Part shown: positions 1 to 42,249 of the stretch, piece after piece
Layout: each line of letters opens with the position of its first letter
How positions within the stretch are numbered: the first letter of the stretch is position 1
Source: Gemmatimonadota bacterium
Lineage (GTDB): Bacteria > Gemmatimonadota > Gemmatimonadetes > Gemmatimonadales > Gemmatimonadaceae
DNA length: 42,249 nucleotides
Direction: 5' to 3'
Assembly: GCA_031127225.1 (NCBI GenBank)
Contig: JARIEV010000014.1
Span: forward strand, 1 to 42,249
Notes under the pieces: generated by a model
Told to the model about the DNA's origin: nothing
Databases searched by the model: none
What the model saw: the letters and a program-made list of their open reading frames with translations, nothing else
Position numbers and translations under genes: made by a program

Positions 1-1
1 C

Positions 2-1120
2 ACGTCGATGGCGCTGGCGCTCGACGCGCTGCTGCTCGACGAAGACGAAGGACTCGCCCGCGAGCGCGAGCAACTGCTCGCGACGGCGATCACCATCATC
101 GATCACCCCATCTTCATTCTTGATCGCGTCGGGGTGCGCTACGCCAACCCCGCCGCCGCGCGGGAGTATCGCTGGAGCCAGGTCGAACTCATGAAAATGC
201 AGTTCGACCAGCTCGTCGCCGGCCGCGGGACCCGCGAAGGACAGCAGGAAACCGAGGGCCTGCTCGACGCCGGAATCCAGCTGTCGCACGACGTCCACCG
301 ACGGAGCGACGGGACCGATTTTCCGGCCGCCGTCACGATCAGTGCACTCACCGGCACTGATCGTGAATGGCTGGGGCAGGTCATCAGCGTTCGCAACGTC
401 AGTCAGGATCAGCGCCTCGAAGAACAGTTGCGCCAGACGGAAAAGATGGTCGCCCTGGGCGAACTCGTGGCCGGCGTGGCGCACGAAATCAACAACCCGC
501 TCACCGGCATCTCGGCCTTCGCGCAAATCCTGCTCGAAGAGGAATTGAGCGACGACCAGCGCGAGTCCATCCAGCTCATCAAGCAGGAAAGCGACCGCGC
601 CAAGATGGTCATCAAGGACCTGCTGCTGTTTGCGCGGAAAACCGATCGTGGCGCCGGTCCGGTCGACATCAACGACATCATCGAACAGACCGTCCGCCTG
701 CGTTCCTATCCGCTCCGTCACGCCGGCGTGACCGTCACGCTGGAGCTCGACCCCGCCGCCCCGCAGATCAGCGGCGACTCGCAGAAATTGCAGCAGGTCC
801 TGCTCAACATCATCGGGAACGCCGAGTACGCCATGCTCAATCGCCCCGAACGCCGGCTCGTCCTGCGCACGAAGCGCGAGGGCGGCCGCATCATCATCAC
901 GGCGGCCGACACGGGGCGTGGCATGACCCCCGAGGTGCGGCGGCGTATTTTCGAGCCCTTCTTCAGCACCAAGCCGGACGGCAACGGCACGGGGCTGGGG
1001 CTCAGCGTCAGCTACGGTATCATTCACGCGCACGGTGGGACCATCACCGTCGAATCCGAAGTTGACGTGGGAGCTACCGTGACCATCGCCCTTCCTGCCG
1101 TGTCCTCCGAACGCCCATGA
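2..1120 (+). CDS. PAS-domain sensor histidine kinase (5' end outside window)
   Basis: Cytoplasmic-looking sensor kinase that should autophosphorylate on His and pass phosphate to a receiver. Counting from the ATG at position 8, residues about 25-130 form a PAS-like domain, followed by a short coil and a HisKA helix pair with VAHEINNPL (His159). The HATPase domain has the N-box NIIGNAEYAM (Asn271), G1 DTGRGM (Asp301) and G2 GNGTGLGL (about 325-332). The frame is open upstream of position 8 to the window edge, so the true start and further N-terminal sensor domains probably lie outside. The stop overlaps the next gene by 4 nt (ATGA), so the REC-HD-GYP protein is its likely partner. The kinase assignment is certain from the motifs; the ligand is unknown. 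Confidence 0.93.
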   Translation, partial: TSMALALDALLLDEDEGLAREREQLLATAITIIDHPIFILDRVGVRYANPAAAREYRWSQVELMKMQFDQLVAGRGTREGQQETEGLLDAGIQLSHDVHRRSDGTDFPAAVTISALTGTDREWLGQVISVRNVSQDQRLEEQLRQTEKMVALGELVAGVAHEINNPLTGISAFAQILLEEELSDDQRESIQLIKQESDRAKMVIKDLLLFARKTDRGAGPVDINDIIEQTVRLRSYPLRHAGVTVTLELDPAAPQISGDSQKLQQVLLNIIGNAEYAMLNRPERRLVLRTKREGGRIIITAADTGRGMTPEVRRRIFEPFFSTKPDGNGTGLGLSVSYGIIHAHGGTITVESEVDVGATVTIALPAVSSERP

Positions 1121-2247
1121 CCAGTCTCCCGGGTCAAGACCCCCTCGTCGCCATTGAGGCGGCCGGCGCCGCCCTCGCGCAGGATTCCATCCGCCGCATT
1201 CTCGTGGTCGACGATGAATCCACCATCCGGCTGGCGCTGAGCCGCTTCCTCCGCACACGCGGGTTCGAAGTCGAAGTGGCCGACTCCGGGGTGGCGGCGC
1301 TCGAACTGCTCGGCACCAACCGCTTCTCGCTCATGCTCTGCGACCTGCGGATGCCGGGAATCACCGGCCTTGAGGTCGTGCCACGGGCGCTCGCGATCGA
1401 TCAGGATCTGGGCATCATCATGCTCACCGCCATCAACGACGCGGCGAGCGCCACCGAGGCGTTGTCGGGGGGTGCGTTCGACTATCTCACGAAGCCCGTC
1501 GAGCTCACCGACCTCCAGGCCGCCGTCGAACGCGCCATGATGCGGCGCGTCCGCAACGTCGAGCGCCGCGCCGTCGATCGCCTGATCCGCGAGGAGGTCG
1601 CGATCCGCACCGTGCAGCTCGAGCAGGAGAAGGGGGCGCTCCGCGCCATGACCGTCAGCGTGGCCGAAACGCTGATCAACGCCATGGAAGCCAAGGACCT
1701 CTACCTGCGCGGGCACTCGCTCCGGGTGGCGGACCTCGCCGGCGCGATCGCCGGCCACCTCGAGCTGGGCGACGCCTTCGTCGAGACCATCCACACCGCC
1801 GGCCGACTGCACGACGTCGGCAAGATCGGCATCCGTGAGATGGTCCTCAACAAGCCGGGACCGCTCACCCACGAGGAGTTCGCGCACGTCAAGGATCACG
1901 TCCGCATCGGTCTCGACATCCTCTCACCCCTCCAGCACCTCGGCGACGCCCTGCTCTATATCCGCGACCACCACGAGCACTGGAACGGCGGCGGGTACCC
2001 CCACGGGCGGGCGGGCGAAGACATCACCATCGGCGGGCGTATTCTCACCGCCTCCGATGCCTTCGACGCGCTCACCTCGCAGCGCGCCTACCGGGAGCCG
2101 ATGTCTGCCCGGAGCACCCTCGACTACCTCCATACACAGGTCGGTCGGCTCCTCGAGCCCCGCATCTTCGAGGCCCTCACCGTCGTGGTCGAGTCAGGGC
2201 AGGTCGTCGGCATCCCCCGCATCGACGCCGGACCCGATCACGCGTGA
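1117..2247 (+). CDS. Response regulator with HD-GYP domain (probable c-di-GMP phosphodiesterase)
   Basis: 376 aa. After a 25-residue leader comes a receiver domain with the acidic pair DDE (32-34), phospho-acceptor Asp76 in LCDLRMPG, Thr104 and Lys126. A helical linker (about 140-185) leads to an HD-GYP domain with HxxR at about 200, the HD pair His232-Asp233 in LHDVGKIGI, HH at 285-286 and GYP at 293-295 in HHEHWNGGGYPHG. Family knowledge: such proteins hydrolyse cyclic di-GMP when phosphorylated. All metal-ligand motifs are present, so activity is likely. The ATG overlaps the stop of the upstream kinase by 4 nt, which supports a cognate kinase-regulator pair. Confidence 0.93.
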   Translation: MTSLPGQDPLVAIEAAGAALAQDSIRRILVVDDESTIRLALSRFLRTRGFEVEVADSGVAALELLGTNRFSLMLCDLRMPGITGLEVVPRALAIDQDLGIIMLTAINDAASATEALSGGAFDYLTKPVELTDLQAAVERAMMRRVRNVERRAVDRLIREEVAIRTVQLEQEKGALRAMTVSVAETLINAMEAKDLYLRGHSLRVADLAGAIAGHLELGDAFVETIHTAGRLHDVGKIGIREMVLNKPGPLTHEEFAHVKDHVRIGLDILSPLQHLGDALLYIRDHHEHWNGGGYPHGRAGEDITIGGRILTASDAFDALTSQRAYREPMSARSTLDYLHTQVGRLLEPRIFEALTVVVESGQVVGIPRIDAGPDHA

Positions 2248-2322
2248 CCACGGCTGCGTGACCGAAACGGCACATCGACGCCGCATTCCGGTCGCGAAGT
2301 CGCACGCACATGCGCGCCGCGC

Positions 2323-2351
2323 TTGACTCCCGCGCTTTTTGTATGTACTTG
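2323..2351 (+). promoter_or_regulatory. Candidate sigma-70-type promoter for the acidic/AAPAKK gene
   Basis: TTGACT at 2323-2328, a 17-nt spacer and TACTTG at 2346-2351, in a T-rich patch of an otherwise GC-rich 219-bp gap. The -35 is good and the -10 is weak. It would give a leader of about 110 nt before the ATG at 2467. No other structure was recognised in this gap. Confidence 0.35.
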
Positions 2352-2466
2352 GTCGTGCAGTGCGCAGCGCCCGAAGTTGTGGGCACCGCAAACCGCATCA
2401 CCAGCGGCGGCATTGGCGCCGGGGTGAACGAGTGCAGGCGAACTTTTCCGAGGAGAGGAGGCGGTC

Positions 2467-3348
2467 ATGCCGCGTGGCGACGAGATTGGGAAGCTCCATC
2501 TGATGGATGACGACATGGATGATGTGGGCTACGGCCGCTCGTCGTACGACGAAGAGGACGAGGACGGCTACGGCCTTCCCTCCGAAGACGGCGACTCCCT
2601 CTGGGACAGCGCGGACGACGACGATGATGACGACGAGGATGATGACGACGAGGGCGACAGCTTCGAGGACGAGCTGATCGAAGAGGACGAAGACGAGGAC
2701 GACATCTTCAGCCGCCCACGCCGTGGACCCGGTCGCCCGCCCAAGAATCCGGGCGCGCCCAAGCAGTCCAAGGCCAAGGCACCCAAAGCGGAGCCCAAGG
2801 CCGAACCGACGGTCGAATCGCCAGCGATCGTGTCCACTCCGGCTCCGGCACCCGTCGCAACGACGCCTGCCCCGGTGAAAGAACCCAAGGCCCCGAAGGC
2901 ACCCAAGGCCCCGAAGGAGCCCAAGACCGTGGCGCCTGCACCGGCCGTTGCGGCGGCGCCCGTGAAGGCGGCACCGGCCAAGAAGGCGGCACCGGCCAAG
3001 AAAGCGGCACCGGCCAAGAAGGCGGCACCGACCAAGAAGGCGGCACCGGCCAAGAAGGCGGCGCCGGCCAAGAAGGCGGCGCCGGCCAAGAAGGCGGCAC
3101 CGGCCAAGAAGGCGGCACCGGCCAAGAAGGCGGCACCGGCCAAGAAGGCGGCACCGGCCAAGAAGGCGGCACCGGCCAAGAAGGCGGCGCCGGCCAAGAA
3201 GGCGGCACCGGCCAAGAAGGCGGCACCGGCCAAGAAGGCGGCGCCGACCAAGAAGGCGGCACCGGCCAAGAAGGCGGTGAAGAAAGCGCCTGCGAAACCG
3301 GCCAAGAAAGCCGCGAAGCCCGCCAAGAAGGGCGCGAAGCGCCGGTGA
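2467..3348 (+). CDS. Acidic N-terminus, AT-hook and histone-H1-like AAPAKK repeat protein
   Basis: 293 aa, low complexity. Residues about 14-80 are extremely acidic, with runs of Asp and Glu. Residues 83-93 (RPRRGPGRPPK) resemble an AT-hook DNA-binding motif. Residues about 95-165 are rich in Pro, Ala and Lys with repeated PKAPKA. Then come 17 copies of AAP(A/T)KK and a basic tail ending AKKGAKRR. The start is well set by AGGAGAGGAGG at 2451-2461, five nt before the ATG. The stop overlaps the GTG of the downstream histidine kinase by 4 nt, so the two are probably translationally coupled. The Lys/Ala/Pro tail resembles bacterial H1-like proteins and Pseudomonas AlgP. A nucleoid or DNA-bridging role is inferred. 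The acidic head may mask the basic tail or recruit a partner. No enzymatic domain is visible. Confidence 0.85.
   Translation: MPRGDEIGKLHLMDDDMDDVGYGRSSYDEEDEDGYGLPSEDGDSLWDSADDDDDDDEDDDDEGDSFEDELIEEDEDEDDIFSRPRRGPGRPPKNPGAPKQSKAKAPKAEPKAEPTVESPAIVSTPAPAPVATTPAPVKEPKAPKAPKAPKEPKTVAPAPAVAAAPVKAAPAKKAAPAKKAAPAKKAAPTKKAAPAKKAAPAKKAAPAKKAAPAKKAAPAKKAAPAKKAAPAKKAAPAKKAAPAKKAAPAKKAAPAKKAAPTKKAAPAKKAVKKAPAKPAKKAAKPAKKGAKRR
2968..3273 (+). repeat. 17 tandem 18-bp units encoding AAPAKK
   Basis: In-frame array of 17 units of exactly 18 bp (gcg gcn ccg gcc aag aar), 306 bp in total. Units 4 and 16 carry acc instead of gcc, giving Thr, and a few units differ at a third codon position. Because units are 18 bp, gain or loss would preserve frame and change only tail length. 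The near identity of units suggests recent expansion or homogenisation. Confidence 0.97.
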
Positions 3349-4862
3349 TACCGATCGACGAGCAGCCGCCGTTCGCGCGGCGGCTGCTCGACGCGCTGCC
3401 GCTGACCGTCTGGGCCGTCGATCTTGAGGGACGGATCACGGCGGCGAACAGGGCATGGTCCCGCTTTGCGACCGACAATGGAGCGCCCGGAATCGCCCGT
3501 GAAACGGCGGTGCTCGGGCGCTCCGTGTTCGAACACGTGGCGGACGATGCGTCGCGCGAGCAGACCGAGCGCGCCATGACGTTGCTGCGCGAGCGCCGGG
3601 TCCCCGTGGTGCGCTGGGAGTTCCCGTGCAACTCGCCCAGTGAGGAGCGGGTGTTCCTCATGCAGGTCACCGCCATCGATGACGGCGTAACGATCTCGGG
3701 CTTCGTCTTCTCCACCGTCGACATCACGCCCAGTCATCGCTCCCGCGAGGCCTTGATCAACACCGGGATCGCGCTGGCCGAGGCCATCTCGCTCGACCGC
3801 GTTTACGAGGAAGTCGCGCTGCAGCTGCGTCGCGCCGTCCCCTCCACCGGGTTCGTCATCACCCTCGCCGACGACGACACCGCTGAATTCCGTATCACCC
3901 ATCGGCAGGGCTACGGGACGCACACCAACGGCGAACTCGAGGCCCGGCTGCTGCGCACGTGGCTCGACGCCTTGGCCTCCGGGTACGTCGTTCGGCAGTC
4001 CACCGACATCGGCCTCGAAATCACCGCCCCACTCATCACCGCCGAAGGGGTGCTCGGCGCGATCACCCTCTACGCCGAACCGATCGAATCGGAGCAGGCG
4101 CTTGAAGAGGCCGAGCGGGTGCTGGCCGTGATCGCGGCCCAGACGGCCGTCGCCATCGAGCGCGCCTGGCTGGTCGAACGCGTGGAGCAGAAGCGGCGGC
4201 TCGAAGCCATCGGCGAAGTCGCCGCCGGTGTCGCCCACGAACTGCGCAATCCGCTCTTCGGTATATCCTCCGCGGCGCAGCTGCTCCAGTTTCGCGCCAA
4301 AGACGATCCGGTCGTCGAGCGGAACGTGGGACGCATCCTGCGCGAGGTCGAACGGCTCAGCCAGATGGTCACGTCGCTGCTCGAATTCGGTCGCCCCAAC
4401 GCGGCGCATCTCGTGCCCGCCGATCCGGAAACGGTCTGGGACGACATCCTCGAGGGGGAGCGCGCACGCCTCGAGGCCAAGCTGCTCACGATCCGCCGGC
4501 AGCGCCCCGAACTCGCCGTCCGCAGCCTCATCGATGTCCAGCAGCTCGGGCAGGTCTGCCGGAACATTCTGGCCAACGCCTGCGATGCCGCCCCGGATGG
4601 CTCGGAGCTCATCCTGCACTCGCATCTCTCGCCGGCGGGTGGCTGGCGGTGCCGCCTCACCAACGGTGGTCCGGCCATTCCGCCCGACGTCCTCCCGCAC
4701 GTGTTCGAGTTCTTTTACTCGAACAAGACCGGCGGCACCGGCATCGGTCTCGCCTTGTGCCAGCGCATCATGGACGAGCACGGCGGCACGATCAGCATCG
4801 ACAGCGCCCACGAGTGGGGCACCACGCTGACGCTGACGCTGCCACCAGCCGTGGCCACATGA
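3345..4862 (+). CDS. PAS-GAF sensor histidine kinase
   Basis: 505 aa from a GTG that overlaps the previous stop (GTGA). Residues about 12-130 are a PAS domain, about 135-275 a GAF-like domain, and then a HisKA region has GVAHELRNPLFG with His298. The HATPase domain has N-box NILANACDA (Asn411) and G2 GGTGIGLALC (about 463-472). The G1 box is unusual: NGGPAIP at 440-446 replaces the usual DxGxG, so the Asp that normally contacts adenine is Asn and the second Gly is Ala. No transmembrane segment is seen, so sensing is probably cytoplasmic. The stop overlaps the ATG of the NtrC-type regulator by 4 nt, making this an NtrB/NtrC-like pair. The signal is unknown. Confidence 0.92.
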   Translation: MIPIDEQPPFARRLLDALPLTVWAVDLEGRITAANRAWSRFATDNGAPGIARETAVLGRSVFEHVADDASREQTERAMTLLRERRVPVVRWEFPCNSPSEERVFLMQVTAIDDGVTISGFVFSTVDITPSHRSREALINTGIALAEAISLDRVYEEVALQLRRAVPSTGFVITLADDDTAEFRITHRQGYGTHTNGELEARLLRTWLDALASGYVVRQSTDIGLEITAPLITAEGVLGAITLYAEPIESEQALEEAERVLAVIAAQTAVAIERAWLVERVEQKRRLEAIGEVAAGVAHELRNPLFGISSAAQLLQFRAKDDPVVERNVGRILREVERLSQMVTSLLEFGRPNAAHLVPADPETVWDDILEGERARLEAKLLTIRRQRPELAVRSLIDVQQLGQVCRNILANACDAAPDGSELILHSHLSPAGGWRCRLTNGGPAIPPDVLPHVFEFFYSNKTGGTGIGLALCQRIMDEHGGTISIDSAHEWGTTLTLTLPPAVAT

Positions 4863-6169
4863 CGCTCTCGGTACTGGTCATCGACGACGACGAGTCGGTC
4901 CGCTCCACGCTCGTCGAATTCTTCGAAACCTTCGGGTATACGGCCCGCGGCGCCGCAACCGCGACCGAAGGACGACGCCTCGCCGCCGAACACGCGCCCG
5001 ACGTGGTGCTGCTCGACCTGCGTCTCCCCGACGCCGACGGCATCCGCGCCCTCGAGGCACTCCGCGCCGACGACCCGGAGCTCGCCGTCATCGTGCTCAC
5101 CGGATTCGCCGACGTGCGCACCGCCGTGCAGGCCATGCAGCACGGCGCGGCCGATCTGCTCGAGAAACCGGTGGACCTTGAGCGGCTGGCCGCGGCCGTC
5201 GCGCGTGCCGCCGAACGGGGCCGTCTCCGACAGGAAGTCGCCGTCTTGCGGGCGCAAGGACGCGCCGACGCCACATCGCCCGCGATGGCACCGACGGTGG
5301 CCGACCTCATTGATCTGGCCGCCCGGAATCCGGACGCGCCGATCCTGCTGCAAGGAGAGACCGGTACGGGAAAGGGCTACATCGCGCGGCAGATCCACGA
5401 CCGGTCAGTCCGGCGAGCCTCCCCCTTCGTGGAAATCAACTGCGCCTCCCTCTCCGCCACCTTCTTCGAGAGCGAGCTGTTCGGTCACGAACGAGGGGCC
5501 TTTACGGATGCGCGCCAGGCCAAACACGGGCTGTTGGAAGTGGCCGGTGAGGGCACTGTTTTTCTGGACGAGATCGCCGAGTTGAGCCCGGAAGTGCAGC
5601 CGCGTCTGCTCAAGGTGCTCGAAGAACGCACCTTTCGGCGCCTCGGCGGCACCACGATGCTCCGCTCCTCAGCGCGCGTCGTGGTCGCCACACACCAGTC
5701 ACTCGCCGGCGCGGTCGCCGAGAAACGGTTCCGGGCCGACCTCTACTACCGTCTCCAGGTGCTCACCATCACGTTGCCGCCGCTTCGCGAGCGGCAGGAC
5801 GAGATCCTCACCATGGCCATGGCGATGCTGCCAAAGGGAGCGTCGCTGAGCACCGGGGCCGAAGACGCGCTCACGCGCTATCGGTGGCCGGGCAACATCC
5901 GCGAACTCAAGAACACGATCTGGCGGGCCGCCATTCTTGCGGAGGGGCGCCCGATCGAACCGCTGCATCTGGGACTTCCCGCGCCGACCGACGTAGAGCG
6001 CCCCACCGAACCCGAACAGACTGCCCCGCGGACGCTCGCGGACGCTGAGCGGGAGGTCATTTGCGAAGCCCTGCGCGCCAGCGAGGGCAACCGCACCCAC
6101 GCGGCCCGCCTGCTCGGCATTGCCCGCTCCACCCTGCTCGAGAAGCTCAAGCGCTACGGCATCGACTAG
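4859..6169 (+). CDS. NtrC-family sigma-54 activator, receiver-AAA-Fis HTH
   Basis: 436 aa from the ATG at 4859 (ATGA overlap with the kinase). The receiver domain has DDD at 9-11, Asp53 in LLDLRLPD, Thr81 and Lys103. The AAA+ domain has Walker A GETGTGKG (166-173), Walker B VFLDEI (234-239) and a C-terminal part with YRWPGNIREL. The sigma-54 contact loop reads GAFTDA (213-218) rather than the usual GAFTGA. The C-terminus is a Fis-type helix-turn-helix (about 395-435, GNRTHAARLLGIARSTL). The family binds upstream enhancers and remodels sigma-54 holoenzyme. Targets are not evident: I found no clear -24/-12 promoter in the window. Confidence 0.95.
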   Translation: MTLSVLVIDDDESVRSTLVEFFETFGYTARGAATATEGRRLAAEHAPDVVLLDLRLPDADGIRALEALRADDPELAVIVLTGFADVRTAVQAMQHGAADLLEKPVDLERLAAAVARAAERGRLRQEVAVLRAQGRADATSPAMAPTVADLIDLAARNPDAPILLQGETGTGKGYIARQIHDRSVRRASPFVEINCASLSATFFESELFGHERGAFTDARQAKHGLLEVAGEGTVFLDEIAELSPEVQPRLLKVLEERTFRRLGGTTMLRSSARVVVATHQSLAGAVAEKRFRADLYYRLQVLTITLPPLRERQDEILTMAMAMLPKGASLSTGAEDALTRYRWPGNIRELKNTIWRAAILAEGRPIEPLHLGLPAPTDVERPTEPEQTAPRTLADAEREVICEALRASEGNRTHAARLLGIARSTLLEKLKRYGID

Positions 6170-6335
6170 CGGCGCATTCACGTCGACCGATTTTCAGTCA
6201 CCACACCTGTGGCCGACCGAAAACAGGGCAGACGCATCCGGCAGTATTGTGACCACGGCAAGGCGCAAGCGGCTACACCACAGTGTGTTACGCCACGCCA
6301 AGGATTTCGGCGCACTTTTCGCGCTGTAGTGCGGC

Positions 6336-6749
6336 ATGACCACGCCGGCTGAAGCCCCCAAGTCCGTTCTCATCGTCGAAGACGAGCAGTCCATTCGCGA
6401 CATTCTCGTCGAACTCTTCGATGTCGAGGGGAATGCCGTGAGTTCCGCCGAGTTGCTGCCGGACGCCCTTGAACGCCTGAGGACGCAGCGGTTCGATCTG
6501 GTCGTAACTGACCTCCGGCTGGGTGGGAAGCGTGATGGCGGGCTGCAGGTGATGGCGCTGGCTGGCATGCTGTCGCCCGACGCCATGGTGCTGGTGCTCA
6601 CCGCGTACCCGGATGACTCGAACCGTCAGGCATCGTTCCGGCTCGGGGCCCTCCATTTTCTTGAGAAGCCGGTCGATCTCGCGACCATCGCGCAGCATGC
6701 GTCGACGGTCGGCGTCCGCACCGCCTTCGCATCGGCCGGGCGCGACTGA
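6336..6749 (+). CDS. Single-domain response regulator (receiver only)
   Basis: 137 aa containing only a receiver domain: VEDE at 15-18, phospho-acceptor Asp59 in VVTDLRLGG, Thr89 and Lys111 in FLEKPVD. No output domain follows, so it resembles CheY-like or Spo0F-like phosphate carriers. It lies 166 bp after the NtrC-type gene in the same direction and may be a third acceptor for the two kinases upstream or act in a phosphorelay. The sequence after Lys111 is short (26 residues), with no DNA-binding motif. The upstream gap shows no convincing promoter. Confidence 0.9.
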   Translation: MTTPAEAPKSVLIVEDEQSIRDILVELFDVEGNAVSSAELLPDALERLRTQRFDLVVTDLRLGGKRDGGLQVMALAGMLSPDAMVLVLTAYPDDSNRQASFRLGALHFLEKPVDLATIAQHASTVGVRTAFASAGRD

Positions 6750-6769
6750 TCAGCGCGCGGCTGGCACGG

Positions 6770-6872
6770 TCACGTGACTGCGCCGACAACAATCGTCAGG
6801 TCGTCCGGTGGGTGGTGGGTGATGCTGGGGAGTGTCACACGGGCGGCCTGGCGAGTCGGTGCAGTCACGTGA
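6770..6872. repeat. 18-bp inverted repeat (17/18) with TCACGTGA palindromes
   Basis: Arm 1 at 6770-6787 (tcacgtgactgcgccgac) and arm 2 at 6855-6872 (gtcggtgcagtcacgtga) are reverse complements with one mismatch, separated by 67 nt. Each arm also contains the 8-bp palindrome TCACGTGA. The element fills the gap between the receiver gene and the alpha/beta hydrolase. It may be a pair of operator sites or a small folded element. Confidence 0.8.
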
Positions 6873-6905
6873 TCAGTGCGCCGGAGGCGCGGTGAGGGGC
6901 ACACA

Positions 6906-7784
6906 ATGATGGATACTCTGCCGAATCCGTTGGGCGGCGAGCGCCGCACGTTCCTGTGGCGCGGGCACCGGATTGCCTATGTCGTCCGGGGCACCGGCAT
7001 CCCATTCGTCTTCGTCCACTCGGTGCATGCGGCCGCGTGGAGCATGGAGTGGCGCCACAACCTGCCGACGCTCGCCGCCCACGGGCGGTGCTTCGCCCTC
7101 GACCTGCTGGGCTTCGGCGCCTCCGACCGGCCGCCGGTGCACTACACCGCGGCCATGTATCTCGACCTCCTCGCCGACTTCCTGCGCGACGTGGTCGGTG
7201 AACCGGCGGTGCTCGTGGGCTCGTCGCTGGGCGGCACATACGCCATCGCCACCGCGGCCGCCCATCCGGCGCTCGTGCGCGCGGTCTGCGCCATCGGTCC
7301 GGCAGGGGTCTCACGCCTGACCACCACCGGCGGCACCGCCGGCCGGCTGGTCGAGTCGCTCCTCCGGCGCCCCGTGGTCGGGGCAGGGCTCTTCGGTGCC
7401 CTGGTCTCCCGCGCCAGCATCCGCTTTTTCCTGCGGGACATCTACGCCAACCGGGCCGCGCTCACCCCAGACACGCTTCAGCTGTTCTGGCAAAGCGCCC
7501 AACATCCCGCCGCGCGCTTCGCCCCAGCCGCCTTCGTCGGTATGCAGCTCAACTGCGACATCCGCGAGGCCCTGCCGGCGCTGACCATGCCGGTCCTGCT
7601 CGCCTGGGGGGAAGCCGCCGTCCAGACTCCCCTCCGCGAGGCGGCGGTCGTGCGCCAGTTCACGCCGACGGCAGAATTTGCGGTCTTGCCGGGCGGCGAT
7701 CTCCCTCACGACGAGCACCCCGAGGCCTTCAACCGGGCCCTCGTGCGGTTCCTCACGGCGTCGGGCGTCACCCCCCGGCACTGA
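6906..7784 (+). CDS. Alpha/beta-fold hydrolase
   Basis: 292 aa from ATG 6906, which follows a purine-rich GTGAGGGG stretch. A GTG at 6876 is an in-frame alternative without a ribosome site. The fold is shown by the oxyanion region FVFVHSVHAA (about 35-43), DLLGFGASDRP (66-76) and the nucleophile elbow VGSSLGG with Ser107. The catalytic His is probably in LPHDEHPEAF near the C-terminus, where AFNRALVRFL ends the fold. Substrate cannot be told; the family includes esterases, haloperoxidase-like and C-C hydrolases. No signal peptide, so cytoplasmic. Confidence 0.88.
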   Translation: MMDTLPNPLGGERRTFLWRGHRIAYVVRGTGIPFVFVHSVHAAAWSMEWRHNLPTLAAHGRCFALDLLGFGASDRPPVHYTAAMYLDLLADFLRDVVGEPAVLVGSSLGGTYAIATAAAHPALVRAVCAIGPAGVSRLTTTGGTAGRLVESLLRRPVVGAGLFGALVSRASIRFFLRDIYANRAALTPDTLQLFWQSAQHPAARFAPAAFVGMQLNCDIREALPALTMPVLLAWGEAAVQTPLREAAVVRQFTPTAEFAVLPGGDLPHDEHPEAFNRALVRFLTASGVTPRH

Positions 7785-7861
7785 TACCCCCCGGCGCTCG
7801 CCGCGCGGCCGGGCCGCCCCCGTCAGCGCCCCGACCCGATCCGGCGTATATTGCCCTCCCC

Positions 7862-8407
7862 ATGGCCGAGTCTCCCGTACCGCTCCTGCGCGCTCACGCG
7901 CGCCACGCTCCGTGGAATGCCCGCGGACTCGCAGCGCATGCCGCCGCACTGGTCGATTCTGCCGGCATGAAGCCGACGAACGCGTCGGCGCGCGCCATGC
8001 CCAGCGCGCGCGCGGTGCGCTTTTACGTCGCAAACGGTCTGCTCGACCGTCCGGAAGGTGCCGGGACCGCCGCCACGTACGGCTACCGGCATCTGCTGCA
8101 ACTGCTCGCCATCAAGATCCGTCAGCGCGAAGGCCAGACGCTCGACGCCATCAAGCTGGAGATGCGCGAAGTCACCGGCGACGCACTGGAACGGCGCGTG
8201 GCCGCGTCGCTCGCTCCGGCGCTCGCGTTGCAGATGGAGGCCGGTGCCCCGAAGCAGAACGGCGTCTCGAGCTGGCGGCGCGTCCCGATCGCGGACGGTG
8301 TCGAGTTGCATGTGCGTGACGACTCGCCGGCCGCGCGTGACGACCTGCTCGTGTCACTGCGCGAGATGCTGCGAGGCACGCTCGGCCGCACCGACTTCGG
8401 GACCTGA
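7862..8407 (+). CDS. MerR-family transcriptional regulator
   Basis: 181 aa. Residues about 45-110 match the MerR winged helix: SARAVRFYVANGLLDRP corresponds to the family's RYYxxxGLL helix, followed by YGYRHLLQLLAIKIRQREGQTL-like sequence, where the second wing and recognition helices lie. The N-terminal 40 residues precede the usual start of the family and may be a leader or an over-long call. A later in-frame ATG (about residue 36) is possible. The C-terminus lacks the Cys pattern of metal sensors, so the effector is unknown. A TATATTG-like stretch about 15 nt before the ATG could be a -10 element of a nearly leaderless transcript. Confidence 0.8.
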   Translation: MAESPVPLLRAHARHAPWNARGLAAHAAALVDSAGMKPTNASARAMPSARAVRFYVANGLLDRPEGAGTAATYGYRHLLQLLAIKIRQREGQTLDAIKLEMREVTGDALERRVAASLAPALALQMEAGAPKQNGVSSWRRVPIADGVELHVRDDSPAARDDLLVSLREMLRGTLGRTDFGT

Positions 8408-8569
8408 TCGCCGCGCACCGTTGTTGACCCCAGAGGGTAGTAGGCCCCACGCGGCCGCTCCTGCTCCGGTGCATGCTCCCCCCGCTCGGCCCAATCCAGT
8501 GTCCACCCAACGCCATGCGCGGCCTGCTCCGGGCCTCCGCGTGGCGCGGCGTTTCCCTTGTGCGCTCTC

Positions 8570-10174
8570 ATGACCTATCGCGTTCTCGTCACCGACGATG
8601 TCGATCCAGAAGGACTGGCGCTCCTGGCCGCCGAGCCGGAGCTGCTCGTCGACGAGGTGCCCACGCTGCCCAAGGACGAACTGCTCCAGCGCATCGGCGA
8701 CTATGACGCCATCGTCGGACGGAGTGCCACGAAGATCTCGGCCGAACTCCTGCACGCCGCGAAGAAGCTCCGCGTCGTGGGCCGCGCCGGTGTCGGCGTG
8801 GACAACATCGCGCTTGATGTCGCCACCGATCTCGGCGTCGCGATCATCAATGCGCCGGCCGGCAACACCGTCGCCGTGGCCGAGCTCTTCTTCGGCACCG
8901 TGATCGGCTTGCTCCGGCAACTGCCGGCCGCCGCGCAGTCCATGACGAGCGGCAAGTGGGACCGCGCGCAGTTCATGGGACGCGAACTCAAGGGCAAGAC
9001 GCTGGGCATTGTCGGTCTCGGCCGCATCGGCAGCGAAGTCGCACTGCGCGCCCACGCCTTCGGCATGACGGTCGTGGCCTTCGATCCGTACATCGCCGAC
9101 GAGCGCTTCACGGCGCTGCGCGTACGCCGCGCCCCGTCGCTCGATACCCTGATCGCCGAGAGCAACGTGCTCACCATGCATGTGCCGCTCAACGACGAAA
9201 CCCGCGGCATGATCGGCAAGCGTGAACTTGGTCGCCTCCCCAACCGCTCGGTCGTCGTCAACATGGCGCGCGGCGGGATTGTCGAGGAAACGGCGCTGCT
9301 GGCCGCACTCGAGGCCGACCAGTTGCGCGGCGCCGTGCTCGATGTCTTCACCGCCGAGCCGCTCGCCGCCGATTCACCGTTGCGCACCGCGCCCAACCTG
9401 CTGCTCACACCGCATCTCGGCGCCAACACCGTCGAAGCGCAGCGCAACGTGTCGCGCGATGTGTGCCTCGCCGTTCGCGATGCCTTGCTCCACAACGATC
9501 TCTCGAAGTCGATCAACGTGGCGGGTGGCACCGGCGAGTGGGGTGACCTGCAGGCCGCTATGCTCGTGGCGCGCCGCGCCGCTGCCGTGGCACGGGCCGT
9601 GCTCGCCGATCAGGGGATGCGTGCAGTGCGGCGCCTCGCGCTGCGCATCGGCCCCGACCTCGCCCACGGCGCCGGACCGCTGCTCGCGGCGGCCGCTGCC
9701 GGCGTGCTTGAAGGCGTCATCGAATCCGACCGCCTCAATCTTATCAATGCGCGCAGTCTCGCCGAAGCACGCGGGCTCGAACTCTCGGTCGGCGAATCGT
9801 CGGAACTCGGACCGCGCGGCATCGAAGTAGCACTCGCCGGCGGGATGCAGCAGCTGGCGGTCGCCGGTGCTGCGCCCGACGGCAGCACGCCCCGGCTCAC
9901 TCGCATCGGCTCGTTCCACGTGGACGTGAATCCGAAGCAGACGCTGCTCATTCTCACCAACCACGACGTGCCTGGTGTGATCGGCCGCGTTGGTACGTTA
10001 CTCGGCGAACGACGGGTGAACATCGCCGAGTATCATCAGGCGCGACTCGCGCAGGGTGGCGATGCGCTGGCCGCGATCTCCGTCGACGGCACGGTGAGCG
10101 AAGAAACACGTCGCGCCTTGCTCGAGCTGCCGGATGTCATCACGGCCAGCGTCGCGCATTTCCGTTCCGAATAA
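8570..10174 (+). CDS. serA: D-3-phosphoglycerate dehydrogenase
   Basis: 534 aa, the long form of the enzyme that oxidises 3-phosphoglycerate to 3-phosphohydroxypyruvate with NAD, the first step of serine synthesis. Substrate- and NAD-binding domains are clear: GRAGVGVDNI (71-80), GIVGLGRIGSEVA with GxGxxG at 149-154, the catalytic Arg in NMARGGIVEE, Glu in DVFTAEP and His in LTPHLGANT. A regulatory domain (about 320-450) follows, then a C-terminal ACT domain (ILTNHDVPGVIGRVGTLLGE onward), so feedback by serine is plausible. ATG 8570 aligns with the family start MxxRVLVTD. It heads a tight plus-strand cluster with the FAD oxidase, SerB-like and aminotransferase genes. Confidence 0.97.
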   Translation: MTYRVLVTDDVDPEGLALLAAEPELLVDEVPTLPKDELLQRIGDYDAIVGRSATKISAELLHAAKKLRVVGRAGVGVDNIALDVATDLGVAIINAPAGNTVAVAELFFGTVIGLLRQLPAAAQSMTSGKWDRAQFMGRELKGKTLGIVGLGRIGSEVALRAHAFGMTVVAFDPYIADERFTALRVRRAPSLDTLIAESNVLTMHVPLNDETRGMIGKRELGRLPNRSVVVNMARGGIVEETALLAALEADQLRGAVLDVFTAEPLAADSPLRTAPNLLLTPHLGANTVEAQRNVSRDVCLAVRDALLHNDLSKSINVAGGTGEWGDLQAAMLVARRAAAVARAVLADQGMRAVRRLALRIGPDLAHGAGPLLAAAAAGVLEGVIESDRLNLINARSLAEARGLELSVGESSELGPRGIEVALAGGMQQLAVAGAAPDGSTPRLTRIGSFHVDVNPKQTLLILTNHDVPGVIGRVGTLLGERRVNIAEYHQARLAQGGDALAAISVDGTVSEETRRALLELPDVITASVAHFRSE

Positions 10175-10187
10175 AGGCGCGACCGTC

Positions 10188-11579
10188 ATGAGCCTCGCCG
10201 GCCGCGTCACCACCACCGACCTCGACATCCGCCGCGCCTTCGCCCACGACGCGTCGGGGCTCGCAATGATCCCCGACGCGGTGGCGCGCCCCACCGACAT
10301 CGCGGAAGTCGCCGACCTGCTGCGCGACGCCACGGCCACGCGCACCACGGTCACGGCGGCCGGATGGCAGTCCAGCACCACGGGCGCATCGATCACGGAC
10401 CGGGGGCTGCTGATGTCGCTGCGCGGCCTCGCGCACATTGGGGAGGTCGACACGGACACGCGCACCATCCGCGTCGGCCCCGGCGCCATCGTGGCGGATG
10501 TGCGGCGTGCCGCGGAGTCGGCCGGGCTGCTCTTCGCACCCGACCCCACGAGCGAGGAAGAGTCCACGATCGGCGGCGCCATTGCGTGCAACGCCTCGGG
10601 GGCGCGCTCGCTGCGCTACGGTGCCACACGCCCGCACGTGCGCGCGCTCACGGTCCTGCTGGCCAGCGGCGAGCGGCTCGACGTGCGGCGCCCCGCGCTG
10701 GAAAAGAACACCGTGGGCTATCCCATTGCGCACGATCCGGTCGATTGGTTCGTGGGCAGTGAAGGCACCCTCGGCATCGTCGTCGAGGCCGAACTCGCGC
10801 TGCATCCACTGCCGGCGCAGGTGCTTGGCCTCATGGTGCCCTTCGATCGCGAAGCCGATGCGCTGGCCTTCGTGGTGGCGGCGCGGCGTTCACCGGCTGT
10901 ACATCCGCGCTGCCTCGAATTCTTCGATCGCGGCGCCATGGATATTGCGCGCGCCGCCGAGGGGAGCACCGCGTGGGCCACCGGCGCGACGGCCATGGTG
11001 TACGTCGAGGAGACGGGCGCCGACGAAGCACACCCCGGTGACGAACTGCCGCTTGAGGCATGGCTCGAACTCGCCGATGCACACGACGCCGCCAGCAGCG
11101 ACATCCGGGTGTACGACGCACCGACCGCGCTGCGCGACGCACGTCGCCTGCGCCATGCGGTGCCGGCCACGATGAACGAGCGCGGCGCCGCACGGCGGCC
11201 GTTCGGCGGTCGCAAGGTCAGCACCGACTGGGCCGTACCCTATCCGCGGCTCGCCGACGCGCTGCACATCGCGCGTGGCTTCGCTGCCGAGGCGGGGATC
11301 ACGTCGGGCATCGCGTATGGACACGCGGGTAACGGCCATCCGCATCAGAATTTCATCGCGCAGGATGCCGACGAGCTGCACCGTATCGAGCGCGTGGTGG
11401 AAGCTACGCTGCGCGAAGTGATCGCCATGGGAGGCACCGTGGCGGCCGAACACGGTATCGGCAAGCTCAAACGTCGCTGGCTGCCCATGCAGGCCAGCGA
11501 CGCGCAGCAGCGGGTGATGCGCGCGATCAAGCAGGAGTTCGATCCCCTCGCGCTGCTCGCGCCCGGCAACGTGCTGTGA
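10188..11579 (+). CDS. FAD-binding oxidase, glycolate/D-lactate dehydrogenase type
   Basis: 463 aa. The N-terminal half is a vanillyl-alcohol-oxidase/GlcD-type FAD domain (about residues 25-205), including EESTIGGAIACNASGARSLRYG and FVGSEGTLGIV. The C-terminal half is the FAD-oxidase C domain with YGHAGNGHPH, GGTVAAEHGIGKLKR and a terminal DPLALLAPGNVL. Family members oxidise 2-hydroxy acids such as glycolate, D-lactate or D-2-hydroxyglutarate. It lies 13 nt after serA and overlaps the SerB-like gene by 4 nt. SerA enzymes can make D-2-hydroxyglutarate as a side product, so recycling of that compound is an attractive but unproved role. The exact substrate is not determined. Confidence 0.9.
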   Translation: MSLAGRVTTTDLDIRRAFAHDASGLAMIPDAVARPTDIAEVADLLRDATATRTTVTAAGWQSSTTGASITDRGLLMSLRGLAHIGEVDTDTRTIRVGPGAIVADVRRAAESAGLLFAPDPTSEEESTIGGAIACNASGARSLRYGATRPHVRALTVLLASGERLDVRRPALEKNTVGYPIAHDPVDWFVGSEGTLGIVVEAELALHPLPAQVLGLMVPFDREADALAFVVAARRSPAVHPRCLEFFDRGAMDIARAAEGSTAWATGATAMVYVEETGADEAHPGDELPLEAWLELADAHDAASSDIRVYDAPTALRDARRLRHAVPATMNERGAARRPFGGRKVSTDWAVPYPRLADALHIARGFAAEAGITSGIAYGHAGNGHPHQNFIAQDADELHRIERVVEATLREVIAMGGTVAAEHGIGKLKRRWLPMQASDAQQRVMRAIKQEFDPLALLAPGNVL

Positions 11580-12274
11580 GCCACCCCACCGCACCCGTCG
11601 CGATCAATCTGGACCGTCCGCGCTTTCGGTCGGTCATCCTCGATGTCGACTCCACCGTGTGCGACATCGAAGGCATCGATTGGCTGGCCGCGCGGCGCGA
11701 CCCGGAGACGGCGCGCGAGAGCGAAGCGCTCACCGCGCAGGCGATGGCCGGCGAGATCCCGATCGAGGCGGTATACACGCGTCGTCTGCAACGTATCCGC
11801 CCCACGGACGACGAACTGCTGGCGCTGGCCCACGCGTACCGCGCCGCACTGCAACCCGGCGCCACGGAACTCATCGCGGCACTGCAGCGCGCCGGCGTGC
11901 AGGTGCATCTGCTCAGCGGCGGGCTGCGTCGCGCCATCGTGCCGGTCGCCGAGCAGCTGGGCCTGCCCACCGATCGCGTGCACGCCGTCGCACTCACGCG
12001 CGATACCGACGGCACCATGAGCCTGCTCGATGGGGACCAGCCCCTCGCCACGCAGCGCGGAAAGCCGCTTATCGTACAGCAGCTCGCGCTGGCCACCCCC
12101 AGCGTCATGATCGGCGACGGCTCCACCGATGCCGCCGTGCGTGGGGTCGTGACAAATTTCATCGCGTACACCGGGGTCGCGTACCGGGAGCACGTGGTGG
12201 CGGTGGCCGATGCCGTCGCGGACAGCTTCGCCGCCCTGTATCCGCTGCTCTTTCATCCCGTCTCCTCGAGGTAA
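11576..12274 (+). CDS. serB: HAD phosphatase, probable phosphoserine phosphatase
   Basis: 232 aa from a GTG overlapping the oxidase stop (GTGA). HAD motifs are complete: DVDST at 23-27 with nucleophile Asp23 and Asp25, LSGGLRR (motif II), Lys in QRGKPLIV (motif III) and IGDGSTDAAV (motif IV). The sequence after the first motif (VCDIEGIDWLA) and the LSGG motif resemble SerB rather than generic phosphatases. It would hydrolyse phosphoserine to serine. Location between serA and a class V aminotransferase supports the assignment. No N-terminal ACT domain is present, unlike some longer SerB enzymes. Confidence 0.87.
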   Translation: MSHPTAPVAINLDRPRFRSVILDVDSTVCDIEGIDWLAARRDPETARESEALTAQAMAGEIPIEAVYTRRLQRIRPTDDELLALAHAYRAALQPGATELIAALQRAGVQVHLLSGGLRRAIVPVAEQLGLPTDRVHAVALTRDTDGTMSLLDGDQPLATQRGKPLIVQQLALATPSVMIGDGSTDAAVRGVVTNFIAYTGVAYREHVVAVADAVADSFAALYPLLFHPVSSR

Positions 12275-12280
12275 CGCGCG

Positions 12281-13378
12281 ATGTCCGAGTTCGGCACGTT
12301 CTTCCTCCCCGGCCCCACCGAGGTCCGGCGTGAGGTCCTCGAAGCGATGATGGCCCCGATGCTGCCGCACCGCGGCGCCGTGTTCGAAGCGCTCTTCGCC
12401 CGCATCCAGCACGGGTTACGTCCGGTGTTTCGGACCACGCGCCCGGTCTACGTCTCCAGTTCGTCCGCAACCGGACTCATGGAAGCGGCCATCCGCTGCG
12501 CAACGCCGGGGCCGATTCTCTCAATGGTCAACGGCGCCTTCAGCGAGCGCTTCGCCAACATCGCGCAGGCGTGCGGCCGCGAGACACGCGTGATCGGCGG
12601 CGACTGGCATCAGGCAGTACCGCTGGAGGTCGTCGAGCGCGCGCTGCGCGAGCAGCACTTCGCGGCGATCACGGTGGTCCACTCCGAGACGAGCACGGGC
12701 ACGCTGACCTCGCTCCCCGATCTGGCCGCTCTCGCGCATCGCTACGACACCGCGGTGCTGGTGGACTCGGTGACCGGGCTGGGCGGGGTACCGGTTGAAA
12801 CCGACGCGTGGGAGCTCGACTTCGTGCTCACCGGCTCGCAGAAGGCGCTCGCCTTGCCTCCCGGTCTCGCCTTCGGCGTGGCGTCCGAGCGCTACATCGC
12901 CCAGGCCGGACAGGCCACCGCGCGCGGACTCTACTTCGATCTGGTCGAATTCGAGGAGTTCGTCCACAAGAACCAGACACCGAGCACCCCGGCCATCTCA
13001 TTGCTGTATGCCACGGCCGTGCAGGGTGACCACATCGCGCGTGAAACGATTGAAGGGCGCTGGGCGCGCCACGCCGAGATGGCGCGGATGACCCAGGCGT
13101 GGGTCCGCACCCTGCGTGACGAGACCGGCCACCCCTTCTGCGTCTACGCACCCGAAGGTGCCCGCAGCACCACCGTCACCGCCGTCGCCCTGCCGCCCGT
13201 ACTCAGCGGCGACGACATCGTGAAAGGCGTGGCAAAGCGCGGCTTCGTGATCGGTAGCGGGTACGGCAAACTCAAGCGCAGCACCGTGCGCATCGGCCAC
13301 ATGGGTGACCACACCCCCGACCGCCTCGCGCTGTGCCTCGACGCCACCACCGACGCCATTCGCGAGTTGCTGAAGTAG
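12281..13378 (+). CDS. Class V PLP aminotransferase, likely phosphoserine aminotransferase role
   Basis: 365 aa, alanine-glyoxylate / serine-pyruvate aminotransferase family. The N-terminal FLPGPTEVRREVLEAM, the HSETSTG region (134-140), Asp162 in VDSVTGLGG and the PLP lysine Lys188 in TGSQKALALPPG are clear. The sequence does not look like classical SerC (which starts with FNFxAGPA). It starts 6 nt after the SerB-like gene in an operon with serA, so it probably converts 3-phosphohydroxypyruvate to phosphoserine. That role is known for some class V enzymes in archaea. Serine-glyoxylate or alanine-glyoxylate activity is the main alternative. Confidence 0.88.
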   Translation: MSEFGTFFLPGPTEVRREVLEAMMAPMLPHRGAVFEALFARIQHGLRPVFRTTRPVYVSSSSATGLMEAAIRCATPGPILSMVNGAFSERFANIAQACGRETRVIGGDWHQAVPLEVVERALREQHFAAITVVHSETSTGTLTSLPDLAALAHRYDTAVLVDSVTGLGGVPVETDAWELDFVLTGSQKALALPPGLAFGVASERYIAQAGQATARGLYFDLVEFEEFVHKNQTPSTPAISLLYATAVQGDHIARETIEGRWARHAEMARMTQAWVRTLRDETGHPFCVYAPEGARSTTVTAVALPPVLSGDDIVKGVAKRGFVIGSGYGKLKRSTVRIGHMGDHTPDRLALCLDATTDAIRELLK

Positions 13379-13380
13379 AT

Positions 13381-13412
13381 CGCAACGGCAACAGCAACCG
13401 CAACAGCAAGAG
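13381..13412. repeat. Short GCAAC-type degenerate tandem repeat
   Basis: Directly after the aminotransferase stop the plus strand reads as a degenerate 6-nt repeat (gcaacg, gcaaca, gcaacc, gcaaca, gcaaga). It abuts the long inverted repeat that begins at 13411. No coding sense was found. Confidence 0.6.
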
Positions 13413-13525
13413 CCAGAACACGGATCACACACAGATCGACATCGAAACAACGCGGATAAGATGACAAGCGCTTTTCGCTTATCCGTGTTGTTTCGGTGCC
13501 AATCCGCGGTCTCTGTGTTCTGGCT
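13411..13525. repeat. 115-bp imperfect inverted repeat, REP/MITE-like
   Basis: Outer arms agccagaacac (13411-13421) and gtgttctggct (13515-13525) are exact reverse complements. Inner arms at 13444-13460 (gaaacaacgcggataag) and 13478-13494 (cttatccgtgttgtttc) match at 16 of 17 positions around a 17-nt loop. The segments between are complementary only in part. The whole would fold as one long hairpin between the aminotransferase and SDR genes. It could serve as a terminator, but the size and the cacggat/cacagat-type words look like a dispersed intergenic palindromic repeat. Confidence 0.85.
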
Positions 13526-13614
13526 GTGGCCGTTTGTAGTTTGCTTTCTGCCCTAGGCTGTTTGATTCCATTGCGATCGCGAATCCCACGTCATTACACA
13601 ACAGGAGGTCACTC

Positions 13615-14349
13615 ATGACGAACCCTCTCGATTTCAGCGGCAAGCTCATCGTGATCACCGGCGTCGGTCGCGCGGGGCAGATCGGGGAAGCCGTCGCACT
13701 CGCCTTCGCGCAGCGTGGCGCGACGCTGGCCCTCCTCGACGTGCAGCAGACGGAAGTCGAGGCGCGCGCGGCCGCGCTCACGGCGCAGGGATTTGTCGCC
13801 ACCGCGCACGTGGCCAACCTCGCCGACGCGCACGCGGCGCAGCGCGCCGCCGAGGAGGTCGTCGAACGCACGCGGTCGCAGTTCAACGGACGTGTGGACG
13901 CGGTGATCTGCGCCGCCGGTGGCTTCAGCATGACCGGCCCGGTCAGTGATGCCGATCCCACGGCGTGGGCCAAGCAGTTCACGATCAACCTCGAGACCGC
14001 CTTCGGGGCCACCCGCGCCTTTCTCCCCGCCGTACGCGCCGCCCGTGGGAGCTTCGTCTTCTTCGGATCGCGGTCGGCGCTGCCCGGTGGCGTGCCGAAA
14101 GGGATCGCTGCGTACGCGGCGGCGAAAAGCGGTGTGCTCACCCTCATGCAGGCCGTGGCCGCCGAAGAGCAGCCCCACGGCGTGCGGGCCAACGCCGTGG
14201 CACCGAACGCCGTGCGCACCGCATCGAACATCGCCGACATGGGGGACTCGTCCGGCTTCGTGGAACGCGAATCCGTGGCCGACGTCATCGCCTTTCTGGC
14301 CAGCCCGCTCGCCCGGAATGTGACCGGACAGGTGATTACGCTCGCCTAG
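13615..14349 (+). CDS. Short-chain dehydrogenase/reductase
   Basis: 244 aa with an ideal AGGAGG ribosome site just upstream. It is a classical SDR: cofactor motif TGVGRAGQIG (15-24), a CAAGG variant of the NNAG motif (about 99-103), catalytic Ser152, Tyr167 and Lys171 (YAAAK), and the C-terminal NVTGQVITL. Asp42 at the end of the second strand (LALLDVQQ) suggests NAD(H) rather than NADP(H). The substrate is unknown. The gene stands alone after the inverted repeat; the RepA-like gene begins 40 nt downstream. Confidence 0.92.
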   Translation: MTNPLDFSGKLIVITGVGRAGQIGEAVALAFAQRGATLALLDVQQTEVEARAAALTAQGFVATAHVANLADAHAAQRAAEEVVERTRSQFNGRVDAVICAAGGFSMTGPVSDADPTAWAKQFTINLETAFGATRAFLPAVRAARGSFVFFGSRSALPGGVPKGIAAYAAAKSGVLTLMQAVAAEEQPHGVRANAVAPNAVRTASNIADMGDSSGFVERESVADVIAFLASPLARNVTGQVITLA

Positions 14350-14389
14350 ACTGGCGCCCGCTGCGCCGGACGGCCAGCTTTCCCCCTCG

Positions 14390-15247
14390 ATGACACTCGC
14401 TGCACGCAGGCGCCCGGCCGTGCGCGGGGTGATCCTCGATCGGTCCCTCGAGGAACTCCCGCTCTTTCGCCTGAGCGATTCCGCCGACGATACGCCCGTG
14501 TCGTTCTCCACCGAGAACGGAGGGCGCTGGCGTGTCATTCCCGCCCCGGGCGATCGCCTTCCGGGCACCTTCGATCAAGATGTGTACATCGAGCTCCTGC
14601 ACCGCTACAACGAGGCGGGAGCGCCGGCCGACGGCGCCGTGACGTTCACGCTGCACGCGTTCCTGCGCTCTATGGGCCGGCGGGCGGATGGGCGCACCTA
14701 CGAGCAACTGCGCGCGGCGTTGGCGCGGCTGGAGCGCACCACCCTCGAATCGGTCGGCGCCTACTGGTCGGCGCACAGCGCCCATCAGGACATCAGCTTC
14801 ACGGTGCTCAGCACGGTCTCCGTGCAGCGGCGGCGCGTGGCCGATCGTGAGCAGCTGCACCTGTTCGGCAATCTGGCCGCGGGCGAGCCGGGAGACGCAC
14901 GGGTGACCCTGTCGGCCACCATGCGGGCCAATCTCGGCGCACGCCACACGATCACGCTGTCGGCCGCTCGCTACCACGCCCTGTCCTCTCCGGTGGCGCG
15001 TCGCTTGTACCGCATGCTCGAGGTCGCCCGCGCCGACGGGCGCCTGTCCTGGCGCATCTCGCTCGAACGGCTCGCCGAGCAGATGCCGCTCACACAGCGG
15101 TACCCGTCGCACCTGCAGCGCGTGTTGCAGCCGGCCCACGAAATGCTCCTTAGCGCCGGACTGGTACGCGACATCGCCGTTCGTCAGTACGACCGGATCT
15201 GGAGCGTCGATTACGTCCTCGGCTCACGCCCTAGAGAAGAATCCTGA
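14390..15247 (+). CDS. Plasmid-type replication initiator A-like protein
   Basis: 285 aa. The sequence resembles the replication initiator protein A family of alpha-proteobacterial and Deinococcus-type plasmids: ELPLFRLSD near residue 22, the ENGGRWRVIP segment (about 43-52), FDQDVYIELLHRYNEAG, a winged-helix stretch with TYEQLRAALARLERTTLE, and VARRLYRMLEVARADGRLSWRISLERLAEQMPL-like sequence. Such proteins bind iterons and start plasmid replication. No iteron array, parA/parB or other plasmid gene is visible nearby, so this may be a domesticated initiator or a transcriptional regulator using the same fold. Identification is by remembered family pattern. Confidence 0.75.
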   Translation: MTLAARRRPAVRGVILDRSLEELPLFRLSDSADDTPVSFSTENGGRWRVIPAPGDRLPGTFDQDVYIELLHRYNEAGAPADGAVTFTLHAFLRSMGRRADGRTYEQLRAALARLERTTLESVGAYWSAHSAHQDISFTVLSTVSVQRRRVADREQLHLFGNLAAGEPGDARVTLSATMRANLGARHTITLSAARYHALSSPVARRLYRMLEVARADGRLSWRISLERLAEQMPLTQRYPSHLQRVLQPAHEMLLSAGLVRDIAVRQYDRIWSVDYVLGSRPREES

Positions 15248-15349
15248 CCCGCCCCGCCTGATCCGGTCGCGGGAACACCGGAACAGCGGGCGCCCCGCCG
15301 CGTACGTATTCCTGATAGTTTTCTCGGTCCCTCCTTCGCGAGTAGCCGC

Positions 15350-16960
15350 ATGACCCGCTCCAGAAAGGCTGCGCTGGCCAGCCTGCTTCTCCTCCCTGTC
15401 CTCGCCGGAGGCTTCGCCCTGCAGGCGCGGTCCACCCGTGGCGGGGCGCAGCTCCTCGATCAGGTGCTGACCTTCGTCGCGCTCCGCTACGTCGACACCC
15501 TCGACGCCCAGCAGCTGTACGAGAAGGCGGCCCGTGGACTCGTACAGGAGCTCAACGATCCCTACACCGAGCTCTTCACCCCCAAGCAGCTCGAAGAGTT
15601 CTCGCGCAACACCAACGGGCGCTATGCCGGGATCGGCATGGAGATCTCGAAGGTCGGCGACTACGTCACCGTCAACAAGGTCTTCCCCAACTCCCCGGCC
15701 GAGAGTGGCGGCGTGGAAGAAGGGGACAAGATCATGATTATCGACACCACCAATGCGCGTGGCTTCAACACGCAGCAGGTGCAGAACAAGCTGCTCGGTC
15801 CCGTCGGAACGCCGGTCACGGTGACCTTCGGCCGCATCGGCGTGGCGCAGCCGGTGAAAATGAACTTCACGCGCGCCGAAATTAAGGCGCCGGCCGTTCG
15901 CTACAGCATGATGCTCGACGAACACACGGGCTATGTGCCGCTCGAGCGCTTCTCCGAACAGACCACCGAGGACGTGGCCAGCGCCATTCTCGGGCTCACA
16001 CGGCGCGGCGCCAAGGGCATCGTGATCGACCTCCGCGGCAATCCCGGCGGAATACTGGACGAGGCGTTCGCCATGTCGAACCTCTTTCTCCCGCAGGGGA
16101 AGGAGCTGTTGTCGGTGCGCGGCCGTGGTGAGTTTCAGAAGTTTGTCGCCGAGCGGGAGCCGCTCGCCCCGGATGTGCCGCTGGTGGTCCTCGTCGATGG
16201 CGGCTCAGCCTCCGCGTCCGAGATCGTGGCCGGTGCGCTCCAAGACTACGATCGCGCGCTCGTGCTCGGCACCACCTCGTACGGCAAGGGACTCGTGCAG
16301 TCCGTCTACAATCTCGACGGTGGCTACGCGCTGAAGATCACCACCGGTAAGTGGTTCACGCCGTCGGGGCGCTCCATCCAGAAGGATCGCAAGATGAATG
16401 CGGACGGACAGTACCTCGAGGTGCGCCCGGATTCGCTCGAATCCGACTCGGTACGGAAGGCACGTCCCACGTACAAGTCGGCGAGTGGGCGTACGCTGTA
16501 CGGCGGCGGCGCGATTACGCCCGACGTCATCGTCGCGCCCGATACGCTGTCGAGCGCCGAGCAGGCGTTCCGCCGGGCCATCGCTCCCTACGGCCAGAAG
16601 TACTTCGCGCTCATCTCGGCCATCGCGGAGCAGCAGAAGGGCAAGGTCGCACCGGATTTCGTGGTCAATCCGGCGTGGCGCGACGAGCTGTACCAGCGTC
16701 TGGTCGCCGACACCGTGAAGCTCGACAAGGCGATCTGGGACGGTGGCGCGCCTGATGTCGAGCGTGCCATCGAAGATCGCGTCGCCAAGCTCGTCTACGG
16801 CGACACGCTCGTACGTCGGCGCACTCTCCGCGACGACAACCAACTGCGCACCGCGCTGGGACTCCTCAAGGCATCGAAGACACAGCAGGATGTGTTCGTC
16901 GCTGCCGGGTCGGTCCCGGCCGCGAGCAAGCCGGGTGTGGCTCGCCGACGTGGGAACTGA
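15350..16960 (+). CDS. S41 carboxy-terminal processing protease with PDZ domain
   Basis: 536 aa. An N-terminal hydrophobic segment (about 7-25, after MTRSRK) is a signal peptide or anchor, so it acts in the periplasm. The N-terminal helical region contains LNDPYTELFTPKQ, the PDZ domain spans about 85-165 (GRYAGIGMEIS, SPAESGGVEEGDKIMIID), and the S41 core includes IDLRGNPGG (226-234). Catalytic Ser lies in GGSASASE (284-291) and Lys313 in YGKGLVQS. The C-terminal region after about 420 is longer than in minimal CtpA and of unknown role. The family trims C-termini of envelope proteins or degrades tagged ones. Confidence 0.94.
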   Translation: MTRSRKAALASLLLLPVLAGGFALQARSTRGGAQLLDQVLTFVALRYVDTLDAQQLYEKAARGLVQELNDPYTELFTPKQLEEFSRNTNGRYAGIGMEISKVGDYVTVNKVFPNSPAESGGVEEGDKIMIIDTTNARGFNTQQVQNKLLGPVGTPVTVTFGRIGVAQPVKMNFTRAEIKAPAVRYSMMLDEHTGYVPLERFSEQTTEDVASAILGLTRRGAKGIVIDLRGNPGGILDEAFAMSNLFLPQGKELLSVRGRGEFQKFVAEREPLAPDVPLVVLVDGGSASASEIVAGALQDYDRALVLGTTSYGKGLVQSVYNLDGGYALKITTGKWFTPSGRSIQKDRKMNADGQYLEVRPDSLESDSVRKARPTYKSASGRTLYGGGAITPDVIVAPDTLSSAEQAFRRAIAPYGQKYFALISAIAEQQKGKVAPDFVVNPAWRDELYQRLVADTVKLDKAIWDGGAPDVERAIEDRVAKLVYGDTLVRRRTLRDDNQLRTALGLLKASKTQQDVFVAAGSVPAASKPGVARRRGN

Positions 16961-17004
16961 GCGGATGCGGCACGTAGCCTGACCTCGTAACTGTACTGAT
17001 TGCC

Positions 17005-17039
17005 GCATGGGCTGGACCGGTCTACGGTTCAGCCCATGC
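17005..17039 (+). promoter_or_regulatory. Hairpin covering the start codon of the TolB-like lipoprotein gene
   Basis: Arms gcatgggctggacc (17005-17018) and ggttcagcccatgc (17026-17039) pair at 13 of 14 positions around a 7-nt loop. The right arm contains the ATG at 17036-17038 and no Shine-Dalgarno is seen before it. The element could block initiation, or act as a terminator for the upstream protease gene. There is no U-tract. Confidence 0.6.
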
Positions 17040-18112
17040 GCATTTTCAGCCCCCTTCCGATCGTGGCAGCCGTGGCCCTCGCGGCGGCCTGCACCCCGAC
17101 CTCCCGCCAGAGCCCGGCCAGTGCCGCGACGCCAATGGGCGACGCCTTCGCCCCCGACAGCGGCGAGTCGCACCTCAGCAACCTGCGGCAGCTCACCAAC
17201 GGTGGGGAGAACGCGGAAGCGTACTTCAGTGCCGATGGGCAGTGGATCACCTTCCAGTCCACCCGCGACGGTCGCACCTGCGATCAGCAGTACGTGATGC
17301 GACGCGATGGCTCGGGGCTCACCAAGGTGTCCGTGGGCGGAAAGACTACCTGCGGCTGGTTCCTCCCTGGCAGCCAGCGTCTGTTCTTCGCCTCCACGCA
17401 CGCGGCCGACAGCACCTGCCCGGTCAAACCGGATCCGTCGCAGGGGTATGTGTGGGGCATCGATCCGTTCGACATCTACACCGTTGGCCGCGACGGCAAG
17501 GATCTCAAGCGCCTCACCAATTACGGCGTGTACACCGCTGAGGGCGTGCTCTCACCCGACGGCAAGTCGATCGTGTTCACGTCGCTCAAGGACGGTGATC
17601 TCGACATCTACACCATGAATGTCGACGGCTCTAACGTGAAGCGACTCACGACCACGCCCGGCTATGACGGCGGCCCGTGGTGGTCGCCAGACGGCACCAA
17701 GATCGTGTATCGCGCGTGGCACTACACGGATCCCGCCGAGCTCAAGGCGTATCAGGATCTGCTGGGCAAGCGCATGATCCGCCCCAACCGCATGGAGCTG
17801 TTTGTCATGAATGCCGACGGCTCCGACCAGCGGCAGATCACCAAGCTCGGCGGTGCGAACTTCGGCCCATCGTGGACCCCCGACGGCCAGCGCATCATCT
17901 TCTCGTCCAACCACGTCAATCCGCGCAGCCGCAATTTTGACTTGTACATCGTGGGACTAGACGGGACTGGTCTTGAACGTGTCACCACGAACGGCGATTT
18001 CGACGGATTCCCGATGTTCAGCCCCGACGGCAAGCAGCTGATCTGGGCGTCGAACCGGCACGACGCGAAGCCCGGCGAAACCAATCTGTTCCTCGCCGAC
18101 TGGAAGAACTGA
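17036..18112 (+). CDS. TolB-like beta-propeller lipoprotein
   Basis: 358 aa. The N-terminus MRIFSPLPIVAAVALAAAC is a lipoprotein signal with lipobox LAAAC (Cys19), so the mature protein should be lipid-anchored in the envelope. The rest has PD40/TolB-type blades: AYFSADGQWITFQS, LSPDGKSIVFTS, WSPDGTKIVYR, WTPDGQRIIFSS and FSPDGKQLIWASN, each followed by a DIYTMNVDGS-like strand. Family members bind partners or ligands through the propeller. It is not the tol-pal TolB, as no tol genes are near. The start codon sits in a strong hairpin. Confidence 0.88.
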   Translation: MRIFSPLPIVAAVALAAACTPTSRQSPASAATPMGDAFAPDSGESHLSNLRQLTNGGENAEAYFSADGQWITFQSTRDGRTCDQQYVMRRDGSGLTKVSVGGKTTCGWFLPGSQRLFFASTHAADSTCPVKPDPSQGYVWGIDPFDIYTVGRDGKDLKRLTNYGVYTAEGVLSPDGKSIVFTSLKDGDLDIYTMNVDGSNVKRLTTTPGYDGGPWWSPDGTKIVYRAWHYTDPAELKAYQDLLGKRMIRPNRMELFVMNADGSDQRQITKLGGANFGPSWTPDGQRIIFSSNHVNPRSRNFDLYIVGLDGTGLERVTTNGDFDGFPMFSPDGKQLIWASNRHDAKPGETNLFLADWKN

Positions 18113-18114
18113 CG

Positions 18115-18157
18115 TCCGGTGCGCGAACCGGCAGGGTAGCCGCCGGTTCGCGCCGGA
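18115..18157. terminator. Bidirectional hairpin terminator
   Basis: Arms at 18115-18132 and 18142-18157 share an exact 11- to 12-bp core (gcgcgaaccggc with gccggttcgcgc) extended by tccgg/ccgga after a 2-nt bulge. It lies between the convergent TolB-like and yceI genes. No U-tract is present. Confidence 0.65.
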
Positions 18158-18167
18158 CAACAGCGCA

Positions 18168-18683
18168 CTACGCCGCTGGCTGCGCCTGCACGTCGATGCG
18201 CAGTTTCACGTCGTCGCTCACCAGCACGCCGCCGGCTTCGAGCGCCACGTTCCACACCAGCCCCCACTCCGTGCGGGAGATCGTGGTCTCCAATTCGGCG
18301 GAGACCTTTTCGTTGCCCCAGGGATCCTTGGCCGGGCCGCCGATCTCTCCCGTGAGTGTTACGGGCTTGGTGACGCCCTTGATCGTCAGATCGCCCCGCG
18401 CGGTGACCGCCTCGCCAGCCCGTTCGAACGACGTCAGCGCGAACGTGGCCGTCGGATGGGCCGCCACGTCGAAGAAGTCGGGGCTCTTGAGGTGGCCGTC
18501 GCGCTGCTCGTTGCCGGTGTTCAGCGATGCCATATCGATCGAGACCTGCACCGACGTGGCCGTGCCGCCCGTTTCATCGAGCGTGCCGCTGAACTGCTGA
18601 AACGTGCCGCGCACGGTGGAAATGCCCAGGTGCTTCACGGAAAACTGAATCTGGCTGTGCGCCGGATCGAACGCCCATTGCAT
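18168..18683 (-). CDS. yceI: YceI-family lipocalin-like protein
   Basis: 171 aa from the ATG at 18683, preceded by AGGAG. Typical YceI features: FDPAHSQIQFSVKHLGISTVRGTF at the N-terminus, then a LDETGGTATSVQVSIDMASLNTGNEQRDGHL-like stretch with the conserved NxxRDxHLKSPDFFD region, and GDLTIKGVTKPVTL. The family forms an antiparallel barrel that binds long polyprenoid or similar lipids. No signal peptide is evident, so it may be cytoplasmic. It follows a MarR regulator on the same strand and is probably controlled by it. Confidence 0.93.
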   Translation of the reverse strand: MQWAFDPAHSQIQFSVKHLGISTVRGTFQQFSGTLDETGGTATSVQVSIDMASLNTGNEQRDGHLKSPDFFDVAAHPTATFALTSFERAGEAVTARGDLTIKGVTKPVTLTGEIGGPAKDPWGNEKVSAELETTISRTEWGLVWNVALEAGGVLVSDDVKLRIDVQAQPAA

Positions 18684-18725
18684 GGTGGATCTCCTGAGGG
18701 AACGGGAACGAGCACCGAACATGCT

Positions 18726-18780
18726 TCTCAGTGCAAACTGTCTTAATGCTGAGATATAATACCAACAAGCAGCCCGTCAA
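18726..18780 (-). promoter_or_regulatory. Candidate yceI promoter with MarR-type operator
   Basis: Reading the minus strand, TTGACG (18775-18780) is followed after 16 nt by TATATC (18753-18758), a fair sigma-70 promoter. The inverted repeat TCTCAG (18726-18731) / CTGAGA (18749-18754) with a 17-nt spacer overlaps the expected transcription start and could bind the MarR protein encoded just upstream. Confidence 0.45.
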
Positions 18781-18792
18781 CCCGCGTGTCGA

Positions 18793-19326
18793 TCACGCGT
18801 CGCGGTGCCCCGACCGTGGCGCACCGGCAGCGTGGAGTCCGAGCGCCCGCAGCAGGTCGGCCGTCGCCAGTTGGTCGTCGGCACTGAGTCCCTCCATACT
18901 CCTGCTCAGCAACGCGGCGTGTTCAGGGAAGATCCGCTCCACGAATGCCGTCCCCGCAGGCGTGAGCGCCGCGTAACGCGCGCGCCGGTCTGCTTCGCAC
19001 GTCCGACGTTCCACGAGTCCCTTGGCCGTCAGCCGGTCCACGAGAAACGTGATACCACCGCTCGACACCAGAATACGGCGCTGCACCTCGCCCAACAGCA
19101 TCGGCCCTCGGTGGTGCAGAGCCTCCAGAATGCCGAACTCGGCCAGCGTAAGCCCATGACGGGCGACATCGGCGGCCGCGAGCGTGGCAATCGCCGCATG
19201 CGCGCGCGACAGGATCACCCACAACCGCAGCGCGGCCGCAGACTCTTCGCCGGATACGGCCGCCGAGACGTCGGACCCACCCGCGGTTCCGGAGAGCAAA
19301 GACTCAGAACGTGAACGCGTTGCCAT
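18793..19326 (-). CDS. MarR-family transcriptional regulator
   Basis: 177 aa from ATG 19326, chosen because GGAGAGG lies 9 nt upstream; in-frame ATGs at 19344 and 19362 lack this. The MarR winged helix is clear: LTLAEFGILEALHHRGPMLLGEVQ-like sequence, ILVSSGGITFLVDRLTAKGLV (recognition helix) and the wing VERRTCEADRRARYAALTPAG. The family binds palindromic operators as a dimer and releases DNA on binding phenolic compounds or oxidation. The gene is 109 bp upstream of yceI and divergent from the HD/OB protein gene. Confidence 0.92.
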   Translation of the reverse strand: MATRSRSESLLSGTAGGSDVSAAVSGEESAAALRLWVILSRAHAAIATLAAADVARHGLTLAEFGILEALHHRGPMLLGEVQRRILVSSGGITFLVDRLTAKGLVERRTCEADRRARYAALTPAGTAFVERIFPEHAALLSRSMEGLSADDQLATADLLRALGLHAAGAPRSGHRDA

Positions 19327-19413
19327 ATCTTCAAGCCTCTCCATCGTGTGGGCGCCGCGCAAGGGTGCGCGCTCACCGGCCCTCTGTCAGACCGGCCCAC
19401 GAGGTTACCCCGC

Positions 19414-20412
19414 ATGTCCAGATTCGACCTGCGCACCGCCGCGACCGGCGACCGCGTCCAGCATGAGTTCCTGGTGCGTGATCGCACCGAAAAGTTGACC
19501 AAGGCCGGCATGCCGTTCGTCGTGCTCACCCTCGCCAACGGATCCGGCAGCATCGAGACCGCACCCATCTGGTCGGAGAAGCTCGACTGGTGCGCCGGCG
19601 CCGACAAAGGCCGCGTCGTGCAAGTCATCGGCGACATCGGCAGCTTCGGCGACAAAGGCATCGGCAAGCGTCAGCTCACCCTCACCGCGCCGGTGCGGGT
19701 ACTCCCAGCCGACCAGTTCGATCCCACCGACTTCCTGCCCCGCATCGATGTCGACACGGAGCGCGTCTGGGATGCCTTCGACGAGCTGCGCCACAAGATT
19801 GCCGCGCCGTCGGTGCGCGCCGCCGTCGACCTCTTCTTTGCCGACGACGAGTTCCGCGTCCGCTTCGAGCGGACGCCGGGGGCGGTGAACGGGCACCACG
19901 CTCAACTGGGCGGACTGCTCCTGCACGTCTTCGAAGTCACGAAGATCGCCAAGACCATCGCCACCACGGTGCGGAAGGCAAACGCCGATCTCGCCGTGGC
20001 CGGCGCCATGTTGCATGACATCGGGAAGGTGGAAGCCTACAGCGTCTCGCCCGAAGGCTTCGCCCATACACCCACCGGCATGCTGCTCGGGCACGTCACG
20101 CTCGGCGCCCTGATGTTCGATCGCAAGCTCACGGCATCACCGCTTGCCCTGACGCAGGCGCAGCGCGACGAACTGCTGCACTTCATCCTCTCGCATCACG
20201 GCGCCCTCGAGTTCGGCAGTCCGGTCCAACCGATGACCGTGGAAGCGGAAATCGTGCACTGGGCGGACGAGGCCTCGGCGAAGGCCACCGACATGGTCGA
20301 CGAGATGTCCGACCCCGATCTGTTCCCGCCCGGCACGGACACAGAAGTGTCCGCCAAACGCTCGTGGCGTCTGGGGAGAAAACTCTGGCGACGACCCGCC
20401 CCCTGGGAGTGA
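19414..20412 (+). CDS. YhaM-like OB-fold/HD-domain 3'-5' exoribonuclease homologue
   Basis: 332 aa from ATG 19414, following a gagg stretch. Residues about 12-97 resemble an OB-fold nucleic-acid-binding domain (VLTLANGSGSIETAPIW, GRVVQVIGDIGSF). Residues about 155-300 are an HD domain with His171 in LLHVFEVT, His201-Asp202 in LHDIGK, His227, His261-His262 in LSHHGALEFGSP and the final Asp in VHWADEASAKA. This order matches the Firmicutes YhaM/CBF1 family, 3'-5' exonucleases. The activity is inferred from the family. It is divergent from marR. Confidence 0.87.
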   Translation: MSRFDLRTAATGDRVQHEFLVRDRTEKLTKAGMPFVVLTLANGSGSIETAPIWSEKLDWCAGADKGRVVQVIGDIGSFGDKGIGKRQLTLTAPVRVLPADQFDPTDFLPRIDVDTERVWDAFDELRHKIAAPSVRAAVDLFFADDEFRVRFERTPGAVNGHHAQLGGLLLHVFEVTKIAKTIATTVRKANADLAVAGAMLHDIGKVEAYSVSPEGFAHTPTGMLLGHVTLGALMFDRKLTASPLALTQAQRDELLHFILSHHGALEFGSPVQPMTVEAEIVHWADEASAKATDMVDEMSDPDLFPPGTDTEVSAKRSWRLGRKLWRRPAPWE

Positions 20413-20552
20413 TTTTCATCACGGGACGTATTGGTCTGGACTGTTCGTTCCGAGTGAAAAACCAGTTATATTTCGCTTAGCCGGTTATTCGGATATTAAG
20501 TTTTTTGACGGGGATGGTGCCGGATTCCGCAAGGCTGTTTTACATTTTTCTT

Positions 20553-20578
20553 CGCCGGCCGCCGGATCATGGCCGGCG
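20553..20578 (+). promoter_or_regulatory. Leader hairpin before the zinc-ribbon gene, in an AT-rich leader
   Basis: Exact arms cgccggcc (20553-20560) and ggccggcg (20571-20578) with a 10-nt loop lie 12 nt before the GGAGG ribosome site. They are preceded by an unusually AT-rich region (about 20450-20552) with TATATT at 20467-20472 as a possible -10 and T-runs. No convincing -35 was found. The leader may control translation of the small gene. Confidence 0.5.
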
Positions 20579-20599
20579 CACTTTGCGCGAGGAGGCGAG

Positions 20600-20809
20600 A
20601 TGCGTAAGCCACGTCCGAACACGTACAACCCGGCGCAGGCGCTGCACTTGATTGCGGCTGACCGCACGGGATTGCCGCTCAGCTGTCCGTCGTGCTCGGG
20701 TCACATCGACCGCGACCCGGTACTGCATCCGCCGGCGCAGCACTCGCATGTGACGCTCACGTGCGCCAGTTGTGGTCGACTCGCCCGCTACATCGCCGGC
20801 GTGAACTGA
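20600..20809 (+). CDS. Small zinc-ribbon protein
   Basis: 69 aa. GGAGG at 20591-20595 sets the start at ATG 20600. Cys29-x2-Cys32 (CPSC) and Cys55-x2-Cys58 (CASC) with 22 residues between form a probable zinc ribbon; the N-terminus (RKPRPNTYNP) is basic and polar. No catalytic motif. Such small ribbons may bind nucleic acid or act as subunits of larger complexes. I do not recognise a named family. It is convergent with the YggX-like gene and shares the hairpin at 20831-20866. Confidence 0.8.
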   Translation: MRKPRPNTYNPAQALHLIAADRTGLPLSCPSCSGHIDRDPVLHPPAQHSHVTLTCASCGRLARYIAGVN

Positions 20810-20830
20810 CCGTCGCACGGCACCATGCCA

Positions 20831-20866
20831 AACGCCCCGCTCCGGAGCCATCCGGAGCGGGGCGTT
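20831..20866. terminator. Bidirectional terminator hairpin
   Basis: Perfect 16-bp stem (aacgccccgctccgga with its reverse complement) and loop gcca, between two convergent small genes. A/T at the outer ends of the arms gives short aa...tt tails on both strands. Confidence 0.85.
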
Positions 20867-20879
20867 GTGCGTGACGCGT

Positions 20880-21158
20880 TCACCAGTTGATCGTGCCCTG
20901 CTTCGTCGTATCCACGTCTTCGGCGTCACCCTTCTTGAACAGGAACGCATCCATGTTCCGTGTCAGGAACGTGCGCGCCTGCGGATCCATCACGTTCAGC
21001 CCGTAGTGATTGATCAGCATCGTCTGCTGCTTGAGCCACTGTCCCCAGCAGTCACGACAGATCTCGCCGAGAATGCGCGCGCCGACGGCCCCCGGAAACG
21101 GCGGACGTTCGAACCCTTCCCGGGTCTGACCACATCGTGTGCAGGATACATCGGCCAT
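20880..21158 (-). CDS. yggX: YggX-like Fe(2+)-trafficking/oxidative protection protein with two CxxC pairs
   Basis: 92 aa, start ATG 21158 with GGAG 7 nt upstream. The core matches the YggX family: PFPGAVGARI, WGQWLKQQTMLINHYGLNVMDPQ-like and a MDAFLF segment. Known members protect iron-sulfur clusters from oxidants and may traffic ferrous iron. Unlike E. coli YggX, which has one N-terminal Cys, this protein has Cys6-x2-Cys9 and Cys34-x2-Cys37, which look like a four-Cys metal site. The C-terminal tail (DAEDVDTTKQGTINW) is variable. Confidence 0.82.
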   Translation of the reverse strand: MADVSCTRCGQTREGFERPPFPGAVGARILGEICRDCWGQWLKQQTMLINHYGLNVMDPQARTFLTRNMDAFLFKKGDAEDVDTTKQGTINW

Positions 21159-21316
21159 ACATGAACTCCGAAACGCGGGCGGAAAACGCGGGTGAGAAAC
21201 GAGGGCGGTCTTGACCGGCGACCGAATCCCGCGCGTCCACAGTCGGGAGCGGGTCGGTCAGGCTCAGGTAACCTAGCCCTGCGCACCGAGCGCGCTACCC
21301 TGCCGCCGCCGTCGTG

Positions 21317-22243
21317 TTATCGCGCGCCGTGACCCGAAGCGCCGTGCTCGTTGATCCAGCGCGCCGTTTCCTCGGCCACCTCGTCCCGGCAGTAGTCATC
21401 GGAAATGATGTGCCCGCATCCGGTCAGCCAGTGCAGACGCTTGTCGGCACTGCCGAGCCGGCGGAACATCGCGGCAGCGTGCGGAGCGGCAATGCGGTTG
21501 TCCTCGCGCGACTGCAGGTAGAGCGTCGGAACCGCCAGTGATGGCAGCATCGACTCCGCATCTTCCGCCACGCGCCGTAGTTCGGTCAGCGTCCGGGCCG
21601 TGACGACGCCCGGCCCCAACCCCGCCGCACGTGCGCGCGGATCATGGATGGACGTCTCGCCACCGGTGCTCGCGCGGTACGGCATCACGGCTTGCGCCAG
21701 CCACGCCGCAGCGACCTGCCACTGCAACGGGCGTGGCATGCCCACATACGGCGCCAGCAGCACCAAGGCCGGGATCTCTGGCCGCTCCGCCGCCAGCAGC
21801 ACCGCCAGCGCACCTCCCATGCTCTGACCCACCACCGCCACGCGCGCGTGGGTTCGTCGCAGGGCGTCGTATTCCGCGCGCACCGCGGCGCACCACGCCG
21901 CCGCGCGCGACGACGCCGCCATCTCGGCCAGCCCAACACCATGCCCCGGCAGCAGCGGCACCCGCACCGTCCAGCCGCGGGCGTGAAGCCGGGCCGCGAG
22001 TGCCGCCATCGATTGTGGCGTGTCGTTGAAACCGTGCAAGATCAGCACCGCACGGTCGCGCGCGCCGGTCAGCGTGAACGGTTCGGCACCGGCGACCACG
22101 CCCGTCGCGGTCATGCGAAACCGGCGACGGTGTTCCGCCTCGAACCGGCGGCGTACCCTCGCGCGCCACCACCGGTCGGCAGCAGCCCCGGCCACCGCTG
22201 CCACGGCGGCGGCGCCCGCCGCGATCACCGCGCTGCCCGCCAT
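21317..22243 (-). CDS. Membrane-anchored alpha/beta hydrolase, monoacylglycerol-lipase-like
   Basis: 308 aa from ATG 22243 (GGAG about 9 nt upstream); longer readings would run into the upstream gene. Residues 2-22 are an Ala-rich hydrophobic anchor followed by the basic stretch RWWRARVRRRF, suggesting inner-membrane attachment with the catalytic domain possibly in the cytoplasm. The lipase-like core has LILHGFNDTPQSM (67-79), PLLPGHG, nucleophile Ser141 in VGQSMGG, Asp in LYLQSREDNRIA and His in WLTGCGHIISDD. This resembles serine esterases that act on carboxylesters or monoacylglycerols. It begins 25 nt after the MoeB-like gene and is likely cotranscribed. Confidence 0.85.
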   Translation of the reverse strand: MAGSAVIAAGAAAVAAVAGAAADRWWRARVRRRFEAEHRRRFRMTATGVVAGAEPFTLTGARDRAVLILHGFNDTPQSMAALAARLHARGWTVRVPLLPGHGVGLAEMAASSRAAAWCAAVRAEYDALRRTHARVAVVGQSMGGALAVLLAAERPEIPALVLLAPYVGMPRPLQWQVAAAWLAQAVMPYRASTGGETSIHDPRARAAGLGPGVVTARTLTELRRVAEDAESMLPSLAVPTLYLQSREDNRIAAPHAAAMFRRLGSADKRLHWLTGCGHIISDDYCRDEVAEETARWINEHGASGHGAR

Positions 22244-22268
22244 CGCGCCAGAGCTCCGGTGCGCGCAA

Positions 22269-23378
22269 TCAGTAGCGCGGCACCGTCGTATCCACATCGG
22301 TGCTCCACGCATCGATGCCGCCGTCGATGTTGATGAGGCGCGTGAAGCCGTGCTGCAACAACCAATTGGCGGCCATCTCACTGCGCATACCGTGATGACA
22401 CAGCAACGCATACGAGTGCGCGGGATCGAGCTCCGGCGCGCGCGTCGGCAGCGTGTTGAGCGGGATCGACGTGCTCACCGGCAGGTGTGCGATATCGTAC
22501 TCCCACGGCTCGCGGACATCGATGATGGTCGGGGCGTCGGCTCCCGCCAGCAAGGCGGCAACTTCAACGGCACTGAGATGCTGGATCGACATGGGAGATG
22601 GAGTCAGAAGGGGAGCATCGCCGCACGCGGGACAGTCAAGGCGGCGGGCAACGGTGATGCGCTGATGATCATGCGAGAGCAGATCGACCAGCAGGAGCTG
22701 GCCGACCAAGGGGGTGCCAATACCCGCGATCAGCTTGATCGCTTCGGTGGCCTGCAACAACCCGATGATACCGGGGACCACACCAAGAACACCCTCCTCG
22801 GCGCACGTGGGGACGGTGCCCGGCTCCGGCATCACGGGGAACAGGCAGCGATAGCAGGGACCAGGAGTGGAGCCGTTGGCGCCCGCAAAAACGCTCACCT
22901 GCCCGTCGAAACGCGCAACGCTGCCGTACACGAAGGGAACGCGCAGCGCGAGGCAGGCCTCGTTCAACGCATACCGGGCCGGGAAGTTGTCCGTGGCGTC
23001 GATCACCACATCGTGTCCGTCCACGAGCGCCCGGGCGTTGGCGGCCGTCAGCCGGGTGTCGTGCGTCTGCACGACCACGTGCGGATTGATCGCCTGCAAC
23101 CGCTCCCGCGCCACCGCGAGCTTGGGGCGCCCCACATCGGGCGTCGTGTACAGCAGCTGCCGGTGCAGGTTGGTGAGATCCACGACATCAGTGTCGACCA
23201 GCGTGATCGTCCCCACCCCGGCCGCCGCCAGGTAACTCGCCGCCGGTGACCCGAGACCGCCGACGCCGATGACCAGCACGCGAGCGTCATGCAACGACGT
23301 CTGGGCGGCGGGGCCGAAGCCCCGCAGTACCAGCTGTCGTGCGTATCGTGGGTCGGTGATCGCGTGCGTGGTCGGCAT
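22269..23378 (-). CDS. moeB: MoeB/ThiF-type adenylyltransferase with C-terminal rhodanese domain
   Basis: 369 aa. The N-terminal part (about 1-250) is an E1-like enzyme: nucleotide-binding GVGGLGSPAASYLAAAGVG, VDTDVVDLTNLHRQ with the conserved Arg, DATDNFPARY and Cys in TCAEEGVLG. Zinc ligands are CYRC and CPAC. The C-terminal 100 residues are a rhodanese domain with active loop CHHGMRS. The architecture equals eukaryotic MOCS3/Uba4 and many bacterial proteins that activate a ubiquitin-like sulfur carrier and load it with sulfur. No MoaD/ThiS partner is seen in the window, so the pathway (molybdopterin, thiamine, thio-modification) is open. It starts 8 nt after the M28 peptidase gene. Confidence 0.93.
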   Translation of the reverse strand: MPTTHAITDPRYARQLVLRGFGPAAQTSLHDARVLVIGVGGLGSPAASYLAAAGVGTITLVDTDVVDLTNLHRQLLYTTPDVGRPKLAVARERLQAINPHVVVQTHDTRLTAANARALVDGHDVVIDATDNFPARYALNEACLALRVPFVYGSVARFDGQVSVFAGANGSTPGPCYRCLFPVMPEPGTVPTCAEEGVLGVVPGIIGLLQATEAIKLIAGIGTPLVGQLLLVDLLSHDHQRITVARRLDCPACGDAPLLTPSPMSIQHLSAVEVAALLAGADAPTIIDVREPWEYDIAHLPVSTSIPLNTLPTRAPELDPAHSYALLCHHGMRSEMAANWLLQHGFTRLINIDGGIDAWSTDVDTTVPRY

Positions 23379-23386
23379 CGTGGCGT

Positions 23387-25528
23387 TCAGCGCGCGGCCG
23401 GTGCGGTGAGGGCCCGCCGCGCGGCATCCACCGCCTCGGCGGCGGCACCGAACCGGGCGGCGAGATCATTGATCTCCGCCTCGGTATCGGCCTGCGTTCC
23501 GTAGCGGATCGACTCGTTGATCCCCGGGAAGCTCATCGTGGAGTAGCCGTTGTCGACATCCGAGGCATAGATCAGCGACCGATACCACGGACGGCTCTTC
23601 AGGCCGCTGTTGCGGGCCAGTGCGCGCTCGACCTGGAGCAGTGCGCGGTTGGCAGCCGCCTGCGCCGCCGGCGCCACGCCCGCCGCAAGGGCCGCATCGC
23701 GCGCGGTCGCAAACGCCACGGCGGCCGCCTCGAGCCGCGTGATCGCCGCCGTGAGCGGCACCACCGCCGCCGCGTTCCATCCCTTCTGCGTGAGCCCGCG
23801 CTCCACCGGCGCCACGTAGCGCGTCATGGTCCGCGCAAACTCCGCGTAGTCATACGGCAGCACCGGCGCGTTGGCGAGCCGTAGCAACGTGGCCGCACCG
23901 ATGCGCGCCGCCGTGGCGTGATACTGGAAGCCCGGATCGCCAAAGCGCTCCATCCAGTCGAACGTGTCATACGCCGAGTGATAGATCCCCGACGGGCCAC
24001 CAAATCCCCAGTCGGCCATCGGAATCCCGAAGTGATTGTAGAAGCCGGCGAAATCGCTGCCCCCACCCGGATCGCCCATCGGCGGCTCGAGCGTATCGGC
24101 ACGCGTACCGGTAGCCGCACGCCAGGTGTCGTACACCGTGCCACGCCCGCGCGGATCCTGCACCTGCTTGGTCACATCACGCAGCATGGCACGCATCGAG
24201 GGTGATCCGCCGCCGCCGAACTGCGAGCCTTGCGCCGAGACATCCTGATTGAGATATGCGACCGCCCCGGCCTTGAGGCGCAGCGAATCGTCTTCCACGT
24301 ATTCGGTACTCCCCACCAGCCCCCACTCCTCGGCGTCCCACGTGGCGAACACGATCGTGCGCTTCGGACGGTCTCCCCGCTTGGCCAAGTCGGCCAGCGA
24401 CTGGGCGGCCTCCAGCACGCTCACCGTGCCGGAGATGTTGTCCGCGGCGCCCGGACCCCAGGAATCGCGGTGCGAACCGATGTACACGTACTCGTTGGGA
24501 TACACACTGCCGCGCAGGTAGCCCAGCGTGTTGTGGATCTGCTTCGTACCGGCCGTTGCCTCGTCGGTGGTGACCTCCACACGGACACGCACCGGACCGG
24601 GGCCCACGTGGTAGCGCAGCGACATGCCGCCCTGCCAGTTCCGCGGGATGTCGGTACCGCGTACCTGCGCCAGCAACGCTTCCGCGTTGGCGGCGCTGAT
24701 CGGTACCACCGGCACCTTCGGTACCGCCGTGTCGGCCGGCTTAAGCCGCGGTGCCCCGGGCAGGCTGGCATACCCCGGCGTGAGCGGATCGCCGGCCCCG
24801 TTGAACACGCTGCCGCGCTGCAACCCGCGCAACGGACGCATCGGCCCTTCGGGATACACATCGCCCTGCACGAATCCGTCGTCCAGCGGATCGGTGTAGA
24901 TCAGCACCGCCACCGCGCCGCGCTTTTCCGCTTCACGCGACTTGATGCCGCGGAAGCTGCGACCGTACCGGGCCAGGACCACTTTACCCTTCACCGACAC
25001 GCCCATCGAATCGAGCGTGGCGTAGTCTTCGATCAGACCGAAGTTCACGAACACCAGCTCCCCCTCCCCCACCCCGGCGGCGCCATAGCCGTTCACCGGG
25101 AGGTACTGCGGCAGCATCGTGGCCGCATCGCGCGGGATGCCGGGCTCCTGCAGGTCCAGCACCGCCGTGTCGCGTCCCATACGGGTGATCTTCACCCCCG
25201 TCGCATGTGGCAGATACACGTCGTAGCTGCGCAACTCAGTCTCGAGCCCCATCGCCTTCATCTGCGCGATCACGTAGTCAGCCGTGCGCTTCTGCGCTGG
25301 CGTCCCAGCCACATGGGGCTCCTTCGACAGCGCCGCCGAATGCGCACGCGCCCGCGCGCCCTGCGGCCCCTGAATGACCTCTTGCTCGAGCCGCCGCTGA
25401 GCGGCCGCCGCGCTCTGGGCATAGCCCGGCATGGTGGACGTCGTCTGCGCCGCGAGTGTAGCCGGCAGCGCTGCCGCGAACGCGAGGGCGCTGGTCATGG
25501 CCAGCGCGGTAGTGCGGGAAACGGACAC
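23387..25528 (-). CDS. Secreted M28 metallopeptidase, glutamate carboxypeptidase II-like
   Basis: 713 aa from a GTG at 25528, chosen because GGAG lies 6 nt upstream and it yields a clean signal peptide (SVSRTTALAMTSALAFAAAL, cleavage after LAAQ). An ATG at 25564 would add 12 residues and has no ribosome site. The layout matches GCPII/PSMA: N-terminal lobe, PA domain insert (KGKVVLARYGRSFRG region), M28 metal site with GSHRDSWGPGAADNISG, ATWDAEEWGL and YHSAYDT, and a C-terminal helical TfR-type dimerisation domain. The family releases C-terminal acidic residues from peptides. It acts outside the cytoplasm. Confidence 0.93.
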   Translation of the reverse strand: MSVSRTTALAMTSALAFAAALPATLAAQTTSTMPGYAQSAAAAQRRLEQEVIQGPQGARARAHSAALSKEPHVAGTPAQKRTADYVIAQMKAMGLETELRSYDVYLPHATGVKITRMGRDTAVLDLQEPGIPRDAATMLPQYLPVNGYGAAGVGEGELVFVNFGLIEDYATLDSMGVSVKGKVVLARYGRSFRGIKSREAEKRGAVAVLIYTDPLDDGFVQGDVYPEGPMRPLRGLQRGSVFNGAGDPLTPGYASLPGAPRLKPADTAVPKVPVVPISAANAEALLAQVRGTDIPRNWQGGMSLRYHVGPGPVRVRVEVTTDEATAGTKQIHNTLGYLRGSVYPNEYVYIGSHRDSWGPGAADNISGTVSVLEAAQSLADLAKRGDRPKRTIVFATWDAEEWGLVGSTEYVEDDSLRLKAGAVAYLNQDVSAQGSQFGGGGSPSMRAMLRDVTKQVQDPRGRGTVYDTWRAATGTRADTLEPPMGDPGGGSDFAGFYNHFGIPMADWGFGGPSGIYHSAYDTFDWMERFGDPGFQYHATAARIGAATLLRLANAPVLPYDYAEFARTMTRYVAPVERGLTQKGWNAAAVVPLTAAITRLEAAAVAFATARDAALAAGVAPAAQAAANRALLQVERALARNSGLKSRPWYRSLIYASDVDNGYSTMSFPGINESIRYGTQADTEAEINDLAARFGAAAEAVDAARRALTAPAAR

Positions 25529-25607
25529 GTGGCACTCCGTTGAACGGGGGAGGGAATGTCGCATCCTCGCGCCTCTCGCCCCACATGGCAAGAGCGGCCC
25601 CCGCGCG

Positions 25608-26195
25608 TCAGCCGGCCTCGTACTCCTCTGCCGCGCGCAGCAGCGCCTGCTGCAACAGCGCCTCGCGATCGCCGTTGTCGGGGAGGGCCGCCATCAGCAC
25701 CGAAAACTGCCGCTGCATCTCATCCTCCAGCTGCAGCGTCGTCGGTGACTGCACGCCGAGCACGGCCAGCGACATCGCCGCCAGATCCCGCAACAACCGC
25801 GCCGTTTCGTCGTCGAGCGCCGCCAGCGACGCGGGGAGCGCGCGGGGCGGCGTGCGTTCGCGGCGACGCTTGGGGGTCTCGAACAGCGCCCGTACCGGCG
25901 CGAACGTCACGGTGAACGAGCCCGGCGTATGCTCAGCGTAGCCGCTCAGCACGTTCCGCCGCCGCAACGACGGCAACAGCTTCACGATCGCTTCCCGCAC
26001 CGGCGAGTAGCCGTCGAGGCTGTTGTTGCCGCGCCCCGTGATGACCAGCGCCTCATCGGCGCCGAGGACCTGTTGCTGACGCAGCCACGCGTCGGCCAGC
26101 GTGTGCGCCTGCGTCGCCGTGGGCTGCAGGGAACGCAGGTTGAGCGTCCGCGACGCCCCGAAGCGCAGCTCGTCAAAGGCCCGATGCACGCTCAC
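25608..26195 (-). CDS. Smr-like domain protein (divergent)
   Basis: 195 aa from a GTG start, 12 nt after the phosphatase stop. Residues about 15-90 look like a small MutS-related domain: LNLRSLQPTATQA in place of the LDLHG start, then LGADEALVITGRGNNSLDGYSPVREAIVKLL, in which TGRG replaces the usual HGKG. The usual family start His in LDLHG is Arg here (LNLRSL) and the later His is Thr. Such domains often act as nucleases, so activity is doubtful. The C-terminal 100 residues are a charged helical region of no recognised family. Confidence 0.6.
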   Translation of the reverse strand: MSVHRAFDELRFGASRTLNLRSLQPTATQAHTLADAWLRQQQVLGADEALVITGRGNNSLDGYSPVREAIVKLLPSLRRRNVLSGYAEHTPGSFTVTFAPVRALFETPKRRRERTPPRALPASLAALDDETARLLRDLAAMSLAVLGVQSPTTLQLEDEMQRQFSVLMAALPDNGDREALLQQALLRAAEEYEAG

Positions 26196-26207
26196 GGGGT
26201 GAGCACC

Positions 26208-27818
26208 CTAGCGCCGACGCAGGGCTTCGGTCAGCACGCGTCCGTCCACCGGCTCAGTGGGGGGAATACCGAGCAGCGCCGCGAGCGTGGGGGCGATGTC
26301 CACCGAATACGTGGGCGCGGCGTAACGTCCCGGCTTGACGGCCGGCCCCATGAACAGAATCGGAATACGCGCGTCCAGATCATGCGGCGATCCGTGCGTA
26401 GCGTAGCGTGTCGTGTACCAGTAGTAGCCGGGCTTGAAGGTCACGGTCAGCTCGGCCTGAAAGTCGGAGGGAATCGCGTGCAACCAGCGGCGTGCCAACA
26501 CATCACCCTTGGCCGCAGCACCCGGCAGTGTTGCCACACGGTCCACGCGCAGCATGCCGGGGAGCGCCAGCAACTCGGTGCGCAGCGCGCGCACCACAGA
26601 ATCGGCGGGCACGCCCTTGGCGGCCAGACGGCGGCGATCGAGCGAGACAATGCCGGCCTGCAGGAGCAGGGCGTCACCTTCCACCCCACGCGCGGCGAGT
26701 GCACTGCGCGCGGCGTCGATGATCGGCTGCGGGTTCACACGGCCCCGGTTGGGATCGGCGCCGGGAAACGCCACTTCGGGAAACGGCGAGACACCGTGGT
26801 CGGAGCTCAACGCGAAGACGATGCGCGTCGAATCCCGCAGCACATAGAGCGAATCGATGAGGCGACCGAGTACGCGATCTACCCGCAGCACCTGATCATG
26901 CAGCTCCCGCGAATCCGGCCCGTACCGATGACCGATAGCGTCGGTGGTCGACAGCGACACCGCCAGCACATCGGTGGTCGGCCCCTTGCCGAGATCCATC
27001 GCCGTCACGCCGGCCAGCGCCATGTCGACGGTGATCTCGTCCATCCAGGGATACTCGGTGAACTCGTACCCGGCGGCGCGGAGGTCGGTGGGCAGCCGAT
27101 GGGGGAAGACGAAGTCCTTCCCCTGGTTTTCGATCGGCATGGAATCCCGCTCCGGGTACTGCGACGCCGGCAGCAGGGTGGTCCACGACGCGCCGAGCAA
27201 CGGCGTCACGACATCGCGTGCATTGAAGCGCTGCACCCACGTCGGGATGGTGTCCGCGTAGTAGCGGCTCGTCGTGAAGCGGCCGTCGAGGGCATACCAG
27301 TACACCTGCTGCTTGGCACGGCCGAGCGGCAGAATCGCGCCGCGGTCCTTGCGGGCCACCGACAGGGCGCGGGCAAACTGGTCGCGGGAACGGATCCAGT
27401 CGAACAGCGACGTGCCACGGAAGCGGTACGGTGACGCGCCACCGCCGCGACCGAAGAGCAGCGGCGACTGCGGGTCGGCCACCCCGAGTTCGTTGAGGAC
27501 CACACCGTTGTGCGACGGGTGGCGCCCCGACCAGAGCGTGGCGTGCCCGGGGGCTGTTTCAGTGGTCGCATGATCGTGCGACGCATTGGTGAAGAACGCC
27601 CCCTGCTTGAGGAGGCGCGCCAGTCCGCCGGTGAACTGCGACGCCCATCGGTCGAGGTAGTCGGGACGCAGTTGATCGACCGTGATCTGGACGACGAGCG
27701 TCGGAGGCGCGGTCTGGGCGGCGAGCGGCGCCGTACACGGCAGGGCGAACAGCATCGACGCGACGGCGGCGGAGCCGACGAACGCGGAGGCGCGAGGAAT
27801 CAGGCGGGTGGCGTGCAT
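26208..27818 (-). CDS. PafA-like secreted alkaline phosphatase/phosphodiesterase
   Basis: 536 aa from ATG 27818. Signal peptide about 1-35 (AVASMLFALPCTAPLAAQ), so periplasmic. The alkaline phosphatase superfamily core is clear: Asp48 in ITVDQLRPDY, a nucleophile Thr in ATTETAPGHATLWSG (about 84-98), SLSTTDAIGHRYGPDS, LSSDHG and a late HGSPHDLDARIPILFMGP. The ordering matches PafA-type phosphatases (Thr nucleophile, two Zn ions). It hydrolyses phosphate monoesters or diesters, providing phosphate. No ribosome site is seen; TAGTTT lies a few nt before the ATG and may be a -10 of a leaderless message. Confidence 0.9.
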   Translation of the reverse strand: MHATRLIPRASAFVGSAAVASMLFALPCTAPLAAQTAPPTLVVQITVDQLRPDYLDRWASQFTGGLARLLKQGAFFTNASHDHATTETAPGHATLWSGRHPSHNGVVLNELGVADPQSPLLFGRGGGASPYRFRGTSLFDWIRSRDQFARALSVARKDRGAILPLGRAKQQVYWYALDGRFTTSRYYADTIPTWVQRFNARDVVTPLLGASWTTLLPASQYPERDSMPIENQGKDFVFPHRLPTDLRAAGYEFTEYPWMDEITVDMALAGVTAMDLGKGPTTDVLAVSLSTTDAIGHRYGPDSRELHDQVLRVDRVLGRLIDSLYVLRDSTRIVFALSSDHGVSPFPEVAFPGADPNRGRVNPQPIIDAARSALAARGVEGDALLLQAGIVSLDRRRLAAKGVPADSVVRALRTELLALPGMLRVDRVATLPGAAAKGDVLARRWLHAIPSDFQAELTVTFKPGYYWYTTRYATHGSPHDLDARIPILFMGPAVKPGRYAAPTYSVDIAPTLAALLGIPPTEPVDGRVLTEALRRR

Positions 27819-28118
27819 GCCGAAAACTACGCGCGATCGTGGAGGCGCGCTGCCTCGCGGCCCGTGCCTGTGACGGGAGCGTGACGGCAGGGTGTCACCG
27901 CACCACCGGCGGCCCCGTCCGGCCTCGTGCACGTCGCCGGATCGACGCGCCAGGACAGGGGCCACACCGCCGGTGATCGAACCACGCGAGGTCGGTGCGC
28001 TTCGCGGATGACGACACGCGACTACACCGCGTGAATCGACCGCACCGTTCACGGAGGCACGTGAAGGCGACGACAATATTGCGCCGCCGCCGCCGATGCA
28101 CTAGGGCGCGGGAAAAGT
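27819..28118. other. 300-bp intergenic gap, no gene seen
   Basis: Between the phosphatase start and the paiB stop. GC-rich with short CGCC runs. Near 28105-28130 an unconvincing 5-bp GCGCG/CGCGC stem with a 12-nt loop could act as a paiB terminator. No promoter could be assigned with confidence. Confidence 0.6.
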
Positions 28119-28775
28119 TTATCGCGCTGGCGTGTCAGGCTCCGCACGGACACGCATCGCGTCGGCGACGGCACGATCGTGTGGTGACGACGATGCATCG
28201 AGGCCGGCCATCACACCGTGGGCGTCGGCGGCGCTGCGGTTCTGACTGAGTTTGTACTTGCCCTCGAGCGCCGTGATCTCGATTTCCACGCCGACCGTGG
28301 CCCGCGCGAGCTGCTCGAGAAAATCACGCGGTGCATCATGCATCGCCCACGGATGCGCCTGCGACGCCTCGTGCCGGTCGGTGATCCGGTCCAGATGCGC
28401 CATCAGAAAGTCATGATCATCAATGAAGCGCAGCATGCCGGTGGCGTGCACCGCGACGTAATTCCACGTCGGGACAACCTTGCCGTGCTCCTGCTTGCTC
28501 GGGTACCACGTGGGCGTCACATACGCGTTGGGCCCGCTGAAGATCACCAGCGCGGGCTCCTCGCGCGCGGCCCGCTCGTGGTGCGGGTTGGCACGTGCGA
28601 TGTGTCCCTGCAGTACCCCGAACGCCCCGCGCGCCCGGTCGATCAGCAGCGGCAGGGGCGTCGCATACAGGCCGTGCACCGACGACGCCGTGACGATCGT
28701 GCCCAGTGGATGGGCCTCCATGAAATCATGCAGCGTATCACGATCGGACTCGGCGAACGACCGGGGGATGTACAT
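28119..28775 (-). CDS. paiB: PaiB-type FMN-binding protein
   Basis: 218 aa. The family pattern is clear: MYIPRSFAESDRDTLHDFM start, GTIVTASSVHGLYATPLPLL, ARANPHHERAA, VIFSGPNAYVTPTWYPSK, VPTWNYVAVHATG and LEGKYKLSQNRS. PaiB of Bacillus subtilis was described as a transcriptional regulator and belongs to the FMN-binding split-barrel group; in other members an enzymatic role is possible. The gene starts 6 nt after argD, so it is the last gene of the arg cluster here. Whether it regulates or acts in arginine or polyamine metabolism is inference. Confidence 0.9.
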   Translation of the reverse strand: MYIPRSFAESDRDTLHDFMEAHPLGTIVTASSVHGLYATPLPLLIDRARGAFGVLQGHIARANPHHERAAREEPALVIFSGPNAYVTPTWYPSKQEHGKVVPTWNYVAVHATGMLRFIDDHDFLMAHLDRITDRHEASQAHPWAMHDAPRDFLEQLARATVGVEIEITALEGKYKLSQNRSAADAHGVMAGLDASSSPHDRAVADAMRVRAEPDTPAR

Positions 28776-28781
28776 GACGAC

Positions 28782-30026
28782 CTATGCCTGGATCGCGGAT
28801 TCCAAAATCGCGAGGCCCGCTGCGAGTTCCGCCTTGGTGATGACCAGCGGCGGCAGGAAGCGCAGCGTGTGCTCGCCCGCGCTGACCAGCAGCAATCCCT
28901 TCTCGAACGCCCGTCCGATGATCGCGGCTGCCGGCTCGTGCACGTCCATACCCCACATGAGCCCCGTCCCCCGGATCGCGCGCACCTGACCGGTGCGGTC
29001 GGCGATCCCCTGCAGCTGTTCCCCGAACCACGCGCCCGTTTCACGCACGTGCTGCAGCAATGCCGGATCGGACAGTCGCTGCACCACGTGGTGCGCCACG
29101 TGCGCCAGCAGCGGGCCGCCGCCGAAGGTGGTCCCGTGATCGCCGGGCTGCATGGTCCGCGCCACGGCGTCGGTCACGAGCACCGCGCCGATCGGCAGCC
29201 CGTTCGCCAGCGGCTTTGCCATCGTGAGCAGGTCGGGCTCGAACCCGAGCTGCTCGTAGGCAAAGACGGATCCCGTCCGTCCCAGGCCGCACTGAATCTC
29301 ATCGAGAATGAGCAGCACATTGCGCTCACGGGTGAGCGCGCGCAGACCACGCAAAAACTCGGGGTCGACCACGCGCACGCCACCTTCACCCTGAATGGGC
29401 TCGACGATCACCGCGGCGGTCTTCTCGGGATGCATGGCGGCGGCCAGCGCCTCGAGATCACGCTCCACGATCGTCACGCCCCCCATCAGCGGACGGAACG
29501 GCAGGCGGTAGGCCGGACGGTCGGTGGCCGCCAACGTGCCCGGCATGCGGCCGTGGAACGAGCCGCGCACCGCGAGGATGTGGTGCTTGTGCGGGAAGCC
29601 CTGCGTGCCGCCCCAACGACGCGCGAACTTGAAGGCGCCTTCGTTGGCCTCGGCCCCCGAGTTCGCAAAGAATACGCTGCTGGCGAACGAGTGATCCACG
29701 AACCACTGCGCCAGCGCCTCACCGGGCGCCGTTCGATACAGGTTCGACGTGTGGATGAGCCCCGTCGCCATCGCCTCCTGCATCGCGTTCATGACGCCCG
29801 GATCGTTATGCCCCAGCGACGTGACGGCGATGCCGGCCACGAGGTCGAGGTACTGCTTGCCGTGCTCGTCGAACAGGTAGACGCCGTCGCCGCGCACGAA
29901 CAGCGGTGCCTGTCGCTTGTAGGTGCCCAGGATCGCGGGCAGTGCCGAAAGCGGCGCCGACGGTTCGGCGGCCGGCGTGGCCGTGAACGCGGTGGTCGGA
30001 GCGGGCGTGGGCATCGTCGAAGTCAT
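28782..30026 (-). CDS. argD: Acetylornithine aminotransferase
   Basis: 414 aa. Class III PLP aminotransferase: FFANSGAEANEGAFKFARR (about 119-137), FHGR at 157-160, EPIQGEGGV (209-217), Asp242-Glu243 in LILDEIQCGLGRTG and PLP Lys271 in LTMAKPLANGLPIGAVL, then TFGGGPLLAHV. It transfers an amino group to N-acetylglutamate-5-semialdehyde in arginine synthesis. The N-terminal 27 residues are a Thr/Pro/Ala-rich extension with no known function. The gene follows argB by 5 nt. Ornithine aminotransferase activity is an alternative, but the context favours ArgD. Confidence 0.95.
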   Translation of the reverse strand: MTSTMPTPAPTTAFTATPAAEPSAPLSALPAILGTYKRQAPLFVRGDGVYLFDEHGKQYLDLVAGIAVTSLGHNDPGVMNAMQEAMATGLIHTSNLYRTAPGEALAQWFVDHSFASSVFFANSGAEANEGAFKFARRWGGTQGFPHKHHILAVRGSFHGRMPGTLAATDRPAYRLPFRPLMGGVTIVERDLEALAAAMHPEKTAAVIVEPIQGEGGVRVVDPEFLRGLRALTRERNVLLILDEIQCGLGRTGSVFAYEQLGFEPDLLTMAKPLANGLPIGAVLVTDAVARTMQPGDHGTTFGGGPLLAHVAHHVVQRLSDPALLQHVRETGAWFGEQLQGIADRTGQVRAIRGTGLMWGMDVHEPAAAIIGRAFEKGLLLVSAGEHTLRFLPPLVITKAELAAGLAILESAIQA

Positions 30027-30031
30027 GGCAG

Positions 30032-30814
30032 CTACCTGGAAGAGACGGCATCCGTTGCGTCCACGCGCGCAACGATCGCGGTTCCCGCCTCGGGAACAGT
30101 GAGTGCGGCGAGATCGCCAATCCGCACTCGGTGTACACCACCGGCCAGCGCCTGCGCGCAGGCATCGAGCTTGGCGGCCATGCCGCCTCCTGCTACACCA
30201 CTGGCCACCAGCGCCTGCGCCGCATCCAGCGAGAGACGCGGGACCAGTGCCTTGTCGCCGTCGAGCACACCCGGCACGTCGGCCATCAGAAACAGTTCAT
30301 CGGCGCTGAGCGCCGCCGCGATCGCCGCTGCGGCGTCGTCACCGTTCACGTTGTACGCCCCAGCCCCGCTCTCCGCTTCACGCGCCGCCACCGGCGAGAT
30401 CACCGGCAAGAAGCCCGCCGCGAGGAGTGCGCGCACCAGCCGCGGATCAACCACCGCCGGCGTGCCGGAGTGCCCGAACGTGGCCACGTCGATCGGCACC
30501 GCGCGCAGCAGCGCCGCGTCTTCACCGGAAATGCCCACCGCCGGTGCACCAGCCGCCACCAGCGCCGACACCATCTGCTTGTTGGCCAGCCCCGACAGCA
30601 CCATGCGCACCAGCTCGAGCGCCGTGTCGGTCGTGACACGCCGACCACCGACGAACACCGGCTCCTCACCACGCAGCCGCTGCAGCGCGCTGATCTGATC
30701 GCCACCGCCATGCACGACCACCACGCCGCCATTGGTGGCGCGCCATAATGCGGCCAGGGCCGCGGGAAGTGCCGGATCGTTTTGGGTACGACCACCGAGC
30801 TTGACGATAAACAT
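30032..30814 (-). CDS. argB: Acetylglutamate kinase
   Basis: 260 aa. Amino-acid kinase fold with FIVKLGG (2-8), VVVHGGGDQIS, GGRRVTT, NKQMVSALVAAGAPAVGISGED, GAYNVNGDDAAAAIAAAL and ADVPGVLDG, and the late GGGMAAKLDA. It phosphorylates N-acetylglutamate. The protein begins directly at the first strand without the N-terminal helix seen in arginine-inhibited forms, like the E. coli enzyme, so arginine feedback is less likely. It lies 12 nt after argC and 5 nt before argD. Confidence 0.95.
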   Translation of the reverse strand: MFIVKLGGRTQNDPALPAALAALWRATNGGVVVVHGGGDQISALQRLRGEEPVFVGGRRVTTDTALELVRMVLSGLANKQMVSALVAAGAPAVGISGEDAALLRAVPIDVATFGHSGTPAVVDPRLVRALLAAGFLPVISPVAAREAESGAGAYNVNGDDAAAAIAAALSADELFLMADVPGVLDGDKALVPRLSLDAAQALVASGVAGGGMAAKLDACAQALAGGVHRVRIGDLAALTVPEAGTAIVARVDATDAVSSR

Positions 30815-30826
30815 GGCGCGTCCGGG

Positions 30827-31873
30827 CTATCGAGTGAGTCCAGCCGTCTCGTCGAGCCCCAGCATCAGGTTCGCGTTCTGGATCGCCTGACCCGCCGCGC
30901 CCTTCACCAGGTTGTCGATCGCGCTGAACACGAGCAGCGTCGGCGTACGCACACCCGTGGGGATCCGCGCGCCGATACGCACCACGTTGCGATGCTGCAC
31001 GTCGGCCAGCGCGGGAAGATCGCCGGTCAGCTCCACGAACGGCTCGTTGGCGTACATCTCGCGGAACGGCGCCAGCGCGTCATCGATCGAGCGCGTGAGC
31101 GGCACCGTGATGGTGGACAGGATCCCGCGGTCGATGGGGAGCAAGTGCGGCGTAAACAGCAGATCGCAGTCGGCGCCGAGGGCGGCAAGGCTGGCCCGCA
31201 TCTCGAACAGATGCCGATGCGAATTCCCCACGCCGTACGCGCGGAAATTCTCCGTCACTTCGGCGAACAGCAGCTCGAGCTTGGGCGAGGCACCGGCGCC
31301 GCTCACGCCGCTGGCCGCGGCGATGTTCACCGTCGCGCCCGGCGCGATCAGCCCGGCCTTCACCAGTGGGGCCAACGCCACCAGAATGCTGGTCGCATAG
31401 CAACCGGGGTTGGCCACCACGCGCGCGCCATGCAACGGCGCCCGGAAGAGCTCCGGCAGGCCGTAGGGCGCGTCGTTGGGCACGCCCGCCGGGGCATGAT
31501 CGGTTCCACCGTGACCGGGGCGCAGATCGCTCGACAGGTCCACCACCCGCGCACCGGCCGCAATCACCTTTGCCACCCACTCCGCCGACGCGCCATGCGG
31601 CAGCGCCGCGAACACCAGATCGGCGCTCGCCAGATCGACCTCGTCGGGCCCCACCATCGGAATGGCGTGCACACGCCCGGCGGCCCGCACGCGCAGCGTG
31701 GTGCCGCGCTGGGCGTTCGCCGTGGCGAACGCCAGCGTGAGATTGGGATGGCCAAGAATGAGGGCGCACAGTTCGCGCCCCGAGTACCCGCTCGCGCCCA
31801 GCACGCCCACGCGGTACGTCGGTTGGGTAACGGTCGGTGTTGGCAGTTGCGTCAAGTCCGGTAGAGTATGCAC
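30827..31873 (-). CDS. argC: N-acetyl-gamma-glutamyl-phosphate reductase
   Basis: About 348 aa. NADP-binding GVLGASGYSGREL, active-site VANPGCYATSIL with catalytic Cys, and GVSGAGASPKLE are typical of ArgC. The start is uncertain. An ATG at 31894 lies inside the spacer of a strong promoter and has no ribosome site. The promoter -10 ends at 31880 and a GTG at 31873 follows 6 nt later, where transcription should begin. I therefore prefer this GTG as a leaderless start; a TTG at 31855 is another option. It is first in argC-argB-argD-paiB and lies opposite argR with ARG-box-like half sites between. Confidence 0.9.
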   Translation of the reverse strand: MHTLPDLTQLPTPTVTQPTYRVGVLGASGYSGRELCALILGHPNLTLAFATANAQRGTTLRVRAAGRVHAIPMVGPDEVDLASADLVFAALPHGASAEWVAKVIAAGARVVDLSSDLRPGHGGTDHAPAGVPNDAPYGLPELFRAPLHGARVVANPGCYATSILVALAPLVKAGLIAPGATVNIAAASGVSGAGASPKLELLFAEVTENFRAYGVGNSHRHLFEMRASLAALGADCDLLFTPHLLPIDRGILSTITVPLTRSIDDALAPFREMYANEPFVELTGDLPALADVQHRNVVRIGARIPTGVRTPTLLVFSAIDNLVKGAAGQAIQNANLMLGLDETAGLTR

Positions 31874-31894
31874 AATTAATGCATAATTTTGCAT
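31867..31894. promoter_or_regulatory. ARG-box-like ArgR operators
   Basis: The plus strand at 31867-31885 reads TATGCA-7 nt-TGCATA, an interrupted palindrome. At 31879-31894, atgcat-aatt-ttgcat forms a second, overlapping palindrome. Centres are about 10.5 bp apart, one helical turn. They resemble ArgR ARG boxes (palindromic TGAAT/ATTCA-type halves with an A/T centre). They cover the argC -10 and lie about 100 bp before argR, so repression by arginine-bound ArgR is likely. Confidence 0.7.
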
Positions 31895-31908
31895 CGCCGT
31901 GCTGTCAA
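31880..31908 (-). promoter_or_regulatory. argC promoter (sigma-70 type)
   Basis: On the minus strand TTGACA (31903-31908), exactly 17 nt, then TATGCA (31880-31885). The -35 is perfect and the -10 lies inside the ARG boxes. Transcription would start near 31873, coinciding with the proposed GTG start of argC. Confidence 0.65.
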
Positions 31909-31992
31909 TCATGTCCGTGTCACAGCGGTGCCTCGTTTCCTTCCCGGTGGCGCATAATTCGGCGCCGAACCGATCCGCAGGAGTACAGCCGC

Positions 31993-32454
31993 GTGTCTGA
32001 CAAGAACCAACGCCAGCAGGTCATCCGCGAGATCGTCACGGCCAAAGCGCTGGCCAGCCAGGAAGAGCTGCGACGACAGCTCGCCAAACGCGGCTGGGAT
32101 GTCACCCAGTCCACGCTGTCGCGCGATCTCCGGGAACTGCGCCTCGCCCGCATCCCCGATGCGCAGGGGCATTCCCGCTATGCGTTTTCCGACAGCACCG
32201 GCGACGACGACGAACTCGCGCAGCTCGAGCGCATGCTCCCCCAGCTCCTTACCCACGCGGAAGGCGTGCAGGTGCTCGTGGTGGCGCGGACCATCAAATC
32301 GGGCGCGCAGCCCGTGGCCGAGGCGCTCGATCAGCTGCAGTGGCCCGATGTGGCGGGCACCATCGCCGGCGACGATACGGTGCTCATCATCTGCCGCTCC
32401 ACCGAGGGGCGTGAGCGCGTCCTGAAGAGGCTTCGCGCCTATCTGCGCGCCTGA
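31993..32454 (+). CDS. argR: Arginine repressor
   Basis: 153 aa from a GTG at 31993, chosen by CAGGAG 9 nt upstream. The N-terminal winged helix has EELRRQLAKRGWDVTQSTLSRDL-like sequence with the family's TQSTLSRDLREL. The C-terminal oligomerisation and arginine-binding domain has VVARTIKSGAQPVAEALD and the hallmark GTIAGDDTVLIIC. Known members are hexamers that bind ARG boxes when arginine is high. It is divergent from argC with ARG-box-like sites between, so it probably represses the argCBD operon and itself. A CATAAT at 31953-31958 could be its -10, with no clear -35. Confidence 0.95.
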   Translation: MSDKNQRQQVIREIVTAKALASQEELRRQLAKRGWDVTQSTLSRDLRELRLARIPDAQGHSRYAFSDSTGDDDELAQLERMLPQLLTHAEGVQVLVVARTIKSGAQPVAEALDQLQWPDVAGTIAGDDTVLIICRSTEGRERVLKRLRAYLRA

Positions 32455-32528
32455 TCGGCGCGAAATCGTCAGCCGATCCTCTAGATTTCCCGCGTCGTGA
32501 TTCCTTCGAACCCTGTCGTGAGTATGCC

Positions 32529-33941
32529 GTGAGCACTTCTGAAGCGGGAACCCATAAACTGTGGGGTGGTCGATTCGCCGGCGGCCCGTCGCCGCTGCTC
32601 GATGCGATCAATCGCTCCATCGGCACCGACTTCCGTCTCTGGCCGCACGACGTGCGCCTCTCGAAGGCGTGGGCGCTGGCGCTGGGCGAGGCAGGCGTGC
32701 TCACGCGCGAGGAAAGCGACGCGTTGCAGCAGGGGCTCGACCGCGTGGCCCAGCGCATCGCCGACGGCGCGCAGCCGGTAGCCACCGACGAAGACATCCA
32801 CACCATGATCGACCGGCTCCTGCACGAGGAGGCCGGCACGGTCGCCTCCAAGCTGCACACCGGCCGCTCACGCAACGATCAGGTGGCCACGGCGTCGCGC
32901 CTGTGGACGATCGACGCCTGTCATCGGGTGGACGCCGCGATCGCCGAGTTGCAGCAGTCGCTGCTGATGCAGGCCGAGACGCTCTCCGACGCCGTGCTGC
33001 CGGCCTACACGCACCTGCAGCGCGCCCAGCCTGTCAGTGGCACGCACTGGCTGCTCGCGCACTTCTGGCCGCTGTCGCGCGACCGCACGCGCTTTGCCAA
33101 CGCCGAGCGCGGCACGTCGGTGATGCCGTTGGGCTCCGGTGCCATCGCCGGTTCGGCGTTCCCGGTGTCGCGTGTACTGCTCAAGGAATCACTCGGCTTC
33201 CACGCCATCTCGGCCAACAGCATCGACGCCACCGGCGATCGTGATTTCGTGGCCGAAACGTTGTTCGCCTGCGCGATGACGGCGGCCCACTGCTCGCGCC
33301 TGGCCGAAGACATGATCCTGTACGGGACGAGTGAGTTCGGCTTCGTAAAGTTTGGCGACGGCTTCTCGACCGGCAGCAGCATGATGCCGCAGAAGCGGAA
33401 CCCCGATGTGTTCGAACTGGCCCGTGGCTCCGGCGCGCGCATGCTCGGCGACCTCGTGTCGATGCTGGGCACGATCAAGGGACTGCCCAGCGGCTACAGC
33501 AAGGACCTGCAGGACGACAAGCGCGCGCTGTTCAACGCCGTCGACTTGCTGTTGCTAGTGTTGCCCTCGATGGCCGGCGCGATCGCCGAACTGCGGTTCG
33601 AGAAGGCGCGCATGCGTGCCGCCTGCTCGAGTGCGATGATGGCGACCGATCTGGCCGACTATCTGGTGAAGAAGGGCGCCACGTTCCGCGAGGCGCACGG
33701 CGCCGTGGGCTCGCTGGTGCGTCAGGCGGAGGAAGGCGGCATTGAACTCGACCAGCTGCCCGTCGAGGCGTTCACCGCTGCGCACGCCCTGTTCGGCACC
33801 GATGCGCGCGATGCCCTGGGCGTGGATGCGTCACTCGCCGCCCGCAACATCGACGGTGGCACGGGCCTCGACGCCGTGCATCGTCAGCTCGCGCAAGCCC
33901 GCGCCAGTCTTGCAGCTGCTGACCCGTCGCTCGGCCAATGA
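32529..33941 (+). CDS. argH: Argininosuccinate lyase
   Basis: 470 aa from GTG 32529, in the family position (LWGGRFAGGP at 12-21). Fumarase-superfamily motifs are complete: DEDIHTMIDRLL, LHTGRSRNDQVAT (about 112-124), YTHLQRAQPVSGTHW, GSGAIAGSAFP and signature GSSMMPQKRNPDVFEL. It cleaves argininosuccinate to arginine and fumarate, the last step of arginine synthesis. It follows argR by 74 nt on the same strand; argG, argF and argJ are not in the window. It overlaps the downstream HAD gene by 4 nt. Confidence 0.97.
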   Translation: MSTSEAGTHKLWGGRFAGGPSPLLDAINRSIGTDFRLWPHDVRLSKAWALALGEAGVLTREESDALQQGLDRVAQRIADGAQPVATDEDIHTMIDRLLHEEAGTVASKLHTGRSRNDQVATASRLWTIDACHRVDAAIAELQQSLLMQAETLSDAVLPAYTHLQRAQPVSGTHWLLAHFWPLSRDRTRFANAERGTSVMPLGSGAIAGSAFPVSRVLLKESLGFHAISANSIDATGDRDFVAETLFACAMTAAHCSRLAEDMILYGTSEFGFVKFGDGFSTGSSMMPQKRNPDVFELARGSGARMLGDLVSMLGTIKGLPSGYSKDLQDDKRALFNAVDLLLLVLPSMAGAIAELRFEKARMRAACSSAMMATDLADYLVKKGATFREAHGAVGSLVRQAEEGGIELDQLPVEAFTAAHALFGTDARDALGVDASLAARNIDGGTGLDAVHRQLAQARASLAAADPSLGQ

Positions 33942-34633
33942 ACGCACCCGCCGCTGAGGTGCTCCGCCACGCCGTCGGTGATGTCATCGACGGCGTGATC
34001 TTCGACTGCGACGGCGTGCTGGTGGACAGCGAACGCATCTCGAACGGCACGTGGGCACTGTTGCTCACGGAGATCGGCCTGCCCATGACGATGGAGCAAT
34101 CGCTCAGCATTTTCATGGGCAACTCGATGCCGCGGTGCGTCGAGATCGTAACCGAAATGATGGGCCACGCGCCGCCCGATGACCTGCTGGCGCGCTTCAC
34201 GGCGAACGTCACGGTGGCGTTGCAACGCGACCTCGAGCCGGTCGAGGGCATCGTCGCCTTGCTCGACACGCTCGATGCGGCGGGGATGCGCTACGGCGTG
34301 GCGTCGAATGGCGAGCACGAGAAGATGCGCACCACGCTCGGCAAAACGGGGCTGCTCGATCGCTTTGAAGGCAAGCGATTCTCAGCGGTCGATGTGGGCA
34401 AGCCGAAGCCCGCCCCCGATCTATTTCTGCACGCCGCCCGCGCCCTCGGCTTCGACCCGGCGCGGACGATCGTGGTGGAAGACAGTCCGCTCGGCGTGCA
34501 GGGAGCGACGGCCGCCGGGATGACGGTCATTGGCTATGCCGAGATCGTTTCCGCCGAACGACTGCGCGCGGCCGGTGCCGTGGTCACGGTCGAGCGGCTC
34601 GCCGATGTGGCCGCGTTGCTGGGCCTCCGCTAG
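33938..34633 (+). CDS. HAD hydrolase, beta-phosphoglucomutase-like
   Basis: 231 aa, ATG overlapping the argH stop (ATGA). Motif I is FDCDGVLVDSE (about 26-36), motif II is in GVASNGEH, motif III Lys in VGKPKPAPDLF and motif IV VVEDSPLGVQGATAAGM. An alpha-helical cap follows motif I, as in subfamily IA phosphatases and beta-phosphoglucomutases. Substrates may be sugar phosphates or phosphoglycolate. The link to arginine synthesis is only positional. Confidence 0.92.
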   Translation: MNAPAAEVLRHAVGDVIDGVIFDCDGVLVDSERISNGTWALLLTEIGLPMTMEQSLSIFMGNSMPRCVEIVTEMMGHAPPDDLLARFTANVTVALQRDLEPVEGIVALLDTLDAAGMRYGVASNGEHEKMRTTLGKTGLLDRFEGKRFSAVDVGKPKPAPDLFLHAARALGFDPARTIVVEDSPLGVQGATAAGMTVIGYAEIVSAERLRAAGAVVTVERLADVAALLGLR

Positions 34634-34639
34634 GAACGA

Positions 34640-35233
34640 CTAGAACGCGTAGCCGATCGTGAGCCGCAGCGTAGGCGTCACCCGCGAGATGCCGATCGCG
34701 CGCTCTTCCGACAGATAGAACCGCTTCGCCCCACCGCCGATCGCAACGGCGGTGTAGCGACGTGCGCCGAGCAGCCACTGATATTGCGCCTCCACGGCGA
34801 AGGTCGGGGCCGAAACGGCTGCGTTGAGGTCGTTGCATGAGGTCGGCGCCAACGGATCACAGGATATGAGCTCCTGGCGCTGCACCCGACCGTAGCCCAC
34901 TCCAGCCGATATCCCGAACTTCTCAAGGGCGCGCTCTTGGGGATACAGCCGCAACTTCACATCGACACTTGTATACAGGTGTTCAAGCCTGGTATGCGAG
35001 CCGGACACCGCGATGGACGCCTGCGGCGCAACCCGCTGCTCGTACTCCGCCTGGAAGTAACCGAACAGCGGCAGAAACGGATTGACGGAGATAATGTGAG
35101 CTGGCGTCGTGGTGCGCAGCGCACGCGTCTGCTCGCGCAGCGACTGTGCGGAGATCGTCGTGGAACCGACGGTGAGTGCACCGACGGTGAGTGCACCGAG
35201 CAGTGCGGCAACACGGACAAACGAGGGGCGCAT
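34640..35233 (-). CDS. Outer-membrane beta-barrel-like protein
   Basis: 197 aa with a signal peptide (about 1-30, FVRVAALLGALTVGALTVGSTTISAQ, hydrophobic core contains a duplicated ALTVG). The mature part is a run of alternating beta-strands such as SIAVSGSHTRL, VDVKLRLYP, GISAGVGYGRV, FAVEAQYQWLL and a terminal LRLTIGYAF ending in Phe, a typical Bam recognition signal. No specific family is recognised. It starts 15 nt after the stop of the flavoprotein and may be cotranscribed with it. Confidence 0.75.
   Translation of the reverse strand: MRPSFVRVAALLGALTVGALTVGSTTISAQSLREQTRALRTTTPAHIISVNPFLPLFGYFQAEYEQRVAPQASIAVSGSHTRLEHLYTSVDVKLRLYPQERALEKFGISAGVGYGRVQRQELISCDPLAPTSCNDLNAAVSAPTFAVEAQYQWLLGARRYTAVAIGGGAKRFYLSEERAIGISRVTPTLRLTIGYAF
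35166..35195. repeat. Two exact 15-bp tandem copies in a signal-peptide region
   Basis: ccgacggtgagtgca occurs twice in tandem, encoding the doubled ALTVG (minus strand) of the barrel protein's signal core. Signal length could vary by slippage without breaking the frame. Confidence 0.9.
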
Positions 35234-35248
35234 AAGAAAACCGAGAGG

Positions 35249-36565
35249 TCAGTGAGAGTGCAGCACGGCCTGCGCGGCATCCTGCCCGCCGCGCGCCGCA
35301 CCTTCGAGTGAACTGGAGTGCAACACTTCACTGGCACGCCAGAGCCCGGGGATACCACACGCGATCGTTGGACGGTGTTCCCGCCAACCGGGTGGCTGCG
35401 CAAACTGCGCGTACGGCACCCGCCAGACAGCGACACGCGAGAGCGCAGCCGTCTTGGCGTCAGCCGCGACATCGCCGGCGGCCTTCGCCATCGCCGCCAG
35501 CTCGCGACGGGCGGCCGATTCAAGATCGGCATCCGACCGGTCGGACGCCTCGCCCACCGCGCTGGCCGCAATCAGCGACACACCGCGCGGTGCGTAGTCC
35601 GGCGCGACGTCGGTGATCGTCACGGCATGACTGACCACGGCCGCGGCATCGGCGTTCAGCCACAGCGCACGACCCGGAATCGGCGAGATGCCGCTGGTGG
35701 TGAAATACAGGGTGGTGGTGCCGCGCGCGCCCGATGGCGTGGCGATCTGCACATCGGCCGTGGCGGCGAGGCGCGCCGCGGCCGGTGCCTCGGTGGCCAT
35801 GACCACCTGCGCTGCGGGTACGACGTCGCCACCGGCCAGCACGACGCCCGTCACGCGACCCTCGCCCACGGTGAGTGATTGGACCGACACACCCGTCCGC
35901 ACCGTCCCTGCCACGAGCCGCGCCGCCAGCTGCTGCGTGAGCGCGCCCATCCCGCGGCTGGGGACCACGGTCTTGCCCTCGGCCAGCATTTTGAACGTGA
36001 ACAGCAACACCGACGCGCTGGTGGCGAGCGTACGATCCAGCAGAATGCCGCCGTAGAACGGCGCAAAGAATCCGTCGATCACCGAGGCGCTGAACCCGCG
36101 CGACGCCAGAAACTCACGCGTGCTCACGCCAGCGAAACGCGCCGAGAAGCACTCGTCGATGGAGAGCTGCTGGGCAAAGAAACGCAGCGCCAGCAGCCGG
36201 AGCTTGTCACCCAGCGGTACGGCGCGCGCCATGATGGTGTCGATCAGCAGCGACGGGTCGCTGAGCGCATCGCCGATCAGCGACGCCCGACCACCCTGCA
36301 CGATACGGGCGGCCGGCCGGAACACGCGCGGCGCAAGGGCGCCGAGGTCGAGGTAGCTGCGCAGCGTGGGATACGCCGTGAACAACACCTGGAAGCCGTG
36401 GTCGAACGCGAGGCCGTCGCGGGTCGTGGTGCGCACCCGTCCGCCGACCTCCGGCGCGGCCTCGAGCACGACCACCTGACGGCCGGCGCGCTGGAGTTCG
36501 ATGGCGCACACCAAGCCGGCCACGCCGGCACCGACGACAATGATGGGATCAGTCTGGCTAGTCAT
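35249..36565 (-). CDS. FAD-dependent amine-oxidase/phytoene-desaturase-like oxidoreductase
   Basis: 438 aa from ATG 36565 (a GTG at 36586 is possible; neither has a clear ribosome site). The N-terminus is a Rossmann FAD-binding domain, IIVVGAGVAGLVCAIELQRAG, with the second strand Glu in VVLEAAPEVGGRVRT and FDHGFQVLFTAYP. SRGMGALTQQLA and the C-terminal GIPGLWRASEVLHSSSLEGAARGGQDAA fit the flavin monoamine oxidase/protoporphyrinogen-oxidase group. Substrate not evident; carotenoid or polyamine chemistry is possible. No signal peptide. Confidence 0.88.
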   Translation of the reverse strand: MTSQTDPIIVVGAGVAGLVCAIELQRAGRQVVVLEAAPEVGGRVRTTTRDGLAFDHGFQVLFTAYPTLRSYLDLGALAPRVFRPAARIVQGGRASLIGDALSDPSLLIDTIMARAVPLGDKLRLLALRFFAQQLSIDECFSARFAGVSTREFLASRGFSASVIDGFFAPFYGGILLDRTLATSASVLLFTFKMLAEGKTVVPSRGMGALTQQLAARLVAGTVRTGVSVQSLTVGEGRVTGVVLAGGDVVPAAQVVMATEAPAAARLAATADVQIATPSGARGTTTLYFTTSGISPIPGRALWLNADAAAVVSHAVTITDVAPDYAPRGVSLIAASAVGEASDRSDADLESAARRELAAMAKAAGDVAADAKTAALSRVAVWRVPYAQFAQPPGWREHRPTIACGIPGLWRASEVLHSSSLEGAARGGQDAAQAVLHSH

Positions 36566-36700
36566 ACTCCCGAAAAGTGGTGGCACACAGCGCCCAGCAG
36601 TATCCCCGCGATGCGGAATAATTTGCCGTGCACTGAAGTGCCCGATTTTTGCAGTTGTATAGCAACCACTTCGGGGTCACCACCAGTTTCGGAGACTGTA

Positions 36701-37345
36701 ATGAAGAGATTTCTGGTATCGTTGGCGTTTGCTGCCGGAATGGCGCCTCCCGCCGTCGCGGTGGCGCAAGACGCACCGCCAATTCGTCTAGGATTGCTCG
36801 GCGGCGTGAACTTCGCCACACTAAAAGGCGACGATGACGAAGGCCTCAAGACGCGCACCGGACTGCTGGCAGGTGCGACTATGGTCAAGCCGTTCCGGAG
36901 CGGAATCGGTTTGGAGATCGATGCGCTCTACTCAATGAAGGGCGCGAAGGCGGAGGAGGACGGCGGTAGCCTTGTCACCAAGGTCGACTATATCGAAGTG
37001 CCTGTCATGCTGCGATACGACCTGAGCAAGACCGGCAATGCCGCGCCTCACTTCGGCGCCGGTTTGAGCCTGGCCTATCAAACGCGCTGCCGAGTGGAGG
37101 CGACCGGCGGTGGCATGTCGGCGTCGGTGAACTGCTCGGCGCTGGAGGCGGAGCAGGATATCACGTTCAAGACGTTCGATGTCGGCATCGTCGCTGGAGC
37201 GGGTGTCGACTTCACGTCGGGCTCGACGACTTACACGATGAGCGCGCGCTACACCGTCGGCCTGACCGATCTCACGGACCAGGCGAATCTCCGCAACCGC
37301 GCCTTTCAGTTCTTTGCGGGCGTGGCCATTCCGATCAATCGGTAG
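36701..37345 (+). CDS. PorT-like outer-membrane beta-barrel protein
   Basis: 214 aa from ATG 36701 with GGAG 6 nt upstream. Signal peptide about 1-23 (FLVSLAFAAGMAPPAVAVAQ). The mature protein resembles the PorT-type outer-membrane beta-barrel family: IRLGLLGGVNFATL, LKTRTGLLAGATMVKPF, GIGLEIDALYSMKGAK, DYIEVPVMLRYDL and a final FQFFAGVAIPINR. Two Cys in the loop regions could be disulfide-linked. The function is unknown; such barrels are common in Bacteroidota and Gemmatimonadota. Confidence 0.87.
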   Translation: MKRFLVSLAFAAGMAPPAVAVAQDAPPIRLGLLGGVNFATLKGDDDEGLKTRTGLLAGATMVKPFRSGIGLEIDALYSMKGAKAEEDGGSLVTKVDYIEVPVMLRYDLSKTGNAAPHFGAGLSLAYQTRCRVEATGGGMSASVNCSALEAEQDITFKTFDVGIVAGAGVDFTSGSTTYTMSARYTVGLTDLTDQANLRNRAFQFFAGVAIPINR

Positions 37346-37355
37346 CACAACCACA

Positions 37356-37389
37356 AACGCCGGGCGGCTGAGGTCAGCGGCCCGGCGTT
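37356..37389. terminator. Bidirectional hairpin terminator
   Basis: Arms aacgccgggcggctga and tcagcggcccggcgtt pair almost fully (one mismatch/bulge) around a gg loop, between two convergent barrel genes. A/T ends on both sides but no long U-tract. Confidence 0.75.
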
Positions 37390-37432
37390 CATGGTCGGTG
37401 GCAACGCGAATGGTACCGCAGATCGACGCAGC

Positions 37433-37978
37433 TCAGAAGCGGACGCCGAAGGTGATGGGCAGATACCCCGTGCTGTTCGGATCTGAGAAGACATTGACGT
37501 ACTTCGCCTCCAGGAACGTCGCGAATCCCGACAGCTTGAAGGTCAGCCCCGCCCCCACCTGCAGGCCAAAGTCGGTACTGCTGTCATCCGACCCGGAGGC
37601 CTTGCCGCTGTAGACGCCGAGCCCACCCACGAGATACGGCATCATGCTGCTGCTCCCCGACGTCAGGTCGACCATGGCATTCGCCACGAAGCCAAGACTG
37701 CGGAATGATTCATCGGACAATGACGAACCCTTCTTGTACGAGAACTGGTCGAAGCTCACGTCGCCGCGAAAGCGCACCGACGTGAGCGCGGCGGGGGCGA
37801 AAAACACGTGACCGGCCACCGAGTATCCCGCATCGACGGCATCGGCGAGGTCGCCCGTCGGCACTGAGACGCCGCCGCTGACCCCGACCGTCAGTGGCTT
37901 GTCTTCGGACTGGGCATGCACGATGGTCGGGGACACGACCGCAGCGGCCATCAACAGACATTGCGTAAAGCGATTCAT
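37433..37978 (-). CDS. Outer-membrane beta-barrel protein (OmpA-barrel-like)
   Basis: 181 aa from ATG 37978, GGAG 6 nt upstream. Signal peptide about 1-23 (TQCLLMAAAVVSPTIVHAQ). Strands such as LTVGVSGGVSVPTGDL, YSVAGHVFFAPAAL, VRFRGDVSFDQFS, PYLVGGLGVYSG, GLQVGAGLTFKLSG and ATFLEAKYVNVF end in the C-terminal ITFGVRF with terminal Phe. This is the usual 8-stranded small barrel pattern (PF13505-like). Function unknown. Confidence 0.85.
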   Translation of the reverse strand: MNRFTQCLLMAAAVVSPTIVHAQSEDKPLTVGVSGGVSVPTGDLADAVDAGYSVAGHVFFAPAALTSVRFRGDVSFDQFSYKKGSSLSDESFRSLGFVANAMVDLTSGSSSMMPYLVGGLGVYSGKASGSDDSSTDFGLQVGAGLTFKLSGFATFLEAKYVNVFSDPNSTGYLPITFGVRF

Positions 37979-38123
37979 GGGCTTCTCCAGAAAGTGTGCG
38001 GGTCCCGGCACGCGTCAGGGCGCCGGCAACAGACTCGCGTAAGTGGAGAAATAGGCCCTGCCGGCGCGTGGGGTGCCATTGGCGGGATAACCGACACGAA
38101 CCCAGCCGTACGGCTGCGCGGCG

Positions 38124-38579
38124 CTATTCCGGCAGCGCTTGGACGCCCACAATGAAATAGTCCGTGTCCCCGAAGCAGGAGGTGGGCACGTAGAGGTGCT
38201 GCTCATAGTCGACCGCCACCCGCTGGCCGCTCAGCGACTCGATCAGATGCGCGATGGAATCGTTGCGGACGGTGAAGGAGAAGCTGTCCGACCGGAAGCC
38301 ACGGGCGATGTCGGTGTACAGGGTCCCCTCCCACGTTTTGCAGAGATATCCCTTCCGGGAGATCTTCTGCACGTAGCCGGCCCGCTTCCCGGTGGAGTAG
38401 CTCCAGTTGAGCGCCACCGTAGCCCAGAGCGCCAACCCGATCGCCGGGAGTCCGACCAGACCGAGCAGGGTCGCGGCCAGCCAGTGGCGGCGGGCAAAGG
38501 ACCGACGGGGGCCGGCCGGCACGGGGGACGCAGGGCCCGACGGGTGGTCAGCCGGGGTGGGCGGCACAGGATCGGACAC
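38124..38579 (-). CDS. Conserved single-pass membrane protein of unknown function
   Basis: 151 aa. A Pro-rich N-terminus (about 1-27) is followed by RRSFARRHW and one transmembrane helix (about 34-56, [22 protein letters not shown]). The soluble C-terminal part has the striking block [20 protein letters not shown] and [12 protein letters not shown], then [29 protein letters not shown] recall similar proteins in Bacteroidota, where a spurious 6-phosphogluconate dehydrogenase label exists, but I see no enzyme motif. It is divergent from ispG. Confidence 0.7.
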
Positions 38580-38646
38580 GGCGACGGGGGCAATGAGAGC
38601 GATGGACGTCCCCGGCCCGATCGGGAGGCCGGAAACTGTACAGAAC

Positions 38647-38676
38647 TTGGGCAGGCATCCTCGCCCGCGCTACCTT
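38647..38676 (+). promoter_or_regulatory. Candidate ispG promoter
   Basis: TTGGGC at 38647-38652, an 18-nt spacer and TACCTT at 38671-38676, about 27 nt before the ATG at 38703. A moderate match only. Confidence 0.3.
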
Positions 38677-38702
38677 ACGCCGACCACACTCAACCGGGTT
38701 TC

Positions 38703-39935
38703 ATGGTGTCTTCCGCTCACGGCTTCCACACCCGTCGTCCCACCGTCACCGTCAATGTCGGCGGTGTCCCTGTCGGCTCATCCGCACCCATCGTGGTGCA
38801 GTCGATGACCAACACCGATACGGCCGATGCCGCGGGCACGGCGGATCAGGTGGCCGCGCTCTTCGAGGCCGGGTCGCAGAAGGTGCGCATCACGGTCAAC
38901 AACGATGAGGCCGCGCAGGCGGTCCCGGAAATCCGGCAGCGTCTGGTTGACCGCGGACTCAACGTCCCGCTCATCGGCGACTTCCACTACAACGGGCACC
39001 TGCTGCTCACGAAGTACCCGGCCTGTGCCGCCACGCTCGACAAGTACCGGATCAATCCGGGAAACGTGGGCACGAAGCACCGCGACACCAACTTCACGAC
39101 GATCGTGCAGGCCGCCATCGATCATGACAAACCGGTGCGCATCGGTGTGAACTGGGGATCGCTGGATCAGAACCTGCTCACCGACATGATGGACGCCAAC
39201 GCGACGTCGGCCGAGCCGCGCGACGCGAAGGACGTGTACATGGATGCCATGCTGGAGAGTGCACTGCGCTCGGCGGCACTCGCCGAAGAAGTCGGACTCG
39301 GCCATGACAAGATCATCGTGAGCGCGAAGATCTCGGTCGTGCCCGATCTGGTGGAGTGCTACCGTCGGCTCGCCAAGCGGTGCGACTACCCGTTGCACCT
39401 CGGCCTGACCGAAGCGGGCATGGGGGCCAAGGGCATCGTGGCATCGAGTGCGGCGCTGGCGATTCTATTGAGCGAGGGGATCGGAGACACGATCCGCGTC
39501 TCGCTCACGCCGAAGCCCAACGGCGACCGCCGCGAAGAAGTGTTCGTGGCCCAGCAGATCCTGCAGTCGCTTGGCCTGCGCTCCTTCGCGCCACAGGTCA
39601 CGGCATGCCCGGGCTGCGGTCGCACGACCAGCACCTTCTTCCAGCACATGGCCGAGGACATTCAGGGCTATCTGCGCGAACAGATGCCGGTGTGGCGCGC
39701 GTCTCGCCCGGGCGTGGTGGAGATGAAGGTCGCCGTGATGGGCTGCGTGGTGAACGGCCCGGGTGAATCCAAGCATGCCAACATCGGCATCTCGCTGCCG
39801 GGCACCTTCGAGGAGCCCAAGGCGCCCGTGTATGTGGACGGCAAGCTCTTCACGACGCTCAAGGGCGACAAGATCGTGGAAGAGTTCTTGGTGATTCTCG
39901 AGAACTACGTTACCACGAGCTACGGCGCGAACTAG
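38703..39935 (+). CDS. ispG: 4-hydroxy-3-methylbut-2-enyl diphosphate synthase
   Basis: 410 aa from ATG 38703. IspG/GcpE makes HMBPP from MEcPP in the non-mevalonate isoprenoid pathway and carries a 4Fe-4S cluster. The TIM-barrel start [10 protein letters not shown] (31-40), [24 protein letters not shown] and HLGLTEAG are typical. Cluster ligands Cys302 and Cys305 (CPGCGRT), Cys348 (GCVVNGPGE) and Glu355 are present. It is the short bacterial form without the plant insert. Its stop overlaps that of the convergent HD gene in a shared CTAG. Confidence 0.97.
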
Positions 39936-40528
39936 ATCCGGGCCAGCTCCGCGGCGGCGTGGGCGAGTTCGTTCACGATCGGCGCCGCAAAACCAATTTC
40001 GGTCAACCGTGCGCTCACGCGGGCGTACCAGCGCACGGTCCCGTCGCGTCCCGCCGAGAATCGTCCCCAGACGGTTTCCGGGAATGACGTGCGGCGCAGG
40101 TCGGAGAGAATCGAGTTCGCGTTGTGGACGTTGTCCGCCGCACACACCCACAGCGCGTCCTCGCTCGCTTGCGCGAGGCGCTGCAGGTAGTCCTCCTTGC
40201 GGTCCTCCACCGACAACTCGACTCCGTCGTCGTCGGTGCGACGCTCGGCAACCGTGAGGACCATGGCCAGCGCGGCAAGGCCGAACTTGCCCCCCACGCG
40301 CTCCTCGAGCATCGCGGTCGTCCAACCGTCGCGCACACAATCCTCGACGACGTCGTGCAGGATCCCCGCCACCACGGTGTCTTCCGCACACCCGTAGCGG
40401 GTGAGGATCACCGCCACGTTGGCGGGATGCGTGAGATACGGGAGCCGCGTGCCTTTGCGGACCTGCTGATCGTGGTGCTTCGCCGCGAAGGCGAAGGCGT
40501 GGTTGATCCGATCGGAGTAGCCGGTCAT
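39932..40528 (-). CDS. Small alarmone hydrolase-like HD protein (MESH1/SpoT-type)
   Basis: 198 aa. The residues match the ppGpp-hydrolase HD fold: [12 protein letters not shown] with His34, His58-Asp59 and Glu62-Asp63 in GILHDVVED, and [10 protein letters not shown] in the region of the late Asp/Asn of SpoT. No synthetase or TGS/ACT domain follows, so this is a stand-alone hydrolase like MESH1. Loss of ppGpp or hydrolysis of NADPH are known MESH1-type activities; which applies is open. It starts 18 nt after the msrC stop and is probably cotranscribed with it. Confidence 0.85.
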
Positions 40529-40546
40529 CGACGGGGCGACTGGGGG

Positions 40547-41056
40547 TCAGGCGGGGACGGGAACATACGTCGTCCGGGCAAACCAAGCCACCAGACGTTC
40601 GAGGCCGTCGCGATCGGCATCACCGAAGGCACCGGGCACCGCAGAGTCAATATCGAGCACGGCCATCAGCGCACCGGTGGCATCGAACACCGGGACCACA
40701 ATCTCACTCTGCGATCGCGAATCGCAGGTAATGTGCCCCGGAAAGGCATGCACATCAGCCACGACCACGGTGCGCTGCTCCGCGGCCGCCGTGCCGCACA
40801 CGCCGCGACCAAACGCGATGTCCTGACAACCAAGCGATCCCTGATAGGGACCGACCCGCAACAGACGACCGGGCTCGACCACGCGATAGAAGCCGGTCCA
40901 GAGATGCCCGAACGCGTGATGCAGCAGCGCGCTGAGCGTGGCCATGCCGGCGATGGCATCGTCGCTGCCATCGAGCAACAGCGCCTGCATGTCGCAGAGC
41001 TGCGCGTACGCGTGGTCACGCGGCACGGCGCGCAGATCGGGGATGACGGGTTCCAT
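40547..41056 (-). CDS. msrC: Free methionine-(R)-sulfoxide reductase
   Basis: 169 aa single GAF domain. It shows the fRMsr signature: TGFYRVV, the LGCQDIAFGRGVCGTA segment with Cys77 and Cys87, and HAFPGHITCDSRSQSEIVVPV with Cys111, equivalent to the three conserved Cys of E. coli fRMsr (YebR). It reduces free methionine-R-sulfoxide with thioredoxin and supports oxidative-stress repair. Cytoplasmic. Confidence 0.95.
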   Translation of the reverse strand: MEPVIPDLRAVPRDHAYAQLCDMQALLLDGSDDAIAGMATLSALLHHAFGHLWTGFYRVVEPGRLLRVGPYQGSLGCQDIAFGRGVCGTAAAEQRTVVVADVHAFPGHITCDSRSQSEIVVPVFDATGALMAVLDIDSAVPGAFGDADRDGLERLVAWFARTTYVPVPA

Positions 41057-41092
41057 GGGTATCGAACGAAGAAGGTCGGGTCGCAGTGCCGA

Positions 41093-41527
41093 CTATTGCA
41101 GCGGTCCGATGACCGCGATGAGTCGCAGGTCGAGCAAAGCCAGTGCGACACCCTGCACCAGCACCCCAAGACCGGCACCCACACCACCGGGACGCCGCCC
41201 CCAGCGCCAGGCCGTCACGGCCAGCGTGATCCCGACGGCTGCATACCCGGCATCGAGCCCGGTGTTCAGCCAGAGCACATTCAGCAGACGCTGCGCCGCG
41301 GCATAGTCGCGGTAGGCGAGTCCCTGCCACGCCCACGCCACGATGGCGAGGTTGACCGCACCCCAGGCGGCGGTCTGGATAGCGAAATGGCGCAACAGCG
41401 GCGCCGACGTGCGCCGGACCAGCAGCCAGGCCAGCAGCGAGGTCCCGCTCAACGTGCACGCGCCGGCCCAGAGTGCAAGGCGCAGCAGGTGTCCGCGTTC
41501 GAGTGACAAGAGGGTATCGGCCCACAT
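41093..41527 (-). CDS. Small multi-pass membrane protein, unknown function
   Basis: 144 aa from ATG 41527. Four likely transmembrane helices: LLRLALWAGACTLSGTSLLA, AIQTAAWGAVNLAIVAWAW, LNTGLDAGYAAVGITLAVTA and GVGAGLGVLVQGVALALLDL. The LWLNTGLDAGY block and the VQG...LLDL ending resemble a Bacteroidota family that I remember as DUF6992, not verified. A reading up to 41614 is possible but unlikely. It lies 36 nt upstream of msrC. Confidence 0.7.
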   Translation of the reverse strand: MWADTLLSLERGHLLRLALWAGACTLSGTSLLAWLLVRRTSAPLLRHFAIQTAAWGAVNLAIVAWAWQGLAYRDYAAAQRLLNVLWLNTGLDAGYAAVGITLAVTAWRWGRRPGGVGAGLGVLVQGVALALLDLRLIAVIGPLQ

Positions 41528-41617
41528 GTGGTGGAGACTAGCCGTCGGCAGGGCGGCGCGCCACGATGGGAGTGGCGATGCGCGGCGCGACACACCATTC
41601 CATCGACCGCACACGGA

Positions 41618-42249
41618 TCACGTGGTGTGCGGCCACTCCGCCGACCACAGGAGCACCGCGTGGACGCGGCGATCGGCCACATGGAGGGCGCGCACCGTAC
41701 GCGTCAGCCAGGCCAGCGACGTGACGCCTGGCTGGGCGCACAGCACCACCGCGGTGTCCACGGGCAGCTGTGCGGCGAGATCGTGATCGGTTGCGAACAG
41801 CGCGAGGTCGTGATGTGCCGCCAACCGGCACAGCTCGTCCGGCGTGAGCGGGGTGTCGGTCGTGGAAAGCCCCGTGAGGCGCGAGCGGAGGCGGCGAGGG
41901 AGCACGATGTCCACGAGGGTCTCGCGACCAACGGTGAGGGGACGCGGCGCCTCCCATCGGGACGCGGTCGCCGTCAGCGCACCGTGCCGCGTCGCGTCGA
42001 CGCCCGAGGACGTCGTGGTGAGCACGGACAGCGGAAGCCAGGGCACGAGCGCCGACGTGTGCCCCGCAACATCGACCACCACGGTGGCACGCGACTCATG
42101 CGCCGCCACCGCCGCCAGATTGAGCGCGACCGCACCCGCCAACGCCGGGCGATCGGCCACGATTTCCACGTATCGCGCCACGTCACCGATACTGCTAACA
42201 GCGAGGTGCAGCAGCGGCCACGCTGGATCGGTGGGATCCAGAACCGGCG
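41618..42249 (-). CDS. ParA/BY-kinase-like P-loop-fold protein with degenerate Walker A (5' end outside window)
   Basis: About 210 residues visible; the frame stays open to the window edge, so the N-terminus is missing. The segment ADRPALAGAVALNLAAVAA followed by VVVDVAGHTSALVPWLP lines up with the first strand, P-loop helix and VLLVDAD strand of ParA/Mrp or CpsD-type ATPases, but the Gly-rich Walker A with Lys is absent. A later ALFATDHDLAAQLPVDTAVV and CAQPGVTSLAWLTRTVRALH match the AD.VVLVV-RPGVTS region of that superfamily. It may be a non-ATP-binding partner in polysaccharide export. The family call is tentative. Confidence 0.5.
   Translation of the reverse strand, partial: PVLDPTDPAWPLLHLAVSSIGDVARYVEIVADRPALAGAVALNLAAVAAHESRATVVVDVAGHTSALVPWLPLSVLTTTSSGVDATRHGALTATASRWEAPRPLTVGRETLVDIVLPRRLRSRLTGLSTTDTPLTPDELCRLAAHHDLALFATDHDLAAQLPVDTAVVLCAQPGVTSLAWLTRTVRALHVADRRVHAVLLWSAEWPHTT

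Follow-up and report, generated by a model that had tools for sequence, protein, structure and literature searches.

Why should a histone H1-like protein be encoded within a two-component cluster, directly in front of a sensor kinase? The question is raised by an open reading frame in the 42,249-nucleotide stretch of Gemmatimonadaceae DNA analysed here (the window), which runs on the forward strand from an ATG at 2467 to a stop codon at 3348 and encodes a 293 amino acid long protein. We call this protein ACID, after its acidic head, which is followed by an AT-hook-like motif and a lysine tail. A PAS kinase/receiver-HD pair lies on one side of its gene and an NtrC-type regulator on the other, and all the genes named here are on the forward strand. 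Upstream, domain searches identified the PAS kinase HKa (8-1120, its frame open at the window start), which is a recurrent upstream neighbour, and a receiver and HD-type regulator resembling RpfG (1117-2247). Downstream, domain searches and alignments with relatives define HKb, a 505 amino acid PAS-GAF-HisKA-HATPase kinase with a GTG start (3345-4862), which is the kinase referred to below. It is followed by an NtrC-type response regulator recognised by its domains and a GAFTDA motif (4859-6169), a single-domain response regulator found by domain search (6336-6749) and a MerR-type helix-turn-helix gene (7862-8407; Pfam MerR_1, 29.3 bits at a cut-off of 21.6). As the first-pass annotation of the window had described, the gene lies inside a two-component cluster and overlaps the kinase start by 4 nt, the GTG at 3345 and the ACID stop sharing the letters GTGA. 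In our data this overlap is restricted to the window and its seven closest relatives (G020, G024, G029, G014, G015, G017 and G025); at the non-overlapping loci 1-214 nt separate the ACID stop from the first kinase residue that aligns, and more where only the catalytic part aligns.

The protein consists of two blocks of opposite charge. In the window, the first 95 residues contain 42 Asp/Glu and 8 Lys/Arg and the remainder 57 Lys/Arg and 5 Asp/Glu, giving nearly balanced net charges of -34 and +52. This division is found throughout: over the first 95 residues the net charge ranges from -25 to -43 at all 68 of 68 loci, and over the remainder it is positive at 65. Of the three exceptions, two are genes truncated by contig ends and the third is the frameshifted gene of G029. 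The head proper (2467-2718) contains short conserved spots in alignments A1 and A2 (GYG, SSYD, DSLWDS and D-I/L-F, or, more loosely, GYG, S-Y-D, L-W-D and D-x-F). It is followed by the AT-hook-like motif RRGPGRPPK at residues 85-93 (2719-2745), with a PGRP core where a canonical hook has RGRP. PGRP occurs in all 25 genus loci, and a DNA pattern search for GPGRPPKNPG matched 21 of 395 genomes of the phylum, all in one genus out of 138. In other genera, RGRP, PGRP or VGRP hooks with basic flanks were counted manually in 20 of 43 loci. These counts indicate that the hook is a variable extra of ACID, its GRP form being absent from about half of the other-genus loci. The tail of the window protein comprises 17 AAPAKK/AAPTKK units and owes its regularity to an 18-bp tandem repeat (TRF: 17.4 copies, 95% matches, 2964-3277), and most relatives have KPAA-type tails that are less regular and of other lengths. 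The acidic head, the hook-like motif and the 17-unit basic tail of the earlier description are thus all borne out.

Compared with the window as reference, the heads of 22 same-genus orthologues (G029 and G017 were omitted from the 25 genus loci) gave dN/dS values of 0.06-0.38, which point to purifying selection on the head. Together with the distribution in the family, these values rule out that the frame is an artefact or arose by chance. AlphaFold2, run with 25 sequences, returned a model with a mean pLDDT of 49.5, a pTM of 0.16 and zero secondary structure, which is consistent with disorder and is no proof of it; composition and this low-confidence model together suggest that ACID is disordered. 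NCBIfam yielded zero family matches and Pfam zero families above cut-off; two sub-cut-off Pfam matches, to Plasmodium HRP and to YL1, were discarded as driven by composition. Up to an E-value of 0.1, none of the Pfam models of histones or of bacterial H1-like proteins (Hc1 and Hc2) was matched, and neither a CarD_CdnL_TRCF nor a phasin domain was present. Among open-licence papers, none combined Gemmatimonas with H1-like histones, and the titles listed in further searches contained nothing on this protein. In the single-contig genome G029 (locus L033), a frame change in the ACID tail, which may be real or a sequencing slip, leaves the head frame open into the kinase frame.

A profile of the head (A2) detected ACID in 118 of 140 Gemmatimonadaceae genomes (family membership counted manually from the genome list) and in none of 255 other Gemmatimonadota among the 395 sampled. 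One match per genome was obtained in 115 of the 118; G256, G371 and G383 had two each, at least one of which lay at a contig edge. By these searches, ACID is specific to the Gemmatimonadaceae and mostly single-copy. Eight of the 22 family genomes missed by the profile were inspected: in six the gene preceding the kinase is acidic or lysine-rich (G032, G302, G399, G188, G199 and G270, with only a lysine-rich piece in G399), and in the other two, G011 and G023, a contig end interrupts the locus. Four same-genus genomes yielded no ACID, namely these last two and G003 and G027, which are less than 60% complete. For G001, G025 and G012, a contig break falls within or close to the ACID tail, and the head lies at the edge of another contig. 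In two sister families, approximately 1.5 kb before the MerR homologue at each of 12 loci contained no acidic and lysine-rich gene.

Upstream of the gene, conservation outlines a putative sigma-70-like promoter (2323-2351) composed of TTGACT (2323-2328), a 17-nt spacer and TACTTG (2346-2351). CTTGAC is present in 23 of 23 aligned same-genus upstream regions and TGTA before or at the -10 box in 20 of them. A strict pattern, TTGAC-N17/18-TAnTA, was derived from the genus loci and matched 16 of 23 of these, as well as 12 of 43 loci in other genera, which are its only test; mononucleotide shuffles gave 0.0002-0.0006 matches per locus. In 300-nt stretches downstream of ACID the pattern was found in 0 of 63, which is also the chance expectation. 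The TACTTG of the window itself fails the strict pattern. These results suggest that the genus and part of the family share a conserved sigma-70-like promoter before ACID, and that ACID probably starts its own transcription unit; the 31 of 43 other-genus loci that lack the strict pattern are a point against this explanation. Since the kinase follows closely behind ACID, both are probably read as one message.

For ACID itself, we favour a family-specific, disordered nucleoid protein of the H1/HMGA type with a kinase tied to it, an explanation to which we give about an even chance. The lysine tail, aided by the AT-hook-like motif where there is one (this genus and roughly half of the loci in other genera), would bind DNA loosely, in the manner of the H1 C-terminal tail or the HMGA-like tail of CarD. 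The acidic head, with its few conserved aromatic residues, would keep this binding weak and exchangeable or would contact a partner. The protein would be made from its own promoter, with the kinase directly behind in this genus and in others. The gene, its composition and distribution, the selection on its head, the promoter-like conservation and the linkage are shown by the data; disorder, DNA binding, a role in the nucleoid, masking by the head, co-transcription and any action of the kinase on ACID are inferred. Two points count against this explanation: a GRP hook is absent from about half of the other-genus loci, and HU is present in nine of nine genomes checked, so that a further nucleoid protein would not be required. 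The HU proteins of four genus genomes (L231-L234) end in a short acidic C-terminal tail, e.g., LEDDDNEE, unlike the basic HU tails known from other bacteria.

Several known proteins combine parts of this architecture. HMGA unites AT-hooks and an acidic block in one disordered protein, as ACID would with its AT-hook-like motif; the hooks of HMGA are several and its acidic block is C-terminal, whereas in ACID the acidic block comes first and an H1-like tail is present. The C-terminal tail of histone H1 and the chlamydial proteins Hc1 and Hc2 are similarly lysine-rich, but ACID does not match the corresponding Pfam models. CarD of Myxococcus xanthus possesses an acidic stretch and four AT-hooks and can be replaced in this part by histone H1 or its tail, as described in passages of PMC8156234 and PMC4374960. 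The order of an acidic stretch followed by a hook or hook-like motif and basic sequence is shared with ACID. Unlike CarD with its four RGRP hooks, ACID has no CarD_CdnL_TRCF domain, no more than one or two basic-flanked GRP cores in most loci, and a long lysine tail.

How firmly is the kinase tied to this protein? Kinase orthologues of at least 68% identity are present in 24 of 29 other same-genus genomes, and on genus contigs that reach far enough the ACID orthologue precedes the kinase. At an E-value of 1e-50 or better, the kinase was detected in 48 of 138 family genomes and in 18 of 35 genera. Of 53 kinase loci fetched, G001 and G277 had less than 100 nt upstream; in all 51 readable loci an acidic/lysine-rich gene comes immediately before the kinase, represented by its tail where the contig begins there. 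An automatic tail rule recognised 47 of these, and G087, G112, G270 and G406 have a gene with an acidic head instead; in six (G025, G012, G378, G399, G407 and G413) the tail alone is visible before the contig start. Ten kinases of the 48-genome search were outside the fetched set, and nine of them have, by coordinates, a head 387-778 nt upstream on the same strand. Linkage was observed in 17 of the 18 kinase-bearing genera, which rules out an accident of a single genus; in the eighteenth (g40, G229) ACID and the kinase are on separate contigs. The proposed coupling therefore holds in one direction: the kinase goes with ACID in related genomes, but only the 48 of 138 have this kinase. ACID does not depend on the kinase, because most family members with ACID lack it, including the single-contig, same-genus genome G021.

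The tie of the kinase to its expected regulator is looser. NtrC adjoins the kinase in 23 of 24 loci in a group made up of the genus and G032, which belongs to a different genus, versus 12 of 28 in other genera, indicating that the kinase holds its place by ACID more strictly than by NtrC. Even the phospho-acceptor can be dispensed with. In the window kinase this is H298, in the H-box HELRNP; it is replaced in seven of 34 other kinases aligned with it, which belong to five genera, by Gln (G073 and G403), Asn (G087 and G406) or Arg (G112, G267 and G396). NtrC is the next gene in only one of the seven loci (G073). The His-less kinases are directly behind ACID at loci L116, L123, L125, L133, L152, L246 and L252. 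For the two Asn kinases dN/dS is 0.06 over 397 codons and for the Arg pair G267/G396 it is 0.19, suggesting that a His-less kinase is kept by selection, at least in the Asn pair. The high dS of the two pairs (0.89 and 1.36, respectively) counts against this, and some His-less kinases may be decaying: the kinase match of G073 contains a stop codon, and the frame of G396 is without an N-box. In G205, G173, G279 (g36) and G112 (g33), the kinase frame is reduced to 228-255 residues and aligns only with the catalytic part. Maintenance of the kinase fold without the normal phospho-acceptor is also seen in the Caulobacter pseudo-histidine-kinase DivL, in which Tyr replaces the His, although in another organism and with other partners.

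These data can be read in two ways. The linkage might be inherited gene order only, with no function shared between kinase and ACID, which we regard as a serious possibility at somewhat less than an even chance and which is compatible with ACID as a nucleoid protein. Kinase and MerR distances are correlated (Mantel r 0.60, n=26, 0 of 5000 permutations), and remain so when just the 15 loci of other genera are used (r 0.32, 54 of 5000), which fits a locus that was inherited and lost in places; the neighbouring genes keep their order too, and the possible decay of His-less kinases points the same way. Against it, the kinase keeps ACID in all readable loci and often not NtrC, and kinases without His or sensor domains stay in place, one His-less pair under strong constraint. 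What favours a shared role is that the kinase is tied more closely to ACID than to the regulator expected for it, together with the His-less kinases. Such a role could consist in the kinase fold controlling or reading the chromatin-like ACID by direct contact rather than by phosphotransfer, so that ACID, kinase and MerR form one regulatory module; we consider this quite unlikely. Such a module would account for the persistence of the kinase beside ACID after the loss of NtrC, of sensor domains and even of the His, given the strong purifying selection on one His-less pair.

The composition of ACID also fits binding to polyphosphate or RNA, and the main rival to the nucleoid reading is a role as an organiser of polyphosphate granules similar to AlgP (AlgR3), the KPAA-tailed, H1-like protein of Pseudomonas to which the first-pass annotation had drawn a parallel. 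The tail would bind both polyphosphate and DNA and space the granules along the nucleoid, while the head tunes this activity; we judge it unlikely. Gemmatimonas accumulates polyphosphate, and polyphosphate kinase (PF02503) was detected in 14 of 15 genomes checked. The exception, G239, has ACID and gave no PF02503 match, which speaks against such a role, as does the lack of a polyphosphate gene next to ACID in the labelled loci, where many neighbours are unlabelled. According to passages of PMC9239181, AlgP has a KPAA tail and a net charge of +55, binds DNA and associates with polyphosphate granules, its C-terminus is needed for their even spacing, and its N-terminus is a predicted helical domain of about 124 amino acids. 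The parallel stands for the long tail of lysine/proline/alanine tandem units and fails at the other end: ACID has an acidic head without confident structure, often with an AT-hook-like motif, and no AlgP-type helical N-terminus in its AlphaFold2 model, which at its low confidence is weak evidence. The nearly balanced charges of the window protein also differ from the strongly positive net charge of AlgP. The phasin PhaF belongs to the proteins with a long KPAA-type tail as well, but a PhaF-like role at polyhydroxyalkanoate granules is disfavoured, since PhaC_N, a model that covers only its own kind of synthase, matched none of 15 genomes (with the control recovered in 1 of 14 known genomes) and no phasin match was obtained.

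Viewed from ACID, the constant neighbour is the MerR-type gene and not the kinase. In the genus, the gene after ACID is the kinase at 21 of 23 loci with more than 1.5 kb downstream; the exceptions are G029, where the frame change merges ACID and kinase in ORF calling, and the kinase-free G021. At 39 other-genus loci with enough sequence, ACID is followed by MerR in 18, by the kinase in 12, by an alpha/beta hydrolase in eight and by a single-domain response regulator in one, and MerR lies at most four genes downstream in 37. Among 49 GTDB contigs chosen by MerR alone, which come partly from the same genomes as the first set, ACID is upstream of MerR in 44 and the other five are cut by contig ends. 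Relatives of the two-component genes of the window were sought at the ACID loci of G030 and G034 and none was found. In several genera, a trio of genes resembling TolC/AcrA/AcrB-type efflux components directly precedes ACID in place of two-component genes; this likeness was read from the sequences of L114, and elsewhere (L120, L140, L141 and others) it was matched by gene lengths. Might ACID then be a partner of MerR, its head or tail affecting DNA binding by the regulator, as CarS acts on CarA or CarD at promoters? The steady proximity of the two genes suggests this, and in passages of PMC8156234 the highly acidic antirepressor CarS is described as binding the MerR-family protein CarA. We nevertheless find the idea very doubtful: further genes of the stretch keep their order as well, so that adjacency alone says little, no such gene lies in the roughly 1.5 kb before MerR at the 12 loci of the two sister families, and CarS has an SH3-like fold where the ACID head has no confident structure.

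The model of the first-pass annotation, in which sigma-54 activation over long distances by the kinase and the NtrC-type regulator would exploit DNA shaped by ACID, draws on the adjacency of the three genes in nearly all genus loci and on the presence of RpoN, but it is highly improbable and cannot describe a conserved role, because ACID mostly occurs without the kinase, NtrC often does not adjoin it and the phospho-acceptor His can be lost. At every locus matched by the motif search, the regulator of the window and its orthologues carry GAFTDA instead of GAFTGA. This regulator could itself well act with sigma-54, since one RpoN DNA-binding domain match shows the factor to be present in the genome and the GAFTDA variant is listed as tolerated in Desulfovibrio in passages of PMC4641369.

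In bacteria, proteins with H1-like tails have a scattered occurrence, and few of them have been explained. By its architecture, we infer that ACID belongs functionally with the known H1/HMGA-like disordered DNA-binding proteins of bacteria, to which it would add a nearly family-wide, single-copy member that joins an H1-like tail to an acidic head and has no Pfam or NCBIfam family. The Gemmatimonadaceae include cultured Gemmatimonas strains. A kinase that can lose its phospho-acceptor His and yet stay at the ACID locus would make this family a place to ask whether signalling controls chromatin-like proteins in bacteria.
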